Shown here one piece after another: positions 1 through 64,000 of a stretch of 64,000 bases of DNA. A program made the translations under genes and the position numbers. The number at the start of each line of letters is the position of its first letter. Positions within the stretch are counted from its first letter, which is position 1. The stretch lies in NCBI GenBank assembly GCA_003818205.1, contig RPRQ01000009.1:1-64000 (forward strand). Direction: 5' to 3'. The notes under the pieces are model-generated. The model searched no databases. It was given only the letters and a program-made list of their open reading frames with translations, and was not told the DNA's origin. This DNA comes from Bacteroidales bacterium. GTDB taxonomy: Bacteria > Bacteroidota > Bacteroidia > Bacteroidales > Tenuifilaceae.

Positions 1-372
1 CAAAGGGATAAAGGGTACTGGGCTTTAGCCCAACATCGATTAGAATACGAATGACAGAGTAAAATGAACTCAACATTTATCATCTTTTTAGAATATTCCT
101 TAAAAAGGGATAAACAAAATGTATGGCTAAAGCCCATCGAACTTAATGATTACAGCCTCCGCCTTAAAACCTGCCGGACGGTAGGCAGGGGCTGAGTTAT
201 TGATTCAACCCTTAATTCGCATTAATAATAAGAAAAAAGGAGCAATTGAAGAATAACCTTCGAACCAATAAACTTCGAATCATTCGAAAATAACATAACA
301 TTAACTTAACATGAAAATGCTGTATTAGCATAACTTTGTAGCTAAAATCATACCTTCAATAAGTTACATCAA
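1..372. other. Gene-free leading segment with small palindromes
   Basis: I see no supportable gene here. The segment holds a short palindrome GGGCTTTAGCCC near the left end, a related GGCTAAAGCCC about 90 bases later, and an imperfect palindrome CCTGCCGGACGGTAGGCAGG at 170-189. A relative of the last one recurs at 27541 and 46359. The right part carries the ppk promoter. The material looks like the short extragenic palindromes common between Bacteroidota genes. Confidence 0.5.
331..338 (+). promoter_or_regulatory. Bacteroidetes-type -7 box of ppk
   Basis: TAACTTTG matches the Bacteroidetes -7 consensus TAnnTTTG and lies 34 bases before the ppk start. I do not see a good TTTG -33 box, so this is a -7 match only. 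Confidence 0.5.
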
Positions 373-2448
373 ATGTCAAAAAAGAAAGAGTTAGTAAACC
401 GCGAGCTCAGCTGGTTGTCTTTTAACGATAGAGTTCTTCAGGAGGCTGCTGATGAGTCTGTTCCATTGGTTGAGCGGTTGAAATTCTTGGGTATATTCTC
501 GAATAACATGGATGAATTCTTTCGAATTCGGGTTGCCACCCTTCGAAGACTTATGGATTTTGAGAAAGGAGCGAAGAAACTTATTGGTGATAAGCCACGA
601 AAAATTCTTGAAAAGATTCAACAATACGTACTCTGCGAGCAGAATAAATTCGATTCAATCTACGAGAAAATTTTAAAAAAACTCGCCAAGGAGAACGTCA
701 ACATAATCAACGAGAAGGAGCTCTGCCCTGCTCATGCTACGTATATTCGAAATTTGTATAAGGAGGAGATTTCAACGCTGCTCTCACCCATAATGCTAAA
801 CTCCATAAGCAAATTTCCTGAGCTGACCGACCGCTCCATCTATCTTGCTGTTAAATTAACAAAAAAATCTATTCTGGGTAAGCAGGAGTATGCTTTAATA
901 GAGGTTCCTACCTTTCAGTTCTCGCGGTTTATCGTACTACCCGAAATCGATAGCAAGAAAAGTATCATCCTTCTGGAGGATGCCATTCGCTTCTGCCTCG
1001 ATGAGGTATTCAGCATTTTCCCTTTCGATAGTTTTGAAGCATGGATTATCAAGATTACCCGCGATGCCGAACTCGATGTCGATAATGACATCAGCGAGAG
1101 TTTACTCGAAAAAATATCAAAAGGGGTTAAAAACAGGCATAAAGGAGAACCCGTACGATTTGTTTACGACTCGAAGATAGCCCCCGACTTGCTAAAGTAT
1201 TTTATCAAAAAACTCGATCTTGACAACGAGGATACGCTGATACCCGGCGGAAGATATCACAACTTCAAGGATTTCATGAACTTCCCGAAGTTGGGTAACC
1301 CTAAACTGGTTTACGAGCCCCTCATCCCTGCAAGAATACCTGAACTTGAGAATACAAAAAGCATCATTTCGGTTATTGCGAAGAAGGACTTCCTACTCCA
1401 TCACCCTTACCATAGCTTTGCATACTATATCAAGATGCTTCGCGAAGCAGCCATTGACCCCAATGTTGAATCGATAAAGATTACCATTTACCGAGTGGCT
1501 GCCGAATCGAAGGTTGTTCATGCTCTAATCAACGCTGCTCTGAATGGGAAAAAGGTAACAGCAGTTGTTGAGCTGAGGGCTCGATTCGATGAAAAATCGA
1601 ACATCAACTGGTCGCGCCAAATGGAGGAGGCTGGAATCAATGTAATTTTTGGTGTTCCAGGGCTAAAGGTTCATGGTAAGTTGACCCTTGTAACCCGTAC
1701 AGAAGGTAAGAAAGTAATCAACTATGCGGTGGTAAGTACTGGAAATTTTCACGAAGGGAATGCAAATCTCTATACCGATATCAACCTTTTCACTGCCGAC
1801 AAACGTATAACCTCTGAGGTTGAAAAGGTCTTTACGTTCCTTGAGTTTAACTATCGTACCTTCAGCTACAAACACCTGCTCGTTTCGCCAACCAATATGC
1901 GACGTAAGCTGTATGCGCTGATTGATAAAGAAATTGAGAATGCAAAGAAAAAATTACCTGCATATATGCTCTGCAAAATCAATAATTTGGTGGATGAGGA
2001 GATGATTCATAAACTCTATCAGGCAAGCAATGCAGGGGTAAAAATAAAACTTGTTGCCAGAGGAATATGTTCTCTTGTTCCAGAAATTACTGGTCAAAGC
2101 GAGAATATTGAAGTGGTTAGCGTTATTGACCGACTTCTTGAACACTCTCGTATTTTTATCTTTTGTAACAACGGCGATGAACGATATTTTATTTCATCGG
2201 CTGACTGGATGACCCGAAACCTCGATTACCGAATTGAAGTAGCAACACCTGTTTATGATGATAATAATAAAAAGGAGTTAAAACGTATAGTGGAGGCAGC
2301 ACTTAACGATAATGTTAAGGCACGAATTATCAACCAAAAACAGGATAACACGTTTAAAACGACTAACCCAAAAAAGCCCTATCGTTCTCAGATGGAGCTC
2401 TTCAACTATTACCTGAGCATGGAAAACAAAAAAAATGAAAGATTATAG
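373..2448 (+). CDS. ppk: Polyphosphate kinase 1
   Basis: PPK1 reversibly transfers the terminal phosphate of ATP onto inorganic polyphosphate. The 691-residue length is typical. The N-terminal domain opens with NRELSWLSFNDRVLQEA, a family hallmark. The catalytic histidine is H434 in KVHGKLTLV, and the second conserved histidine is H591 in LLEHSRIFIF, close to E. coli H435 and H592. The ppx gene follows after a 3-nt gap, so the two are presumably one transcript that makes and degrades polyphosphate. The promoter box at 331-338 is the likely driver. Confidence 0.97.
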   Translation: MSKKKELVNRELSWLSFNDRVLQEAADESVPLVERLKFLGIFSNNMDEFFRIRVATLRRLMDFEKGAKKLIGDKPRKILEKIQQYVLCEQNKFDSIYEKILKKLAKENVNIINEKELCPAHATYIRNLYKEEISTLLSPIMLNSISKFPELTDRSIYLAVKLTKKSILGKQEYALIEVPTFQFSRFIVLPEIDSKKSIILLEDAIRFCLDEVFSIFPFDSFEAWIIKITRDAELDVDNDISESLLEKISKGVKNRHKGEPVRFVYDSKIAPDLLKYFIKKLDLDNEDTLIPGGRYHNFKDFMNFPKLGNPKLVYEPLIPARIPELENTKSIISVIAKKDFLLHHPYHSFAYYIKMLREAAIDPNVESIKITIYRVAAESKVVHALINAALNGKKVTAVVELRARFDEKSNINWSRQMEEAGINVIFGVPGLKVHGKLTLVTRTEGKKVINYAVVSTGNFHEGNANLYTDINLFTADKRITSEVEKVFTFLEFNYRTFSYKHLLVSPTNMRRKLYALIDKEIENAKKKLPAYMLCKINNLVDEEMIHKLYQASNAGVKIKLVARGICSLVPEITGQSENIEVVSVIDRLLEHSRIFIFCNNGDERYFISSADWMTRNLDYRIEVATPVYDDNNKKELKRIVEAALNDNVKARIINQKQDNTFKTTNPKKPYRSQMELFNYYLSMENKKNERL

Positions 2449-2451
2449 AAT

Positions 2452-3372
2452 TTGAAACTACTTAAATTTGCTGCTATCGATATTGGGTCAAACGCAGTTC
2501 GCTTACTTCTAGCAAACGTTATTGAGGATGAAAAGAAAACTTCCTTTCGCAAATCATCACTAATACGTATGCCCGTAAGGCTCGGCGAGGACTCATTCAA
2601 TACTGGAGCTATTTCTGAACGAAGAATAGAGAAACTATCCAAAACAATGCTTGCTTTCAAATATTTAATGGAGGTTGAGGATGTTATTGCCTATAGAGCC
2701 TGCGCAACATCGGCAATGCGCGAAGCAAGCAATGGTCAAGAGGTTGTGAAACGAATTAAAAAAGAATCGGGGATTGAAATTGAGATAATTGATGGTAAAG
2801 AAGAGGCTGAAATCATATACTCCAATCAGATAGTCGAAATGATTGACGATTTAAACCCTTACCTCTACGTTGATGTTGGCGGTGGTAGCACGGAGATTAG
2901 CCTTTTTGCTGAGAAGAAAAGGGTTGCCACCCAATCATTCGACATCGGAACCATCCGAATCCTCAACAATAAGGTTGGGAAAAAAGATTTTAAGAAGATG
3001 AAGGATTGGATTAAAGACCTCAAGTTTAATGGTAAAGAGGTTAAGTTGATCGGTTCGGGGGGTAACATCAATAAGATTTACAAGACATCTGCGAAAAAGG
3101 AGGGCGAACCCTTACTCTATACTGAGTTAGAGGAGATTAATAAATTTCTTAACTTTTATACCATCGAAGAACGAATCAAGATTCTTGGGATGAACCCTGA
3201 CCGTGCGGATGTTATTATTCCTGCCTCAGAGATTTTCCTGAAAATCATGAAGTGGTCAGAGGCTACTCAAATTATAGTTCCAACCATTGGGGTTTCCGAT
3301 GGTATTGTACGTCAGCTGTATAAGGATTATAGCAGAAAGAAGAAGGTAAATGGCATAACCAACCTTTTGTGA
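2452..3372 (+). CDS. ppx: Exopolyphosphatase / GppA-family phosphatase
   Basis: Ppx/GppA proteins belong to the ASKHA ATPase fold and remove terminal phosphate from polyphosphate or pppGpp. The N-terminal phosphate loop AAIDIGSNAVRLLL (residues 7-20) and the second loop DVGGGSTE (about residues 140-147) are visible. At 306 residues it is the short two-domain form without the C-terminal HD extension. The start is a TTG only 3 nt after the ppk stop, consistent with translational coupling. Position next to ppk favours exopolyphosphatase over pppGpp phosphatase, but sequence alone does not separate them. Confidence 0.9.
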   Translation: MKLLKFAAIDIGSNAVRLLLANVIEDEKKTSFRKSSLIRMPVRLGEDSFNTGAISERRIEKLSKTMLAFKYLMEVEDVIAYRACATSAMREASNGQEVVKRIKKESGIEIEIIDGKEEAEIIYSNQIVEMIDDLNPYLYVDVGGGSTEISLFAEKKRVATQSFDIGTIRILNNKVGKKDFKKMKDWIKDLKFNGKEVKLIGSGGNINKIYKTSAKKEGEPLLYTELEEINKFLNFYTIEERIKILGMNPDRADVIIPASEIFLKIMKWSEATQIIVPTIGVSDGIVRQLYKDYSRKKKVNGITNLL

Positions 3373-3448
3373 GAAAGATTGTTTCTAAAGCGTAACTAAA
3401 TGGGTGTTCTACTCCTCTTGTTCACGCTTTATTTCCATTTTTTCATTG

Positions 3449-3456
3449 TATGTTTG
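3449..3456 (+). promoter_or_regulatory. -7 box upstream of mtaB
   Basis: TATGTTTG fits TAnnTTTG. It lies inside the open frame that extends upstream of mtaB, so transcription from here supports the ATG at 3476 rather than the GTG at 3404. Confidence 0.4.
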
Positions 3457-3475
3457 CACGCTTTTTAACATTATC

Positions 3476-4792
3476 ATGGAATCTACCAAAAGGAGAGTCG
3501 CTTTTTATACACTTGGGTGTAAGCTGAATTTTTCCGAAACCTCAACCATTGCCCGTCAATTTGAATCGTTGGGTTTTGAGAAAGTATCGCCCGAAACACC
3601 GGCAGACATTTATGTAATCAATACCTGCTCGGTTACAGAACATGCTGATAAGAAGTGTAGACAGGCAATCAGAAAGTTTATTACCAAATCACCCGATGCT
3701 TTTATTGCCGTTGTAGGATGCTATGCTCAGCTTAAACCTGAGGAGATTGCCAACATGGAGGGAGTTGATTTGGTACTCGGCTCGTCAGAAAAATTTAATA
3801 TTCCAACCTATATAACATCGGAAACCAAAAAAGAGAAAGCGAAGATATATAGCTGCGATATTGATGTGCTACACGACTTTTTCCCTGCCTACTCATCGAA
3901 TGATAGAACCCGTTCTTTCCTGAAGGTTCAGGATGGCTGCAACTACCATTGCAGCTACTGCACCATTCCCCTTGCACGTGGGCACAGCCGAAACATGCCC
4001 ATATCAAAGGTAGTTGAACAGGCAACCGAAATAGCATCGAAAGGTATTAAAGAGGTTATCCTAACAGGTGTAAATACAGGTGATTTTGGGAAATCAACCG
4101 ATGAATCGTTTCTGAGCCTAATCCAAGCCCTTGAAAAGGTTAATGGAATTGAGCGATACCGTATCTCCTCCATCGAACCCAACCTCATTACCGATGAAAT
4201 AATTGAATTCTGCTCAAAATCAAAAAAGTTCCTACCCCATTTTCATATCCCGTTGCAATCAGGCTCAAATCGTATCCTCGGGCTTATGAAACGTCGCTAT
4301 AATCGAGAAATCTTTGCAGAACGATTGAAGAGAATTAGGTCAATAATCCCAAATACCTTTATTGGGATTGATGTGATTGTTGGTTTCCCGGGCGAATCGG
4401 ATGATGACTTTATGGACTCCTACAATTTTCTCCAACAAGTGCAACCATCGTTCCTACACATATTCCCATACTCCGAACGACCCAACACCCCTGCAATCGG
4501 ATACGAAGGAAAGGTAAAAGCAACCCATGTAAAGCATCGTATTCAGCAGCTAACCAAACTCTCGGAGAACCTTCATCATGAGTTTTACCTGAGAAACATT
4601 GGGGTAACCGAAGAGGTGCTTTTCGAATCAACCCGAAAGGGTGAGCTGATGTTTGGGTTTACTAGAAACTATATCAAGGTTGAATCGCCTTACGATAAAT
4701 CGCTTGTAGGGCAAATAGTTAGCATTAACTTAAGCCGCATCAATCAGGATGGAAATATGGTGGCTGAAATTTTAAAGAATAAAAAAGCATAG
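3476..4792 (+). CDS. mtaB: tRNA t6A37 methylthiotransferase MtaB
   Basis: This radical-SAM methylthiotransferase converts t6A37 to ms2t6A37 in tRNAs reading ANN codons. The N-terminal UPF0004 domain shows its cluster cysteines in LGCKLN, NTCSVTE and VGCYAQ. The radical-SAM cluster motif is DGCNYHCSYCTIPLARG. The remaining C-terminal part is the right size for a TRAM domain. LGCKLNFSE favours MtaB over MiaB and RimO. The frame is open from a GTG at 3404, but the ATG at 3476 starts directly before conserved sequence and lies downstream of a promoter box. The product is 438 residues. Confidence 0.92.
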   Translation: MESTKRRVAFYTLGCKLNFSETSTIARQFESLGFEKVSPETPADIYVINTCSVTEHADKKCRQAIRKFITKSPDAFIAVVGCYAQLKPEEIANMEGVDLVLGSSEKFNIPTYITSETKKEKAKIYSCDIDVLHDFFPAYSSNDRTRSFLKVQDGCNYHCSYCTIPLARGHSRNMPISKVVEQATEIASKGIKEVILTGVNTGDFGKSTDESFLSLIQALEKVNGIERYRISSIEPNLITDEIIEFCSKSKKFLPHFHIPLQSGSNRILGLMKRRYNREIFAERLKRIRSIIPNTFIGIDVIVGFPGESDDDFMDSYNFLQQVQPSFLHIFPYSERPNTPAIGYEGKVKATHVKHRIQQLTKLSENLHHEFYLRNIGVTEEVLFESTRKGELMFGFTRNYIKVESPYDKSLVGQIVSINLSRINQDGNMVAEILKNKKA

Positions 4793-4798
4793 ATCAAT

Positions 4799-5593
4799 AT
4801 GAATCTCGAAAAAATTTGTGAACAGGTAGTTGAAATATCAAGGGTTACAGGTAAATTTATTAAGAATGAGCTAACTACTTTTTCGCAGCAACATGTCGAA
4901 ACGAAAGGCATTCATAATTTTGTCTCCTACGTTGATAAAACTGCCGAAGAGAAGATTGTATCTGCCCTAACCGTAATCCTGCCCAATGCAGGATTCATTG
5001 CCGAGGAGGGAACAGGAAAACCCTCTGAGAATGGGTTAAACTGGGTAATCGATCCCCTTGATGGAACTACAAACTACATACATGGGTTGCCCCCTTTCGC
5101 CATTAGCATAGCATTAATGCAGGGTGAACAAGTAATCCTAGGCGTTGTTTATGAGATTAGCCTCGATGAGTGTTTTTGGGCATACACGGGGAGTGATGCC
5201 TTTTTGAATGGCAAAAAGATTAATGTTTCTAATATTGAAACAGTAAACGACTCCTTGATTGCCACCGGATTTCCTTACTACGATTACAATAGAATGGAAC
5301 CTTTCCTTAAATCCATCGAGTATTTTATGCGAAACTCACACGGGCTTCGCCGTTTGGGCTCTGCGGCAACCGACCTTGCCTACGTTGCCTGTGGACGATT
5401 CGAAGCATTCTATGAATATGGGCTTCAATCGTGGGATGTGGCAGCAGGATCGTTAATTGTTCAACAAGCGGGAGGCAAAGTAATTGATTTTACGGGCAAG
5501 AAAAATTATATTTTTGGAAAAGAAATAATTGCCAGCAATTCAAATATTTTTACCGAATTTCAACGTATTACAAAATATTTCATGGTTAAATAA
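4799..5593 (+). CDS. Inositol monophosphatase family protein
   Basis: This is a Mg2+-dependent, Li+-sensitive-fold phosphatase of the IMPase/SuhB family. The metal-binding motifs are present: EEGTG (about residue 70), WVIDPLDGTTNYIHG (about residue 81) and the C-terminal WDVAAG. The 264-residue length is normal. It starts 6 nt after the mtaB stop and is probably cotranscribed with it. The substrate could be inositol-1-phosphate or another sugar phosphate. Bacteroidota use inositol lipids in some lineages, but nothing nearby settles the role. Confidence 0.9.
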   Translation: MNLEKICEQVVEISRVTGKFIKNELTTFSQQHVETKGIHNFVSYVDKTAEEKIVSALTVILPNAGFIAEEGTGKPSENGLNWVIDPLDGTTNYIHGLPPFAISIALMQGEQVILGVVYEISLDECFWAYTGSDAFLNGKKINVSNIETVNDSLIATGFPYYDYNRMEPFLKSIEYFMRNSHGLRRLGSAATDLAYVACGRFEAFYEYGLQSWDVAAGSLIVQQAGGKVIDFTGKKNYIFGKEIIASNSNIFTEFQRITKYFMVK

Positions 5594-5603
5594 TTTATTC
5601 AAA

Positions 5604-6506
5604 ATGTGCATGATTTCATTCTACACCTTTTATATATTTACTTGGCTTATCGCACAACTTCCCATAAAAGGTATGTTTGTAATCTCGAACATTGCCCGTT
5701 TTTTAACCTATTACGTGGTTAGATATCGTCGAAAAACCGTTGCTTTCAACCTAAAAAATTCATTCCCAGAAAAAACTGAAAAAGAACTTAAGCGAATTGA
5801 GAAGGCTTTTTATAAGCATTTCTGCGATATGTTCTTAGAGGTTTCCTACTTATTCCATGCGAATGAAAAGAAACTCTCAAAAATGTGTACGTTTACTAAT
5901 CTTAATATTCTGAATAAGTATTATTCAGAGGGTAAAAGCGTGGTAATTGCTCTGGGGCACTATTCTAACTGGGAATTTCTTAGTTTCATTTCATCCCAAA
6001 TGAATCATACTCTTTTAGGCATTTACAGGCCGGTTACAAACAAAAGATTTGAATTTTTTATCAATAAATCGCGTGCTCGATTCGGAGCTGTTCCAGTACC
6101 AAAGCAAGATGCATTTAGGACTGCACTTGAATATAATAAAAATGGGGAATTGTTCTTTCTTTGCCTAATTGCCGATCAATCCCCCGCTCATGTCGAAATT
6201 AACTACTGGACAAAATTCCTGAATCAGGATACTCCTGTTTTTCTTGGTGTTGAGAAAATTGCAATAAAAACGAATCAACCTGTTCTTTTTTGCAAAATGC
6301 AAAAGGTAGCAAGGGGTAAATACGAGGTTGAATTTATTCTTTTATGTGATAATCCTAAGGAAACAAAACCTTTTGAGATAACAGAACTACACGTAAGAAC
6401 TCTCGAAAAGATCATTCAGGATAAACCTGAATACTGGCTTTGGTCACATCGTAGATGGAAATACCAGCGGGTGGACAATAAAATAGTAAAACAAAAGATT
6501 AGTTAA
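5604..6506 (+). CDS. LpxL/HtrB-like lipid A acyltransferase (copy 1)
   Basis: Members of this family add secondary acyl chains to lipid A at the inner face of the cytoplasmic membrane. A hydrophobic N-terminal segment (FYTFYIFTWLIAQLP) is followed by the catalytic HX4E-type motif GHYSNWE, and the C-terminus carries PEYWLWSHRRWK, typical of the family. The frame is open from 5529, overlapping the previous gene, but the ATG at 5604 gives a 300-residue protein exactly matching the neighbouring paralogue in length and alignment. Copy 2 lies 214 bases downstream. Confidence 0.88.
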   Translation: MCMISFYTFYIFTWLIAQLPIKGMFVISNIARFLTYYVVRYRRKTVAFNLKNSFPEKTEKELKRIEKAFYKHFCDMFLEVSYLFHANEKKLSKMCTFTNLNILNKYYSEGKSVVIALGHYSNWEFLSFISSQMNHTLLGIYRPVTNKRFEFFINKSRARFGAVPVPKQDAFRTALEYNKNGELFFLCLIADQSPAHVEINYWTKFLNQDTPVFLGVEKIAIKTNQPVLFCKMQKVARGKYEVEFILLCDNPKETKPFEITELHVRTLEKIIQDKPEYWLWSHRRWKYQRVDNKIVKQKIS

Positions 6507-6720
6507 ACTAAAAAATCACAATGCTCTGATATATAATAAATAGCAATCATTAAGATCATGTCAAATGTAGAAGTCAACAATAACTCTGCTAATTACTCAA
6601 TAGACAAAATGAAAAAAAATGATATTAATGTTTGTAAATATTATATTTTTGGGTGAATACTAATTATTGCCGAACAAAGTTTTATATTGATTTTTACAAT
6701 ACAAAAAAACATATTCCTCT

Positions 6721-7623
6721 ATGAAATCAATTTTATTTTACGCCTTCTACATTTTTTCATGGCTTATTGCTCAACTCCCATTAAAAGGAATATTGTTCCT
6801 CTCCAAAATAACCTACCATATTTCATATTACATTATTGGATATCGACTTAAAACCGTCAGATACAACCTAAAAAATTCTTTCCCAGAGAAACCTGAAATA
6901 GAACTCAAACGAATAGAAAAAGCTTTCTACAAACATTTTAACGATCTCCTATTCGAAACGTTCTACCTGCTCCATACGAACAAGGAGAACGCCATCAAGA
7001 TGTTTAAATTCAAAAACATTGAGATACTCCAAAAATACTACCCCTTGGGCAAAAGCGTTATTATAGCCACGGGACATTACGGAAACTGGGAAGGTTTGAA
7101 CCTTTTTGGCTACTATCTTGACCATAAAGTAATTGGCGTATATAAACCCCTTGCGAATAAAAGGTTCGAAACATTTCTCAATAACTTCCGTGAGAAGTAT
7201 GGAGCGATTGCCGTCCCTATGCCCGATACATTTCGTACGGTGATGTCGTACCATCAACAGCATAAGCCATTTTTTTTAGGCCTGATTTCCGATCAAACCC
7301 CTGCACAAGCCGATATAAGGTACTGGACAAACTTCCTAAACCAGGATACCCCCATTTTTTTAGGTGTTGAAAAGATCGCTGTGAAGATCGACCAACCTGT
7401 CTTCTTCTGTAGTATGCGTAAGGTAAAACGGGGTAGATACGAGATTGAGATAGAACTTCTATGTGAGAACCCAAAGGACACAAAGCCCTTCGAGATTACA
7501 GAGATGCAGGTTAGGGCTCTTGAGCGATTAATCCATGAAACCCCCGAATATTGGCTCTGGTCGCACCGAAGGTGGAAATACAAACGGGTTGGCAATAGTA
7601 TTGAAAGACAAAAGCTTGGGTAA
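6721..7623 (+). CDS. LpxL/HtrB-like lipid A acyltransferase (copy 2)
   Basis: This is a close paralogue of the gene at 5604, with colinear motifs: the hydrophobic N-terminus FYIFSWLIAQLPLKG, the catalytic GHYGNWE, FLNQDTPIFLGVEKIA and PEYWLWSHRRWK. Both are 300 residues, so a tandem duplication is the simplest origin. The two may transfer different acyl chains or act at different positions on lipid A. The next gene starts immediately after its stop, with no gap. The 214 bases before it are very AT-rich and contain TAnnTTTG-like boxes that could be a separate promoter. Confidence 0.88.
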   Translation: MKSILFYAFYIFSWLIAQLPLKGILFLSKITYHISYYIIGYRLKTVRYNLKNSFPEKPEIELKRIEKAFYKHFNDLLFETFYLLHTNKENAIKMFKFKNIEILQKYYPLGKSVIIATGHYGNWEGLNLFGYYLDHKVIGVYKPLANKRFETFLNNFREKYGAIAVPMPDTFRTVMSYHQQHKPFFLGLISDQTPAQADIRYWTNFLNQDTPIFLGVEKIAVKIDQPVFFCSMRKVKRGRYEIEIELLCENPKDTKPFEITEMQVRALERLIHETPEYWLWSHRRWKYKRVGNSIERQKLG

Positions 7624-8637
7624 ATGCAAAAAGTAGCAGTAGTAATCCTTAATTGGAATGGGGAAAAATTCCTCCGGAAGTTTTTACCTAGTGTAATCAG
7701 CAATTTTTCAGCCTTTGACGTTGAAGTAATTGTAGCTGATAACGGTTCTTCCGATGGGTCAATACCCTTTGTACAGAATGGCTACCCATCGACAAGAATC
7801 ATCAGGTTAGAAAAGAATTTCGGATTTGCTACAGGCTATAATCTTGCCCTCAGGCAGGTTGAAGCTGAATACTACGTTTTACTTAACTCCGATATTGAAG
7901 TGCCACAAGGTTGGTTAAATCCGTTAGTTCAGTTTATGGACCTCAACCCCAACGCAGGGGCTTGTATGCCAAAAATACTTGACTACAGTAATCCAGCACA
8001 ATTCGAATACGCTGGAGCGGCTGGAGGGTTTATCGATTATTTAGGATACCCATTCTGCCGTGGAAGGATTCTATCAAGAATAGAGGAGGACAAGGGTCAA
8101 TACGATACTCCCCTCGAAGTATTCTGGGCAAGCGGAGCTTGCCTGCTTGTCCGTTCGAAGGTTTACTGGGAAGCTGGTGGTCTCGACGATGATTTTTTCG
8201 CCCACATGGAGGAGATAGATTTGTGCTGGAGGGTTAAGAATTTGGGGTATTCAAACTGGTGCGTACCATCATCTAAAGTTTACCATGTTGGTGGGGGTAC
8301 GCTGCCGAATAATAATCCCCGTAAGCTATATTATAATTATAGGAATAGCCTGTTTATGCTCTTTAAAAACCTGCCTGGAAAGAGAATTGTATTTACTATA
8401 CCTATACGACTTACCCTCGATGGTTTATCTGCAGTTGCATATCTTCTAAATGGAAAGTTCAACTTTGTAAAAGCAGTATTCACCGCTCATATCGATTTCT
8501 ATAAAAGCATTGGAACCCTCCGGAAGAAACGTAAAGCAGTTATAAGGCGTAATCCAAAGGATGATAGCCAAATGTTTAAAAAATCAATACTTATGGAGTT
8601 TTTCCTCCATAAGAAAAAAACCTATAGTTCGCTATAG
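7624..8637 (+). CDS. Family 2 glycosyltransferase
   Basis: This is an inverting GT-A fold glycosyltransferase of the WbbL/rhamnosyltransferase type. It begins VAVVILNWNGEKFL, has ADNGSSDGS for nucleotide-sugar binding and LNSDIEVP as the metal-binding DxD-type site, and later shows AHMEEIDLCWRVKNLGY, the usual ED/acceptor region. The C-terminal 90 residues are basic and partly hydrophobic, suggesting membrane contact. Its ATG abuts the stop of the acyltransferase, so the pair is probably translated together and may act on surface lipid or glycan. The stop codon lies inside the terminator hairpin at 8617. Confidence 0.88.
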   Translation: MQKVAVVILNWNGEKFLRKFLPSVISNFSAFDVEVIVADNGSSDGSIPFVQNGYPSTRIIRLEKNFGFATGYNLALRQVEAEYYVLLNSDIEVPQGWLNPLVQFMDLNPNAGACMPKILDYSNPAQFEYAGAAGGFIDYLGYPFCRGRILSRIEEDKGQYDTPLEVFWASGACLLVRSKVYWEAGGLDDDFFAHMEEIDLCWRVKNLGYSNWCVPSSKVYHVGGGTLPNNNPRKLYYNYRNSLFMLFKNLPGKRIVFTIPIRLTLDGLSAVAYLLNGKFNFVKAVFTAHIDFYKSIGTLRKKRKAVIRRNPKDDSQMFKKSILMEFFLHKKKTYSSL

Positions 8638-8642
8638 GTTTT
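8617..8642. terminator. Bidirectional terminator with TTCG loop
   Basis: AAAACCTATAG and CTATAGGTTTT form a perfect 11-bp stem around a TTCG loop. A and T runs on both sides make it work on both strands. It separates convergent genes: the stop codon of the glycosyltransferase lies within the right arm, and the ppa stop is 7 bases away. Confidence 0.8.
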
Positions 8643-8648
8643 AGTTTG

Positions 8649-9329
8649 CTATATTTTCAGCATCGATTCAAGGTTATAAAATCTATCGAAATAGTCCTCC
8701 ATCGACCTACGAATCAAGTCGTGAGCCTCTTCAATACCATATATATGTGTTATCTCGCATCGACGCTTTTCACCGGGAAGATCCTTATAGGTTAAAAAGT
8801 AATGCTTGAGCCTATCAATAACTAACGGGGGGCAATCGTTAATATCAGTATATTCACCATAAACAGCATCCTGATTCAAAACGGCAATTATCTTATCATC
8901 GGCCTCATCATTATCAATCATTCGAAACCCGCCTATCGGCCGAGCCTTAACAATAATATCGCCATGGGTAATATCCTTCTCGGTTAGGATACAAATATCA
9001 AGCGGATCATTATCCCCCTTAATGCTCGTATTACCGGTTTTCTCACGGGATAGCTCAGCTACCTTCTCACCCGAAAAGGTTTGGGGAAGAAATCCGTACA
9101 ATGCAGGTACTACATTCGAGTACTTTTGAGGTCTATCGAGCCTCAGATAGCCTGACACTTTATCCACCTCATACTTAACCGTATCCGTTGGTACTACCTC
9201 AATAAAGCAGGTAACCACTTCGGGCGACTCATCGCCAATATCAATACCATGCCAAGGGTGTGATTTATAACGTAACCCCATCAGCTTCCCTACAATGGGA
9301 TCCATTATCATACTATTCTTTTTAGCCAT
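8649..9329 (-). CDS. ppa: Inorganic pyrophosphatase (family I)
   Basis: The enzyme hydrolyses pyrophosphate to two phosphates in the cytoplasm, pulling biosynthetic reactions forward. The family signature is present as DNDPLDICIL, the metal-binding aspartate cluster, preceded by NVVPALYGFLPQTFSGE, and DEADDKIIAVL supplies further acidic residues. The 226-residue length is slightly longer than the E. coli enzyme because of an N-terminal extension, as is common in Bacteroidota. It stands alone, convergent with the glycosyltransferase across a shared terminator. Confidence 0.94.
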   Translation of the reverse strand: MAKKNSMIMDPIVGKLMGLRYKSHPWHGIDIGDESPEVVTCFIEVVPTDTVKYEVDKVSGYLRLDRPQKYSNVVPALYGFLPQTFSGEKVAELSREKTGNTSIKGDNDPLDICILTEKDITHGDIIVKARPIGGFRMIDNDEADDKIIAVLNQDAVYGEYTDINDCPPLVIDRLKHYFLTYKDLPGEKRRCEITHIYGIEEAHDLIRRSMEDYFDRFYNLESMLKI

Positions 9330-9548
9330 TTATGAAAATTTAAAACATTGTAAATTCAATCAATTATCCTAACTTATTTCTCGAAGAAATGTTCATTAAT
9401 TAATGTAAGTTCGATTGTAATGCTTGTCATCTAGCGGTTTGCGTATTTTTTGTGTTTGGAAGCCTGCCTACCAAAAAGCGTTAAGAACTCCAAATGCGTC
9501 ATCAGTCCAAATACAACCGAACGGAGAGAGCTCGGCGAAGCCAATAAA

Positions 9549-9558
9549 TACGCTGTTG
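9549..9558 (-). repeat. Cassette-boundary decamer, site 1
   Basis: On the plus strand this reads TACGCTGTTG and is identical to the decamer at 10341. The two sites bracket the HEPN-MNT pair. A 9/10 match lies at 26951. About 100 bases to the left, GCGTATTTTTT forms an imperfect inverted match with the flank of this site. Confidence 0.4.
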
Positions 9559-9575
9559 GGCTTAGTGGTTTTGTA

Positions 9576-9890
9576 TTATGACTTTATCTCTATTCCAGTC
9601 CTTTTAATCTCAATAATAAACGGACTATTAGAATTAAAATCTTTTTTGGATATTGGGTGTGGTTCTATTCGTGAATCGATTTGAGATGCAAGTAACATTA
9701 GTTGAACTTGTAAATCAAACTTGTCACTATCATTTAGTTTATCAAAAATTAAAGCTATGTCAATATCACTATCCAGCCTCTCATTATTCTTGGCATACGA
9801 ACCAAAAAGAATAGCTCTTTTTATCCCTTTATGATTCTTTTTGATTAATGAAATATATTGGTTTATTGTAATATTAATTCCTTTATCCAT
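9576..9890 (-). CDS. MNT-type nucleotidyltransferase (HEPN-MNT pair 1)
   Basis: This 104-residue protein is a minimal nucleotidyltransferase. The fold signature GSYAKNNERLDSDIDI (residues 30-45) supplies the GS motif and the metal-binding D42 and D44. It overlaps the end of the upstream HEPN gene by 28 nt, the standard arrangement of HEPN-MNT modules. In characterised modules the MNT protein neutralises the HEPN partner, in some cases by adding AMP, so the antitoxin role here is inferred from family and context. A paralogue lies at 26188, sharing the IDSRIEPHP motif. Confidence 0.88.
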   Translation of the reverse strand: MDKGINITINQYISLIKKNHKGIKRAILFGSYAKNNERLDSDIDIALIFDKLNDSDKFDLQVQLMLLASQIDSRIEPHPISKKDFNSNSPFIIEIKRTGIEIKS

Positions 9891-10270
9891 AATCGTTGAG
9901 TTTTAAGTTCATAAATCCATTTCGTCGTGTATTCTAAAGTGCACTTCTTTTGAAAACTCAATTTATAGTCGTCATACCTTGCATTAATATTGAAAGCTGT
10001 AACTGTCACAAAAAATACTTTTTGTTCATCAGTCATTCCCATTTCAGCTAATTCGGCTAGCCTGAGTAGGTTGTGAATAAAAGGAGGAATGTCTTGTTTG
10101 GATTTCACGTAGTATGCTTTCAAAAGTTTCTCAATCATAAGATGCCCAACAAACAATGACCAGTTAAATCGTTTGGTTTCAAACATAGCCATCATTGTCT
10201 CAAAATCATCATCTGAGGTTTCAATCCAATATTTGATTACCTTTTCAATATCCATTTCTTTCTTCCCCAT
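9863..10270 (-). CDS. HEPN-domain protein (HEPN-MNT pair 1)
   Basis: This is an all-helical 135-residue HEPN protein with the family pattern GHLMIEKLLKAYYV followed by HNLLRLAELAE and NINARYDDYK. It is upstream of and overlaps the MNT gene, and is closely related to the protein at 26478. Many HEPN toxins are RNases using an RX4-6H motif. I cannot find that spacing here, so either this subfamily uses other residues or it is not an RNase. An alternative start is the ATG at 10255. Confidence 0.85.
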   Translation of the reverse strand: MGKKEMDIEKVIKYWIETSDDDFETMMAMFETKRFNWSLFVGHLMIEKLLKAYYVKSKQDIPPFIHNLLRLAELAEMGMTDEQKVFFVTVTAFNINARYDDYKLSFQKKCTLEYTTKWIYELKTQRLWIKELILQ

Positions 10271-10332
10271 AGAGACAAAATTAAGGAAATTTTATTTCTT
10301 GACAATATTCTGTCTAACGAGGATGCTTTTCC

Positions 10333-10723
10333 TTAAGTCGTACGCTGTTGTAAACCGTTTTTATATTTTCTAGCACCATAACTTAAATTGATACAATTTA
10401 TTCCTTTAGTACCTATCTCTTCGATTTTCCCTTTCTTACAATTTGCTCTCCATGCTCTTAAAACATTAGGGAAATATTCAATATCATAATTGTCTGTGTG
10501 AAATAAAGCAATAATCTCAGCATCTTGTTTTTCATTCATTCTACACATTTGATAACATATGTCAGAGCTATCTTTGGAAATGATTATTTCAAGAAAATCA
10601 TGTATTTTATCATTATTAACCGAGAAAAAATCAAATTTCAACCAATCATCAAAAGTGTAATCAGAATTATTCCAAAAAGTGATAACCTTTTTTCATATCG
10701 TTAGTTATTTGTAATTTCTTCAT
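10333..10723 (-). pseudogene. Small hypothetical gene with a frameshift
   Basis: The 102-codon frame ending at 10333 has no convincing start of its own. Reading from the ATG at 10723 gives 16 sensible residues (MKKLQITNDMKKGYHF), after which one base in the A5 run at 10674-10678 (T5 on the coding strand) shifts the frame. Removing it joins directly to WNNSDYTFDDWLKFDFF and the rest, so the original product was about 128 residues. I do not recognise the family. The last codons fall within the repeat at 10341. Either the gene is broken or the indel is a sequencing error. Confidence 0.6.
10341..10355. repeat. Cassette-boundary decamer, site 2, with inverted-repeat arm
   Basis: TACGCTGTTG here is identical to 9549-9558. 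It runs into GTTGTAAACC (10346-10355), whose reverse complement GGTTTACAAC lies at 10729-10738. The frameshifted gene sits exactly between those two arms, and the HEPN-MNT pair exactly between the two decamers. Confidence 0.45.
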
Positions 10724-10728
10724 AAAAT

Positions 10729-10738
10729 GGTTTACAAC
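10729..10738. repeat. Inverted-repeat partner of 10346-10355
   Basis: GGTTTACAAC is the perfect reverse complement of 10346-10355, with partial similarity continuing inward (A/T-rich TTTTAT). It closes the small frameshifted gene cassette on its 5' side. Confidence 0.4.
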
Positions 10739-10832
10739 TATTTATTAGCACTCTAATACTAATATTTTGTTTTTGGAAAACTTGAGCATACATTTAAATT
10801 ATTTCTTACGTCAAATTCTAAAATATTAATAA

Positions 10833-12134
10833 TTATAATCGCTCCATGACCTTTTCGAGTTTCACTCCCCTCGAACCCTTTAGCAGTATAAGCGCATCTT
10901 TGATTGGGTTTTCAGCTAAATATTTTGCACAGGACTCCGAGCTGTTAAAGAATAGAAAACCCTTTGAATCGTTCTCGAACCCTTTTCCAATAAATATGGT
11001 TTGGTTAAAATCGAATGTCTTAATCAAATCAGCTATGCGCTTATGTTCAACATCTGAATATTCACCCAGTTCAAGCATTTCGCCAACGATAATCACCTTG
11101 TAGCGATTACCAATCGAGGCAAAATTCTTAATGGCAACCTCCATGCTCGAAGGGTTTGCATTGTAAGCATCGAGGATAACCTCATTGCTCTTCGTGCGAA
11201 CCAGCTGCGACCGACTGTTCGAAGGGGTATAACCTTCTATGGCTAGTTTGATGGATTCAATGGGGACTCCCATGTAAAGACCAACGGTAATTGCCGCCAA
11301 TACATTCTCGAAATTATAGTCACCCACCAGCGATGTTTGAACAGTAATGTGAGCCTCTTTATTTGGCAGTTTAATATCCAAGCGCAAGAATGGGTTTTTG
11401 CCGGAACGATCAATTGAAATGCTATCTAAACCATAACCATAAGGAATCGCCTGCTCAGTGAGCCGGTTCTTCTTTATAAGCTCTTCCAGAATAGGGTTTT
11501 CAGGATTATAAAACACACAACCATTCTTTTCCGCAATATTCTGGTAAAGTTCTCCTTTGGTTTGAATTACCCCATTGAATGAGCCAAAGCCCTCAAGATG
11601 AGCCTTCCCAATATTAGTTATTATACCATAATCGGGTTCAGCGATTGATGATAGGAATCCGATTTCCCCTGGGTGATTTGCGCCCATTTCTACAACCGCA
11701 ATATCGATATCCTTGGTAAGCGAAAGCAGCGTTAGTGGAACGCCTATATGATTATTCAGATTACCCTTTGTTGCATATACCTTATATTTTTTAGAGAGTA
11801 CTGCATTGATGAGCTCCTTGGTAGTAGTTTTACCATTTGTACCTGTTATGGCCAACACCCGAACTCCTAGTACAATACGATGAATGTTCGAAAGGCTTTG
11901 AAGCGTTGCTAGAACATTCTGAACATAATAGCATTGTTTATCCTTTATACAAGGATCATCAACCACTGCTGCTATACAGCCCTGATTAATTGCCTCTTGT
12001 GCAAATTTATTGCCATCAAAGCTATCGCCTTTTAGAGCAAAGAAAATCGAACCCTTTTGTACATTTCTACTATCAGTAGTAATTAAGGGGTTTTTAGAAT
12101 ATAGCTGATATATTTCCTCAATTGTTGTTGTCAT
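10833..12134 (-). CDS. murF: UDP-MurNAc-tripeptide--D-Ala-D-Ala ligase MurF
   Basis: MurF adds the D-Ala-D-Ala dipeptide to the UDP-MurNAc-tripeptide in the cytoplasm. The N-terminal Mur domain shows STDSRNVQKGSIFFALKG-like sequence (TTDSRNVQ, FFALKGDSFDGN). The ATP loop is AITGTNGKTTTKELI, followed by NLNNHIGVPLTLLSL and EMGANHPGEI. The frame is open up to 12221, but the ATG at 12134 starts directly before the conserved region and lies below the gldJ terminator, giving 433 residues. It follows gldJ on the same strand. The hairpin between them suggests partly independent expression. Confidence 0.93.
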   Translation of the reverse strand: MTTTIEEIYQLYSKNPLITTDSRNVQKGSIFFALKGDSFDGNKFAQEAINQGCIAAVVDDPCIKDKQCYYVQNVLATLQSLSNIHRIVLGVRVLAITGTNGKTTTKELINAVLSKKYKVYATKGNLNNHIGVPLTLLSLTKDIDIAVVEMGANHPGEIGFLSSIAEPDYGIITNIGKAHLEGFGSFNGVIQTKGELYQNIAEKNGCVFYNPENPILEELIKKNRLTEQAIPYGYGLDSISIDRSGKNPFLRLDIKLPNKEAHITVQTSLVGDYNFENVLAAITVGLYMGVPIESIKLAIEGYTPSNSRSQLVRTKSNEVILDAYNANPSSMEVAIKNFASIGNRYKVIIVGEMLELGEYSDVEHKRIADLIKTFDFNQTIFIGKGFENDSKGFLFFNSSESCAKYLAENPIKDALILLKGSRGVKLEKVMERL

Positions 12135-12149
12135 AGTTGTAAATAAAAA

Positions 12150-12170
12150 AACCTCATTCATCATGAGGTT
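12150..12170 (-). terminator. Intrinsic terminator after gldJ
   Basis: AACCTCAT and ATGAGGTT form an 8-bp stem. On the minus strand it is followed by a T7 run, a good intrinsic terminator between the gldJ stop (12193) and the murF start (12134). Confidence 0.75.
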
Positions 12171-12192
12171 TCTTTTGTAATTATTTAGAATT

Positions 12193-13707
12193 TTAGCGAT
12201 CTTTAATCGATTGTTTTCCAACAGCTTCCATTGCGCAACGGAAACCTAAATCGTTGGTTGATGAAGCCTCATCGAGGAATCTACGTGTACCTGGACTTAA
12301 CCAGTAAGCTCTATCTTTCCATGACCCCCCTTTATAAACCCTAACATGGTCGTTGATAAGTGAGGTCATCCCTTCATTCGCTCTGTCCTGACGTTTTGTT
12401 TCGCCTTGGAAGTACATTCTGTTGGAAGAATTTTCGCGAGATTCCTCATTAAAGTTTGTACTTGAAGCCAAATCACCATCTTTATAGTTAATGTAGTAGG
12501 ACTTGTTGTAATTCCTTCTGGTTGCGGCTTCCTCCTCGGTAACATCACGATATTTTAGCCGTCCTAAACTGTCTTTCTTCGCATAAGTACCATCATCGTT
12601 GGTAACAACTGTTTTAAACACATTACCACGATAGGGTCTAAATTCATCCATATCTTCAAAACTCAATGGACGATAAACGTCAAGCACCCACTCGTTAACG
12701 TTACCAGCCATACAGTACAGGCCATAATCGTTAGGCCAGTATGATTTCACCTCACCAGGAATAGGGTTATTATCGTTTAGCGCACCAGCAGTACCCATAT
12801 AGTCACCACGGCTACGAACGAAGTTGGCCATCATCTGACCACGGCTCTTCATATCGGGGTTTCTGACGTTATGTCCATTCCACGGATAGATTTTACGTTC
12901 AACCATTCGCTCCTCGTAGGTATTGCCAATTAGCCCTAAAGCTGCGAATTCCCATTCGGCTTCAAGAGGCAGGCGGTATTTTGGAAGAAGGATTCCATCC
13001 TCAAAGGTAACCTGACGACCTTCCGGTTGATCGGGTTTTAAGCTGGGCAGATTTTTCTTAACCGTTCCAGTGTATTGAGTCGCTAGATAAGCGTCGGTAT
13101 TAAAGTTATCGTCATCCTTTTGGTTCAGCTCAAGTTCAAGTATCCCATCATTTACAAGTAACATTTCATTCACCCTATCGGTACGCCATAGACAATAGTC
13201 GCTAGCCTGTAACCAGCTAACGCCAACAACAGGATACTCATTGTACGCTGGATGTCTTAGGTAGTTACTAACGAAAGGTTCATTATAGCCAAGTGGAGTC
13301 CTCCATACCAATGTGTCAGGTCTTGCTTTACGGTAAACCTGGGGGTATGATGAGTAAACTCGTCTTAACCAGTATAGATATTCACGCCAGTCAACGTTCT
13401 TAACCTCCGTTTCATCCATGTAGAAAGAAGCTACAGTAACACGGCGTGGAACGCTATTCCAATCGTACATAAGATCCTGCTCAACACGTCCCATGATAAA
13501 AGTACCACCCTCAATAAAAACTAGACCAGGGCCTGTTGTAGGTTGATAATCGGTTACAACCTCAAAGCCACCACTATTGGGATCGTTATAGCTCCAGCCT
13601 GTTGTTGTTGATTCGTTTCCTCCACCTCCACTGCTTTTTTTACCGCAAGAGGTTAAACCTAATATGCCTGCGAAGGCGAATAGTAATAATTTATACTTTA
13701 AGCTCAT
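12193..13707 (-). CDS. gldJ: Gliding/T9SS lipoprotein GldJ (FGE-sulfatase fold)
   Basis: This 504-residue lipoprotein has a signal peptide ending in the lipobox LTSCG (cysteine about residue 21) and a formylglycine-generating-enzyme-like domain without the catalytic role. Markers are FIEGGTFIMGRV, SFYMDETEVKN, YPVVGVSWLQASDYCLWR, AGNVNEWVLDVYRP and KGGSWKDRAYWL. The combination LRHPAYNEYPVVGV and WRTDRVNE matches GldJ better than its relative GldK. GldJ stabilises the T9SS/gliding machinery in the periplasm. The neighbourhood (porU, porV, a PorP-like gene) matches the gldJ-porU-porV linkage known in Flavobacterium. Confidence 0.85.
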   Translation of the reverse strand: MSLKYKLLLFAFAGILGLTSCGKKSSGGGGNESTTTGWSYNDPNSGGFEVVTDYQPTTGPGLVFIEGGTFIMGRVEQDLMYDWNSVPRRVTVASFYMDETEVKNVDWREYLYWLRRVYSSYPQVYRKARPDTLVWRTPLGYNEPFVSNYLRHPAYNEYPVVGVSWLQASDYCLWRTDRVNEMLLVNDGILELELNQKDDDNFNTDAYLATQYTGTVKKNLPSLKPDQPEGRQVTFEDGILLPKYRLPLEAEWEFAALGLIGNTYEERMVERKIYPWNGHNVRNPDMKSRGQMMANFVRSRGDYMGTAGALNDNNPIPGEVKSYWPNDYGLYCMAGNVNEWVLDVYRPLSFEDMDEFRPYRGNVFKTVVTNDDGTYAKKDSLGRLKYRDVTEEEAATRRNYNKSYYINYKDGDLASSTNFNEESRENSSNRMYFQGETKRQDRANEGMTSLINDHVRVYKGGSWKDRAYWLSPGTRRFLDEASSTNDLGFRCAMEAVGKQSIKDR

Positions 13708-13796
13708 AGCCTTAATTTTTACCTATGATTTCAACCAAAATTAAATTCAAATATATTAATTATTTATCTCAATGCTACTATGTATAACGTAAAAAA

Positions 13797-14789
13797 CTAA
13801 AATTTCGGACATTTTATGTATCTAAATTTTTTCTTCCCCTTTTTATACTCAAAATTCCATCCAAAGGTTACTTCATGGGTTGAGGTGCCTAACCCTCTGA
13901 ATCCTTTATCGTAAACGCCAAAATCGTAGCTGTAACCAAACCGGAACTGATCGTTTGAGTAGCCTCCAGTAAACACAAACGTGTGGCTCTTCAAATCTAA
14001 ATTTTCTCGTAACCACATGCCTGCCACTATTTGATAGCGGGTAAAATATGCCCCTAAATTCAGCTGCTGATATTCACCTTGACGGATATAAATTATATTA
14101 GGTGAAAAAAGGAGCTTCTGCTTAAACCGGTACCATTTATAAAGGTTAAATTCGCAGCCTATGTGGAGGGTGTATTTTCGTGGAAGATACACACTATTCC
14201 CTTCCACCTCGTTCTCAACAGGCTGGAATAGGTGATGTACTGCAAGCCCACCATAGAAAATATCATAATCGCCTGCAACGCCTGCGCTAAAATCGTACAT
14301 TAGATTAGTACTTCCAGCCAAACCCGAAGAACCGATAATATTCCCATCGGGATCAATCATGTCAGGGAAGGTCAGATTAGAAAAGTTACGATTCTTCATT
14401 ATCAAGCTAGCCTGAATACCACCTCTAACATGTGAATTAAAACCGGTTTGAACGCCATAGGCATAAATAAAATCGGCTGAGGTTCTCTGTAGAACCCCAT
14501 TCGATTGAACATCGTTTATAATATTTATGCCTATACCGCTTTTTAAAGCACCCTGCATTGTTCGATCGTAACTAACACCGTATGTAGTGTATGGCATTTT
14601 TGCCGACATCCATTGGTTTCGATACACTAAGCCCAAACGAATGTACTTACTAGCCCCCGCATAAGCAGGGTTTAGGTATAAATGGTTGAAAAAGAGTTGC
14701 GAAAAGCTGGGATCTTGAGCACAGAGTCGTATATTTGATAGCAATACTATAAGAGCCACCAATACCATTCTATTTAAATGTTTTAACAT
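13797..14789 (-). CDS. porP: PorP/SprF-family outer-membrane protein
   Basis: The 330-residue protein has a signal peptide ending LCAQ, then DPSFSQLFFNHLYLNPAYAG, the hallmark start of PorP/SprF-type T9SS proteins. The rest alternates short beta strands rich in Y, G and F and ends in an aromatic residue (CPKF), as expected for an outer-membrane barrel. PorP interacts with T9SS periplasmic partners or, in SprF form, secretes a specific SprB-like adhesin. With no large adhesin gene adjacent, core PorP versus SprF cannot be decided. It diverges from porU. Confidence 0.85.
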   Translation of the reverse strand: MLKHLNRMVLVALIVLLSNIRLCAQDPSFSQLFFNHLYLNPAYAGASKYIRLGLVYRNQWMSAKMPYTTYGVSYDRTMQGALKSGIGINIINDVQSNGVLQRTSADFIYAYGVQTGFNSHVRGGIQASLIMKNRNFSNLTFPDMIDPDGNIIGSSGLAGSTNLMYDFSAGVAGDYDIFYGGLAVHHLFQPVENEVEGNSVYLPRKYTLHIGCEFNLYKWYRFKQKLLFSPNIIYIRQGEYQQLNLGAYFTRYQIVAGMWLRENLDLKSHTFVFTGGYSNDQFRFGYSYDFGVYDKGFRGLGTSTHEVTFGWNFEYKKGKKKFRYIKCPKF

Positions 14790-14912
14790 TTAATCCCCTG
14801 TAGAATTGTTCAAGTTTAATAATAATAACCCTTGCACCACGTTTTTATTGTGCAAAAGAAAAGTGTTTAAAGGTAAAATAAAGTTTTGTTTATTTGCAAA
14901 AAATATCATTAG

Positions 14913-17900
14913 ATGATTAAGTACTATAAGTCGATCATTACTATTCTATTTTTTATTCCGCTGAATATCAACGCTCAAGATTTTCAACGGGTTATTAATT
15001 GGGAAAATTACAAATTGCAAAACCTCAATGCTGAAGAGGGGATACTTTACCTTCCCAATGCTGTTTACGATGATCGTGAAACAATGGTTCCCTTCTACTT
15101 TGAACTTTTTCGAATTCCATCCTCAGTGAATCGCTTAGAACAATTGCAAATTTCCATTGAGAACAACACCTACACCAGGCTTACCGAATCGGAGAAAACC
15201 GGAATTAAAAACCTGAATAGCATCAATCAGCTTAAGGCCTACTATAGTATCCAAGAAATGCGAAATCAGAATTATCTTACCGCAACAATTCCTTGTGTTA
15301 GAACCAATTCAGCTGGAGAACTAGAGAAATTGACCTCGTTTTCGCTAAAGATAAGAGCTAACAACACATCAAAAGCACAAGGCTTTGTCCAAAATTCGAT
15401 TAAAGCAGAATCGGCTTCTGTTTTAAACACAGGGAAATGGGTTAAGATAAAAGTTAACGAAACAGGGATTTATAAGGTAACCTATGCGGAGTTGCAAACC
15501 TATGGGCTATCAAATCTAGCCAATGTTAGCGTTTGGGGAAATGGAGGAAGGACGTTACCATTAATGAATAACGTTTCAGCCCCCGATGATCTTGAACAAA
15601 TTCCAATTTACCTAGAAACCGGAGGCGATGGAATATTTAACCAAGGCGATTATATCCTGTTCTTTGCCGAGGGGCCATTAACATGGACATACGAAGAGGT
15701 GAACACCTTCTTCAAGCACGAGATTCATCCCTACTCGAAGAGCATACATTACTTTATTACTACTGACAACTTATCGCCCATTCGAATTCCTGATATCCAG
15801 AGTACAGCAAGCCCATCGACCTACCAAACAAACGCCTACGATGAGCTAATCGCTTTCGAGAAAAACGATACTAACCTAATTAAATCAGGTCGCGATTGGT
15901 GGGGTGAGTCATTTGATATTTACACAACCCAAAACTTCGATACCAAATTGAATAACCATGAGCCTGCAGGCTTAACAAAAATTAGGGTAAGGGTTAGCTC
16001 ACGCTCATCCTTGAATAGCAGCTACGCTATATCGGTTAACAATTCGACTATTGGAAATATATCGCTGGGTAGCGTTAATATAGGTGACGAAGAAAGTGAT
16101 TTCATAAAAGCTGGTGAACAATCATACTCAATTGCCACGCCTAGCGGAAACCTCTCAATTGCCTTAACATTTAATAAACCAAGTTCGGCCGCAAATGGTT
16201 GGCTCGATTACATTTGCGTAAATTCACGTCAATTGCTCAGCTACCAAGGAAAGCAACTCTTTTTTCGTGATTACAAATCGAAAGGTATAGGAAAAATTTC
16301 TCAATTCAATATTCAGAATGTACCAAGCAGCCTGAATATTTGGGATGTATCGAATATTCATTACCCTCGAAGAATAATAAATGCAGTAAGCGGCGGTGCT
16401 GCAAGCTTCACACTACCAACCGATACACTGAGGCAATTTATTGCTTTTGAAGCCGATAAAGCATACTCGGTTAGTTTAGTAGGCGATGTGCCAAACCAAA
16501 ACCTACATGGGCTACCCCTTGCCAAAATGGTTATTATTGCTCACCCTTTATTTTTAAATCAAGCCAATGAGCTAGCCGATTTACATCGAACAACCGATGG
16601 GTTGACAGTTAATTTGGTAACTACAGAGCAGGTTTATAATGAATTCTCATCTGGTAACCGAGATGTTTCAGCCATAAGAAACCTAATGAGGATGTTCTAT
16701 AATCGTCAAAGCATAAATGATTCTATCCACTATCTACTTCTTTTTGGCGATGGCTCGTATAACAATATAATCGATTCGAAAACAAATACGAATTTTATTC
16801 CCACGTATCAGTCAAGAGAATCGATTAACAAAAGCAGCTCATTTGTAAGCGATGATTTTTTTGGATTGTTAGGGAATACCGAGGGTGAGGCGGATGGCGG
16901 GTTAGATATTGGCATAGGAAGGCTTCCGGTATCTTCAGCAGAACAAGCAGCTACGGTTATCAATAAAATAAAACAATACTACAATCAGTCTTCGTTAGGC
17001 GATTGGAATAATCAGCTCTGCTTTATAGGCGACGATGAGGATGGAAATTTGCATATGGAACAAGCAAACATACTTGCAAACTATGTCAAAGCTAACCATA
17101 CCATTTATAATACTCAAAAAATATTCTTCGATGCGTATCTCCAACAATCCTCACCAACAGGGAATCGGTACCCTGATGTAACAAATGCCATTAATAACAG
17201 GATGAATAGTGGCGCATTGATAGTAAACTATACAGGGCATGGGAACGAGCAATGGCTTTCGCACGAGAAGGTTTTGATGCTTGATGATGTAAGATCGTGG
17301 AGGAATTTCCAAAAATTACCACTCTTTGTTACCGCTACCTGTGAATTTAGCCGTTTTGATGATTACAATCTTACATCTACGGGAGAGATGATTCTATTAA
17401 CCCCCAACGGTGGAGGCATTGGGCTGTTATCAACCACTCGCTTGGTTTACGCAGCACCCAACTTTACCCTAAACGAACAGTTTATTCATTCCGTTTTTTC
17501 CGAGAGGGTAATCACCAAAAGCCATTCAAAATCATTGAGTGAACGTTACTATCGACTGGGCGATATTATAAGAAAAACAAAGAATAGCTCAGGAACAGGC
17601 TACAACCGAAGAAATTTCATGCTTCTTGGAGATCCTGCGCTGATGCTAAAATACCCAAATCTTAGCGTTTCGGTAACGCATGTGAACAATACCTCCATTG
17701 CAGCATTTACCGATACGTTGAAAGCGCTGAGCAAACTCAGAATTAGCGGAAAGGTTATTAGCCATGATGGGTCAGATGCCACCAATTTTAATGGCAGCGC
17801 ATCAGTTGTGCTTTTCGATAAAGAGAAAACGCTCAAAACGCTCGACAATGATGGGGAGGGTTCGCCAATGACCTTTACTGTTCGAGAAAACATAATATAT

Positions 17901-18743
17901 AAAGGTGTAGCAACCATAAATAATGGAAATTTCGCTATAACCTGCATTATCCCTAAGGATATTAACTATAAGGTTGGTACAGGACGTATTAGCCTTTTTG
18001 CCTCTAACGGGATAGAAACAGGGGCAGGCTACAATCAGTCTATTCTTATCGGCAGTATAAGCAACAACCCCATTCTTGATGACATGGGGCCAACCATTAA
18101 TGTCTATCTGAATGATACAAAATTTGTTTCGGGGGGAGTGTCAAATTCTAATCCAAAGCTGATTGTTCAGCTAACCGATAGTAGCGGAATCAATACAACG
18201 GGCACAGGCATTGGGCACGATTTAATCGCAACCATTTCGGGCGATAATGAAAGGAGTGTTATTCTCAACGATTACTATAAAGCCGATAAGGATAGCTACC
18301 GAAGCGGTAGAGCTGAACTGCAACTGGCTAACCTTAATGTTGGACAAAATAGTTTAAAAGTAAAGGCTTGGGACGCGTTCAACAACAGCTCTGAGAATGA
18401 GATCGCATTCGTTGTGACAAGCGATAGCAAGCTTAGCATTAGCCACCTTTTGAACTTTCCTAACCCATTTACCGAGAACACCGCTTTCTACTTCGAGCAC
18501 AACCAACCCTTTACCAACCTTGATGTCCTCATTCAAATTTATAGCATTTCAGGGAAATTGGTAAAGACAATAAAATATCAAGAATTAACCGCTAATGGAT
18601 TTAGAATTGGTCCCATTCATTGGGATGGGAAGGATGATTATGGGGATAGGATAGGACGTGGTGTTTACTTCTACAGGTTGAGAATCAGCACTTCGAATGG
18701 AAAATCGGCAGAGCAACAACAAAAATTGGTTATCCTTAAATAA
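14913..18743 (+). CDS. porU: Type IX secretion sortase PorU
   Basis: PorU removes the C-terminal signal of T9SS cargo at the outer membrane and attaches A-LPS. The 1276-residue length fits. A signal peptide (FFIPLNINAQ) is followed by a large N-terminal region, then a gingipain-like C25 domain with catalytic H776 (NYTGHGNEQW) and C810 (VTATCEFSRFDD). The C-terminal 100 residues are a FlgD-like/CTD module: FPNPFTENTAFYF, then DGKDDYGDRIGRGVYFYRL. PorU carries such a domain yet is not processed. The porV gene follows 78 nt downstream. Confidence 0.95.
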   Translation: MIKYYKSIITILFFIPLNINAQDFQRVINWENYKLQNLNAEEGILYLPNAVYDDRETMVPFYFELFRIPSSVNRLEQLQISIENNTYTRLTESEKTGIKNLNSINQLKAYYSIQEMRNQNYLTATIPCVRTNSAGELEKLTSFSLKIRANNTSKAQGFVQNSIKAESASVLNTGKWVKIKVNETGIYKVTYAELQTYGLSNLANVSVWGNGGRTLPLMNNVSAPDDLEQIPIYLETGGDGIFNQGDYILFFAEGPLTWTYEEVNTFFKHEIHPYSKSIHYFITTDNLSPIRIPDIQSTASPSTYQTNAYDELIAFEKNDTNLIKSGRDWWGESFDIYTTQNFDTKLNNHEPAGLTKIRVRVSSRSSLNSSYAISVNNSTIGNISLGSVNIGDEESDFIKAGEQSYSIATPSGNLSIALTFNKPSSAANGWLDYICVNSRQLLSYQGKQLFFRDYKSKGIGKISQFNIQNVPSSLNIWDVSNIHYPRRIINAVSGGAASFTLPTDTLRQFIAFEADKAYSVSLVGDVPNQNLHGLPLAKMVIIAHPLFLNQANELADLHRTTDGLTVNLVTTEQVYNEFSSGNRDVSAIRNLMRMFYNRQSINDSIHYLLLFGDGSYNNIIDSKTNTNFIPTYQSRESINKSSSFVSDDFFGLLGNTEGEADGGLDIGIGRLPVSSAEQAATVINKIKQYYNQSSLGDWNNQLCFIGDDEDGNLHMEQANILANYVKANHTIYNTQKIFFDAYLQQSSPTGNRYPDVTNAINNRMNSGALIVNYTGHGNEQWLSHEKVLMLDDVRSWRNFQKLPLFVTATCEFSRFDDYNLTSTGEMILLTPNGGGIGLLSTTRLVYAAPNFTLNEQFIHSVFSERVITKSHSKSLSERYYRLGDIIRKTKNSSGTGYNRRNFMLLGDPALMLKYPNLSVSVTHVNNTSIAAFTDTLKALSKLRISGKVISHDGSDATNFNGSASVVLFDKEKTLKTLDNDGEGSPMTFTVRENIIYKGVATINNGNFAITCIIPKDINYKVGTGRISLFASNGIETGAGYNQSILIGSISNNPILDDMGPTINVYLNDTKFVSGGVSNSNPKLIVQLTDSSGINTTGTGIGHDLIATISGDNERSVILNDYYKADKDSYRSGRAELQLANLNVGQNSLKVKAWDAFNNSSENEIAFVVTSDSKLSISHLLNFPNPFTENTAFYFEHNQPFTNLDVLIQIYSISGKLVKTIKYQELTANGFRIGPIHWDGKDDYGDRIGRGVYFYRLRISTSNGKSAEQQQKLVILK

Positions 18744-18786
18744 TTAAATCTATTTTTGTTCGTTCACATCATATCAATCATTTCAT

Positions 18787-18809
18787 TAAATTTGTCAACT
18801 CTAAATTTG
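18787..18809 (+). promoter_or_regulatory. Two candidate -7 boxes before porV
   Basis: TAAATTTG occurs at 18787-18794 and again at 18802-18809, both matching TAnnTTTG, in the short porU-porV spacer. A further TATTTTTG lies at 18751. They suggest porV may have its own promoter in addition to read-through from porU. Confidence 0.35.
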
Positions 18810-18821
18810 AAAAACTAAATT

Positions 18822-20030
18822 ATGCTTAAATATCTTAAAATCAGCATTTTAACTTTACTGTTTTTATTGTTACATACTATTAACTCTACCGCACAGGGAG
18901 TTAGTGATACGATTCTTTCAGGAGGGTTTAACGCATTGAGGGTTGCCGTTCCGTTCCTAACCATAGCCCCCGATTCCCGATCGGCAAGCATGGGCGATGC
19001 TGGTGCAGCAACAACCCCTGATGCGAATTCACAGCATTGGAATCTAGCAAAATACCCATTCCTCAATAAAAAATGGGGGGTGTCGTACTCCTATACACCA
19101 TGGCTAAGGAAGCTGGTTAACGACATTAACCTCCACTATTTAACCACGTTTAGAAGAATTGACAAGGAGCAGGTTGTCAGCGGCTCTTTACTCTATTTCT
19201 CCATGGGAGAAATTATCTTCACAAATGAGGGTGGAATTCAAACATCAAAGCATAACCCCAACGAGCTAGCAGTTGATATCGGTTACTCAAGAAAATTTGC
19301 CGATTTGGTTTCGGGGGGTATTGCATTCCGTTACATTCGGTCGGATCTTACTGGTGGATACTCTAATCAAGCCCAATCATCATCAACAGCAGGGAATGCC
19401 TTTGCAGCGGATATTTCCGTTTATTACGAGCAACCATTGACCATTGATAACAAGAAGGCACAGGCAGCATTCGGCTTGGTAATTTCAAATATAGGATCGA
19501 AAATCTCCTATAACGCTGATGCTATCAAAGATTTTATTCCTATTAACCTAAGGTTAGGCGGACGCTTTTCGATTGATTACGATCAGTTTAACTCGTTTTC
19601 ATTCGTTATGGATGCCAACAAACTCCTCGTTCCAACTCCGCCAATTTATGACCGTACAACGAACGAAATCATTTTAGGCAAGAATCCGAATGTTTCAATC
19701 GGCGAAGGTATGCTTCAATCCTTCAACGATGCTCCAGGGGGAGCGAAAGAAGAACTTCGTGAAATTAGCTATGCGTTGGGCTTCGAGTATTTATACTCCA
19801 AGCAGTTTGCTCTCCGCGGAGGTTACTTTACCGAGGCTAAAACTAAGGGAAACAGAAAATACTATACCCTGGGAGCAGGGCTTAAGTATAACGTTTTCAC
19901 CCTCGATTTTGCTTATCTGATTCCACAAGCAGGGCAGAATAACCCGATGGCAAATACGGTTAGATTCACTTTGTCATTCGATTTTGATGCTGAAACCCAG
20001 AATAAAAAGTCGAAACAGAATAACAATTAA
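18822..20030 (+). CDS. porV: T9SS outer-membrane shuttle/attachment protein PorV
   Basis: PorV (LptO) is a FadL-like outer-membrane barrel that carries cargo from the translocon to PorU. Signal peptide residues 1-25 end in NSTAQG. The conserved start FNALRVAVPFLTIAPDSRSA and MGDAGAATTPDANS are diagnostic. The body is rich in beta-strand sequence, and the strand TVRFTLSFDF lies shortly before a short polar tail. The length of 402 is normal. A TIR-bounded element has inserted exactly at its stop codon: the stop lies inside the left target-site duplication. Confidence 0.95.
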   Translation: MLKYLKISILTLLFLLLHTINSTAQGVSDTILSGGFNALRVAVPFLTIAPDSRSASMGDAGAATTPDANSQHWNLAKYPFLNKKWGVSYSYTPWLRKLVNDINLHYLTTFRRIDKEQVVSGSLLYFSMGEIIFTNEGGIQTSKHNPNELAVDIGYSRKFADLVSGGIAFRYIRSDLTGGYSNQAQSSSTAGNAFAADISVYYEQPLTIDNKKAQAAFGLVISNIGSKISYNADAIKDFIPINLRLGGRFSIDYDQFNSFSFVMDANKLLVPTPPIYDRTTNEIILGKNPNVSIGEGMLQSFNDAPGGAKEELREISYALGFEYLYSKQFALRGGYFTEAKTKGNRKYYTLGAGLKYNVFTLDFAYLIPQAGQNNPMANTVRFTLSFDFDAETQNKKSKQNNN

Positions 20031-20035
20031 AGAGG

Positions 20036-20169
20036 CAATGTAGTTTACTTAATGTTGATAAAACGCTGACAGGTTCTACGAACTCTGTCAGGTTAACCAA
20101 CTTGATTGACCTTTCAGAGTCGGAAGACCTGAAAGTTTCAATTGCAAAATCCTTAAGTAAACAACATTG
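20036..20169. mobile_element. Non-autonomous TIR element A (134 bp)
   Basis: The ends CAATGTAGTTTACTTAA and TTAAGTAAACAACATTG are inverted repeats differing at one base. The flanks are ATTAAAGAGG (20026-20035) and ATTAAAGAGT (20170-20179), a 10-bp target duplication with one mismatch. No coding capacity. It shares its termini with elements at 27397 and 46135. The 10-bp duplication would fit an IS4-like parent, which is an inference. Confidence 0.75.
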
Positions 20170-20198
20170 ATTAAAGAGTATATAAAAGGCATAAAACC

Positions 20199-20684
20199 AT
20201 GAAAATTAGGGTTGGCTTTGGTTATGATGTACATAAACTCGAAGAGGGTTACACGCTTTGGCTTGGAGGGATACTTGTTGAGCACACCAAGGGTTCGGTG
20301 GGTCATTCCGATGGCGATGTTCTTATCCATGCCATTTGCGATGCAATGCTAGGTGCTGCAAATCTTAGGGATATTGGAATTCATTTCCCCGATACCAATC
20401 AATCCCTTAAAGGGATTGATAGCAAAGTTTTACTAAAGAAAACCCTTGATATCGTTAAATCTAAAGGGTACCAAATCGGGAATATCGATTCAACGGTGTG
20501 CCTCCAAAAGCCAAAAATCAAGGATATAATACCTGTAATGCAAAAAGTCCTCGCCAATGTACTAGAAATTCCTGTTGAAGATATATCCATAAAGGCGACC
20601 ACCACCGAAAATCTTGGCTTTGTTGGGAAAGAAGAGGGTATTGCTGCCTATGCAACTGTTCTTCTTGAAAAGGAAACCAGTTAG
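20199..20684 (+). CDS. ispF: 2-C-methyl-D-erythritol 2,4-cyclodiphosphate synthase
   Basis: IspF makes the cyclic diphosphate intermediate of the MEP isoprenoid pathway with release of CMP. The Zn ligands are D8 and H10 in GFGYDVHKL and H42 in KGSVGHSDGDVLIHA. DIGIHFPDT and TTENLGFVGKEEGIAAYA are the other conserved blocks. The 161-residue length is standard for this trimeric enzyme. It starts 30 nt after element A, so its expression may be affected by that insertion if it once shared a transcript with porV. Confidence 0.95.
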   Translation: MKIRVGFGYDVHKLEEGYTLWLGGILVEHTKGSVGHSDGDVLIHAICDAMLGAANLRDIGIHFPDTNQSLKGIDSKVLLKKTLDIVKSKGYQIGNIDSTVCLQKPKIKDIIPVMQKVLANVLEIPVEDISIKATTTENLGFVGKEEGIAAYATVLLEKETS

Positions 20685-20739
20685 AATAATCCAAATTTCT
20701 TATCTTTAGGGCTTAATTTACCGATTAACCAATATCAAC

Positions 20740-21117
20740 ATGAGTCCTAAAACTTTAGTGATTGGTGCTAGTACAAATCCCCAACGTTTTTCATACCTGG
20801 CTATAAAAAGCTTGGTTAAACATAAAGTTGATGTTGTAGCCATTGGAGTAAAGCTAGGAGAGGTTGACGGAATTCCTATTCTCGTTGATAAGCCTAAATT
20901 AAATGACATCCATACCATAACCCTTTACCTAAATGCAGAGCGACAGCGCGAGTATTTAGATTATTTCATATCACTAAAACCAAAACGAATTATCTTTAAT
21001 CCTGGAACTGAGAATGGGGAGCTAATTAAGCTCGCTCGTGCGAATGGTATCGATCCCATTTTCGATTGCACCTTGGTAATGCTTAACAATGGAAGTTACT
21101 TTTCAAAGCAGAAATAG
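20740..21117 (+). CDS. CoA-binding (YccU-like) small protein
   Basis: The 125-residue protein is a Rossmann-type CoA_binding_2 domain. It begins KTLVIGASTNPQRFSYLAIK, the nucleotide-binding loop, and has VAIGVKLGEVDGIPIL and IIFNPGTENGELIKLAR in the usual order, ending near a CTLVML strand. The biological role is unknown in the family. It lies 55 nt after ispF on the same strand and may share its transcript. Confidence 0.85.
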   Translation: MSPKTLVIGASTNPQRFSYLAIKSLVKHKVDVVAIGVKLGEVDGIPILVDKPKLNDIHTITLYLNAERQREYLDYFISLKPKRIIFNPGTENGELIKLARANGIDPIFDCTLVMLNNGSYFSKQK

Positions 21118-21138
21118 TACTTCTAAGAAGCAAAAAGT

Positions 21139-21158
21139 ATTCCTAGTACGCTAGGAAT
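21139..21158. terminator. Hairpin between convergent genes
   Basis: ATTCCTAG and CTAGGAAT form a perfect 8-bp stem with a TACG loop. On the minus strand it is followed by ACTTTTTG. It lies in the spacer between the CoA-binding gene and the convergent lipoprotein gene and could end either transcript. Confidence 0.5.
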
Positions 21159-21340
21159 TTCAAATTAAAAAGGCAATGTGGTAATTTTAAAGCACCTAAA
21201 AAAACCTCCGCAATACTTGTATTTATTGAATTTATAAAGTAGTTACGACTACTTAAATTTAAACGTTGATATGAATAGTTACGAATGATTTAATTCGTTT
21301 GCTATTCCCAATGAGGACTATGGTTTCTTTATTAACTTCT

Positions 21341-21733
21341 TCATCTTTTAAAGTATAAAGCCCTCACATACTCCCCTGATATACTATAATTCCAATCTAT
21401 CGATTTGAAATCTCTACTCACATGCCCTTCTCCTGCAGCATTATAACCATTAATATCCCTAATTGTAATCACAGTGTCTATTAGTTGAACATACGTATCA
21501 ACTTCATTACCAATATTATGAAAATTATTAATCACAAAATAGGTTGAATCAAAACCTGCTCCAGCCCTATAAATGGTTACTGAATATTGTCTAGGGTTAA
21601 TCGCTCCCGATTCCTCCACACACCTCCAAGCCCCTGATATTGAATCCGTATCGCCTGTAAATTTCTCGCACGAAGAAAATGCAATGGGAATGAAAACCAT
21701 CAATATTAATAATGCCTTAGTAATCTTTCTCAT
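21341..21733 (-). CDS. Small hypothetical lipoprotein
   Basis: I do not recognise the family. From the ATG at 21733 (MRKITKALLILMVF) there is a signal peptide with lipobox AFSSC, then about 105 residues of mature protein containing SISGAWRCVEES, a start reminiscent of small lipocalin-like Bacteroidota lipoproteins. The open frame begins 17 codons earlier, but that part reads through a hairpin repeat and is unlikely to be translated. It is probably an exported lipoprotein of about 130 residues including the signal. Confidence 0.65.
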   Translation of the reverse strand: MRKITKALLILMVFIPIAFSSCEKFTGDTDSISGAWRCVEESGAINPRQYSVTIYRAGAGFDSTYFVINNFHNIGNEVDTYVQLIDTVITIRDINGYNAAGEGHVSRDFKSIDWNYSISGEYVRALYFKR

Positions 21734-21751
21734 GGCTTTAAAGTTAAAGTT

Positions 21752-21788
21752 AACCATGAAGCGCTCAACCGTTGAATGCTTCATGGTT
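21752..21788. repeat. Inverted repeat upstream of the lipoprotein gene
   Basis: AACCATGAAGC and GCTTCATGGTT form an 11-bp stem around a loop that itself holds CAAC/GTTG. It lies just before the likely start of the 21341-21733 gene. No T run follows, so it is not an obvious terminator. Confidence 0.45.
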
Positions 21789-21840
21789 GATTAGAATTAT
21801 TCCTTTGAGTTAGGCGTATGTTATATTATAAGAATTCTAC

Positions 21841-21963
21841 CAAACCCAGAGGGTTTGAATGTTTACAGCAACTTGCATGATTAGGATATTCGACCCCTGC
21901 CGGGGTCGAATAAACTCTAATCGCAACAATGTCTTTCTACAAACATTTGATGCCGCTGGCATC
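21841..21963. repeat. Cluster of three short hairpins
   Basis: Three perfect small hairpins occur in 123 bases: CAAACCC/GGGTTTG (21841-21857), TATTCGACCCC/GGGGTCGAATA (21887-21912) and GATGCC/GGCATC (21949-21963). The arrangement looks like one composite extragenic repeat. It lies downstream of hutU and may also stop its transcript. Confidence 0.55.
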
Positions 21964-21989
21964 ATTCATTATTAAAATGCCTAACTTAC

Positions 21990-24005
21990 TCATTCCTTTA
22001 TAGCACCGCTGATAATAGTATCATCGGCTATGTTTGGAATTGTAACTTTCAGTAATGGTGTACGCTCCATTTCACGCTGTATAGCAGTTATAGCACCGCT
22101 ATTACGCGCCCAGCTACGACGTGCAATTCCATTGTTCACATCCCAAAGAAGCATCTGCCTTATCCTACGGTCAGCATCGGCTGAGCCATCGAGGGTCATT
22201 CCAAATCCGCCGTTAATTACTTCGCCCCATCCTACTCCACCACCATTGTGTATTGATACCCAAGTTGCACCACGGAACGAATCACCAATAACGTTATGAA
22301 TTGCCATATCGGCAGTGTAACGTGAACCATCATAAATATTGGATGTTTCACGATAAGGAGAATCTGTTCCGGATACATCGTGATGATCACGACCAAGAAC
22401 GATTGGTGCAGATACTTTACCATCCTTAATTGCCTTATTAAATGCCTCTGCAATCTTGATTCTTCCCTCGGAATCGGCATATAGAATCCGAGCCTGAGAA
22501 CCTACAACGAGCTTATTCTTTTGAGCCTCTTTAATCCAGTGAATATTATCATTCAGCTGATTAGTAATATCGCTAGGTGCTGTTCGAGCAATTTTATCAA
22601 GAACATCGGCAGCAATCTTATCGGTTATCTCCAAATCCTTTGGGTCGGATGAGGTACACACCCAACGGAAAGGACCAAATCCGTAGTCGAAGAATAATGG
22701 GCCCATAATATCCTGCACATACGATGGGTATTTGAAATCACCATTGGGTTTTAGAACATCGGCTCCCGCACGGCTACTCTCCAAGAGGAAGGCATTGCCA
22801 TAATCGAAGAAGTACATGCCCTGCTCAACCATCCCATTGATGGCCTTGACATGTCGGCGTAAACTTTCATAAACCTTATCCTTGAAGAGATTGGGATTTT
22901 CAGCCATCATCCTGTTCGATTCCTCAAAGCTTAATCCGGCAGGGTAGTAACCACCAGCAAAAGGATTATGAAGTGATGTTTGATCGCTACCTAAATCGAT
23001 AAATATCTTTTCAATTACCAATCTCTCCCACAAATCAACAATGTTTCCATGATATGCTAATGATACAGCCTCTTTATTGGAAACTGCTTTGCGAATACGA
23101 GGCATCATCTCATCGAGGTTTTCGAAAACCTCATCAACCCAACCCTGACTATGTCTTGTATGAATTACCTTCGGATTTACTTCGGCAATTATTCCAATCA
23201 TTCCTGCGATAACTGCGGCCTTAGGCTGAGCACCCGACATTCCGCCCAATCCTGATGAAATAAAAATTTTACCCCGAAGGTCGGTTTCCCCTGCCTTCAT
23301 CCTCATTCTGCCTGCATTCATCACGGTTATGGTTGTTCCATGAACAATCCCCTGGGGACCAATGTACATGAACGAACCAGCAGTCATTTGGCCATATTGA
23401 GTAACTCCTAGCGCATTAAATTTCTCCCAATCATCCTTGCTTGAATAGTTAGGGATCATCATACCATTGGTAACAATAACCCTTGGAGCATCTTTATGTG
23501 AAGGGAAAAGACCCATGGGATGACCTGAATAAAGAGCAAGGGTTTGCTCATCGGTCATTTCGGCAAGATACTTCATGGTAAGCAGGTATTGAGCCCAGTT
23601 TTGGAATACGGCACCATTACCTCCATAGGTTATTAGTTCGTGGGGGTGTTGAGCAACTGCATAATCGAGATTATTGCTAAGCATCAACATAATTGACCCT
23701 GCTTGCACCGATTTATATGGAAAATCGTTTATGCTTCGAGCATAAATCTTATAATCAGGACGGAAACGATACATGTAAATCCTTCCGTATTCATTCAATT
23801 CATGCGCAAATTCCTCTGCCAAAACGGCATGGTGCTTTGCGGGAAAATATCGAAGGGCATTCCTTAAAGCTAGCCTTTTCTCTTCTAATGATAATATTTG
23901 TTTACGCTTAGGAGCGTGGTTAACGCTTGAATCCCATGCCTTTGCAGCAGGTAATACATCAGGAATTCCTTGTAGAATTAACTTGTGAAATTCTTCTTTG
24001 CTCAT
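21990..24005 (-). CDS. hutU: Urocanate hydratase
   Basis: Urocanase converts urocanate to imidazolone propionate in histidine degradation, using tightly bound NAD+. The 671-residue length is the long form found in Bacteroidota. Conserved blocks include YGGNGAVFQNWAQY, FISSGLGGMSGAQPKA (NAD binding), FDYGFGPFRWVCTSSDP with the catalytic cysteine, and HNGGGVGWGEVINGGFG. No other hut genes are adjacent, so the pathway must be completed elsewhere. A minus-strand TAATTTTG box at 24041-24048 is a likely promoter element. Confidence 0.96.
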   Translation of the reverse strand: MSKEEFHKLILQGIPDVLPAAKAWDSSVNHAPKRKQILSLEEKRLALRNALRYFPAKHHAVLAEEFAHELNEYGRIYMYRFRPDYKIYARSINDFPYKSVQAGSIMLMLSNNLDYAVAQHPHELITYGGNGAVFQNWAQYLLTMKYLAEMTDEQTLALYSGHPMGLFPSHKDAPRVIVTNGMMIPNYSSKDDWEKFNALGVTQYGQMTAGSFMYIGPQGIVHGTTITVMNAGRMRMKAGETDLRGKIFISSGLGGMSGAQPKAAVIAGMIGIIAEVNPKVIHTRHSQGWVDEVFENLDEMMPRIRKAVSNKEAVSLAYHGNIVDLWERLVIEKIFIDLGSDQTSLHNPFAGGYYPAGLSFEESNRMMAENPNLFKDKVYESLRRHVKAINGMVEQGMYFFDYGNAFLLESSRAGADVLKPNGDFKYPSYVQDIMGPLFFDYGFGPFRWVCTSSDPKDLEITDKIAADVLDKIARTAPSDITNQLNDNIHWIKEAQKNKLVVGSQARILYADSEGRIKIAEAFNKAIKDGKVSAPIVLGRDHHDVSGTDSPYRETSNIYDGSRYTADMAIHNVIGDSFRGATWVSIHNGGGVGWGEVINGGFGMTLDGSADADRRIRQMLLWDVNNGIARRSWARNSGAITAIQREMERTPLLKVTIPNIADDTIISGAIKE

Positions 24006-24040
24006 AATTATATTGATGTTTTTCAGTCTAATTTAGATTA

Positions 24041-24048
24041 CAAAATTA
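24041..24048 (-). promoter_or_regulatory. -7 box of hutU
   Basis: On the minus strand this reads TAATTTTG, matching TAnnTTTG, 36 bases before the hutU start. I see no convincing -33 box. Confidence 0.4.
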
Positions 24049-24129
24049 TAATAATTCGGGGGAAAAAGATGACACCGTGTCCCAATTATGTTAAAAATGA
24101 TTTTTGCACGCTATTTGAGAAATACCTGT

Positions 24130-24137
24130 TATATTTG
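24130..24137 (+). promoter_or_regulatory. -7 box of lemA
   Basis: TATATTTG matches TAnnTTTG and lies 19 bases before the lemA ATG. TTTG at 24103-24106 is 23 bases upstream, slightly longer than the usual spacing. Confidence 0.45.
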
Positions 24138-24156
24138 ATAACTAAATAAGACTAAT

Positions 24157-24750
24157 ATGAAAAAGTGGATTGTTATTGGAGCTATCATTCTTGTGGTGAT
24201 TATTATTTACTCTTCGATTAGCGGCTCATACAATAAGATGGTTCAGAAAGATGAAGCCGTTAAAGGGCAATGGGGAAATGTTGAAAACGTTTATCAACGT
24301 CGTAGTGATCTAATCCCTAACCTCGTTAGTACAGTAAAGGGGTATGCCGATTTTGAGCAAAAAACGTTGACTGATGTTATCGAAGCAAGGTCAAAAGCTA
24401 CTCAGGTAAAAATATCACCTGAAAATCTTAATAAGGAAAGCCTTCAACAATTCCAATCTGCTCAGGGAGAACTTAGCAGCACTCTATCGAGACTGATGAT
24501 GGTTGTTGAGCAATACCCCAACCTAAAGGCTAATCAGAATTTCTTAGACCTACAGGCTCAACTAGAGGGAACTGAGAATAGAATTGCCGTTGAACGCAAA
24601 AGATTCAATGATCTATCACAAGAGTACAATACCTTTATCCGTCAATTCCCAAAAAACATTTGGGCTAGCATGTTCGGTTTCGAAAAGAAAGTTTACTTCG
24701 AAGCTGAAGCCGGTGCTGAAAAAGCACCAAAGGTTAGCTTTGATAAATAA
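24157..24750 (+). CDS. lemA: LemA family protein
   Basis: LemA proteins are membrane-anchored with a short outward N-terminus and a cytoplasmic or periplasmic helical bundle. One hydrophobic segment (residues 4-22) is followed by the family blocks QWGNVENVYQRRSDLIPNLV and EQYPNLKANQNFLDLQAQL, then NDLSQEYNTFIRQFP-like sequence (LSQEYNTFIRQFPKN). The length of 197 is typical. The two TPM-domain genes follow, the widespread lemA-TPM association whose function is not established. A hairpin terminator at 24776 separates it from them. Confidence 0.92.
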   Translation: MKKWIVIGAIILVVIIIYSSISGSYNKMVQKDEAVKGQWGNVENVYQRRSDLIPNLVSTVKGYADFEQKTLTDVIEARSKATQVKISPENLNKESLQQFQSAQGELSSTLSRLMMVVEQYPNLKANQNFLDLQAQLEGTENRIAVERKRFNDLSQEYNTFIRQFPKNIWASMFGFEKKVYFEAEAGAEKAPKVSFDK

Positions 24751-24775
24751 AGAAAGTCGAGTTAAATAGACAATG

Positions 24776-24815
24776 GCAAGCAGTAAAGAACCATTTATTG
24801 CTTGCTATTTGTTAT
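24776..24815 (+). terminator. Intrinsic terminator after lemA
   Basis: GCAAGCAGTAAA and TTTATTGCTTGC pair over 12 bases with one G-U, loop GAACCA, followed by TATTTGTTATTTTT. It may limit read-through from lemA into the TPM genes. Confidence 0.65.
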
Positions 24816-24866
24816 TTTTATAGAATTAAATTGAACAAAGCTACAATCAACTAATAATAAAAATCC

Positions 24867-25304
24867 ATGCGACCAGTCGATTATTTTACCAAGGAACAGC
24901 AAAAGCGAATAGTTGAAGCTATTAAGCAGGCTGAATACGATACATCAGGGGAGATAAGAGTTCATATCGAAAAGAGTTGTAAGAAAAATGTTCTCGATAG
25001 GGCTGTTGATATTTTCGCCATGCTAAAAATGCACAAGACTGAACTTCGCAATGGTGTACTATTCTATCTCTCGCTTGAAGATCATCAGTTTGCAATACTT
25101 GGCGATGCAGGTATAAACGCAAAGGTTCCTGAGAACTTCTGGGAGTCGGTAAAAGAAGCTGTAATTGAGCAGTTCAAAGCAGGCAATCAAACCGAAGGCT
25201 TAGTGAAAGGTATCCTAATGGCAGGAGAAAAGCTAAAAGCGCATTTCCCCTACCAAAAAAATGATGTAAACGAGCTGTCAGACGAAATCTCATTCGGTAA
25301 ATAA
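24867..25304 (+). CDS. TPM-domain protein (cytoplasmic form)
   Basis: This 145-residue protein carries a TPM (YgcG-type) domain without a signal peptide. It begins with a short lead to KRIVEAIKQAEYDTSGEIRV, followed by DRAVDIFAMLKMHKTELRNG and FAILGDAGINAKVPENFWES, the core strands of the fold. TPM domains occur in thylakoid TLP18.3 and in bacterial membrane proteins, with weak phosphatase activity reported for the plant form. The bacterial role is unknown. It ends 13 nt before the secreted TPM gene. Confidence 0.85.
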   Translation: MRPVDYFTKEQQKRIVEAIKQAEYDTSGEIRVHIEKSCKKNVLDRAVDIFAMLKMHKTELRNGVLFYLSLEDHQFAILGDAGINAKVPENFWESVKEAVIEQFKAGNQTEGLVKGILMAGEKLKAHFPYQKNDVNELSDEISFGK

Positions 25305-25317
25305 AACTCCAATAGCC

Positions 25318-26109
25318 ATGAAAATACTAAAAACACTCTTACTATCGGTTCTTGTTCTATCATCATCGATTCTTTTTGCTCAGGAGTTACCGAAGCCAAT
25401 GGATCCACCTCGTTTGGTTAACGATTTTGTTGGGTTGTTAGGTCAGGATGAGGTTTCAAGCCTTGAATCAAAATTACGTACCTATAACGATACTACCTCA
25501 ACTCAAATATATATTGTTATTGTTAACGATTTGCTTGGTTACGATAAATCTGATTACGCCTTTCGCCTTGCCGAACAATGGAAAATCGGGCAAAAAGACA
25601 AAAACAACGGAGCATTGATTCTTGTTAAACCTAAATCGGGCAGGGAGAAAGGCGAAGCCTTTATTGCAATCGGTTATGGTTTGGAGGATGTTATTCCCGA
25701 TATTACTGCCAATCATATTGTTGATCTCGAAATGATTCCATTCTTTAAGCAGAATCAATTCTACCAAGGTCTCGATGCAGCGACAAATACCATAATAAAC
25801 CTTGCTAAGGGTAAATTTACAGCCGAACAGTATGGTAAGCGCAAAAAATCATCAGGTGGTGGAAGTGCAATTATTATTATCATTATTGTTATTGTTCTTT
25901 CATTAATTTTTAGAGGGAACTCTAATAATCGAGGAAAAACGATGGGTGGTAGTAGTCTTCCATTCTGGTTGGCACTTGGAATGCTTTCGAGCGGTAGCCG
26001 AAGTGGAGGTTTCGGAGGATTTTCTTCAGGTTCAGGCGGGTTTGGCGGTGGCTTCGGCGGCGGTGGCGGCGGAAGTTTTGGCGGAGGAGGAGCTGGCGGA
26101 AGCTGGTAG
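25318..26109 (+). CDS. TPM-domain membrane protein with Gly-rich tail (YgcG-like)
   Basis: Signal peptide residues 1-21 (SSSILFAQ end) are followed by a TPM domain (RLVNDFVGLLGQDEVSSLE, TQIYIVIVND, KNNGALILVKP, AIGYGLEDVIPD), then a transmembrane run of isoleucine and valine near residues 183-200, and a tail of about 50 residues made almost only of Gly, Ser and Phe, ending AGGSW. The coding sequence of this tail and the following 55 bases are duplicated at 27003, on the far side of the HEPN-MNT pair. The tail codons differ between copies mostly at third positions. Confidence 0.9.
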   Translation: MKILKTLLLSVLVLSSSILFAQELPKPMDPPRLVNDFVGLLGQDEVSSLESKLRTYNDTTSTQIYIVIVNDLLGYDKSDYAFRLAEQWKIGQKDKNNGALILVKPKSGREKGEAFIAIGYGLEDVIPDITANHIVDLEMIPFFKQNQFYQGLDAATNTIINLAKGKFTAEQYGKRKKSSGGGSAIIIIIIVIVLSLIFRGNSNNRGKTMGGSSLPFWLALGMLSSGSRSGGFGGFSSGSGGFGGGFGGGGGGSFGGGGAGGSW

Positions 26110-26165
26110 TATAGGATGATCGAACACGAATGACGCTGATGATACGGATTTACACAGATACTTAA
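25995..26165 (+). repeat. Direct repeat, left copy (TPM gene tail)
   Basis: This stretch, from TAGCCGAAGTGGAGG to about 55 bases past the stop, is repeated at 27003-27170 with small differences and one 3-nt difference in the glycine run. The two copies enclose the second HEPN-MNT pair. Confidence 0.8.
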
Positions 26166-26187
26166 TTCGACAACATTCTCTCCACTT

Positions 26188-26499
26188 TTATGTAATACTT
26201 ATTTCTTGACCATATTTAAGTATTTCATAAACAATAGGATTTGAAAGTTCAAAATCTCTTTCCCTAAAAGGGTGGGGTTCAATCCGGCTATCAATTTGTC
26301 GCCTTAACCTCATCAATTCTAATTGTATGTCAATTAAATTATTATAATCTTTCAAAACAATTGCAATATCAATATCACTATCTTGATGGTAATTCCCTTT
26401 AGCATAGGAGCCAAAAAGAATTATTCTAATATCATTATAGTTTGCTTTTACAACACCTGCATACCTTTGAGCAATTTTTATAGCATCTGCTTTATCCAT
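26188..26499 (-). CDS. MNT-type nucleotidyltransferase (HEPN-MNT pair 2)
   Basis: The 103-residue protein has the same layout as the one at 9576: GSYAKGNYHQDSDIDIAI at residues 30-47 with metal ligands D42 and D44, and the shared IDSRIEPHP motif. It overlaps the HEPN gene by 22 nt. Its role as antitoxin is inferred from the family. It lies convergent to the TPM gene, between two copies of that gene's 3' end, so the pair appears to have arrived by insertion or recombination. Confidence 0.88.
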   Translation of the reverse strand: MDKADAIKIAQRYAGVVKANYNDIRIILFGSYAKGNYHQDSDIDIAIVLKDYNNLIDIQLELMRLRRQIDSRIEPHPFRERDFELSNPIVYEILKYGQEISIT

Positions 26500-26885
26500 A
26501 TTCTAATCACTGTAATTTTATCAATCCATTCTTTTGTAAAGTCTGCGGTACACAATTTATAAAATTCTCTTTTATAATCATCATATCTTGCATTAAGGTT
26601 AAAAGAGGTTATTTTATCGAGCCAATCTGAATTTTCGTCTGTCATCTTCATTTCACTAAGTTCTGCTAACCTGTAGAGATTGTGAAGAAAAGGAGCATGC
26701 TTCTTGTGCTTAGCCACATAAACAGCTTTGAGCAATTTTTCAACAGAAATATGACCCAAAAACAATGCCCATCCGTATGATTTTGAATCATATAAACTAA
26801 GCATTGTCTGAAAATCCTCATCAGAAGTTTCAATCCAATGTTTTACAACTTTATCTAGGTCAATATTTATGTTATTGTTACTCAT
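26478..26885 (-). CDS. HEPN-domain protein (HEPN-MNT pair 2)
   Basis: About 135 residues from the ATG at 26885 (MSNNNINIDLDKVVKHWIET). The frame is open to 26930, but the shorter start aligns with the paralogue at 9863. Shared blocks are HWIETSDEDFQTM, GHISVEKLLKAVYV, HNLYRLAELSEM and NLNARYDDYK. As in pair 1, no RX4-6H RNase motif is visible. The two pairs are related along their full length, so the genome holds at least two versions of the module. Confidence 0.85.
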   Translation of the reverse strand: MSNNNINIDLDKVVKHWIETSDEDFQTMLSLYDSKSYGWALFLGHISVEKLLKAVYVAKHKKHAPFLHNLYRLAELSEMKMTDENSDWLDKITSFNLNARYDDYKREFYKLCTADFTKEWIDKITVIRIWIKQML

Positions 26886-26950
26886 TTCATATTTTATGGT
26901 CAAATATACAATTAAATCATTGAATGACAATTGAACTGATTATTGCAATC

Positions 26951-26960
26951 CAACAACGTA
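26951..26960 (+). repeat. Cassette-boundary decamer, site 3
   Basis: CAACAACGTA differs by one base from the reverse complement of the decamer at 9549 and 10341. It lies just upstream of HEPN gene 2 and 43 bases before the duplicated TPM tail. Confidence 0.35.
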
Positions 26961-27002
26961 TTTTAGCATTCTGGTTAGTTTTATAATTGGTAACAAACTG
27001 TA

Positions 27003-27170
27003 TAGCCGAAGTGGAGGTTTCGGAGGATTTTCTTCAGGTTCAGGTGGATTCGGTGGAGGAGGCTTCGGCGGCGGTGGCGGCGGAAGTTTTGGCGGTGGCG
27101 GTGCTGGGGGAAGCTGGTAAGATAATCGAACACGAATGACACTGATGAATCAGATTTACACAGGTGCTTC
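27003..27170 (+). pseudogene. Duplicated 3' tail of the TPM gene
   Basis: A 39-codon fragment encoding the Gly/Ser/Phe tail (SRSGGFGGFSSGSGGFGG to GAGGSW, stop at 27118-27120) plus about 50 downstream bases, closely matching 25995-26165. It has no start and no TPM domain. The two copies form a direct repeat of about 170 bases around the HEPN-MNT pair, as expected if a duplication or a 3'-end-replacing integration placed the module here. Confidence 0.8.
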
Positions 27171-27199
27171 GAATTTATAAGTTTCAAATTCTATTCATT

Positions 27200-27396
27200 C
27201 TGAGAGGAAAAGCGTTGGCACAAGAACAGAAATAACAAAACCAAGATATTTCCCGCTTAAGGCCACTTGTAGAGCACGCCATTTGTGGAGTCAAACGTTG
27301 TCGTATTGCCAAAGATCGTTTACTTTGCCACAAACTGAGGCTCTATGACTTAATCATGGAACTCGCTTGTGGATTACCCAATCTCAGATTAACATT
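27200..27396 (+). pseudogene. IS transposase C-terminal remnant (DDE, IS5-like)
   Basis: One frame reads ALAQEQK, a TAA stop at 27233-27235, then RLRPLVEHAICGVKR, CRIAKDR and DLIMELACGLPNLR. This is the C-terminal signature of DDE_Tnp_4-type transposases (VEH.I.GVKR...ACGL.N.R), including the catalytic glutamate region. The N-terminal two thirds are missing and the 3' end is cut by the TIR at 27397. It is a dead fragment. Confidence 0.75.
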
Positions 27397-27619
27397 CAAT
27401 GTCGTTTACGTAAGAATTGTTATTTGATTATCAATACATTAATAATTAAATGGGGAATGATTTTTTGGCTTTTGCCACATGTTTTTAAGACTTTCTGGAA
27501 TAAAGCCCAAGTTAGTGGCTGACCACCACTCCCCAGCTTACCCTGCCGGCAGGTAGGCAGGGTAAGCTGGGGAGTGGTTATTAAGAGTTCCTATTTCCAT
27601 GCTTAAGTAAACGACATTG
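27397..27619. mobile_element. TIR-bounded element B (223 bp)
   Basis: The left end CAATGTCGTTTACGTAAG and right end CTTAAGTAAACGACATTG are 17/18 inverted repeats of the same family as elements A and C. No target duplication is visible, so it may have been rearranged. It abuts the transposase remnant on the left. Inside is a perfect 23-bp hairpin at 27525-27578. Confidence 0.6.
27525..27578. repeat. Perfect 23-bp inverted repeat
   Basis: The arms 27525-27547 and 27556-27578 are perfect reverse complements (beginning ACCACTCCCC and ending GGGGAGTGGT) with loop GGCAGGTA. Arm end and loop together contain CTGCCGGCAGGTAGGCAG, a motif that recurs at 46359 and, diverged, at 170. Confidence 0.75.
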
Positions 27620-27655
27620 AAATCAAATATATCAAATAGCATGATATATATTTGA

Positions 27656-27905
27656 TTATTTAGCTGCGCACCGTCCATAAAAAATGGACGGTGGAAAAAA
27701 ACTTCCACCATTACTTTCCAAATACTCTTTTTTGCTTAATGGCTGCATAATGCATATCAACCGGATATCATAGGGCTGCTCATAGTAGAATGATTTCTCG
27801 ATCTTGGAGTAAAGGATTGGTGTCTGTAGGATTTTAGCTCATCGATAAGTTCGTAAAGACGTGCTCGTTTTATTCAAAGTCTTACAGCAAAATCATCGGG
27901 TGTTT
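27656..27905 (-). pseudogene. Decayed HTH gene copy 1
   Basis: The minus strand reads TPDDFAVRL, a TGA where the intact gene at 30685 has GGA, then IKRARLYELIDELKSY, a frameshift, then SFYYEQPYDIRLICIMQP and ESNGGSFFPPSIFYGRC. It is thus a nonsense- and frameshift-bearing copy of the 113-residue HTH gene, missing about the first 23 codons. Confidence 0.85.
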
Positions 27906-27993
27906 TTGTTAGTTTTAAAGCGAGGACTGTAAGTTAGGAGGACTTGAAAACCGTGCCATTATACCAACATGTTTTTATTTCTTTGTTAAGAAT

Positions 27994-28025
27994 AAAACCC
28001 AGCCTACGGCTAGGTTTTTACTCTT
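27994..28025 (+). terminator. Terminator-like hairpin
   Basis: AAAACCcAGCC and GGCTaGGTTTT pair with one mismatch around a TAC loop, followed by TTACTCTTTT. On the minus strand it is followed by TTTTATTC, so it could also end the peptide transcript from 28105. Confidence 0.5.
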
Positions 28026-28104
28026 TTCGGCTGTTTAATACGATTACAACTATAGCATGTATTTGCAAAAATGCGCTAACTGGGAATAACCAAATCATTG
28101 AATA

Positions 28105-28257
28105 CTAGGCTGTACAACTACCTAAATAGTTACCTTCCTTTAAAAATTTCCAAGTTGAATGTGCAACATATCCAATGTAATACCAAAAAGCATCAGAGGC
28201 TTCTGAACCTCCATTAATTTCAACTTGTTCGCTAAATGTTAATTCCTTAAGCTCCAT
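28105..28257 (-). CDS. Double-glycine leader peptide P4
   Basis: The 50-residue peptide starts at the ATG at 28257 (MELKELTFSEQVEINGG): a 17-residue leader ending in GG, then a 33-residue core rich in aromatic residues (FWYYIGYVAHSTWKF) and ending GSCTA. Leader form plus the nearby C39 exporter indicate a processed, exported bacteriocin-like peptide. The frame extends upstream to 28296, but that part overlaps P3 and lacks leader features. It lies 23 nt after P3. Confidence 0.75.
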   Translation of the reverse strand: MELKELTFSEQVEINGGSEASDAFWYYIGYVAHSTWKFLKEGNYLGSCTA

Positions 28258-28280
28258 AATAAATAATTTTACATTTTTAA

Positions 28281-28472
28281 TCAAGCAGCATTCCATCCTG
28301 CCATAAAAGAATTATATGATGATACTGGATTACCAGCAGTCTCATATACTATGTAAAGACCTGCTGCTACAAGTGCAGCATACCAGACAAGACCACCATT
28401 AGTTTCGTGTAAATAAGTTGAATTCAATTCAACTAAATTCAGTCTTTTCAATTCAATTTCATTCATATTCAT
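28281..28472 (-). CDS. Double-glycine leader peptide P3
   Basis: A 63-residue peptide (or 61 from the second ATG, 28466). The leader ends YLHETNGG (residues 20-27), and the core is about 36 residues, hydrophobic in the first half (LVWYAALVAAGLYIVYE) and ending FMAGWNAA. The core resembles P1, both having an A/G-rich stretch with GLY. A C39 peptidase would cut after GG. It is probably cotranscribed with P4. Two different peptides side by side suggest a two-component bacteriocin, which is an inference. Confidence 0.75.
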   Translation of the reverse strand: MNMNEIELKRLNLVELNSTYLHETNGGLVWYAALVAAGLYIVYETAGNPVSSYNSFMAGWNAA

Positions 28473-28527
28473 AAAAGTATTAGTTACCCTAAATTTAAAG
28501 GGATTATGAATACCCTGCTTATAATAT

Positions 28528-28800
28528 TTATGTTTTCTTTTTATAGAGAAATAAGTTTATTATTAAAACGATTGATATAAAATCAATAAAATTTATAAAA
28601 TAGAAAGGAGACTTGCTTTCAAAACTATTCTTTAAAAATGAAAATAGTAAGTTTAGTATTACAACAATACTAAAAGTCACAAAAGTTACGATAATCGCTT
28701 TATATAAGCGTTCTGTTTTTTTTGACTTTATTGTGAAATATAATAATCCTATACAGACCAAATATTTTACAATAAAAATAACAATTTCATAAGTTGTCAT
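28528..28800 (-). CDS. Small membrane protein, possible immunity protein
   Basis: The 90-residue protein has three hydrophobic segments (about residues 4-22, 36-57 and 68-86) separated by short basic loops such as KSKKTERLYK. I do not recognise a family. Its position directly upstream of P3 and P4, its size and its topology fit a bacteriocin immunity protein, but that is inference from context only. Confidence 0.6.
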   Translation of the reverse strand: MTTYEIVIFIVKYLVCIGLLYFTIKSKKTERLYKAIIVTFVTFSIVVILNLLFSFLKNSFESKSPFYFINFIDFISIVLIINLFLYKKKT

Positions 28801-28839
28801 ATTGAAAATAATTAAATGTTAAACAAAACTAACTACTAT

Positions 28840-29112
28840 TTACAATGCTAAAGTAACTTCCCAGCGTCCAAAAAAGAACTGAAGTAAAAAACTTCCACCA
28901 TTGCATCCAACCTGCTCCTCATTACCCAATGGCTGCATTATGCAGTATAGCCTTATGTCGAATAAATGCTCATAATAGAATGTATTACTACACTTTGAGT
29001 ATTGTATTGGTGCCCCATGCGATTTAAGCTCATCAATAACCTCGTAAACTCGGGTAAGGCTAATGCCAAGCCTTGCTGCAAATTCATCGAGGACGAAAGT
29101 CTCAGTATGAAC
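28840..29112 (-). pseudogene. Decayed HTH gene copy 2
   Basis: The minus strand keeps one open frame reading DEFAARLGISLTRVYEVIDE, LKSHGAPIQYSKCSNTFYYE, HLFDIRLYCIMQP and CNGGSFLLQFFFGRW, clearly homologous to the intact gene at 30685. The first about 20 codons are lost, and stops lie upstream of VHTETFVLDEFAARL. It sits just upstream of the 28528 membrane protein in the same relation as the intact copy to P1. Confidence 0.85.
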
Positions 29113-29169
29113 GGGGATAAATTATTTTCAAGATTATAATTCTCTTAAAATTCAATAATAATCTTGATT

Positions 29170-29814
29170 TTACAACGAACCAATAGCTATTAAATTAATA
29201 ACTGAATGAACTAGAATTGAATAGATAATCCCAAAACTTAATCTTACATATCCCAAAAAAACACCCATTAAAAACTGTGGTAGTACTAAGAATGGTATCC
29301 ATAAATACAAAAAGCCTGATATGCCATCATAGTTTGTGAAATGCACAAAGCCAAAAAATATTGCTATTGCGTAGAAATAAATTGAATAATATTTTGTTGT
29401 CATGTTTCTAATCCCAATTTCTTTTGTTGAAAAGGTAACCGCTAGTATCGATAAAATGAGTAATATAACACTATAATAATAGTGTGCCTTTAACAAACTG
29501 TAAGCACTTAAAATGAGCGAGGTAAATGAAAAAATAATTAAGTTTCTTTTATTTATTACTAATAATATTCTGAAAAGTAATTCCTCTACGATAGGTGCTA
29601 TCACCACTGCCAACAATATTTTATGCAGTATATCAAAACTTAAATGTTTCTGGGAAATATTAAAAAAAGAATTCATTAATTTAATAAAGAAACCAATAGG
29701 TAACATTACTAAATAGAATGAAAATAGTATTATAAAAATATGTCGCCACTCTACCTTTTTCTGATCATTGTTTAAGGAAGGGCGTTTTAAAAATAAAAGA
29801 AAATATTCCATCAA
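29170..29814 (-). CDS. CPBP family intramembrane metalloprotease
   Basis: The 214-residue polytopic protein has the CAAX/CPBP motif EELLFR (E77, E78, R82) and a second motif FGFVHFTNY, with six or more hydrophobic segments. The family includes bacteriocin self-immunity proteins and intramembrane proteases with glutamate active sites. Location inside the GG-peptide locus suggests self-immunity or a processing role. The sequence does not decide between them. Confidence 0.85.
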   Translation of the reverse strand: MMEYFLLFLKRPSLNNDQKKVEWRHIFIILFSFYLVMLPIGFFIKLMNSFFNISQKHLSFDILHKILLAVVIAPIVEELLFRILLVINKRNLIIFSFTSLILSAYSLLKAHYYYSVILLILSILAVTFSTKEIGIRNMTTKYYSIYFYAIAIFFGFVHFTNYDGISGFLYLWIPFLVLPQFLMGVFLGYVRLSFGIIYSILVHSVINLIAIGSL

Positions 29815-29851
29815 TATAATCTAAAAATAAATTACAAAGAAGGTATCTCGA

Positions 29852-29898
29852 TTCGTAAAGGCGTACCCGCTTTATACCAATGTCTTAAATCAAAATCC
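29852..29898 (-). pseudogene. HTH gene fragment (copy 3)
   Basis: The minus strand contains ATAAAGCGGGTACGCCTTTA preceded by GATTTTG and AAGACATTGG, matching the recognition-helix region of the intact HTH gene (ATAAAGCGAGCACGCCTTTA) over about 47 bases with a few changes. Surrounding sequence no longer aligns. Confidence 0.6.
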
Positions 29899-30040
29899 CT
29901 TTCTCCCATTCTCAAACTCTACGCAAACCAAGCGGCATCAGATCTCTTTAGTAACCATTTCAAGATTTATCTCTTATCCAAAGACTATTGTCAACGATGT
30001 CCTTTTAGAACCTATATAACGAACAAATAAGTTAATCACA

Positions 30041-30190
30041 TTATTCTTTTATTTTCAAGTATAACTCCATTGAGAAATAGTATATACATAATGCTATTAG
30101 AATGTATTTTGGAATTTTTTCGTTTACTAGAAATAATGATACAATCATCACTAATATCATCGTAAATAAAACTGAAGTACGGCTTTTCAT
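30041..30190 (-). CDS. 49-residue membrane peptide, possible immunity protein
   Basis: This ORF is short. ATG at 30190 and TAA at 30041 frame 49 residues with two hydrophobic helices (VLFTMILVMIVSLFLV, and YILIALCIYYFSM) joined by NEKIPK, ending KIKE. It has no GG leader. Position right after the P1-P2 peptide genes and its topology suggest immunity. No family recognised. Confidence 0.5.
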   Translation of the reverse strand: MKSRTSVLFTMILVMIVSLFLVNEKIPKYILIALCIYYFSMELYLKIKE

Positions 30191-30230
30191 TATAAATGAT
30201 AAATATTGTTTTTCGTTTGTGTAATTAAAT

Positions 30231-30266
30231 AATGAGGCTGTCTAGGATTTTTTGGACAGCCTCATT
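30231..30266 (-). terminator. Hairpin after P2
   Basis: AATGAGGCTGTC and GACAGCCTCATT form a perfect 12-bp stem with a 12-base loop. On the minus strand it is followed by ATTTAATTA, 8 bases after the P2 stop. A plausible terminator, though the T run is weak. Confidence 0.6.
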
Positions 30267-30274
30267 ACTATCTA

Positions 30275-30406
30275 CTATTCATTATATCCAACCCAAATTC
30301 CAAGGGCTAAAGGAAAAGAAATAAATGGACTTAATGCAAATATCCATTCTTTCTTACCACCTGCTGTTTCTATCATTTCTGACTTCGTTAATTCTTGTAA
30401 TTCCAT
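30275..30406 (-). CDS. Double-glycine leader peptide P2
   Basis: A 43-residue ORF, below usual gene-calling size. The leader MELQELTKSEMIETAGG (17 residues) is near-identical in style to P4 (MELKELTFSEQVEINGG). The core KKEWIFALSPFISF then PLALGIWVGYNE is hydrophobic with a charged end. Such short GG peptides next to a C39 exporter are typical class II bacteriocin or pheromone precursors. It follows P1 by 47 nt on the same strand. Confidence 0.75.
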   Translation of the reverse strand: MELQELTKSEMIETAGGKKEWIFALSPFISFPLALGIWVGYNE

Positions 30407-30453
30407 AATTTCTATTTTTTCAACAGTTAATAATTAAAACATTTTTTTTAGAT

Positions 30454-30621
30454 TTACCAACCTAATTTCTTAAAAGTTCTACCTAAATCTTTTCCTAATG
30501 CATATAAACCAGCCTCAACGGCTACAAATAATGCACCTGCTTCGATCCAGATATTACCTCCATTTTTTTCTTTCTTCTCTTCAAAAGAAAGTTCAGTCAA
30601 ATTCATTCTTTCAAGTTCCAT
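30454..30621 (-). CDS. Double-glycine leader peptide P1
   Basis: A 55-residue ORF: ATG at 30621, leader MELERMNLTELSFEEKKEKN followed by GG, then a 33-residue core (NIWIEAGALFVAVEAGLYAL, then GKDLGRTFKKLGW). The core is an amphipathic-looking A/G-rich helix with a basic, tryptophan-ended tail, as in pore-forming bacteriocins. It shares A-rich/GLY character with P3. It lies 63 nt downstream of the HTH gene and belongs to the exporter locus. Confidence 0.8.
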   Translation of the reverse strand: MELERMNLTELSFEEKKEKNGGNIWIEAGALFVAVEAGLYALGKDLGRTFKKLGW

Positions 30622-30684
30622 AACAAATGTATTAAAACATTTTTAATCAAAGGCATACCCCCATTCTTTATACTGCCGAGGGCT

Positions 30685-31026
30685 TTAGCACTGTAACGTT
30701 ACAAATGCTAAAGTAGGGTAGTTGCGTCCATAAAAAATGGACGATGGAAAAAAATTTCCTCCATTACTTTCTATATACTCTTTTTTGTTCATTGGTTGCA
30801 TAATACATATCAACCTGATATCGTAGGGTTGCTCATAGTAGAATGATCTCTCACTCTTGGAGTACAGAATTGGTGCTCCATAGGATTTTAGTTCATCAAC
30901 AAGTTCGTAAAGGCGTGCTCGCTTTATTCCAAGTCTTACAGCAAAATCATCAGGAGAACCTGTTCTATGCTCGCTAATCAACTTGTGCATTAAGCTAATT
31001 CTGTCGATGTATTCAAAGATTTTCAT
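30685..31026 (-). CDS. Small HTH protein with C-terminal NGG tail
   Basis: A 113-residue protein with a DeoR/HTH_11-like helix-turn-helix (residues 24-50: DDFAVRLGIKRARLYELVDE), a beta section YSKSERSFYYEQPYDIRL, and a tail KKEYIESNGGNFFPSSIFYG. It is 16 nt downstream of the exporter gene and upstream of P1. Three decayed copies in this locus keep the same NGG tail. It is probably the local regulator. The double-glycine in the tail is unusual for a DNA-binding protein and could be a C39 site, which is speculation. Confidence 0.75.
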   Translation of the reverse strand: MKIFEYIDRISLMHKLISEHRTGSPDDFAVRLGIKRARLYELVDELKSYGAPILYSKSERSFYYEQPYDIRLICIMQPMNKKEYIESNGGNFFPSSIFYGRNYPTLAFVTLQC

Positions 31027-31042
31027 TCCCTTTTACTATTGG

Positions 31043-33196
31043 TTAAACAAATTGACTTTCTAATGTTTGGTGCTGCCACATTTTACAGAAGAGACCCTTG
31101 CTTGAGGTCAGCTCATTAAACGTTCCCTGCTCCGCCACTTCGCCATTATCAAGCACAACAATATGATCGGCAAGTGCTACCGTGGATAGCCTGTGGGCAA
31201 TTACGATAACCGTTTTCCCTTTCGCCCGCATCAGCTTAACCGTTCGTTGCACGTAACCCTCGGCAATGGAGTCGAGCGAGGAGGTTGCCTCATCGAGTAT
31301 TAGTATTTCGGGGTTACGGTAAAGCGCACGGGCAATGGCAATGCGCTGCCGTTGTCCCCCCGAAAGGGTTGTACCATGCTCGCCGATGTATGTATTGAAC
31401 CGATTGGGTAGGTGCTCGATAAATTCGGTCATCCCCAGCTGATTGCATATATCCATAATGCGCTCCATATCGGGGGTGAACTCACCTACCGCAATATTAT
31501 CGATGATATTACCAGCAAAAAGGTCAATATTCTGGGGGACAACTACTACCTTTTCACGTAGCGAAACGTTGGTGAAGTAGCGAATATCATAGCTACCAAG
31601 GTAAATATTACCATTTTGAATTGGGTAGATATTCTGTAAAATGGAGATTAGCGTAGTTTTTCCCGATCCGCTTTCGCCCACCACCGCTGTAACTTTCCCA
31701 GCCTGAATATTAAGATTTAAACTTTTAAATACCTCAACCCTTGTTCCATACCTAAAATCCACATTCTGAAAACGGATGTCGCCGATATGCTCCCCCTTTA
31801 GCTGAATCTTATTGGATTCATCCTCAATCTCCAGATCAAATATTTCGAACAGGCGGTCAGCTGCAATTTTAGCATCCTGATAGGTCTTGTTGAATCCGAT
31901 GATCCCCGATACAGGGCTTGTAAAGTAACCGATTACCGAGTAGAACGAGAGCAGCTCGCCAGGGGTTATTGTGCTCTCCAGCACAAAACCAGCACCAACC
32001 CAAAGTAGTACAATGGTTATTACCTGCGAGATTAACCCGGTTGAAGCCGATGAGAAAATGCCATTAACCCCCGATTTGTATATGATTTTAAGCAGCGATA
32101 CAAACCTTACCTCGGTTTTCAGGTTAGAGAAACCCTCCAGTCCAAATCGTTTAATGGTTGCCACAGCGTTAAGCGACTCAACCAGATGCGATTCCAGCTC
32201 TGCCGAGTTCTCCATTATCTTCCGCTGAACCTTTTTGTTCAGCCTATTTAGGATAAAATAGGTAATTGCGTAAAGCGGGATAACGATAAGCATTACCGCT
32301 GCAAGCTTCCAGTAAAAGGTGAACATAAGCACAAAGGATACCACCAGAATCATGATATTGACGATGAGATTTACGGTTACATCGTTTATGAAGAGTCGGA
32401 TTTTAACCGCATCGTTAATCCTCGATATAATCTCGCCCACCCTCATGCTATCGAAAAACGACTGGGGCAGCTTCAGCAGATGCTGATAGTAACCTAAAAT
32501 GAGGGTTGCGTCAATTCTTTGACCAACCTTTAAAACAAAGATTGATTGGAGCGTACTAAGTATAACCCTAATTAAGATTATAAAAAGCATTGCAACGCCA
32601 AGCAGGTTGAGCAGGTTAAGGTTTCCGCTTGGTATAACATAATCAACGATTTTGCCCACGTATATAGATGTGGTAAGCCCTAGAATGGAGAACAGAACTG
32701 CGCCGATTAGGGCTTGAACCAAAACCCCCTTATGAGGCTTTATTAGCTGCCAGAACCGAATAGAGACAGATACCTTTTCGGATTTTGGCTGAAAGCCATC
32801 ATTGGGTGCAATAAGGATAAGAACCCCTGTCCATGATTTTTTGAAATCTTCGTGTGGAATTTTATGATAATTGCCATCGGCAGGATCCATTACCTCTATG
32901 TAATCCTTTGTTGCTTTTATCAGAACTACAAAATGATGAAGTACCTCCTTTACAATAACATGTGCAATGGTCGGCATTGGGATTTTAAACAAACTCTCCC
33001 ATTCGCCTTTAACCCCCTTGGCATGGAAACCCATTTTCTGAGCGGCCTCAATCATCCCCAGAACATTTGTACCCTTTTTATCGGTACTGGCCATTTGCCT
33101 GATCTTCGCAATGGGTAGGTTCAGCTTATAGTGAGCGGCAACCGAAGCCAAACAGGCTGCCCCACAATCAGTAATATCGCGTTGTTTTATCTTCAC
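31043..33196 (-). CDS. C39-peptidase ABC exporter for GG peptides
   Basis: A bacteriocin-type ABC transporter (PCAT) of 717 residues. The N-terminal C39 peptidase has Q5, catalytic C11 (DITDCGAACLA), H88 (HHFVVLI) and D104 (VMDPADG). The membrane domain spans roughly residues 155-440 and the ATPase has GESGSGKTT, LSGGQRQR, ILILDEATSSLD and IAHRLST. All catalytic residues are present, so it should cut leaders after GG and export the core. It starts 3 nt after the HlyD gene stop and is followed by the HTH gene. Confidence 0.95.
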   Translation of the reverse strand: MKIKQRDITDCGAACLASVAAHYKLNLPIAKIRQMASTDKKGTNVLGMIEAAQKMGFHAKGVKGEWESLFKIPMPTIAHVIVKEVLHHFVVLIKATKDYIEVMDPADGNYHKIPHEDFKKSWTGVLILIAPNDGFQPKSEKVSVSIRFWQLIKPHKGVLVQALIGAVLFSILGLTTSIYVGKIVDYVIPSGNLNLLNLLGVAMLFIILIRVILSTLQSIFVLKVGQRIDATLILGYYQHLLKLPQSFFDSMRVGEIISRINDAVKIRLFINDVTVNLIVNIMILVVSFVLMFTFYWKLAAVMLIVIPLYAITYFILNRLNKKVQRKIMENSAELESHLVESLNAVATIKRFGLEGFSNLKTEVRFVSLLKIIYKSGVNGIFSSASTGLISQVITIVLLWVGAGFVLESTITPGELLSFYSVIGYFTSPVSGIIGFNKTYQDAKIAADRLFEIFDLEIEDESNKIQLKGEHIGDIRFQNVDFRYGTRVEVFKSLNLNIQAGKVTAVVGESGSGKTTLISILQNIYPIQNGNIYLGSYDIRYFTNVSLREKVVVVPQNIDLFAGNIIDNIAVGEFTPDMERIMDICNQLGMTEFIEHLPNRFNTYIGEHGTTLSGGQRQRIAIARALYRNPEILILDEATSSLDSIAEGYVQRTVKLMRAKGKTVIVIAHRLSTVALADHIVVLDNGEVAEQGTFNELTSSKGLFCKMWQHQTLESQFV

Positions 33197-33199
33197 AGT

Positions 33200-34387
33200 C
33201 TATTCCGTTCGTTGAGTTTTGGTATAGGGATTAAACCAATTATCGGCTTTATCAAAAAGAAGATTGTATAAGGATCGTTCCGTTACGATTATCCTTGAGG
33301 AAACGGTCATCCCCTTTTTAATATAACCCTTGTAGCCATTCTTTAGGGATAGGTAGTTACTTGAAAGTTTACATTTTACTCTAAAGTAAGCGTTATTACT
33401 ATTATCCATCAGTATATCGTCCGATACTTCCTCAATTTTTGCAGGTAGAAAGCCCCATTGGTTATAGCTATAGGCAGCAACCTGTAGCTTAACCTCTTGT
33501 TCAGCTTTAATATACCCAATATCCTCGGGTTTTACATAGCAAATTGCTATCAATTCGCAGTCGGGCGATAGCTCAGCAATATTCTGATTGGGATAAACAT
33601 TATTGCCAACCTGTAGCTCATTGCTCTGTTGTATTGTGCCTTTTAATGGGGAAATAATAAAATGTTTGGAAAGTTCTGCGTAAGAATTGTTTAGATTAGC
33701 CTCCACCTTCTGCATTTCTTCCTTTAGCCCTGTTAATCGGCTCTGCCAATCAGCTATTTGCTGGCTTAACAGCTGGTTATACTGCAGCTGCTCGTTATTT
33801 AGGTTGAATTGGCTCGACTCATAGTCAACCTTAGAAATAACCTTTTGCTTGTATAGTAACGTATTCCTGTCATGCTCAACCCTAAACCTCTCTATCCTTC
33901 TTTTTGATGTTATAAGCTGTCTTGAAAAATTATCAAGTTCAACTCTATACTTTGGGGTAGCCACACATCCCTTACAGCTATTATGTTTACCTAAATCTAG
34001 TTTTAAAAGTGTATCTAAATCCTCGATGAAGAGTAAATCCTCCTTCATCTTATACTCAAGAGATCTGATACTTGATTCTATTGGTAGGGTATCAAGTACT
34101 AGCAAAGTATCCCCAGCCAGCACTTTTGAATCGTTTCTAAGATTGGTATAGATTATCTTTCCGCTAAGGGAGGATATTATCGGTTGCTTTTCGATACTTG
34201 CCTGAATCAACCCCGATGTTTGAACCGTAACATCAACATAGATTATAGGTAGTATTGCTATGGCTGCTACAATTGCAACAATAATTATCCAAAGAATAGA
34301 TTTGCTTTTGGTTGAAATGTCATGCAGATACGACTCTATTGAACTTTGAATGACGAATGAGGGGTATATTTTATTTTCGGAAGACAT
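33200..34387 (-). CDS. HlyD-family periplasmic adaptor
   Basis: The 395-residue adaptor has one N-terminal transmembrane helix (IIVAIVAAIAILPIIYVDV, about residues 34-52), lipoyl half-motifs, a long coiled-coil hairpin (about residues 115-235) and a C-terminal beta region with GYKGYIKKGMTVSSRI. It links the C39 exporter to an outer-membrane channel. No TolC gene is in the window, so the channel must be supplied from elsewhere. It is the first gene of the minus-strand run; its promoter should be in the AT-rich spacer at 34388-34629. Confidence 0.92.
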   Translation of the reverse strand: MSSENKIYPSFVIQSSIESYLHDISTKSKSILWIIIVAIVAAIAILPIIYVDVTVQTSGLIQASIEKQPIISSLSGKIIYTNLRNDSKVLAGDTLLVLDTLPIESSIRSLEYKMKEDLLFIEDLDTLLKLDLGKHNSCKGCVATPKYRVELDNFSRQLITSKRRIERFRVEHDRNTLLYKQKVISKVDYESSQFNLNNEQLQYNQLLSQQIADWQSRLTGLKEEMQKVEANLNNSYAELSKHFIISPLKGTIQQSNELQVGNNVYPNQNIAELSPDCELIAICYVKPEDIGYIKAEQEVKLQVAAYSYNQWGFLPAKIEEVSDDILMDNSNNAYFRVKCKLSSNYLSLKNGYKGYIKKGMTVSSRIIVTERSLYNLLFDKADNWFNPYTKTQRTE

Positions 34388-34629
34388 TTAAGACAGCTAA
34401 TTATTGAGATTAGGTTTAAATACTATTTATTTATTTTTGAAATGCTATACGAAATTAAACATTATTTCGGAATTACCCCCCCCCGAATATATGTTATATA
34501 ACATACGAATGTATTGCGATAAAGATTCACCCCCCCCAAAACTAATAGCATTTTTTACATATATAATTGAATATTTTAATAATATCTATGTAATATTTGC
34601 TAATATTGTAATTCTGAAACTTCTAAGAA
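34388..34629. promoter_or_regulatory. Divergent AT-rich promoter region with C9 and C8 tracts
   Basis: This 242-base spacer separates the exporter operon from the AbiE pair. It contains a run of nine C (34476-34484), a perfect palindrome TATGTTATATAACATA (34490-34505) and a run of eight C (34530-34537). The palindrome is a candidate operator for AbiEi. Homopolymeric C tracts are otherwise absent from this AT-rich window. Confidence 0.55.
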
Positions 34630-35265
34630 ATGGACATTTTAGAGCAGTTAGGTATAGTACCTGTAGATTATTCAGTCCTTGAATCGCTGCTAGGGGGATA
34701 TAAATCACCAAGCAATAAGATAGCGAATCTCGAACGCGAGGGAAAGATCGTCAGGTTAAAAAAGGGCCTTTTCGTTATATCTCCAAATGTTTCGAGGCAT
34801 CTACTTTCAAACGAATTAATTGCCAATCATATTTATGGACCATCCTATATTTCGTTTGAAAGCGCACTAAGGTATTACGGTATTATCCCTGAACATGTAT
34901 TCACAATACGCTCAGTAACCCTTAAACGATCAAGAAACTTTTCAAATTCGATAGCAAATTACGAGTACACGGCAGCCACTTCAACGTACTATCCGATCGG
35001 GATTAGACAGGGGTTTATTGATAACAAGTACACTTTTTTAATTGCTTCGCCCGAAAAAGCAATTTGTGATATGTTAGCATTCACAAGCCGACTCCGCCTA
35101 CAATCATTAAAAGCCCTACATACCTACCTAGAGCATGATTTACGGCTAGATATGTCGTACATCAAAAATCTTGATGTCAACATAATTGAACAATGTGCAA
35201 TGGTTGGTAAAAAGAGAAAGAACCTCAATCTACTATATAAACTTGTAAAGTATGAATGCCTTTGA
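34630..35265 (+). CDS. AbiEi-type antitoxin/regulator
   Basis: A 211-residue protein with an N-terminal winged-helix (GGYKSPSNKIANLEREGKIV, RLKKGLFVISP) and a C-terminal domain with GPSYISFESALRYYGIIPE and ASPEKAICDML, both typical of AbiEi transcriptional regulators. In the type IV AbiE systems studied, AbiEi represses its own promoter and counters AbiEii. The last 14 nt overlap the start of the AbiEii gene, so they are translated together. An upstream palindrome may be its binding site. Confidence 0.88.
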   Translation: MDILEQLGIVPVDYSVLESLLGGYKSPSNKIANLEREGKIVRLKKGLFVISPNVSRHLLSNELIANHIYGPSYISFESALRYYGIIPEHVFTIRSVTLKRSRNFSNSIANYEYTAATSTYYPIGIRQGFIDNKYTFLIASPEKAICDMLAFTSRLRLQSLKALHTYLEHDLRLDMSYIKNLDVNIIEQCAMVGKKRKNLNLLYKLVKYECL

Positions 35266-36073
35266 TCAGATGCTCTCAAAATATGAGATAAAAACGCAAG
35301 ATCAATATAAAAATGCCCTACATGAGGTAATGCAGCAAATAGCCATTGCAGGGCTATATCGTGGTGGTTTTTTCGATAAAGCGGCATTTTATGGAGGTAC
35401 CTGTCTACGTATATTTCACTCATCGCAGCGATTCTCAGAAGATCTAGATTTTTCGTTACTCAACAATGAGATAAACTTCTCGTTAGAGAGTTACTTCAAA
35501 GCAATTATTATTGAATTTGAAGCATTAGGTAGAAAAGTTGAGGTTACGAAGAAAGAAAAAACAAATAATACCAAAGTTGAATCAGCCTTTCTTAAGGAGA
35601 ACACTGAATTTTACGATATTAAATTTACAACCGATAAAACCATTAAAATAAAAATTGAAGTTGACATCAATCCCCCTCCCGGATTTTCAACAGAACAAAG
35701 GTTGTTACTTCAACCATTCTCATTCATGACCCGCTGTTACACCTTACCGGATCTGTACGCAGGAAAGATGCATGCTTTGCTTTTTCGAAAATGGGGAAAC
35801 AGGGTAAAAGGTCGTGATTGGTTTGACTTTGAATGGTATATTAAAAGCAGCATAAGGTTAAACTTTGAACACTTTAACGAAAGAGTTAAGCAATTCAATG
35901 GCCGTGATATGTCAAAAAGCGATTTCATAAATGCGCTAAAAGAACGCCTTGCAAAAACTGATATCAATATGGTTAAGAAAGATGTGCTACCTTTTACTAA
36001 AAATCCAAAGGATTTAGATATTTGGTCGAATGACTATTTCCTAAAACTATCAGAACTATTAGTATATCAATAA
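35252..36073 (+). CDS. AbiEii-type nucleotidyltransferase toxin
   Basis: The 273-residue protein carries the AbiEii/DUF1814 nucleotidyltransferase signature FYGGTCLRIFHSSQRFSEDL followed by DF, with the acidic pair binding metal, then IKIEVDINPPPGF and LYAGKMHALLFRKWGNRVKG with RDWFDFEWYI, the conserved C-terminal blocks. All motif residues appear intact. AbiEii proteins inhibit growth through nucleotide transfer and can give phage abortive infection. Specific targets vary. It is followed by a strong shared terminator. Confidence 0.9.
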   Translation: MNAFDQMLSKYEIKTQDQYKNALHEVMQQIAIAGLYRGGFFDKAAFYGGTCLRIFHSSQRFSEDLDFSLLNNEINFSLESYFKAIIIEFEALGRKVEVTKKEKTNNTKVESAFLKENTEFYDIKFTTDKTIKIKIEVDINPPPGFSTEQRLLLQPFSFMTRCYTLPDLYAGKMHALLFRKWGNRVKGRDWFDFEWYIKSSIRLNFEHFNERVKQFNGRDMSKSDFINALKERLAKTDINMVKKDVLPFTKNPKDLDIWSNDYFLKLSELLVYQ

Positions 36074-36120
36074 ATAAAAAGTACTTCATCGCAAACTGAT
36101 GTAACGACTAAAACGCACGA

Positions 36121-36157
36121 ACGAAACGAGGTGGGTTTTTTGCCCACCTCGTTTCGT
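36121..36157. terminator. Strong bidirectional terminator
   Basis: ACGAAACGAGGTGGG and CCCACCTCGTTTCGT form a perfect 15-bp stem around TTTTTTG, between the convergent AbiEii gene and the zinc-ribbon gene. It is the longest simple terminator stem in the window. Confidence 0.75.
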
Positions 36158-36177
36158 ATTATGAATCTTGTTTCTGA

Positions 36178-36951
36178 TTACTCAACATTATCACCTGAAA
36201 AACCATCATCAACAAGGATACGTCCACAGTACTCGCAAACGATAATCTTCTTACGAATCTTGATGTCTAATTGGCGTTGTGGTGGGATTTTATTGAAGCA
36301 ACCTCCACAAGCATCACGTTTTACAGTAACAACGGCTAAGCCGTTACGGGCATTGGTTCTAATCCTTTTGTAAGCGGTATAAATACGTGGCTCAATCATC
36401 TCAGCATATGCCTCAGAACGACGATTCAGCTCATCCTCCTCCTTTTGGGTTTCAGAAATGATATCGTCCAATTCTGCTTTTTTATTCTTTAAATCAATGG
36501 AACGCTCATCAAGCAAAGCTTTTGCTTGTTCAATGGTTTGTTTCTTTTCCTTTGCCTGCTGAGTGAACTCACGAATTCTCTTCTCGCAAAGCTCTATTTC
36601 GAGCTTCTGATACTCTAGCTCTTTAGAGAGTGAATCGAATTCACGGTTATTACGGACATTGCTCTGCTGCTCTTCGTATTTCTTAATATGGTTTTCAGCA
36701 TCTTTAATCTCCTGCTTCTTACGAACGGCAATGCCTTCAATCTCTTCAACCTCTTTGTGAAGATTTGCAATTCGGGTTTCTAGCCCTTCAATCTCATCCT
36801 CTAAATCCTGCACCTCTAGTGGAAGTTCACCACGTAGTGTTTTTATATCATCAACTTTAGAATCAATGGTTTGAAGTTCATAAAGAATTTTCAACTTCTC
36901 CTCAACGGATAGTTCGGTGGTCTCAACGTGCTTGTTCTTATCTGCTGCCAT
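36178..36951 (-). CDS. Coiled-coil protein with C4 zinc ribbon
   Basis: A 257-residue protein with long coiled-coil (about residues 35-190) and a C-terminal C4 zinc ribbon (ACGGCFNKIPPQ and CEYCGRIL), the PF02591 type. It starts 7 nt downstream of the Nif3-like gene. This pairing is conserved in Bacteroidota but the cellular role is not established. Proposed functions in the literature (nucleic-acid binding, secretion chaperone in chlamydiae) cannot be tested from sequence. Confidence 0.88.
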   Translation of the reverse strand: MAADKNKHVETTELSVEEKLKILYELQTIDSKVDDIKTLRGELPLEVQDLEDEIEGLETRIANLHKEVEEIEGIAVRKKQEIKDAENHIKKYEEQQSNVRNNREFDSLSKELEYQKLEIELCEKRIREFTQQAKEKKQTIEQAKALLDERSIDLKNKKAELDDIISETQKEEDELNRRSEAYAEMIEPRIYTAYKRIRTNARNGLAVVTVKRDACGGCFNKIPPQRQLDIKIRKKIIVCEYCGRILVDDGFSGDNVE

Positions 36952-36958
36952 ACCTTGC

Positions 36959-38053
36959 TTATATGTAATTAATTGGGTTGGTTTTTATTTCTGATTTGAG
37001 AACTGCAAATTTAGGGAAATTTTTTAATAGATATTCATAAAAAATATCTACCGTAAACTGTTCGCTCTCAAAATGGCCTATATCGGCTATAATTATCCTA
37101 TTCTCCGCATCGAAAAACTGATGGTATTTAACATCCCCTGTGATAAAAATATCAGCCCCAACGGCTATTGCCTGCTTAATAAGGAATGCACCGCTCCCTC
37201 CGCAAAATGCAATCTTTTTAATTTCTTTTCCAAGAAGAGATGTATGTCGAATCGACTGAAGGTTGAATACCTTTTTAACTATTTTTAAGAAATCGAGTTC
37301 TGAAATGGGACTCTCTAGCTCTCCAACCATACCTGCTCCGGCACCATTGTTTGTATTTAGCAAAGGGTATATATCGTAAGCAACCTCCTCGTATGGATGC
37401 GCTAAAATCATTTCGCGAATTACCTTCGAAAGTCTTGCTTTTTGAACAATTACTTCGATTCTTGTTTCAGGCTCAAAGTGTAACTCACCTATATTCCCAA
37501 CATAGGGATTTGTTCCCTCTGAGGCTCTAAAAGTACCTTTTCCTTCAATATTGTATGAGCAACAATCGTAATTGCCAATGCTTCCAGCACCTGCATCGAA
37601 CATTGCCTGTCGAACTTTCTCAGCCATGTTACTAGGTACAAAAGCAATCACCTTAACTAGTTCTCCTTCGATTGGGCTAAGAAAATTAAGATTGTTAAGA
37701 CCAAGTAATTCTCCTATTTTAGAATTTACACCTCCTTTAATATTATCGAGGTTGGTATGCGCTGCATAAATGGCTATATCGTATTTAATAGCAAGCACAA
37801 CAGCCTTCTCAACATAGGTTTTACCTACAATCTTTTTTAATCCGTTAAATATTAAGGGGTGATGCGATACGATAATGTTTAACCCTTTTTGATGAGCCTC
37901 TTCAACCACTTCAGGGGTAACATCAAGCGTAGCAAGAATACCCTTCAATGGTATTGAAGGGTCACCAACTAACAACCCTGAGTTATCATACGATTCCTGA
38001 TACGAAAGGGGAGCTAATTGCTCAAGTAAAGCAGTTACATCGCTAATTATCAT
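36959..38053 (-). CDS. Nif3/YbgI-like dinuclear metal protein
   Basis: At 364 residues this is the long Nif3 form with an inserted PII-like domain (about residues 130-230). The metal-binding blocks are SHHPLIF, HTNLDNIKGGVN and IADIGHFESEQF. YbgI-type proteins form toroidal hexamers, and some act as GTP cyclohydrolase I-like enzymes, but the function here is unknown. It is in a run of four tightly spaced minus-strand genes (M23, MerR, Nif3, zinc ribbon) with gaps of 19, 18 and 7 nt. Confidence 0.92.
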   Translation of the reverse strand: MIISDVTALLEQLAPLSYQESYDNSGLLVGDPSIPLKGILATLDVTPEVVEEAHQKGLNIIVSHHPLIFNGLKKIVGKTYVEKAVVLAIKYDIAIYAAHTNLDNIKGGVNSKIGELLGLNNLNFLSPIEGELVKVIAFVPSNMAEKVRQAMFDAGAGSIGNYDCCSYNIEGKGTFRASEGTNPYVGNIGELHFEPETRIEVIVQKARLSKVIREMILAHPYEEVAYDIYPLLNTNNGAGAGMVGELESPISELDFLKIVKKVFNLQSIRHTSLLGKEIKKIAFCGGSGAFLIKQAIAVGADIFITGDVKYHQFFDAENRIIIADIGHFESEQFTVDIFYEYLLKNFPKFAVLKSEIKTNPINYI

Positions 38054-38071
38054 AATAAATAGTGAGATTTG

Positions 38072-38407
38072 CTAAAGTTCTTCCCTGATTTCGAGAAGCA
38101 TTTCCTTGATTTGCTTAAGGGTATCGACAATCTCATGGTTATGAATAACATCCTGCTTATTCTCTGACAGTTTCTTGCGAGTTCCTTCAAGGGTAAGGCG
38201 CTTCTCCTTTACCAAGTAATGAATGAGCTTAAGGTTTTCAATATCCTCTTTGGTGAAGAAGCGATTACCCTTTTTATTCTTATGGGGCTTAATGATATCG
38301 AAATTTTTCTCCCAAAACCTGATTAATGAGGTATTTACATTAAACATCTCAGCGACCTCGCCGATTGAGTAGTAGAGCTTTTCAACCTTTTTTTCTTTGT
38401 ATGGCAC
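38072..38407 (-). CDS. MerR-family transcriptional regulator
   Basis: The 111-residue protein has the MerR N-terminal HTH (YYSIGEVAEMFNVNTSLIRF, residues 12-31, followed by WEKNF) and wing (KKGNRFFTKEDIENLKLIHY), then a helix ending in a charged tail. It lacks a recognisable ligand-binding domain. This short MerR beside a M23 peptidase is common in Bacteroidota. Its targets are unknown. Confidence 0.88.
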   Translation of the reverse strand: MPYKEKKVEKLYYSIGEVAEMFNVNTSLIRFWEKNFDIIKPHKNKKGNRFFTKEDIENLKLIHYLVKEKRLTLEGTRKKLSENKQDVIHNHEIVDTLKQIKEMLLEIREEL

Positions 38408-38426
38408 TGTTCAAGAAGTTATAGAA

Positions 38427-39398
38427 TTAATCGAGCGATTGCCCGCTATTCGCAGCAAGAATAATAATTTTCTCGTACTGTTCGGGTGTTAAATCGTTAA
38501 AGTAAAAATTAACGGGATTAATTGGATCGTCCTGTTTACGAACTTCATAGTGAAGATGAGGTGCTAAGCTCATTCCTGTATTCCCTACTAGACCAATAAC
38601 CTCTCCCCTTTTAACTTTTCTACCAACACCAACTAGTATTTGACTTAAGTGAGCGTAAAGGGTCTTATATCCGAAACCATGATCAACTATTATCAAATTC
38701 CCGTAACCCCTTTTAGATCGATCTGCGTCAACAACTACGCCATCCCCTGTAGCGTAAACCTCTGTTCCTGTTGGAGCTGTAAAGTCCATCCCTGTGTGCA
38801 TCTTCAAAACCTTATAATAGGGATGGATTCTAACCCCAAAAGGTGACGCAACTCTCGTTAAGTCCTTGTTTGATATTGGTTGTATAGCAGGAATTGATTT
38901 GGTCATCTCCTCTTTATTCTTAGCCAGTACGACAATCTCATCAAACGATTTCGTTTGAACGTACACCTCCTTAGCTAATTTATCCAATTTTTTTGTAGCT
39001 TCAATTACAATCTCAGAGTTAGATAGGCCTTCTAACTCTGAATACCTTTCTGCACCTCCAATACCTGCTGAACGAATTGAGAGGGGTATAGGCTCCGCTT
39101 CAAAAATTGTACGGTAAATATTCTCATCGCGCTGCTGAATATCCTTTAAAACGGCCTCAACCTGTGAGTATTTCCCGTTAAGCATTTCAAACTGCAGAAG
39201 AAGTTCGTCCCTTTCACGCTTTAAGCCTCGTTCCTGTGGGGTATCAAAAAATGATGAATAAATGGAGTAATATACGATCGTTATTACGATGGTTGACATT
39301 AAATAGGTTAAACCTCTTAAAAACTTTTGCTTGAAAGAGGCTCTAACCTTAATAAAACTAAGCGTTTCGTGATTAAATTTATACTTACTCTTTGGCAT
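38427..39398 (-). CDS. M23-family peptidase, copy 1
   Basis: A LytM/M23 zinc peptidase of 323 residues with one N-terminal transmembrane helix (TYLMSTIVITIVYYSIYSSF, about residues 32-51), a coiled-coil region, then the peptidase with HTGMD (metal H and D) and HLHYEV. The Zn ligands are present, so it is probably an active periplasmic endopeptidase acting on peptidoglycan cross-links. A paralogue lies 52 nt upstream on the same strand. Confidence 0.92.
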   Translation of the reverse strand: MPKSKYKFNHETLSFIKVRASFKQKFLRGLTYLMSTIVITIVYYSIYSSFFDTPQERGLKRERDELLLQFEMLNGKYSQVEAVLKDIQQRDENIYRTIFEAEPIPLSIRSAGIGGAERYSELEGLSNSEIVIEATKKLDKLAKEVYVQTKSFDEIVVLAKNKEEMTKSIPAIQPISNKDLTRVASPFGVRIHPYYKVLKMHTGMDFTAPTGTEVYATGDGVVVDADRSKRGYGNLIIVDHGFGYKTLYAHLSQILVGVGRKVKRGEVIGLVGNTGMSLAPHLHYEVRKQDDPINPVNFYFNDLTPEQYEKIIILAANSGQSLD

Positions 39399-39450
39399 TA
39401 ATCAACTATATTGGGATTGTCAAATTTACAAAAACTATTGACAGGATTTA

Positions 39451-40425
39451 TTAATCCTGATTAAGAGAATCTCGTTCTGTTTTACCTACAGTAGCAAACT
39501 TTACCATCTTATCGTAATCCTCAATGGTAAGATCGTTGAAGTAGTTTAGTGGATCAATGGCTGAATTTCGGAGTAATACCTCGTAGTGGAGATGTGGTCC
39601 CGTACTTCTCCCTGTATTGCCAAGCAGACCGACAACCTGACCACGTTTAACTTTATCGCCAGACTTAACATCGATTTTGCTCAGATGTGCGTATCGGGTT
39701 TTGTAACCAAAACCGTGGTCAATTAATACCTCTTTACCATACCCCGTAAACGAGAACTCGGCATCAACAACAATCCCCTCACCTGTAGCATGAATGGGTG
39801 TTCCTATGTCACCAGTAAAATCAATGCCATAGTGCATTGTTGCCCGATGCGTGAAAGGATCCGCTCGGAAACCGAAGTAAGCTGAAATACTTTTCTGTGA
39901 GATTGGCTGTATAGCAGGAATACAATATGTCATTTTCTCCTTGTTTCGAGCCAAATCTATCACCTCATCGAATGATTTTGACTGAAGATAAACCTGCCAG
40001 CTTAGCTGATCGAACATTGTGAACGTTTTAATCAACAAATCGGAATGTTTGTATTTTTCGAATGATTTATACCTATTCACACCTCCATACCCCCCCTCTT
40101 TAAGTGACGAAGGAATGGTATCCGCCTCAAATATAGTGCGATAAATATTATTATCCCTTTTCTGAAACTCTCTTACCAGTAAAACTTTTTCATTTATTTT
40201 ACGCTGAAACAGATCGTACTTTAGTATAGTATTGGCAATATCTCGCTTAATATTCTTCTCCTTAGGAGTATCCAAGAAAGTTGAATAAATATAGACTAAA
40301 GTTGCAGCTAAGGTTAGGTTTACAAATAAATGAATTGCTATCTTTGCAATCTTTTTGCGAAAGGGATGTGAGATTACATCAAATTTTAATGTGTGCGGAT
40401 TAAATTTGTATTTTATTTTAGCCAT
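39451..40425 (-). CDS. M23-family peptidase, copy 2
   Basis: A paralogue of the gene at 38427, same length class (324) and domain order: transmembrane helix near residues 26-47, coiled-coil, peptidase with HYGIDFTG and GPHLHYEV. Both share the block KNKEEMT/ARNKEKMT and SFDEV(I/V)(D/V)LA. Two adjacent copies may have different substrates or act at different stages. It is the first gene of the minus-strand run ending at 36178. Confidence 0.92.
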   Translation of the reverse strand: MAKIKYKFNPHTLKFDVISHPFRKKIAKIAIHLFVNLTLAATLVYIYSTFLDTPKEKNIKRDIANTILKYDLFQRKINEKVLLVREFQKRDNNIYRTIFEADTIPSSLKEGGYGGVNRYKSFEKYKHSDLLIKTFTMFDQLSWQVYLQSKSFDEVIDLARNKEKMTYCIPAIQPISQKSISAYFGFRADPFTHRATMHYGIDFTGDIGTPIHATGEGIVVDAEFSFTGYGKEVLIDHGFGYKTRYAHLSKIDVKSGDKVKRGQVVGLLGNTGRSTGPHLHYEVLLRNSAIDPLNYFNDLTIEDYDKMVKFATVGKTERDSLNQD

Positions 40426-40705
40426 CTCTTTTATTTATAGCACTTTGGAATGATTCTATTTTGACGAATATCGACAAATCTAATGTAAATATTTATTTTT
40501 GCAAAGTTTTTTAATAAAAAATCGATATTAACATGTTAGCTAACGCTAAATAATTCATTATATTTTAACACTTTATGAACAAATTGTTATTGCAAACCAT
40601 CAAGGTTTCCGAAGCATTCAGAGTGTTCATAATTTCAATACAATAATGCCTTTTCAATTAATCTAAATTATTACAAAACAATTGTTTAACTAATTAACAC
40701 TATAT

Positions 40706-43324
40706 ATGAAATCGAGCGAAATCAGACAAGCGTTTCTTGACTTTTTTCGTGGTAAGATGCATCAGATTGTACCATCGGCACCGATGGTAGTCAAAAATGA
40801 TCCTACCCTAATGTTTACCAACGCTGGGATGAACCAGTTTAAGGATATTTTTCTTGGTAATTCTCCTGTTAAACATCCACGAATTGCTAATACACAGAAG
40901 TGTTTACGCGTATCAGGCAAGCACAACGACCTTGAAGAAGTTGGCCACGATACTTACCACCATACCATGTTCGAAATGCTTGGTAACTGGTCGTTTGGCG
41001 ATTATTTCAAAGAAGAGGCTATTGATTGGGCGTGGGAGTTCTTAGTCGATGTGCTTAAGATTGATAGAGATAATCTATATGTTACTGTGTTCGAGGGAAG
41101 TCCTGACGAAGGAATTGATATGGATAAAGAAGCTTTCGAGTACTGGAAAAAACATCTACCCGAAAGTAGAATTTTAATGGGTTCCAAGAAGGATAACTTC
41201 TGGGAAATGGGCGAATCAGGTCCTTGTGGACCTTGCTCCGAAGTACATGTGGATATAAGAAATGCTGATGAAAGAAAAAACGTCTCAGGTGATAAAATGG
41301 TGAATACAGGTCATCCTCAGGTAATTGAAATTTGGAACTTGGTATTCATTCAGTATAACCGCAAGGCTAATGGACAGCTAGAGCAATTACCGGCTCAGCA
41401 TGTCGATACCGGTATGGGTTTCGAAAGGCTTTCGATGGTAATCCAGAGCAAGCAGAGCAACTACGATACAGATATTTTCCAACCAATTATCGGTGAAATA
41501 TCGAAGATGTGCGGTTTCGATTATGGCAAGGATAAAAAGCGTGATATTGCTATGCGCGTTATTGCTGACCATTTAAGAACAGTATCGTTCTCAATCGCCG
41601 ATGGTCAGCTACCATCGAATGTAAAGGCAGGTTATGTAATTCGAAGAATTCTTCGCCGTGCCGTGCGTTACGGTTATACATTCCTAAATTTTCGTGAGCC
41701 TTTTATCAATAAACTCGTAGATGTTCTATCAACCGAGATGGGTAAGTTTTTCCCTGAACTAATCTCACAAAAGGAGCTAATTATCAAAGTTATTCATGAG
41801 GAAGAAGCATCTTTTCTTCGTACTCTTGAAACAGGTATCAAGATGCTCGACGGTATGATTAATACAGCCAAAAAAGAACATAAAAACATAATATCAGGTA
41901 AGGATGCATTTATCCTTTATGATACCTTTGGGTTCCCAATTGACCTTACAGAGCTGATTTTAAGGGAAAACAACCTAACCGTTGACATGGACGGATTCAA
42001 GAGCGAAATGGCTCAGCAAAAGGATCGTTCGCGCTCCGATGCTGCTGTTGAAACTTTCGATTGGCAAGAGATTTTAAAGATTGCCGAGGTTGAGTTTGTT
42101 GGATACGATCATTTTGAGGCAGATATTCGCATTGCCCGAATGAGAACGATCAAAACAAAAGGGAAAGAGCAATATCATCTTGTTTTTGATAAAACTCCAT
42201 TCTATGCCGAATCAGGAGGTCAGGTTGGGGACATCGGCACCATTGAAGCTGATGGTGAGGTTATAAAAATTGAAAATACAATCAAAGAGAATAACCTAAC
42301 TATTCATCTGGTTGATAAGCTTCCAGCTAATCCCAGAACAAAATTTTTAGCAAAAGTTAATCTCGAGAAGAGAGTAAGTATAGCGAACAACCACTCCGCC
42401 ACTCACCTACTTCATCATGCTCTGCGTGAGATTCTTGGCACTCATGTTGAGCAAAAAGGTTCGTTGGTTAACTCTGAGAACCTACGTTTCGACTTCGCTC
42501 ATTTCCAAAAAATGACCGATGAGGAGATTCGTTCAGTTGAAATTCTTGTTAATCAGATGATACGTCAAAATATTCCACTCGATGAGCATCGTAATATGTC
42601 GATGGATAGTGCTGTTAACATGGGTGCGATGGCCCTGTTTGGCGAGAAATATGGTGATTCAGTACGTGTAATTCGTTTTGGTGAATCCGTTGAACTTTGT
42701 GGTGGCACTCACGTTCCATCAACAGGGCAGATTGGCTTTATAAAAATTATCTCCGAAGGAGCAATATCAGCCGGTATCAGAAGGATTGAGGCTATTACGG
42801 GTGTTAAAGCCGAAGAGTTCCTTTACGCTCAAATTGATAGTATCAAAGAGGTTAAGCAAATTCTTGGAAATCCTGCAAATATTCTACAAGGAGCATCGAA
42901 ACTCGTTGAAGAGAATGCAAATCTTCGAAAGGAGATTGAAGGGATGATGAAGGAGAAGGTTCATGCACTAAAAGCAACTTTAAAATCTTCTGTAGAATCG
43001 AAGAATGGTGTAAACATCATCGCTAAGAAAATTGAAATTAGTAATCCAGAAGCAGTAAAGGATTTAGCATTTCAGCTAAAGAATGAGGTAGAAAATCTTT
43101 TCCTTGTACTTGGATCAGCATCAGATGGAAAGGCTATGCTAACCATTATGGTTGATGAAAAGCTGATTGAATCGCATAAGCTAAACGCATCAAATATTGT
43201 AAGGGAAGCTGCCAAGGAGATTCAAGGTGGAGGCGGTGGGCAACCTTTCTACGCAACAGCTGGGGGAAAGAATCCTGCAGGGTTAGATGCGGCGATTAAG
43301 AAAGCCATTCGTTCTTTAGAATAA
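40706..43324 (+). CDS. alaS: Alanyl-tRNA synthetase
   Basis: AlaRS charges tRNA-Ala and edits mischarged Ser and Gly. At 872 residues it is full length. The N-terminal class II catalytic domain has [16 protein letters not shown] and [20 protein letters not shown]. The editing domain has the zinc motif [13 protein letters not shown] with a later CGGTH, and the C-Ala region ends with a glycine-rich motif [15 protein letters not shown]. It is divergent from the M23 genes. A TATTTTTG box lies at 40494-40501. Confidence 0.97.
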
Positions 43325-43553
43325 AAAACTAACCGCAGAGGCGCAGAGTACGCAGAGAAATTAAGTCATGTCCAATTTTGCTCTATCGATAAAGCATTTC
43401 TTTGATATTTTGCTTTTTTGGTAGAGCATTCTTTTTGGATTAAACATCATTAATATCAAAATCTATCCTACATTATTAATCGAAAAAAATTTAACCTAAT
43501 AAATTCTATCTCAAAACAATGTTACTCTTCAGCAGTAAACGAAATGAAGAGAA

Positions 43554-43595
43554 ACCACAGAGACACAGACCTACTGGCAGGCGTGTCTCCGTGGT
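43554..43595. repeat. CAGAG-type palindromic repeat
   Basis: ACCACAGAGACAC and GTGTCTCCGTGGT pair with one mismatch around a 16-base loop that contains CTGGCAGGC. Relatives are ACCGCAGAGGCGCAGAG at 43332 and the longer palindrome at 47848. Confidence 0.55.
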
Positions 43596-43596
43596 G

Positions 43597-43875
43597 AATA
43601 GTTACAAAATACCAAATATTGATTTTTACTTCTGGCGAGAAAGCAATGAGAATGAAATTGATTGCCTTGCAGACATCGGGAATAAACTGAAGGTTATTGA
43701 GATAAAATCGGCGTAAACAATTCATTCCTATTCTTTCAAGCAGATTAACTATTGGAATACCCTAACAAAGGGTAACCCGCATGATTCATACTTAATTTAT
43801 AAAGGGCAATCGGAAGAGCATCGTTCCGATGCCCATGTTTTACCTTGGTTGAAGTCATATCAGGCATTGGAATAG
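43597..43875 (+). pseudogene. DUF4143 ATPase C-terminal remnant
   Basis: One frame reads NIDFYFWRESNENEIDCLAD, KLKVIEIKSA, a TAA stop at 43714, then NYWNTLTKGNPHDSYLIYKG and PWLKSYQALE before a TAG at 43873. This is the C-terminal nuclease-like part of the AAA ATPase/DUF4143 family (pattern FYWR...EVD...EIKSA). The ATPase N-terminus is gone and the frame is interrupted. Confidence 0.75.
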
Positions 43876-44144
43876 CAGTGGAAGAAAAGGCTATCTCGTA
43901 TGTTTGTAGAGTTAAGAAAACCTCCTCTTACAAAAAGCATGGTAGCGGTGGAATAACAATAGGTGGGAAAAATCTTGTGTAAATGGATGCGGAAACTAAG
44001 CAGGCAATTTAAGTTCTAGGATAAAAACTACAAAAATAGAAACCTTCGAGTTCATAATAAACTTGGAGGTTTTATTATGGGATTATTTAGTAAAAAGATG
44101 ATTCTAATCATCTGTAGAAAGAATTATGGATGAATTAATAGTTT

Positions 44145-44152
44145 TAATTTTG
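44145..44152 (+). promoter_or_regulatory. -7 box of the chemoreceptor gene
   Basis: TAATTTTG fits TAnnTTTG and lies 16 bases before the first ATG of the chemoreceptor gene. The short leader would be unusual unless the ATG at 44177 is used. Confidence 0.35.
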
Positions 44153-44167
44153 GAGTAATTCATTTAT

Positions 44168-46069
44168 ATGCAATCAATGATGAAAAAACTTAAGTATAGG
44201 GAGAGGACTATCCTTGCAATTCTTGGAGCCTCATCAATAATCTACATTACTGTTCTAACAATATTTTTTATCCGTTTTAAGAATGAATCATACTCAAGTT
44301 CATTGAAACTTGTCGATGAGGTAGCCGATTCTTATGCCGATAAAATCTCTTCAGAGCTAAATGTAGATATTGGAATATCTAGATCGCTTGCATACAGCTT
44401 TTTAGGCTACAAAAGCATTAAGCAATCAGATCGTTGGGATATTTATAAAGCAATGCTTCTAGAAGTAATTAAAAAAACGCCTGAATATGTGAGCACATGG
44501 GGAAGTTATGAATTCAGTGCTTATGATATTTTTTATAAGAAAAACTTTGGCAGAAAAATGTTGACTGCATTCTCATTGAACAACCAGTATATTGTCACTG
44601 AATTAGACAGAAATATGGATGGTGATATAGTTGGTAGCACATACAATAGTATTAAGCAAAATAAACAGGAATGGGTTGACGAACCATATTTTTATTCTCT
44701 TACGCAGGATGGAAAGAATGAAGTACTATTAACAAGTATATGCGTACCAATAATGGAGAGTGGTAGGTTTATCGGGTTGGCTGGAGTTGATGTTAGCTTA
44801 ACCCGTTATCAAAAATATACCGATCAGGTTAACCCATTCAAGGGCAGCTATGCTATACTTATAAGTAATAAAGGTAAAAATATTACTTCATTTAACGGCA
44901 GTAAAATCAATGTATCTTTCAATGATATTGAACCGAATATTGCTAAAGAATACAATGTTCTTGAGAAAATCCAAAGAGGCGAGAAGTTTTCAGCGTTCAA
45001 GAAAGGTTTAGATGGAAGTAAATCATACATGAGGTTTACACCAATACAGATTGGGAATTCAACAACTCCATGGTCCTTGCTTGTTGTATCCCCCTTGGAT
45101 GTCGTACTTGAACAATCAAAAAATACATTAAAACTATTAATTATTATTGGCCTTGCTGGAATAATTGTACTAGGTATTGTAATTTCAATAGTTGCGAACC
45201 GACTTGTCGATAATATTATTCAATTCATAAATTTTAGTAAACACATCAATAACGGAGATCTTAGTAAAAGTATTACAATCTCTAGATCAGATGAGATCGG
45301 TGATTTAGCATCAAGCCTAGAAGGGATGAAAAATAGTTTAAGCAAAATGGTCTCCTCTATCAAGGAGGGAAGTGGAAATATTGCAATTGCCACAAACGCT
45401 CTTAGCCAAAGTTCAAATCAACTTGCATCCGATGCAAATAAGCAAGCGGCGATAGTTGAAGAGGTTGCATCTTCTATGGAGGAGATTGTTGCAAATATTC
45501 AGCAGAATTCACATAATGCTAAGGAAACGGAGATTATTATTAAGATCGCCGCTGATGGTGTAAAAAAAGGGAGCACCGCAACCTTTCAAGCCTCAGAATC
45601 AATGCAACAAATTGCTAATAAGGTTAAAATAATAACCGATATCGCCTTCCAAACTAACCTGCTTGCGCTAAATGCAGCAGTTGAAGCAGCAAGGGCTGGC
45701 GAGCATGGTCGAGGTTTCTCTGTTGTTGCTGCTGAGGTACGCAAACTGGCCGAAAGAAGTAGGTTAGCGGCTGATGAGATTGTTACACTTATCGATAACG
45801 GTGTTAAAACCTCAAACAACGCAGGAGAAACATTAAAAAAGATTATACCGGATATTGAACGTACGGTTGTTCTAATTCAGGAAATAACCTCAGCATCGAT
45901 AGAACAATCGGAAGGGTCAAATCAGGTGAGCAATTCAATACAAGAAATCAATCAAATTACTCAAGCGAACTCAATATCTTCCGAAGAGATTGCTTCGAAT
46001 GCAGAAGAACTCTCTTTACATGCAGAACAACTTATGCAATTAATACAATTCTTTAAAACTGAAAAATAG
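44168..46069 (+). CDS. Methyl-accepting chemotaxis protein
   Basis: A 633-residue transmembrane receptor: TM1 about residues 17-36, an extracytoplasmic sensor of about 280 residues resembling a double Cache domain ([20 protein letters not shown]-like block at about residue 200), TM2 about 323-344, HAMP, then the signalling domain with the hairpin tip [20 protein letters not shown] (about 495-514). No che genes are nearby. In this lineage the receptor could serve taxis or another Che-like pathway. I cannot predict the ligand. Confidence 0.93.
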
Positions 46070-46134
46070 AATAGTGCTTTAGTGTCTGATTATCTTCTAT
46101 GTATATGATATTGGCGCATTCTTAGGTTTTAAAT

Positions 46135-46260
46135 CAATGTCGTTTAGTTAGCGTTTTTTAAATCAACTCTTCCACCCCGCCATGCGGGATTAGAAGGTTT
46201 AATAACCTAGCATAGTCCGCAGGACATGCTAGCGTTAAATTCCTTAACTAAACGACATTG
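46135..46260. mobile_element. Non-autonomous TIR element C (126 bp)
   Basis: The left end CAATGTCGTTTAGTTA and right end TAACTAAACGACATTG are perfect 16-bp inverted repeats. The flanks GGTTTTAAAT at 46125-46134 and 46261-46270 are a perfect 10-bp target duplication. No coding capacity; internal palindromes are present. Same family as elements A and B. Confidence 0.85.
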
Positions 46261-46358
46261 GGTTTTAAATATATATTATTTAACGTCAGTTTGACATAAG
46301 AAACTATTTAAATGCAATATTATCAGTATTTTACTTTATTCGAAAAAAATGGAATGAT

Positions 46359-46380
46359 GCCTGCCTGCCGGCAGGTAGGC
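46359..46380. repeat. CTGCC-type palindrome
   Basis: GCCTGCCTGCCGGCAGGTAG followed by GC is a near-perfect 22-bp palindrome, sharing its core with the hairpin at 27541 and the diverged copy at 170. Confidence 0.6.
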
Positions 46381-46475
46381 AGTCTTCCAAAAACATAATA
46401 TTAGTATTAAAGCACTAATAAATAGCGATATAACATGTATTATTATATCGAATTCACGTTATTTAGGTTTTATTT

Positions 46476-46506
46476 TTTGAGAAATCCATAACTTCTCATA
46501 CCTTTG
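46476..46506 (+). promoter_or_regulatory. Promoter of the carA leader
   Basis: TTTG (46476-46479), 19 bases, then TACCTTTG (46499-46506): an exact match to the Bacteroidetes TTTG-N19-21-TAnnTTTG arrangement. Transcription would begin near 46513, giving a leader of about 235 bases before carA. Confidence 0.7.
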
Positions 46507-46605
46507 TCAAACTATTTTTGAGAATGATGTCAATATTACAAAAGCAAATTTCTTCGTCTAAACATACTGGGTTCGAAATCTCAATATCTTACTATATTTT
46601 ATTTG

Positions 46606-46634
46606 GTCTGCCATTACTGGCAGGCTTTTTTTTT
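46606..46634 (+). terminator. Intrinsic terminator in the carA leader
   Basis: GTCTGCC and GGCAGGC pair over 7 bases (one G-U), loop ATTACT, followed by nine T. It lies about 95 bases downstream of the predicted start of transcription and 116 bases before carA, so it must be regulated or bypassed for carA to be expressed from that promoter. Confidence 0.75.
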
Positions 46635-46702
46635 ATCAAAACATTCCTAACCCCTGTTGCTGAAACCAATAAACTTTCTTCATTAAAATATTTTTTCAAT
46701 TC

Positions 46703-46725
46703 AAGGTCGGCTAATCACCGACCTT
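46703..46725 (+). other. Second hairpin in the carA leader
   Basis: AAGGTCGG and CCGACCTT form a perfect 8-bp stem with a 7-base loop, 24 bases before the carA start, followed by ATTTAT. It could hide or expose the carA start region or act as a weak second terminator. Confidence 0.5.
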
Positions 46726-46749
46726 ATTTATGCCATAATCCCAACAATA

Positions 46750-47841
46750 ATGAATAGCACAAAAGCAAAACTGATTCTTGAAGATGGTACAATCCTAATC
46801 GGAACCTCCTTTGGATACCAAGGGGGGTCGGCTGGCGAACTCGTCTTCAATACTGCAATGACTGGCTACCCCGAGAGCCTTACCGATGCCTCGTACCGAG
46901 GGCAGATACTGGTTGCCACTTATCCGCTTATCGGGAATTACGGTGTACCAGGTAAAGCAACCGAGAACGATATCTTTCAGTTCTGGGAATCGGATAGGAT
47001 TCAGGTATCAGGCCTGGTGGTAGCCGAATATAGCGAATGCTATAGCCACTGGAATGCACAGATGAGCCTCTCGCAATGGCTTATTGAGCATAAAATTCCT
47101 GCTATATCTGGAATTGATACCAGAGCGTTGACCAAAAAATTGAGAGAAAAAGGGACTACACTTGCCAAAATAGAGTTTGATAAGGAGATTCCATTCATCG
47201 ACCCAAATCAGGAGGATTTGGTTGGACAGGTTTCAGTGAAAGAAAAAAAGGTTTATGGTAATGGGAAATATAAAATAACGTTAGTTGATTGTGGGATAAA
47301 GAACAATATTATACGATGCTTAATAAACCGCGATACAATTGTTACAAGAGTTCCTTACGATTACAATTTCAATAACGATGATTGGGATGGACTATTCCTC
47401 TCCAATGGTCCTGGCAATCCCAAGATGAATGAGGCTACCATTAAGAACCTCCGTAAGGCTTTAGAAGGAAATAAACCCATTATGGGGATATGCTTGGGAA
47501 ATCAGCTGATGGCACTAGCTGCTGGTGCTGATACATACAAACTCCCCTATGGGCATCGTAGCCATAATCAACCCGTTATCATGAAGGATACCGATAGATG
47601 CTTTATCACATCACAGAATCATGGATTTGCTATCGATACATCAACATTACCAAGCGATTGGGATATCCTTTTCGAGAATGCGAACGATGGAACCTGCGAG
47701 GGGATTAGGCATAAAACGAAACCATTCTTTGCCGCTCAGTTTCACCCCGAGGCATCAGGAGGTCCTACAGATACAGAGTTTTTGTTCGATGATTTCTTGA
47801 ATCTCGTTGAAAAAAACAAGAATGATAATTTTACAAAATAA
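46750..47841 (+). CDS. carA: Carbamoyl-phosphate synthase small subunit
   Basis: CarA hydrolyses glutamine and passes ammonia to CarB. It is 363 residues with the N-terminal CPSase domain (LVFNTAMTGYPESLTDASYR) and the C-terminal class I glutamine amidotransferase: oxyanion SNGPGNPK, nucleophile cysteine in MGICLGNQLMALA, and HPEA with the catalytic histidine. The carB gene follows after 83 nt that contain a palindromic repeat. The upstream leader with terminator suggests attenuation. Confidence 0.97.
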   Translation: MNSTKAKLILEDGTILIGTSFGYQGGSAGELVFNTAMTGYPESLTDASYRGQILVATYPLIGNYGVPGKATENDIFQFWESDRIQVSGLVVAEYSECYSHWNAQMSLSQWLIEHKIPAISGIDTRALTKKLREKGTTLAKIEFDKEIPFIDPNQEDLVGQVSVKEKKVYGNGKYKITLVDCGIKNNIIRCLINRDTIVTRVPYDYNFNNDDWDGLFLSNGPGNPKMNEATIKNLRKALEGNKPIMGICLGNQLMALAAGADTYKLPYGHRSHNQPVIMKDTDRCFITSQNHGFAIDTSTLPSDWDILFENANDGTCEGIRHKTKPFFAAQFHPEASGGPTDTEFLFDDFLNLVEKNKNDNFTK

Positions 47842-47847
47842 AAAATA

Positions 47848-47909
47848 TACCGCGGAGACGCTGAGTTCTCTGAGTTAAAAATCTCTGCGTTCTCTGTGCC
47901 TCTGCGGTA
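47848..47909. repeat. Long CAGAG-type palindrome between carA and carB
   Basis: The stretch TACCGCGGAGACGCTGAG... to ...TGCCTCTGCGGTA is an imperfect palindrome of 62 bases, related to the shorter copies at 43332 and 43554. It lies within the carA-carB spacer and could lower carB expression relative to carA or protect the mRNA. Confidence 0.65.
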
Positions 47910-47924
47910 AAAAATAAACTGAAA

Positions 47925-50900
47925 ATGAAAAAACAATATAAGAAGATACTCGTTCTCGGTTCAGGAGCACTAAAGATTGGAGAGGCTGGAGAGTTTGATT
48001 ACAGCGGTTCACAAGCCCTGAAGGCTTTAAAGGAAGAGGGAATAAAAACCATTCTGATTAACCCGAATATCGCCACAGTTCAGACTAGCAAGGGGATTGC
48101 CGATAAGGTTTACTTTCTACCTGTCACCCCCCATTTCGTCGAAAAGGTGATTGAGATTGAAAAGCCCGATGGCCTTTTCCTCTCCTTTGGTGGACAAACA
48201 GCCCTTAACTGCGGTACAAATCTTTACAACTCTGGAATCCTTTCAAAACACAATATCGAAGTTCTTGGAACACCTGTTGAAACCATTATCAATACAGAGG
48301 ATCGTGAACTCTTTGCTGGAAAACTTCGTGAAATTGATGTAAAAACACCTAAGAGTTTTGCCGTTGATAGCGTAGATAAAGCGATTGAAGCCGCCCGAAC
48401 TATTGGTTACCCTTTAATCATAAGAGCGGCTTTTACTCTTGGGGGTCAGGGTAGCGGTTTCTGCTCAAATGACGAAGAGCTACATGCACTTGCTACCAAC
48501 GCATTCTCCTATTCAAATCAAATACTTGTTGAGGAATCGCTTAAAGGGTGGAAAGAGGTTGAATACGAGGTAGTACGCGATAGATTTGACAATTGCATTA
48601 CCGTTTGCAACATGGAGAACTTCGACCCACTGGGTATCCATACAGGTGAAAGTATTGTAGTTGCTCCATCTCAGACTTTATCGAATTCAGAATATCATAA
48701 GCTAAGATCACTTGCAATCAAAATAATTCGGCATTTAGGTGTTGTTGGAGAGTGCAATGTTCAATATGCGCTTGATCCAAACAGCGAGGATTATAGGGTG
48801 ATTGAGGTGAATGCCCGTTTATCGCGCTCATCAGCATTGGCATCTAAAGCTACAGGTTATCCGCTAGCTTTTATCGCAGCAAAACTTGGTTTAGGTTATG
48901 GATTACATCAGCTAAAAAACGCCGTAACTCAAACTACCACTGCTTGCTTTGAACCTGCCCTAGATTATATCGTTGTAAAAATCCCCCGTTGGGATTTGAA
49001 TAAATTTCAAGGCGTTACCCGCGAAATTGGCTCATCGATGAAGAGCGTTGGAGAAGTTATGGCTATCGGGCGTACGTTTGAGGAGGCCATTCAAAAAGGG
49101 TTGAGGATGGTTGGACAGGGAATGCACGGATTGGTCGGCAATCCAAAGGTTACTCATGTAAATTTAGAGGAGTCACTCTCCCACCCCACCGATCAGCGAA
49201 TCTTTGCGGTTGCTGAAGCTCTTGAAAAGGGTTGGACAATTGAAAGGATACATCAGCTAACTGCCATTGATGTTTGGTTTCTTGAGAAATTGGCAAATAT
49301 TACAACGTTTAAACTTACGCTAGAGAAAATAAAATCAATAGAGAATCTTGATTTTGATACCTTGAATGCTGCTAAACGAATGGGGTTCTCCGATTTTCAG
49401 CTTGCTCGGCTAATTTTCAACCCATCGCCAAATGAGATCGAGGAATGCCAAGGTAAAGTAAGGGTGCATAGAAAAAATCTTGGGATTCTCCCTGTGGTTA
49501 AGCAAATTGATACGCTTGCGGCTGAATATCCGTCATCAACTGCATACATGTACATCACCTATAATGGAACCGAAAACGATATAGTTAACGATAAGAAAGA
49601 TAAGTCTGTCATAGTTTTAGGCTCAGGGGCTTATAGGATTGGTAGTTCCGTAGAGTTCGACTGGTGTACTGTTAGCGCTGTGAGCGAGATTCGGAAAATG
49701 GGTTACCGCTCAGTGATGATCAACTACAATCCCGAAACGGTAAGTACTGATTACGATATCTGTGATAGGCTATACTTCGATGAGCTAACCTTTGAGCGGG
49801 TCCTCGATATTATCGAAATTGAAAAACCCATTGGGGTTATTGTTTCGGTAGGTGGTCAAATCCCAAACAATTTGGCAATGAGGTTGCATAATGCAGGGGT
49901 TAAAATTCTTGGTACTACACCAGAGAATATTGATAGAGCCGAAGATCGACAGAAATTCTCTGAAATGCTCGATAGGCTAGAGATCGATCAACCCCGCTGG
50001 AAGCAGCTATCAACCTTTGAGGAGGTTGAAAAATTTGTTGATGAGGTTGGCTACCCCGTTCTGATTCGTCCATCATATGTGCTCTCGGGTTCAGCAATGA
50101 ACGTTGTTTCAAACCACGATGAGCTTAGGGATTATCTTCAGCTAGCTACCAACGTATCTAAGAATCACCCTGTGGTAGTAAGTGAATTCATTGAGGGTGC
50201 AAAGGAGATTGAGTTTGATGGAGTTGCCAATAACGGGGAGGTTATAATCGATGCAATATCTGAACATGTCGAATTCGCGGGGGTTCACTCAGGAGATGCA
50301 ACACTAGTGTTCCCTCCACAAAAACTCTACTTCGAAACCATTCGTCGAATCCGTAAGATTGCCCGCGATATTGCCAAAGAGCTAAACATTACAGGTCCAT
50401 TCAATATGCAGCTCCTTGCAAAGAATAATGATGTTAAGGTGATTGAATGTAATCTTCGTGCAAGTCGAAGCTTTCCATTCGTTTCAAAGGTTCTTGGGTA
50501 CAACTTTATAGGCGCAGCAACAAACTTCATGTTGGGTAGAATGCCCAACACCTTATCTCCATCGATGTTTGAGATTGACCATGTTGGTATTAAAGCATCA
50601 CAGTTCTCGTTTAGCCGACTATCAAAAGCAGATCCAATTCTAGGTGTTGAGATGGCATCCACCGGCGAGGTAGGTTGTATCGGTAACGATTTTGATGATG
50701 CTTTGATAAAAGCGATGCTATCGGTAGGCTATCGAATCCCACAAAAGAGTATTCTTGTATCATCAGGTCCGTTGAGGTCGAAGATTGCTCTTATTGAACC
50801 CTTAATTCTTCTTCAACAACAAGGGTTTACGATTTATGCAACCAAGGGTACGGCAAAGTTCATGAAGGAGAATGGTGTGAATGCTATCCCTGTTGCTTGG

Positions 50901-51146
50901 CCCGATGAGGCTGAATCGCCCAACAGCACTGAACTCATTCGAAATCGACAGGTTGAAATGGTTATCAACGTACCAAAAAACCTTTCGAAGAAGGAACTGT
51001 ATAACGATTACTCAATACGAAGGTCAGCCATTGATTGCAATATCCCGCTGATTACTAACGCTCGGCTTGCCGCTGCATTCCTTTTTGCAATTTGCAATAA
51101 GAAGTTAGAGGATTTGGATATTAGAAGTTGGGATGAGTATATCTAA
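47925..51146 (+). CDS. carB: Carbamoyl-phosphate synthase large subunit
   Basis: CarB (1073 residues) makes carbamoyl phosphate from bicarbonate, ammonia and two ATP, feeding pyrimidine and arginine synthesis. The two homologous ATP-grasp halves are visible: first half with GSGALKIGEAGEFDYSGSQA and RAAFTLGGQGSG, second half with GSGAYRIGSSVEFDWC and RPSYVLSGSAM. The C-terminal allosteric MGS-like domain (about 930-1073) includes GFTIYATKGTAKFM. Length and order are normal. Confidence 0.97.
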   Translation: MKKQYKKILVLGSGALKIGEAGEFDYSGSQALKALKEEGIKTILINPNIATVQTSKGIADKVYFLPVTPHFVEKVIEIEKPDGLFLSFGGQTALNCGTNLYNSGILSKHNIEVLGTPVETIINTEDRELFAGKLREIDVKTPKSFAVDSVDKAIEAARTIGYPLIIRAAFTLGGQGSGFCSNDEELHALATNAFSYSNQILVEESLKGWKEVEYEVVRDRFDNCITVCNMENFDPLGIHTGESIVVAPSQTLSNSEYHKLRSLAIKIIRHLGVVGECNVQYALDPNSEDYRVIEVNARLSRSSALASKATGYPLAFIAAKLGLGYGLHQLKNAVTQTTTACFEPALDYIVVKIPRWDLNKFQGVTREIGSSMKSVGEVMAIGRTFEEAIQKGLRMVGQGMHGLVGNPKVTHVNLEESLSHPTDQRIFAVAEALEKGWTIERIHQLTAIDVWFLEKLANITTFKLTLEKIKSIENLDFDTLNAAKRMGFSDFQLARLIFNPSPNEIEECQGKVRVHRKNLGILPVVKQIDTLAAEYPSSTAYMYITYNGTENDIVNDKKDKSVIVLGSGAYRIGSSVEFDWCTVSAVSEIRKMGYRSVMINYNPETVSTDYDICDRLYFDELTFERVLDIIEIEKPIGVIVSVGGQIPNNLAMRLHNAGVKILGTTPENIDRAEDRQKFSEMLDRLEIDQPRWKQLSTFEEVEKFVDEVGYPVLIRPSYVLSGSAMNVVSNHDELRDYLQLATNVSKNHPVVVSEFIEGAKEIEFDGVANNGEVIIDAISEHVEFAGVHSGDATLVFPPQKLYFETIRRIRKIARDIAKELNITGPFNMQLLAKNNDVKVIECNLRASRSFPFVSKVLGYNFIGAATNFMLGRMPNTLSPSMFEIDHVGIKASQFSFSRLSKADPILGVEMASTGEVGCIGNDFDDALIKAMLSVGYRIPQKSILVSSGPLRSKIALIEPLILLQQQGFTIYATKGTAKFMKENGVNAIPVAWPDEAESPNSTELIRNRQVEMVINVPKNLSKKELYNDYSIRRSAIDCNIPLITNARLAAAFLFAICNKKLEDLDIRSWDEYI

Positions 51147-51708
51147 GGCTGCAAAAAAGAGTGTTGCTATTTTGCTGTGATGCGGTATTTAGGATCTGCT
51201 GATTAAGTGTTAAAACACAGAAATATAAAATATTACAACAATTTTTTGTTGTGTAAGCGCAAGCATTTTTTATGTAAAAGCCTAAAATACGTGCCCTTGT
51301 TTCTAATTTCACCCCTTGGGGGTTTGTTTTTAATGGCTTCATAAACCTATTTGTGACTTATTCAGCAAGCCCTAATTACATGTGATTTAGATTAGTATAT
51401 CGCATAAGGCTTAAAGGTAATCATTAAAGTTCACCCAAAATCCGCAAGAAAAAAATCTTGCGAATTCGATTTAGAAAATCAACCTTTTCAAGTTTTGCAT
51501 AGATCACTTTCAAGGTGATTTTCTAAATCGGGGTTAATTCTTATTGACCCATTCAACCTTATATTGAGTAATTCGGGATAAAAGCGAAGCGAATTATTCT
51601 GATTATCTTGCTATCCAGTCGGTATTAGAACAGGTTGAAGTATAGCAATATCTAGATAAGGTAGGAAAAGTAACCGTTTAGCGATTTGCTATCCAAAAGG
51701 CATTTCCC
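51147..51708. other. Gene-free segment with inverted repeats
   Basis: No gene is supportable. Two palindromic structures are seen: CGCAAG/CTTGCG around AAAAAAAT (51444-51463), and the longer repeat at 51468-51531. Several short open frames are composed of AT-rich noise. Confidence 0.45.
51468..51531. repeat. Inverted repeat
   Basis: CGATTTAGAAAATCA then CCTT is mirrored by AAGG then TGATTTTCTAAATCG, a stem of about 19 bp with one unpaired base and a loop of roughly 25 bases. No coding sequence inside. Confidence 0.6.
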
Positions 51709-52317
51709 TTATTTTTTGTACTTTCTAAGTGTACGACCATAGTCCTTAAGTATAAGACTATCTATTCTTTGCATACTATTTTTCATATGGTAGCTTATAT
51801 TCAAACCATCTCTAAATAAAACAATAAGTGCCTTCTTATCATTCGTTGAACTACTATTTAAGGTTGTATAAACCAAATTTGTTAGGGTTTTAATACAAAA
51901 ATCCATATGGCTTAAGTAAGAATCCATTTCGGAGAGCATGGTCAACATCTTATAATCCATTTTTGAGACCAGCGAAGATCTCTCAAGAATTTTCCAACCT
52001 GAATTGAGCATATTCTGCATTTGTATTCCACCATTCTTCGAGATAATCTCTATGACCCGAACCTTATTGTCGTAAAGGTAATGATTAAAGGTATCTATTT
52101 GGTTTTTCATATTCTGATCCTGTACCTTTAGGTTCTTCATATTTGTCTCACAATCGTAGTGTATGCTTGATATTGACTTATTAATAAACTCATTATCGCT
52201 CGAGTCTTGGAACCAGCCTGCTAAAAGCAATGCAATTAAAACACCTAAGAACTCAGGAATAAAATCGATTAGAATATTAAACCAATGTAATCTTTTTGTT
52301 TTATTCTTTTCTTTCAT
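51709..52317 (-). CDS. Hypothetical single-pass membrane protein
   Basis: I do not recognise the family. The 202-residue product has a basic start (MKEKNKTKRLHW), one transmembrane helix (ILIDFIPEFLGVLIALLLAG, about 15-34) and a largely alpha-helical soluble domain with SSIHYDCETNMKNL. It resembles the group of small Bacteroidota membrane proteins with an N-terminal helix and helical tail of unknown function. It is 42 nt downstream of the M28 gene on the same strand and may share its transcript. Confidence 0.65.
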   Translation of the reverse strand: MKEKNKTKRLHWFNILIDFIPEFLGVLIALLLAGWFQDSSDNEFINKSISSIHYDCETNMKNLKVQDQNMKNQIDTFNHYLYDNKVRVIEIISKNGGIQMQNMLNSGWKILERSSLVSKMDYKMLTMLSEMDSYLSHMDFCIKTLTNLVYTTLNSSSTNDKKALIVLFRDGLNISYHMKNSMQRIDSLILKDYGRTLRKYKK

Positions 52318-52359
52318 ACTATTTGCTGAATAACAATTAATTACTAAGCAACTTGGTAT

Positions 52360-53736
52360 TTATTCGCTAACTCCGAATTTATCAACCAAAAAGACAATGG
52401 TTGCCATTGATGCGCTTCCCTGCTGCAAAAATTCCTTATTAATATGTTCAAACGTATCGTATCCGCTATGATGGTAATCGAAGTAGTGGGTTGGGTCAAC
52501 CATAAGTTCACCTAATATAATATCATGATCCTCCTTTAAGAAATCGATGTCAACCCCTGCGCCATGGCTAACAAACTGATCAGCACCGTAGGGTTCAAAA
52601 AAATTCTTATAGGAATTGATATAATTTAAATGATTCTCCTTCGTATCGAATGAAAAACCTTTGGGTTTATCGCACCCCCCATCGGATTCGAGGGCAAAAA
52701 TATGCTTCTCCCCTTTCTGCTTGGCCATTTCGGCATATTTTCTACCACCACGTTGGTTCATCTCCTCGTCCATAAACATAACAACTCGAAGAGTCCTCTT
52801 AGGAATATATCCAATATCCCTGAAAATTCTCCAAACCCCTATCGATTGAACGCATCCACCACCATCATCGTGTGCTCCTTCAGTATTATCCCACGAATCC
52901 AAATGACCACCGACAGTGATATACTCATCGGGGAACTCGCTACCCCTAACTTCTCCAATAACATTAAACGATTTCTCATCGGCAAGGAATTTGCAATTTG
53001 ATTTAAGGTGAACAATAAGCTTAGGATCATCAACAAGTTGCTTGCTTAAAATATCTGCATGAATTGTTGATATTGCAAATGCAGGTATCTGCTTTGGGGT
53101 GTTCTCATACCGCATCACTCCAGTATGAGGAAATGTATCGTTCGCTGTAGTTACGGATCTTACCAAAACAGCTTCTGCCCCATAATTTGCTGCAACGGAT
53201 GCTCCTGAAAACCGAAAACCAACAACCTCACCATAAGCCTCAAAGGAATTAATTTTAGTGGCATCCATAGGTTTGTTAAAGAAAACTATTTTCCCCTTTA
53301 TTGCTTTCTCTCCAAGTTTCTCCAACTCTTCAAAACTTTTTACTTCTACTATTTCAGCATTTATCCCTTTATTGGGTGTACCAACAGAATTGCCCAAGGT
53401 GCATACTGACAATCTAGTACTACCTACTTTATTTGATTTAATAGTTCCAATCTCTTCGCCTCCTCTATCCCAATGGGTAACGGTGCATTCCTGAAGATAT
53501 ACGGTGTCAAATTTTTCCTGTTCCATTATGCTCTTCATATAATCGATTGCCCTGATTGAGTTTGCAGAACCACCAAGTCTGTTCGGGTAATTCTTGCATA
53601 AACCACGAAGAATATAATATGAAGTAGAGTCGTTCTGAGCAGCAGAATAAATTCTCGCAATTTCTGTTTTGTCTGTATTACAAGAAACAAGCAATAGACA
53701 ATAACTAGTAATTATAGATATCTTCAAAGTATTCAT
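52360..53736 (-). CDS. M28-family aminopeptidase, lipoprotein
   Basis: The 458-residue protein has a signal peptide with lipobox LVSCN (cysteine about residue 19). A PA domain occupies about residues 120-250, within the M28 zinc peptidase: GGHLDSWDNTEGAHDDGGG (metal H and D), MFMDEEMNQRGG (catalytic and metal E), LESDGG and HHSGYDT (last histidine). The metal ligands are complete, so it is likely an active extracytoplasmic aminopeptidase or carboxypeptidase of the family that includes glutamate carboxypeptidase-like enzymes. Confidence 0.9.
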   Translation of the reverse strand: MNTLKISIITSYCLLLVSCNTDKTEIARIYSAAQNDSTSYYILRGLCKNYPNRLGGSANSIRAIDYMKSIMEQEKFDTVYLQECTVTHWDRGGEEIGTIKSNKVGSTRLSVCTLGNSVGTPNKGINAEIVEVKSFEELEKLGEKAIKGKIVFFNKPMDATKINSFEAYGEVVGFRFSGASVAANYGAEAVLVRSVTTANDTFPHTGVMRYENTPKQIPAFAISTIHADILSKQLVDDPKLIVHLKSNCKFLADEKSFNVIGEVRGSEFPDEYITVGGHLDSWDNTEGAHDDGGGCVQSIGVWRIFRDIGYIPKRTLRVVMFMDEEMNQRGGRKYAEMAKQKGEKHIFALESDGGCDKPKGFSFDTKENHLNYINSYKNFFEPYGADQFVSHGAGVDIDFLKEDHDIILGELMVDPTHYFDYHHSGYDTFEHINKEFLQQGSASMATIVFLVDKFGVSE

Positions 53737-53911
53737 ATTGCAATCTTATTTAGTATTACTTTTAGGAATTAGATTCATTTACCTAGTAAAGTTTAATGTA
53801 AATCAAACAAAACTATTTGTTTAATAAACAAGTAAAATAGCTACACCATCAACGCAACTTTTTTTATGTAAATCCATCTAACTTAAAACTTATAAAAAAT
53901 ACTCTCTGAAA

Positions 53912-54409
53912 ATGAAAAGAATACTTACTATTTTAATGATTGCGTTCTCCCTTAATGGATGTAAAAAGGATGAGAATAATCAAATACGTGCACTCGTTAC
54001 AAATAAATCCACTTGCCATTCGCACGATCTTAAATCAAAAGTTTTATTAGTGGATGTAAACCACAGCTGCATTATCTACAGCTACGATAAAAATTTAAAA
54101 AAAATACTGCTAACCCATGCAAATACAGGGTTTAACTGCTGCCCTGGTAAAATTACATGCAAAGTGGAACAATCAGGTAACATTATTACTATTACAGAGA
54201 AGGAGGAAACTCCAGGATGTAACTGTTTATGTATTTACGATATCGATATCGAAGTAAGTAACTTAAATTCTGGTGAGTATATTATCAAGTTTGTTGAACT
54301 GTATTTAGGAGAACAAGAAGAGCTATCAAAAACTATAAATCTAGATATTAACCCTACGGGAGAGTTTTGCGCATCAAGAACAGAATATCCTTGGGGCATT
54401 ATCGAATAA
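53912..54409 (+). CDS. Cysteine-rich hypothetical lipoprotein
   Basis: The 165-residue protein starts with a signal peptide and lipobox SLNGCKKD (cysteine residue 17). The mature part has several cysteines (TGFNCCPGK, CNCLCIYD), which may bind metal or form disulfides. The pattern CCPGKIT...ETPGCNCLCIYD recurs in Bacteroidota lipoproteins of unknown function, as I recall. It is followed by a hairpin terminator at 54442. Confidence 0.7.
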   Translation: MKRILTILMIAFSLNGCKKDENNQIRALVTNKSTCHSHDLKSKVLLVDVNHSCIIYSYDKNLKKILLTHANTGFNCCPGKITCKVEQSGNIITITEKEETPGCNCLCIYDIDIEVSNLNSGEYIIKFVELYLGEQEELSKTINLDINPTGEFCASRTEYPWGIIE

Positions 54410-54441
54410 AAGATTTGCTTTTTAAAAAAAGAGTCTTAGAA

Positions 54442-54470
54442 CAGGAGAACCAATCTCCTGATTTCTTTAT
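54442..54470 (+). terminator. Terminator after the cysteine-rich lipoprotein
   Basis: CAGGAGA and TCTCCTG form a 7-bp stem around ACCAA, followed by ATTTCTTTAT. It separates the lipoprotein from the acyl-CoA synthetase. Confidence 0.6.
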
Positions 54471-54525
54471 ATGCTATTGGCTAATAAAATTAAACATTCG
54501 TTTAATTGATTATGATTCTTTTTCT

Positions 54526-54533
54526 TATTTTTG
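54526..54533 (+). promoter_or_regulatory. -7 box of the acyl-CoA synthetase gene
   Basis: TATTTTTG fits TAnnTTTG, 24 bases before the ATG at 54557, with a weak TTTA 21 bases upstream. It supports the start at 54557 over the upstream ATGs at 54506 and 54512. Confidence 0.4.
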
Positions 54534-54556
54534 ATTCTCAAACCAAAACCAATAGC

Positions 54557-56344
54557 ATGAAAGCAACCAGAACTTTTGATATCCTTGAACGAGGAATTGA
54601 AATATATAATGGACGAACTGTTCTTGCTGGTAAGCAAAATGGGGGTTGGATTGAATACGATATTCATGCATATATCGAAAACTCCAATTATCTAAGCTAT
54701 GGGCTATTAGCATTAGGCTTAAATAAAGGGGATAAAGTTGCTACCGTTTCAAATAATCGGCCCGAGTGGAACTTTGTGGATATGGCTGTAAGTCAAACAG
54801 GAATGATTCATGTACCCATTTACTCAACAATTAGCAACGAGGAGTATAAACATATTCTTAGCCACTCTGAATCGAGAATTATTTTTGTTGAGAACAAAGC
54901 CCTTTACGAAAGACTTCAACCCATTGCGGCTGAAATACCTAATATTATAGGTATTTATACCTTTGTAAAATCTGATGGAATAAACTTTTGGGAGGATATT
55001 GCAAATAATGGAAAGAACAAGGCCAATCATTATAAAGAAGAACTTATAAAAATCAAAGAGTCTGTTAAACCAAATGATATAGCAACTTTAATATATACAT
55101 CTGGAACCACAGGACTGTCAAAAGGAGTGATGCTTTCGCACGAAAATATCTTATCCAATGTTATTGCTACCTCTCCCCGACTTCCTCTTGCAGCAGGAGA
55201 CAAGACCTTAAGTTTCCTTCCTTTGTGCCATGTGCTCGAAAGAATGGTAATCTACATTTATCAATATACTGGCATGACCATCTACTTCGCTGAGAGTATG
55301 GCCACAATCGGCGATAACATTCGAGAACTTAATATCAACGCCTTTTGCGCAGTACCCAGAGTTCTTGAAGCCGTTTATGATAAAATTATTGCCAAGGGGA
55401 AAGATTTATCGGGGATAAAAAAGCACATCTTCTTTTGGGCAGTTAACCTTGGGCTACGATATGAGTTCGATAATAAAAATGGCTGGGTTTACGATATTCA
55501 GCTAAAACTTGCTCGCAAGCTTATTTTCAGTAAATGGCAAGCAGCACTCGGTGGAAATCTGAAATTAATTATTAGCGGGGGTGCGGCACTTCAGCCTCGC
55601 TTGGCACGTGTTTTTTGGGCAGCAGGAATTCCTGTACTCGAAGGATATGGCCTAACCGAAACATCGCCTGTAATTTCGGTAAACCATTTTCAGGAGCCTA
55701 ATAGCGTTAAGTTTGGATCTGTTGGCCCAATTCTCGAAAACGTTACCGTTGTAATTGCCGATGATGGTGAAATACTAATGAAAGGGCCAAACCTAATGCT
55801 CGGATATTTCAAAGATGATGAATTGACAAAACAGGCCATTGATGAGAATGGCTGGTTCCATACTGGTGATATTGGTAGAATTGATGATAATCGATTCTTG
55901 GTAATCACCGATCGGAAAAAAGAGATATTCAAGATGTCGAGCGGAAAATACATTGCTCCGCAGGTGATAGAGAACAAGGTAAAGGAATCCTTTTTCATCG
56001 AACAGACAATGATAGTTGGGGAGAACGAGAAGTTTGTAAGCGCATTAATCTCGCCCAACTTTAGCTTCCTCCACGATTGGTGCTCAAGGCATAAGATTCA
56101 TTTCGTGAATAACAAGGATCTTATTTCACTACCCGAGGTCATTGCCCGTTATCAAAAGGAGATAAATGCCATTAATAAGCAGCTGGGGGAATTTGAGCAA
56201 ATCAAGCGATTTCGAATTGTTGAAGAGACCTGGAGCTCTCAAACAGGCGAACTCTCACCCACCCTGAAACTTCGTCGAAAAATCCTATACGACCGGTATG
56301 AGCCAATCCTTGAGGAGATATTCGGACATGCGATGGAGAAGTAA
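54557..56344 (+). CDS. Long-chain acyl-CoA synthetase (AMP-binding)
   Basis: The enzyme activates fatty acids with ATP to acyl-AMP and then acyl-CoA. It is 595 residues from the ATG at 54557. The adenylation motifs are TLIYTSGTTGLSKGVMLSHE (P-loop like), EGYGLTETSPVI, GWFHTGDIG and DRKKEIFKMSSGKYIAP. The last carries the KMSSGK lysine area typical of long-chain AMP ligases. Substrate chain length is inferred. It stands alone between its own promoter and the restriction genes. Confidence 0.92.
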   Translation: MKATRTFDILERGIEIYNGRTVLAGKQNGGWIEYDIHAYIENSNYLSYGLLALGLNKGDKVATVSNNRPEWNFVDMAVSQTGMIHVPIYSTISNEEYKHILSHSESRIIFVENKALYERLQPIAAEIPNIIGIYTFVKSDGINFWEDIANNGKNKANHYKEELIKIKESVKPNDIATLIYTSGTTGLSKGVMLSHENILSNVIATSPRLPLAAGDKTLSFLPLCHVLERMVIYIYQYTGMTIYFAESMATIGDNIRELNINAFCAVPRVLEAVYDKIIAKGKDLSGIKKHIFFWAVNLGLRYEFDNKNGWVYDIQLKLARKLIFSKWQAALGGNLKLIISGGAALQPRLARVFWAAGIPVLEGYGLTETSPVISVNHFQEPNSVKFGSVGPILENVTVVIADDGEILMKGPNLMLGYFKDDELTKQAIDENGWFHTGDIGRIDDNRFLVITDRKKEIFKMSSGKYIAPQVIENKVKESFFIEQTMIVGENEKFVSALISPNFSFLHDWCSRHKIHFVNNKDLISLPEVIARYQKEINAINKQLGEFEQIKRFRIVEETWSSQTGELSPTLKLRRKILYDRYEPILEEIFGHAMEK

Positions 56345-56460
56345 AAATAGGGAGTTGATCAAAAATTATGAATTTGGGTATATCTAGCTGCTGACTAAAT
56401 TAGTAATTTTATGATTAACACGCTGCTAACAATTCTTTAACCATGAATAATTGCCCTTGT

Positions 56461-57576
56461 TCATTCCGCTTCCTTATCTAAAAATTCATAGTTAAACTCA
56501 ATTTTGCTTTGAGTTACAATCTCGTCAAGGATTTTGTTAAGGTAGCCTTGTTTTACAGCATCACTAAATCTGTCGTTAAGGGTTGGAATGTTTATAACCT
56601 CCTCAATGCAGTCCATATACCTATTAACAATTGTTTTAATTGAATACGTCTTGCTGGCTTTATCTCTAATTCTCTTTAAAAGATCCTGAGTTGGGTCAGT
56701 TGATTTGATTACAAAAGTGATTGGATATTTTTGAATTTTATCAATGTCGAGGAAGTATTTTTTGAAATCCAAGGTTTCTGTGACCTGAAAAAACCTTCCA
56801 AGTGGTTTCATCACAAAATCAATCCCTCCGTCATTCGCATTAGTTCTCCCTGTCTTGTATAGCTTCAACTTTTCGGTATTGAGTTTATCCATTTCAAAAC
56901 CCCAAATAATTTGTTGGTCATGATAGAAATACTTAAGAATGGAATAGCTAACAATTTCAAATAGTCTTGCATCAACATTGGGGGCGAGTAAACCAATAAT
57001 AAAACTCTCAACTTTTTTTGGTGTTTTCCTTCCAAATTCTTGAAGTTCCTCGCAGGTTTTAACAAATCGTTGAAATGAGTCTTGCTTTGTCTTGGCGTAT
57101 TCATCAATGATTTCAATGATTACTTTAGCAATATTGGTATTGGTTTTACCTGTTTTTACTTTTAAAAGATTCTCGTTTATCCAATAATGCTTAGTTTGCG
57201 TATCTCTAAGTATTGGAATTAGAGACTTATCATATTTTCTAAATTCATCATTCGTTCTATTATTGAACGAGTGGTTTTGTACTGTAGAACCAAAAGGAAG
57301 AGTTCTTGCTCTTTTCAAAAGTTGAGTGTACTTCGCTCCTTCATAAATAGAGTAGTCGCCTTTAACATGGTAGTTATGCGCTATATAATCCTCAACTAGA
57401 GTGTAAATTGAATACAAAGCATTAAAACTCGAACGAGCTTTTGATCCCTTGTTTGCTGAACGAGTTTTCTGGTTAATATATTGAATAAGTTGACTCTTCT
57501 CAAAAACATCATCAGCGTTCTTGCCAAAGTGTTTTAGTAAAACCAATTTAATGTTTGATGTGAATACAGTCTCCAT
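56461..57576 (-). CDS. Putative type II restriction endonuclease
   Basis: A 371-residue protein, 7 nt downstream of a DNA methylase on the same strand, which is the main reason for the call. I do not recognise a standard motif with certainty; GGIDFVMKPLGRFFQVTE (about residues 249-266) could be a degenerate PD-(D/E)XK core. The rest is basic and helical. The specificity is presumably that of the partner methylase. Confidence 0.7.
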   Translation of the reverse strand: METVFTSNIKLVLLKHFGKNADDVFEKSQLIQYINQKTRSANKGSKARSSFNALYSIYTLVEDYIAHNYHVKGDYSIYEGAKYTQLLKRARTLPFGSTVQNHSFNNRTNDEFRKYDKSLIPILRDTQTKHYWINENLLKVKTGKTNTNIAKVIIEIIDEYAKTKQDSFQRFVKTCEELQEFGRKTPKKVESFIIGLLAPNVDARLFEIVSYSILKYFYHDQQIIWGFEMDKLNTEKLKLYKTGRTNANDGGIDFVMKPLGRFFQVTETLDFKKYFLDIDKIQKYPITFVIKSTDPTQDLLKRIRDKASKTYSIKTIVNRYMDCIEEVINIPTLNDRFSDAVKQGYLNKILDEIVTQSKIEFNYEFLDKEAE

Positions 57577-57583
57577 GGGTTCT

Positions 57584-58438
57584 TCAAAATAATTTTAGAT
57601 TTATTACAGATTCTGTTTTTTCGGTTTCAAATGTCCGAACTTCTTTTTGCAGTTTTTCTCCTTTAAACTCCTTGGCCAGCTGCAACCTACGTAAACCTAT
57701 TTTCACATATTCATCTTGTAATTCAATACCTAGAGAATTTCTCCCAAGTTCTTTCGCAACAAAACAAGTAGTAAATGTTCCTGAAAAAGGATCTAGTACA
57801 AAATCTCCTTTATTTGAACTTGCCTTAATAATTCGCTCAAGCAATGCGATTGGCTTTTGCGTAGGATGATTTTCATATTCGTCCATTCGATAGCGAACTC
57901 TAGCAAACTCCCAAACATTTCCGGGTACTTTCTGAGAATTATAAATTGTAGGAACTGCTTTTCGATAGTCAATAAGTTTGCGTTTCGCACCTGTCTTCGC
58001 TTCTACTAATATGTCATCAGTATTGAACGTGTAACTATTCTTATCCTTTACACAGAATAGAATTGGTTCATACATTGAACCGTAGTATTTTTTTGCCTGA
58101 ACTCCTGAACTATCATAGTACCAAATTAGCCGCGAAAGAATATCCAACTTCTTGCGAAGATAAATATCGAAGAATGGCATAAATTGAGTGGCGGTCATAA
58201 CATAAAAACTACCGTTGTGTTTAAGTTTTCGAACGCACAAATCGAGCCATTTGTAACACCAATTCAGATAATCATCATCTGTTGCCCACTTGTCAATATG
58301 CCCATTGAAGTTTTTACCAATGTTATAAGGTGGATCTGCAAATATTAAGTCAACAGAATTATCCGGCAGCCCTATCAATACCTCCAAAGCGTCTCCATGA
58401 ATAATTTTATGTTGTTCGTTACCAAATGTTTCCATCAA
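57584..58438 (-). CDS. Adenine-specific DNA methyltransferase, YhdJ-like
   Basis: The N6-adenine DNA methylase (284 residues) has the catalytic DPPY in FADPPYNIGKNFNGHIDKW and the SAM-binding FxGxF-type DPFSGTFTTCFVAKELG at the C-terminal side, the beta-class order. It closely resembles E. coli YhdJ over its whole length, with KKYYGSMYEPILF, VPGNVWEF and MDEYENHPTQKP all shared. YhdJ methylates ATGCAT, so this specificity is the best guess. Unlike YhdJ, it has a companion nuclease gene, making a type II system. Confidence 0.9.
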   Translation of the reverse strand: MMETFGNEQHKIIHGDALEVLIGLPDNSVDLIFADPPYNIGKNFNGHIDKWATDDDYLNWCYKWLDLCVRKLKHNGSFYVMTATQFMPFFDIYLRKKLDILSRLIWYYDSSGVQAKKYYGSMYEPILFCVKDKNSYTFNTDDILVEAKTGAKRKLIDYRKAVPTIYNSQKVPGNVWEFARVRYRMDEYENHPTQKPIALLERIIKASSNKGDFVLDPFSGTFTTCFVAKELGRNSLGIELQDEYVKIGLRRLQLAKEFKGEKLQKEVRTFETEKTESVINLKLF

Positions 58439-58554
58439 AATAAAATATAATTACTTTCTCAAATGTAGTTAGAAAACTAGTTGTGAAGAAGCTCGTTAAT
58501 CAGTATTTATCAACAAAAACGCATTAATATACAGTTTTTTAGAAAGGTTATAAA

Positions 58555-60000
58555 TTACTGCCTTTCTTTCCTTAACAACCACAGCCCGATAAACGTCAAT
58601 ATGCCGTTCAGTATGATCAGCTCAAACCCAAACTTATACCCACCTAGCAGCTGATCGGAATATCGGCTTAGGATATAGCAGATTACGGGCGATGCTATGG
58701 CAACCAAAGGAATCCACCTATCCTTAACCCGCCATTTGGTATACATCCCGAAGGAGTATAGCCCGAGCAAAGGTCCATAGGTATAGCCCGCAATGGTGAA
58801 CAGATTATCGATAATGGCCTTATCGTTTAAGCTGCGGAAAAGAACAATGCAAAGGAGCAATAGCAGGGCAAAAGAGATGTGAACTAGATATCTCGCTTTA
58901 ATCCTTTTACTCTCGGGGAATGACGGTTTATTTACGCCAAGTATATCAATACAAAATGAGGTGGTAAGCGATGTTAACGCTCCATCTGCGCTAGGATAAG
59001 CAGCAGAAATCAACCCGATAATAAAGATTATACCCGCAATGGGCATTAAATGGTGTATTGCTATAGTAGGGAAAAGATCATCGGTATTGGCAACGTTTAC
59101 CCCCTTTGTGCTAGCATAAAAAACGAGGATTGCACCAAGCACGAGGAACATCAGGTTTACTAGCACAAGTACAGAGCTGAATGTGAACATATTCTTTTGA
59201 GCATCCTTAAGCGAACGGCAGCTCAAGTTCTTCTGCATCATCTCCTGATCCAAGCCCGTCATGGTGATGGCAATGAATGCCCCACTTAAAAACTGCTTGA
59301 GGAAGAAACGTTTGCTATTCCAATCGGTTTCAATAATCTTTGAGTAATCGCTTTGGAAAACCTTCGATAGCAGCGCGCTAAACGAGAGGTTCAGCTCTTG
59401 GGAGATAAACACTATCGATAGCACAACCGCCAGAAGCATAAAGGTTGTTTGTAGCGTATCGGTCCAAATAATCGTTTTAATCCCTCCCTTGTAAGTATAG
59501 ATAAGGATTGAAACAATAAAAACGATAATGGTTACGAAGAAGGGAATATTCCAAGCATCAAAAACAAAGATTTGCAATACGTTAACCACAATAAACATCC
59601 GAAGAGATGCTCCAATAACCCTCGATAGTAAGAAGAATGATGCCCCTGTTTTATAGGTTGAATTACCGAACCGACCCTCAAGGTAGCTGTAAATAGATGT
59701 TAAATTTAATCGGTAGTATAATGGCATCAGCACGGTTGCAATAACAATATAGCCTGCTAAATAGCCAAAAACCACCATCATATAGGTAAATTGCGTATCC
59801 TTCACCCATCCTGGAACCGACATAAACGTTACTCCCGATAGCGATGCGCCTATCATACCAAAAGCAACTACGTACCAAGGCGATTTCTTATTCCCAAGAA
59901 AAAAGGTATGATTGGTAGCATTCCTTGATGTGAAATAAGTAATTACAAGCAGCGCAAGAAAGTAGGAACCAACGATAGAAGCAATTAATGTGGGAGACAT
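58555..60000 (-). CDS. Sodium:solute symporter family transporter
   Basis: The 481-residue protein has about 13 hydrophobic helices and the SSS signature pattern around GMIGASLSGVTFMSVPGWVK (residues 48-67) with sodium-binding features later (YPSADGALTSLTTSF). The substrate cannot be told from sequence; related Bacteroidota proteins are assigned to sugars, amino acids or sialic acid. It is divergent from recR. Confidence 0.9.
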   Translation of the reverse strand: MSPTLIASIVGSYFLALLVITYFTSRNATNHTFFLGNKKSPWYVVAFGMIGASLSGVTFMSVPGWVKDTQFTYMMVVFGYLAGYIVIATVLMPLYYRLNLTSIYSYLEGRFGNSTYKTGASFFLLSRVIGASLRMFIVVNVLQIFVFDAWNIPFFVTIIVFIVSILIYTYKGGIKTIIWTDTLQTTFMLLAVVLSIVFISQELNLSFSALLSKVFQSDYSKIIETDWNSKRFFLKQFLSGAFIAITMTGLDQEMMQKNLSCRSLKDAQKNMFTFSSVLVLVNLMFLVLGAILVFYASTKGVNVANTDDLFPTIAIHHLMPIAGIIFIIGLISAAYPSADGALTSLTTSFCIDILGVNKPSFPESKRIKARYLVHISFALLLLLCIVLFRSLNDKAIIDNLFTIAGYTYGPLLGLYSFGMYTKWRVKDRWIPLVAIASPVICYILSRYSDQLLGGYKFGFELIILNGILTFIGLWLLRKERQ

Positions 60001-60091
60001 TTTTTTGAGATTGATTTGGAGTACAATTGTAGAAAAAATAAGGTAGAAGAAAAAATAAACATCAATACAAATCCCTTTGAGCGATATTTTG

Positions 60092-60099
60092 TAGATTTG
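60092..60099 (+). promoter_or_regulatory. -7 box of recR
   Basis: TAGATTTG matches TAnnTTTG, 20 bases before the recR ATG. Confidence 0.4.
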
Positions 60100-60118
60100 T
60101 AAAATAAGGATTTTAAAA

Positions 60119-60745
60119 ATGAATACTCACATTTACCCATCGAAGCTGCTGGAGAACGCAGTAGAGGAATTTGCAAAGCTTCCGGGTATAGGAAGAAAAA
60201 CATCACTCAGGTTAGTGCTCCACCTATTAAGGCAGAGCGAAGTTGATGTCGATCGATTTTCCGAAACCATGATAAAGCTCCGGCATGATGTAAAGCATTG
60301 CCGAATCTGCAACAATATATCCGATACCGATGTTTGTACAATATGCTCAAGCCCAAGGCGCGATGGCACATTAATTTGCGTGGTTGAAAGCATAAAAGAC
60401 GTAATGTCCATCGAGAACACACACCAGTATAGTGGTCTGTATTTTGTGCTTGGTGGTGTTATCAGCCCGATGGATGGGATTGGCCCTGCCGATCTAAAAA
60501 TCGATCAGCTGGTAAACAAAATTGCCGAAGGAAACGTAAGAGAGGTTATTATGGCGCTTAGCGCAACCATGGAGGGCGATACAACAAACTTCTTTATTTA
60601 CAAGAAGTTGAAACATCAATCTATCGCCATATCCGCCATCGCTAGGGGTGTGGCATTTGGCGATGAGCTAGAATATACCGATGAAGTTACTTTAGGCAGG
60701 GCAATAATTAACAGGGTTAGATTTGAAGCGGCTTTAGCCGATTAA
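60119..60745 (+). CDS. recR: Recombination mediator RecR
   Basis: RecR helps RecO load RecA at gaps. The 208-residue protein shows the helix-hairpin-helix [18 protein letters not shown], the C4 zinc finger [20 protein letters not shown] and the TOPRIM domain with [15 protein letters not shown] and [13 protein letters not shown]. It is followed by the TPR gene after 18 nt, so the two may be cotranscribed. Confidence 0.96.
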
Positions 60746-60763
60746 AAAAAACATACAATTGCA

Positions 60764-61501
60764 TTGATGAAGATGAAAAAATTGTTTATTTACCTAACTT
60801 TTACCTTGATTATTACTCAGGGACTGTTTGCGCAATCCAACTTTCAGGAGTATATCGATTCGGGGAATCAAAATTTAAAGAGTCGAAACTTCAAAGATGC
60901 AGTGAACGATTTTAGCAAAGCATTAAAAGAGCAGCCCACAGATACCGCTGCCATTGGGGGAATGATTAAGGCATGCCTCTTGGCGGAAGATTTAAAGGAG
61001 GCGCAAAAGCATATCGACAATGCAATAAAGAGTAACCCCGACAATGCCGAGTTCATTTTCCGTAGAGGTATTCTATACAACAAGAAAGGTCAGTTCGACA
61101 AAGCAGGGGATGATTTTGCAAAAAGTTTAGCGTTAGCCACAACCAATAGCCTAAAAGTTCAAATTTACCTTAACCTTGGCGCAACGCAGCTGAAACTCGA
61201 AACCTTTGAGCCAGCTTTAGAAAGCTACAAAAAAGCGCTAGAGCTATCGCCCCGAAACCCTAGCATATACAACTATAAGGGCTATGCTAACTATAAACTT
61301 GGCTTCTTTACCGATGCTATTAACGATTACAATAATGCCATCGACCTTGATCCTAACAATGCTGCAAGCTATTACAACCGAGGAATGGCGTATTTCAAAT
61401 CATCCGAAAAATCGAAAGCTTGTTTGGATTTTCACAAATCGTGTCAGTTAGGGAATATCAACGCCTGCAAGATGATCATGTCAGAATGCACATCTAAATA
61501 G
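60764..61501 (+). CDS. Exported TPR protein
   Basis: A signal peptide (residues 1-26, LFAQ end) is followed by about five tetratricopeptide repeats, including NFKDAVNDFSKALKEQPTDT, YNKKGQFDKAGDDFAKSL and YKLGFFTDAINDYNNAIDLD, and a C-terminal Sel1-like end (KACLDFHKSCQLGNINACKM). It is probably a periplasmic scaffold protein. No catalytic domain is present and the partner is unknown. Confidence 0.88.
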   Translation: MMKMKKLFIYLTFTLIITQGLFAQSNFQEYIDSGNQNLKSRNFKDAVNDFSKALKEQPTDTAAIGGMIKACLLAEDLKEAQKHIDNAIKSNPDNAEFIFRRGILYNKKGQFDKAGDDFAKSLALATTNSLKVQIYLNLGATQLKLETFEPALESYKKALELSPRNPSIYNYKGYANYKLGFFTDAINDYNNAIDLDPNNAASYYNRGMAYFKSSEKSKACLDFHKSCQLGNINACKMIMSECTSK

Positions 61502-61881
61502 ATGCGCTCCTTGAACTCAAAAAGCATTACAACAAATTTTGTAACGACTCACTACAGAGAACACAAAATCTTTATTCAATAATTTTCTCATCCCATGGAA
61601 AAATCAGCCATGGGTTAATTTCCTGCTCGAATTTCGCTACAATGCAAGAAAACCAGGAGTAAAAGAGCAAATAGTTGAGATAACAATTAATAGCAGCGAG
61701 GTTCGGGGCATAAACTATACTTTGTAAATCAATAAGAACAACGTGATTGAGGTGTTAAAAAAACGCCTCAAACCAATCCCTTCATCATTGGCATGATAGA
61801 GGGTCAATCCATTTGTAGTCTGAAAGACCCTGTTTTATAATAATCGATTCGATTCTTTCCTTCGAAAACATTGTTCAGTTA
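61502..61881. other. Gene-free spacer with hairpins
   Basis: I see no gene. The stretch carries a small palindrome CCCATGG/CCATGGG at 61592-61614, a short open stretch of 33 codons (about 61625-61728, FRYNARKPGVKEQ) without start or homologue I recognise, and the terminator-like hairpin at 61747. Confidence 0.45.
61747..61771. terminator. Terminator-like hairpin
   Basis: TTGAGGTGTT and AACGCCTCAA pair over 10 bases with one G-U wobble, loop AAAAA. It lies between the convergent TPR and metF genes. Confidence 0.5.
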
Positions 61882-62835
61882 CTAAAAAATATATTTTGCA
61901 ATCTTTGCAATATTATCGGATTTACCCATGGTGTAGAAATGAATAGAAGGAACGCCATTGGCTTTTAACTCCTTAGCCTGTGTTATAGCCCATTCAACTC
62001 CCAACTCTTTAACTGCCTTGTTATCTTTACACTTCTCCATTCCTTTAACCAATTCATGAGGGAGATGTACGTTAAAAATTTTTGGCAGAATACTTAAGTG
62101 CTCTTTAATTGAGATAGGCTTAATGCCGGGAATAATCGGAACTTTAATGCCAATCTCACGACATTTTTGTTCAAACTCGAAGAACTTTGAGTTGTCAAAG
62201 AATAGTTGGGTTACCACATAATCAGCACCTGCATCAACCTTTTCTTTAAGTCGCTGAAGATCAGAGATGCTATTTGGTGCTTCGGCATGTTTTTCGGGAT
62301 AACCAGCAACTCCAACGCAGTAATTGGTTGGGTTAGGTTTTTCAAGCGATTCGTCCTGATATATACCATTATTCATGGCGATTACCTGTTTAACAAGATC
62401 AACAGCATATCTATGTCCACCAGATTTTGCCTCAAATTTTCCAACAATCTTATCAGCATCGCCTCGAACGACGAGTATGTTATGAATCCCGAGAAAATCG
62501 AGGTCAATCAAAGCATCCTCGGTTTCAAGTTGAGTAAACCCACCGCAGATGATGTGCGGAACAATATCAACCTTGTACTTATGCTGAATGGCAGCAGCAA
62601 TGCCAACTGTTCCAGGCCTTCTACGTAGCACGGTTGGAATTAAAGAGCCATTTGGTAAAGGGCGATATACAACTTCCTCACGATGGTACGTAACGTTAAT
62701 GTAAGCTGGGTTAAACTCCACAAGAGGGTCGATGGTATCGAATATTGTTTGAAGCGTGCTTCCTTTTAAAGGAGGAAGTAACTCGAATGAGAATAGCGTT
62801 GATTTGGCATTATTTATATGATCAATTACTTTCAT
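61882..62835 (-). CDS. metF: Methylenetetrahydrofolate reductase
   Basis: MetF reduces 5,10-methylene-THF to 5-methyl-THF with FAD, supplying the methyl group for MetH. The 317-residue length is standard. Markers are TLFSFELLPPLKG with the conserved catalytic glutamate, NVTYHREE, HIICGGFTQLETEDALIDL and DAGADYVVTQLFFDN. It lies directly downstream of metH (53-nt spacer with four TTTGAAC repeats), so the two are one operon and act in consecutive steps. Confidence 0.96.
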   Translation of the reverse strand: MKVIDHINNAKSTLFSFELLPPLKGSTLQTIFDTIDPLVEFNPAYINVTYHREEVVYRPLPNGSLIPTVLRRRPGTVGIAAAIQHKYKVDIVPHIICGGFTQLETEDALIDLDFLGIHNILVVRGDADKIVGKFEAKSGGHRYAVDLVKQVIAMNNGIYQDESLEKPNPTNYCVGVAGYPEKHAEAPNSISDLQRLKEKVDAGADYVVTQLFFDNSKFFEFEQKCREIGIKVPIIPGIKPISIKEHLSILPKIFNVHLPHELVKGMEKCKDNKAVKELGVEWAITQAKELKANGVPSIHFYTMGKSDNIAKIAKYIF

Positions 62836-62854
62836 GGGTTTGTCTGTTATGGGT

Positions 62855-62882
62855 TTTGAACTTTGAACTTTGAACTTTGAAC
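62855..62882. repeat. Tandem heptamer TTTGAAC x4
   Basis: Four perfect copies of TTTGAAC fill the 53-nt metH-metF spacer, followed by a T run. A 7-bp unit cannot keep frame if copy number changes, but it lies outside the genes. Confidence 0.7.
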
Positions 62883-62888
62883 TTTTTT

Positions 62889-64000
62889 CTACTTATAGTT
62901 CAAGTTGCTCGGAATAAACTTTTCAGTCTCCTCAAGGCTCTTCTCAAGGCGTTTGGCATAATCTCGAACCTGATCGGCACCAACCCTTCCAACGTTAAAG
63001 TATCTCGATTTAGGGTGTGAGAAATAGTACCCAGCCACTGAGGCTCCAGGAACCATTGCCAAATTCTCGGTTAGCCACATTCCCGACTCTTCGTTAACGT
63101 TAAGTAATGAGAAAATAAACTCTTTCCCACGATGATCGGGGCATGCAGGGTAACCAGGGGCAGGTCGAATACCTACGTACTTCTCGTGAAAAATTTCATC
63201 GGTATAGAAATTCTCATCGGGGCTATACCCCCAGAACTCCATTCTAACCTTTTTATGAAGCAGTTCGGCGAATGCTTCGGCAAGCCTATCGGCAATCACT
63301 TTTACCATCAAGGAGCTGTAATCATCACCCTTATCCTGATACCCCTTCGCTAGCTCATCGGAGTTAAGACCAGCAGTAACCGCGAATAACCCAACCCAAT
63401 CGCTTTTCTTTGATTCAAGCGGAGCAATAAAATCGGCAAGGCAAAGATTAAGCTCGTTATTCTCCTTTTGCTCCTGATTACGTAGCTGAGGGATGGTGGC
63501 TAGAACTGACTCTCTACTTTCTTCGTTGTATAAGATAATATCATCACCTTGTGATGCAGCAGGAAAAATACCAACAAACCCATTTGCATGCAACTGCTTC
63601 TTGCTAATTATTTCATCGAGTAGCACATTGGCTTCATCGTATAGCTTGCGAGCCTCCTTCCCTTTTACAGGATCGGAGAAAATTGCAGGGAATTTACCAT
63701 TTATATCCCACGAGAGGAAAAAGAATGTCCAATCGATATACTCCCTAATCTCATCGAGAGAATAGTCGGTAAGGTTGATAATTCCTGGTCTATTCGGTTT
63801 TGGAGGACTGTAAGATGTCCAATCAAATTTAAACGAATTTAGCCTTGCCTTATCTATTGAAAAATAGGGGATTGAGTTACCCTTATAATTATCCCTTAGT
63901 TCCTTATACTCATTTTTAGTTGCCTGAGTAAAATTTTTACGAGTATTTTCATTAAGAAGACTGGCTACAACACCGCCCGCTTGCGATGCATCCTTTACAT
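62889..64000 (-). CDS. metH: Methionine synthase MetH, C-terminal part (continues past the window)
   Basis: The frame stays open to the right edge, so the gene is truncated by the window and not by mutation. Visible are the end of the cobalamin domain (VKDASQAGGVVASLLN near 64000) and the whole SAM-binding reactivation domain: SYSPPKPNRPGIINL, DWTFFFLSWDINGKFP, FVGIFPAASQGDDI, GIRPAPGYPACPDH and SRYFNVGRVGADQVRDYAK. The RPAPGY motif binds SAM. The apparent short gene with a GTG at 63626 is only part of it. It transfers the methyl group made by metF. Confidence 0.93.
   Translation of the reverse strand, partial: VKDASQAGGVVASLLNENTRKNFTQATKNEYKELRDNYKGNSIPYFSIDKARLNSFKFDWTSYSPPKPNRPGIINLTDYSLDEIREYIDWTFFFLSWDINGKFPAIFSDPVKGKEARKLYDEANVLLDEIISKKQLHANGFVGIFPAASQGDDIILYNEESRESVLATIPQLRNQEQKENNELNLCLADFIAPLESKKSDWVGLFAVTAGLNSDELAKGYQDKGDDYSSLMVKVIADRLAEAFAELLHKKVRMEFWGYSPDENFYTDEIFHEKYVGIRPAPGYPACPDHRGKEFIFSLLNVNEESGMWLTENLAMVPGASVAGYYFSHPKSRYFNVGRVGADQVRDYAKRLEKSLEETEKFIPSNLNYK

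What the first reader, a model, noticed from the sequence alone, without database searches (positions are those of the whole stretch)
25995..27170. HEPN-MNT pair trapped between two copies of a gene's 3' tail
About 170 bases covering the Gly-rich 3' end of the TPM gene and its downstream sequence occur on both sides of the second HEPN-MNT pair. The left copy belongs to the intact gene. The right copy is a tail fragment with the same start point (TAGCCGAAG) and several third-position differences. It looks like either an integration that supplies a replacement 3' end, or a duplication used as the landing site. No integrase is seen.
Basis: seen in the sequence. Interest (0 to 1): 0.6.

Follow-up and report, generated by a model that had tools for sequence, protein, structure and literature searches.

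The report
Toxin-antitoxin pair between duplicated gene ends
A small toxin-antitoxin gene pair sits between two copies of a host gene's 3' end; the same sandwich, built from unrelated target sequences, recurs around this gene family in related bacteria, which suggests that these pairs move by ordinary recombination with a piece of host DNA carried along rather than with an enzyme of their own.

Summary
A 169/167-bp stretch (38-39 codons including the stop, plus about 50 bp past it, of the TPM-domain gene) lies on both sides of the intact HEPN-MNT pair at 86% identity. All 10 substitutions in the coding part are synonymous (about 5e-6 if random). So both copies were recently the end of a working TPM gene, probably in two related lineages; this is not a decaying in-place duplication.

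Two same-genus genomes have one tail and no insert. A third has two tails around different cargo. The tail copy is one step in a 10-kb island (HEPN-MNT, bacteriocin export, AbiE) that those two genomes lack.

The pattern is general. Another HEPN-MNT pair in this genome lies between two copies of an ABC-F gene's 3' end, with empty sites in three relatives. Long direct repeats bracket 6/19 HEPN loci in the genus and 12/69 in the order, against about 1% of control positions. Inserts have no shared ends, inverted repeats or integrase.

Best reading: donor DNA (gene end plus TA pair) joined by one homologous crossover and one non-homologous junction, simplest as a circularised fragment. This resembles 'insertion with long target duplication', known for restriction-modification genes. 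Mechanism is inferred; excision and transfer are untested.

The parts
25318..26109 (+). TPM-domain gene, intact; host gene whose 3' end is duplicated
   Evidence: PF04536 E 1.6e-34; orthologues in 43 of 60 relatives
25995..26163 (+). left copy of the repeat: last 38 codons including TAG, plus 54 bp past the stop
26164..27002 (.). insert proper, 839 bp, 30% GC against 38% for the window; ends are not inverted repeats
26188..26499 (-). MNT nucleotidyltransferase (MntA-like antitoxin), GSX10DXD motif intact
   Evidence: PF01909 E 7.9e-13; NCBIfam MntA E 2.9e-11 but under its cut-off; PDB Mnt 5yep E 4e-5
26478..26891 (-). HEPN-domain protein (putative RNase toxin), overlapping MNT by 22 bp
   Evidence: PF05168 E 1.1e-15; 82% identical orthologue elsewhere in G003
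27003..27169 (+). right copy of the repeat: orphan TPM tail (39 codons including TAA) plus 49 bp past the stop
26110..36177 (.). whole island between the TPM gene and the zinc-ribbon gene, which are neighbours in G002 and G004

Best explanation
A DNA fragment from a related strain, carrying the end of its own TPM gene followed by a HEPN-MNT pair, entered this lineage. It recombined once, homologously, inside the TPM tail, most likely in the 42-bp identical block. Its other end was joined non-homologously to the start of a tail copy (27002/27003). The simplest route is end-joining of the fragment into a circle, then single-crossover (Campbell-type) integration at the TPM 3' end. The gene stays intact with a hybrid 3' end, the second tail is left behind, and the pair lies between direct repeats through which it could later pop out or amplify. 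Shown: the anatomy, empty sites, coding-type divergence, absence of ends and enzyme, and recurrence. Inferred: the donor, the circle, the order of events, and any excision.
For: 10/10 synonymous differences between the tails, and codon-position bias (7/1/17) between the two copies of a Wzz-like gene's 5' end around another HEPN-MNT pair in L249: in both cases the copies look like alleles from different lineages. Single-tail sites in G002 and G004. An independent case in the same genome: 128-bp ABC-F 3' tail on both sides of a HEPN-MNT pair, single tail in G002, G003 and G004, and in G004 the flanking gene directly adjacent. Recurrence: 6/19 HEPN loci in the genus and 12/69 in the order against 6/1668 and 17/1340 control positions; Fisher 2e-6 to 2e-5 and 1e-5 to 5e-4 on non-overlapping controls. 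Inserts (745-1774 bp; most about 0.8-1.2 kb) hold little beyond the pair and share no ends. Homology between the window pair and its 82% orthologue stops at the gene ends. In E. coli, linear DNA with one-sided homology gave mostly single-crossover products with 109-950 bp duplications (PMC3240628).
Against: No donor allele (TPM followed directly by HEPN-MNT, without the second tail) and no circular form were found. The empty sites lack the whole 10-kb island, so the exact pre-insertion allele is not seen. Polarity of the two tails is ambiguous. In the ABC-F case the copies are nearly identical and only the orphan looks derived, which an in-place duplication explains equally well. Most HEPN loci have no such repeats, including the other pair in this window. 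The genomes used for the counts are assemblies, mostly fragmented.
Confidence: 0.58

Rival explanations
1. In-place long target-site duplication: insertion into a long staggered break (or a replication-coupled process) copies 100-450 bp of the target, giving two identical copies that later drift.
For: ABC-F copies are nearly identical over the core and only the orphan has protein-changing differences; repeat length is variable, as in the restriction-modification precedent (PMC3874152).
Against: The TPM orphan tail has only synonymous differences, and L249 shows codon-type divergence, not expected of a dead copy.
Confidence: 0.2
2. Site-specific integration at gene ends by a recombinase acting in trans or since lost; the tails are attL and attR.
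For: The start of the repeat is a long identical core (42 bp) and the gene 3' end is regenerated, as in integrative islands.
Against: No integrase in the island; other HEPN-MNT pairs use unrelated targets, including a gene 5' end and intergenic DNA, with unrelated insert ends.
Confidence: 0.1
3. Pre-existing tandem duplication of the tail, into which HEPN-MNT later landed.
For: G003 also has a second tail at this gene, 321 bp downstream, fused to a double-glycine leader peptide.
Against: The G003 second tail has different length, divergence and cargo, and adjoins the native terminator; other targets are duplicated around other pairs.
Confidence: 0.07
4. Assembly chimera of strain variants in a metagenome-derived contig.
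For: The genome is a 186-contig assembly with 2.6% contamination.
Against: Both junctions join unique sequence to a tail, so each must exist in some molecule; the same architecture recurs in many other genomes.
Confidence: 0.05

Closest known systems
Insertion with long target duplication, described for restriction-modification genes in Helicobacter pylori (Nobusato et al. 2000, as cited in PMC3031569, PMC1643837, PMC3874152)
   Same: Addiction-type gene pair bracketed by variable direct repeats of the order of 100 bp, empty allele with one copy in relatives, no transposase or inverted ends
   Different: Cargo is HEPN-MNT, not a restriction-modification system; in the TPM and L249 cases the two copies differ like alleles of separate lineages
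Single-crossover integration of circularised linear DNA with one-sided homology, and HFIR (Amarir-Bouhram et al. 2011, PMC3240628)
   Same: One homologous and one non-homologous junction, leaving a 109-950 bp duplication beside the insert
   Different: Laboratory conjugation in E. coli; here inferred from natural genomes
Orphan 3' ends and immunity genes in Vibrio T6SS and Rhs loci (PMC5361080)
   Same: New cargo enters behind a conserved gene part and older 3' material is shifted downstream
   Different: There the effector itself is replaced; here the TPM gene is kept and unrelated cargo enters
Mobile MNT-HEPN modules (Makarova et al. 2009, PMC2701414)
   Same: Same gene pair; presence/absence at syntenic sites between related genomes reported
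   Different: No flanking repeats or insertion mechanism found in that paper by term search

Membership tests
Insertion with long target duplication | Insert flanked by long, variable direct copies of target sequence | tested here: met
   169/167 bp here; 67-451 bp in 16 loci
Insertion with long target duplication | Related genome with one copy and no insert | tested here: met
   TPM: G002, G004, but they lack the whole island; ABC-F: G002-G004
Insertion with long target duplication | No transposase, integrase or terminal inverted repeats | tested here: met
Insertion with long target duplication | Cargo is a restriction-modification system, as in the described cases | tested here: not met
   Cargo is HEPN-MNT; so it works like this process, with another kind of cargo
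Integrase-borne island in a gene 3' end | Integrase gene in the element | tested here: not met
Integrase-borne island in a gene 3' end | Common attachment core in independent insertions | tested here: not met
   Targets and insert ends unrelated between loci
MNT-HEPN (type VII) toxin-antitoxin pair | Adjacent HEPN and minimal nucleotidyltransferase genes | tested here: met
   22-bp overlap
MNT-HEPN (type VII) toxin-antitoxin pair | Toxin neutralised by MNT adenylylation | not testable with these tools
   needs expression assays; MntA equivalog model matched under its cut-off
Insertion sequence or composite transposon | Transposase with terminal inverted repeats or short target duplication | tested here: not met

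The most novel reading that the evidence does not exclude
HEPN-MNT pairs (and other tiny orphan genes such as GxxExxY) in Bacteroidales are a class of integrase-free mobile units. They travel as fragments or circles with a piece of host gene and insert by the host's own recombination, the toxin-antitoxin addiction supplying the selection that fixes them.
Probability: 0.25. Interest if true: 0.75.

Novelty: new variant of a known kind. Interest (0 to 1): 0.52.

Why it matters
How small toxin-antitoxin pairs move between genomes without transposases is an open question; MNT-HEPN was called highly mobile in 2009 without a stated mechanism. A measurable footprint, long direct copies of target DNA with allele-like divergence, makes the route testable and ties these pairs to the long-target-duplication process known for restriction-modification genes.

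Tried and rejected
First fetch by contig number was wasted on short contigs. Considered and set aside: the 52-bp GAACACGAATGAC... sequence as a genome-wide repeat (only the two copies exist); HEPN-MNT with conserved mobile ends (homology stops at gene ends; no common ends). Two of the six bracketed HEPN loci in the genus are probably other things: C45 repeats are two group II intron 3' ends, and C106 is a three-copy repeat array around several small toxin genes; without them the count is 4/19. The other HEPN-MNT pair of the window (9576-10270) has no repeats. ParE loci: 2/27 bracketed; GxxExxY: 9/26, so the pattern is not exclusive to HEPN-MNT. No structure prediction was run, as fold was not in question. 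The original long-target-duplication papers were not available (Furuta 2010 not held; Nobusato 2000 not among the search results) and are cited through later ones.

Full report
What is there. The TPM-domain gene (25318-26109, plus strand; PF04536) ends in a Gly-rich tail. The last 38 codons including the stop and 54 bp beyond it (25995-26163) occur again at 27003-27169. Between them, in 839 bp of AT-rich sequence (30% GC; window 38%), lie an intact MNT gene (26188-26499, minus) and an intact HEPN gene (26478-26891, minus). The right copy has no start codon in its open frame, which extends only 23 codons upstream (read). Neither copy occurs elsewhere in the genome.

The differences between the tails. 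The coding parts differ by 10 single substitutions and one Gly codon. All 10 are synonymous. With a transition bias of 4, a random substitution in this stretch is synonymous 30% of the time, so 10 of 10 has a chance of about 5e-6 (a rough calculation that treats sites as independent). The two copies therefore diverged while both were selected as protein-coding gene ends. A fragment left behind by a local duplication would not be. The first 42 bp are identical, a natural place for the crossover.

Relatives. In same-genus G002 and G004 the TPM gene is followed by a terminator and then the zinc-ribbon gene on the opposite strand, with one tail. In the window the same two genes (TPM; zinc ribbon 36178-36951) are 10 kb apart. 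The island holds HEPN-MNT, the tail copy, double-glycine-leader peptides, a CPBP protease, a peptidase-ABC exporter (TIGR01193), an HlyD protein and AbiEi/AbiEii. G003 has a second tail 321 bp from the first, as the C-terminus of a 61-aa peptide with a double-glycine leader, next to the native terminator. G001 is cut off by a contig end. So the TPM 3' end is a repeated insertion point, and in two genomes the tail is duplicated with different cargo.

The pattern is wider. In G000 contig C78 another HEPN-MNT pair lies between two copies of the last 128 bp of an ABC-F gene. G002, G003 and G004 have one tail, and in G004 the next gene stands directly behind it. Here the copies are nearly identical and the orphan has the protein-changing differences, so this event may be younger or in-place. 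G003 C1 and G000 C48 have intergenic repeats of 265 and 98 bp around the pair. Outside the family, L249 has the 5' end of a Wzz-like gene on both sides, with differences by codon position 7/1/17, again allele-like.

Counts. Repeats of at least 95 bp bracket 6 of 19 HEPN loci in the genus; two of these are a group II intron pair and a repeat array, leaving 4. With a fixed rule (at least 60 bp, 78% identity, within 1.5 kb on either side), 12 of 69 loci in the order are bracketed against 17 of 1340 control positions and, in G000, 6 of 1668. On non-overlapping control windows, Fisher values are 1e-5 to 5e-4 (order) and 2e-6 to 2e-5 (genus). The genus count used a stricter length rule than its control. 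Over 16 loci the median repeat is 147 bp and the median spacing 1.1 kb: the units are little more than the gene pair. The background scan itself picked up small mobile genes: a REP-associated transposase-like gene and a GxxExxY gene (names from sequence, not all tested). GxxExxY loci are bracketed in 9 of 26 and ParE in 2 of 27, so the footprint belongs to several, not all, tiny mobile genes.

How it most likely works. Insert ends are unrelated between loci and are not inverted repeats, targets are unrelated, and homology between the window pair and its 82% orthologue in G003 ends at the genes. This argues against a dedicated recombinase. One homologous and one non-homologous junction suffice. 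Amarir-Bouhram et al. report that in E. coli most of the selected recombinants from linear DNA with homology at one end carried duplications (56 of 60; 109-950 bp in 14 sequenced) and explain them by circularisation and single crossover (PMC3240628). Applied here: a fragment 'TPM end + HEPN-MNT' from a related strain closes into a circle and integrates at the resident tail. This explains the intact gene, the second tail, the synonymous differences and the variable repeat lengths. It is inferred; no circle or donor allele was found.

What is known. [quoted passage not shown] also PMC3031569, PMC1643837). MNT-HEPN mobility between syntenic sites was noted in 2009 (PMC2701414), without repeats. 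Term searches for HEPN-MNT with direct repeats found nothing on this in the held papers. I call it a new variant of a known kind: known footprint, new kind of cargo, with evidence that the two copies can come from different lineages. The library lacks most subscription papers, so prior description cannot be excluded.

Noticed in passing
L006 2274-2598 (G003): A 61-aa peptide with a double-glycine leader whose C-terminus is the TPM Gly-rich tail (GGGGGSFGGGGAGGTW), directly behind the TPM gene: either a second tail-duplicating insertion or a leader-tail gene fusion. No Pfam or NCBIfam match.
   Followed up: partly
window 27661-27900, 28854-29089, 30725-30954: Two degenerate copies of part of the HTH-like ORF 30685-31026 flank the double-glycine-leader peptide genes of the bacteriocin cluster (69-88% identity); the cluster may itself have grown by tail or head duplications.
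   Followed up: partly
window 27221-27621: Stretch resembling a transposase C-terminus (not confirmed by Pfam, 75% identical DNA elsewhere in the genome) followed by a 227-bp element with inverted ends TTCAATGTCGTTTAC whose parts recur at many places in the genome, directly behind the right tail.
   Followed up: partly
L172 1857-1995, 2639-2795, 4341-4480 (G000 contig C106): Three spaced copies of a 140-157 bp repeat separating small toxin gene pairs (ParE/RelE type, HEPN-MNT); looks like a cassette array, integron-like attC sites not tested.
   Followed up: no
L164 2880-3033 and 4284-4438 (G000 contig C45): A HEPN-MNT pair between the 3' ends of two group II introns (Rfam RF00029 both).
   Followed up: partly
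G000 contig C32 61499-62142: GxxExxY (PDDEXK_3) gene between 99-bp direct repeats; in the order 9 of 26 such loci are bracketed by repeats.
   Followed up: partly
L081 6011-6435 (G011): About 220-bp tandem duplication of the start of a metF-like gene, which is the gene next to a HEPN-MNT pair.
   Followed up: no
window 34630-36073: AbiEi/AbiEii pair as the last module of the 10-kb island before the zinc-ribbon gene; the island stacks defence and bacteriocin modules at one site.
   Followed up: partly
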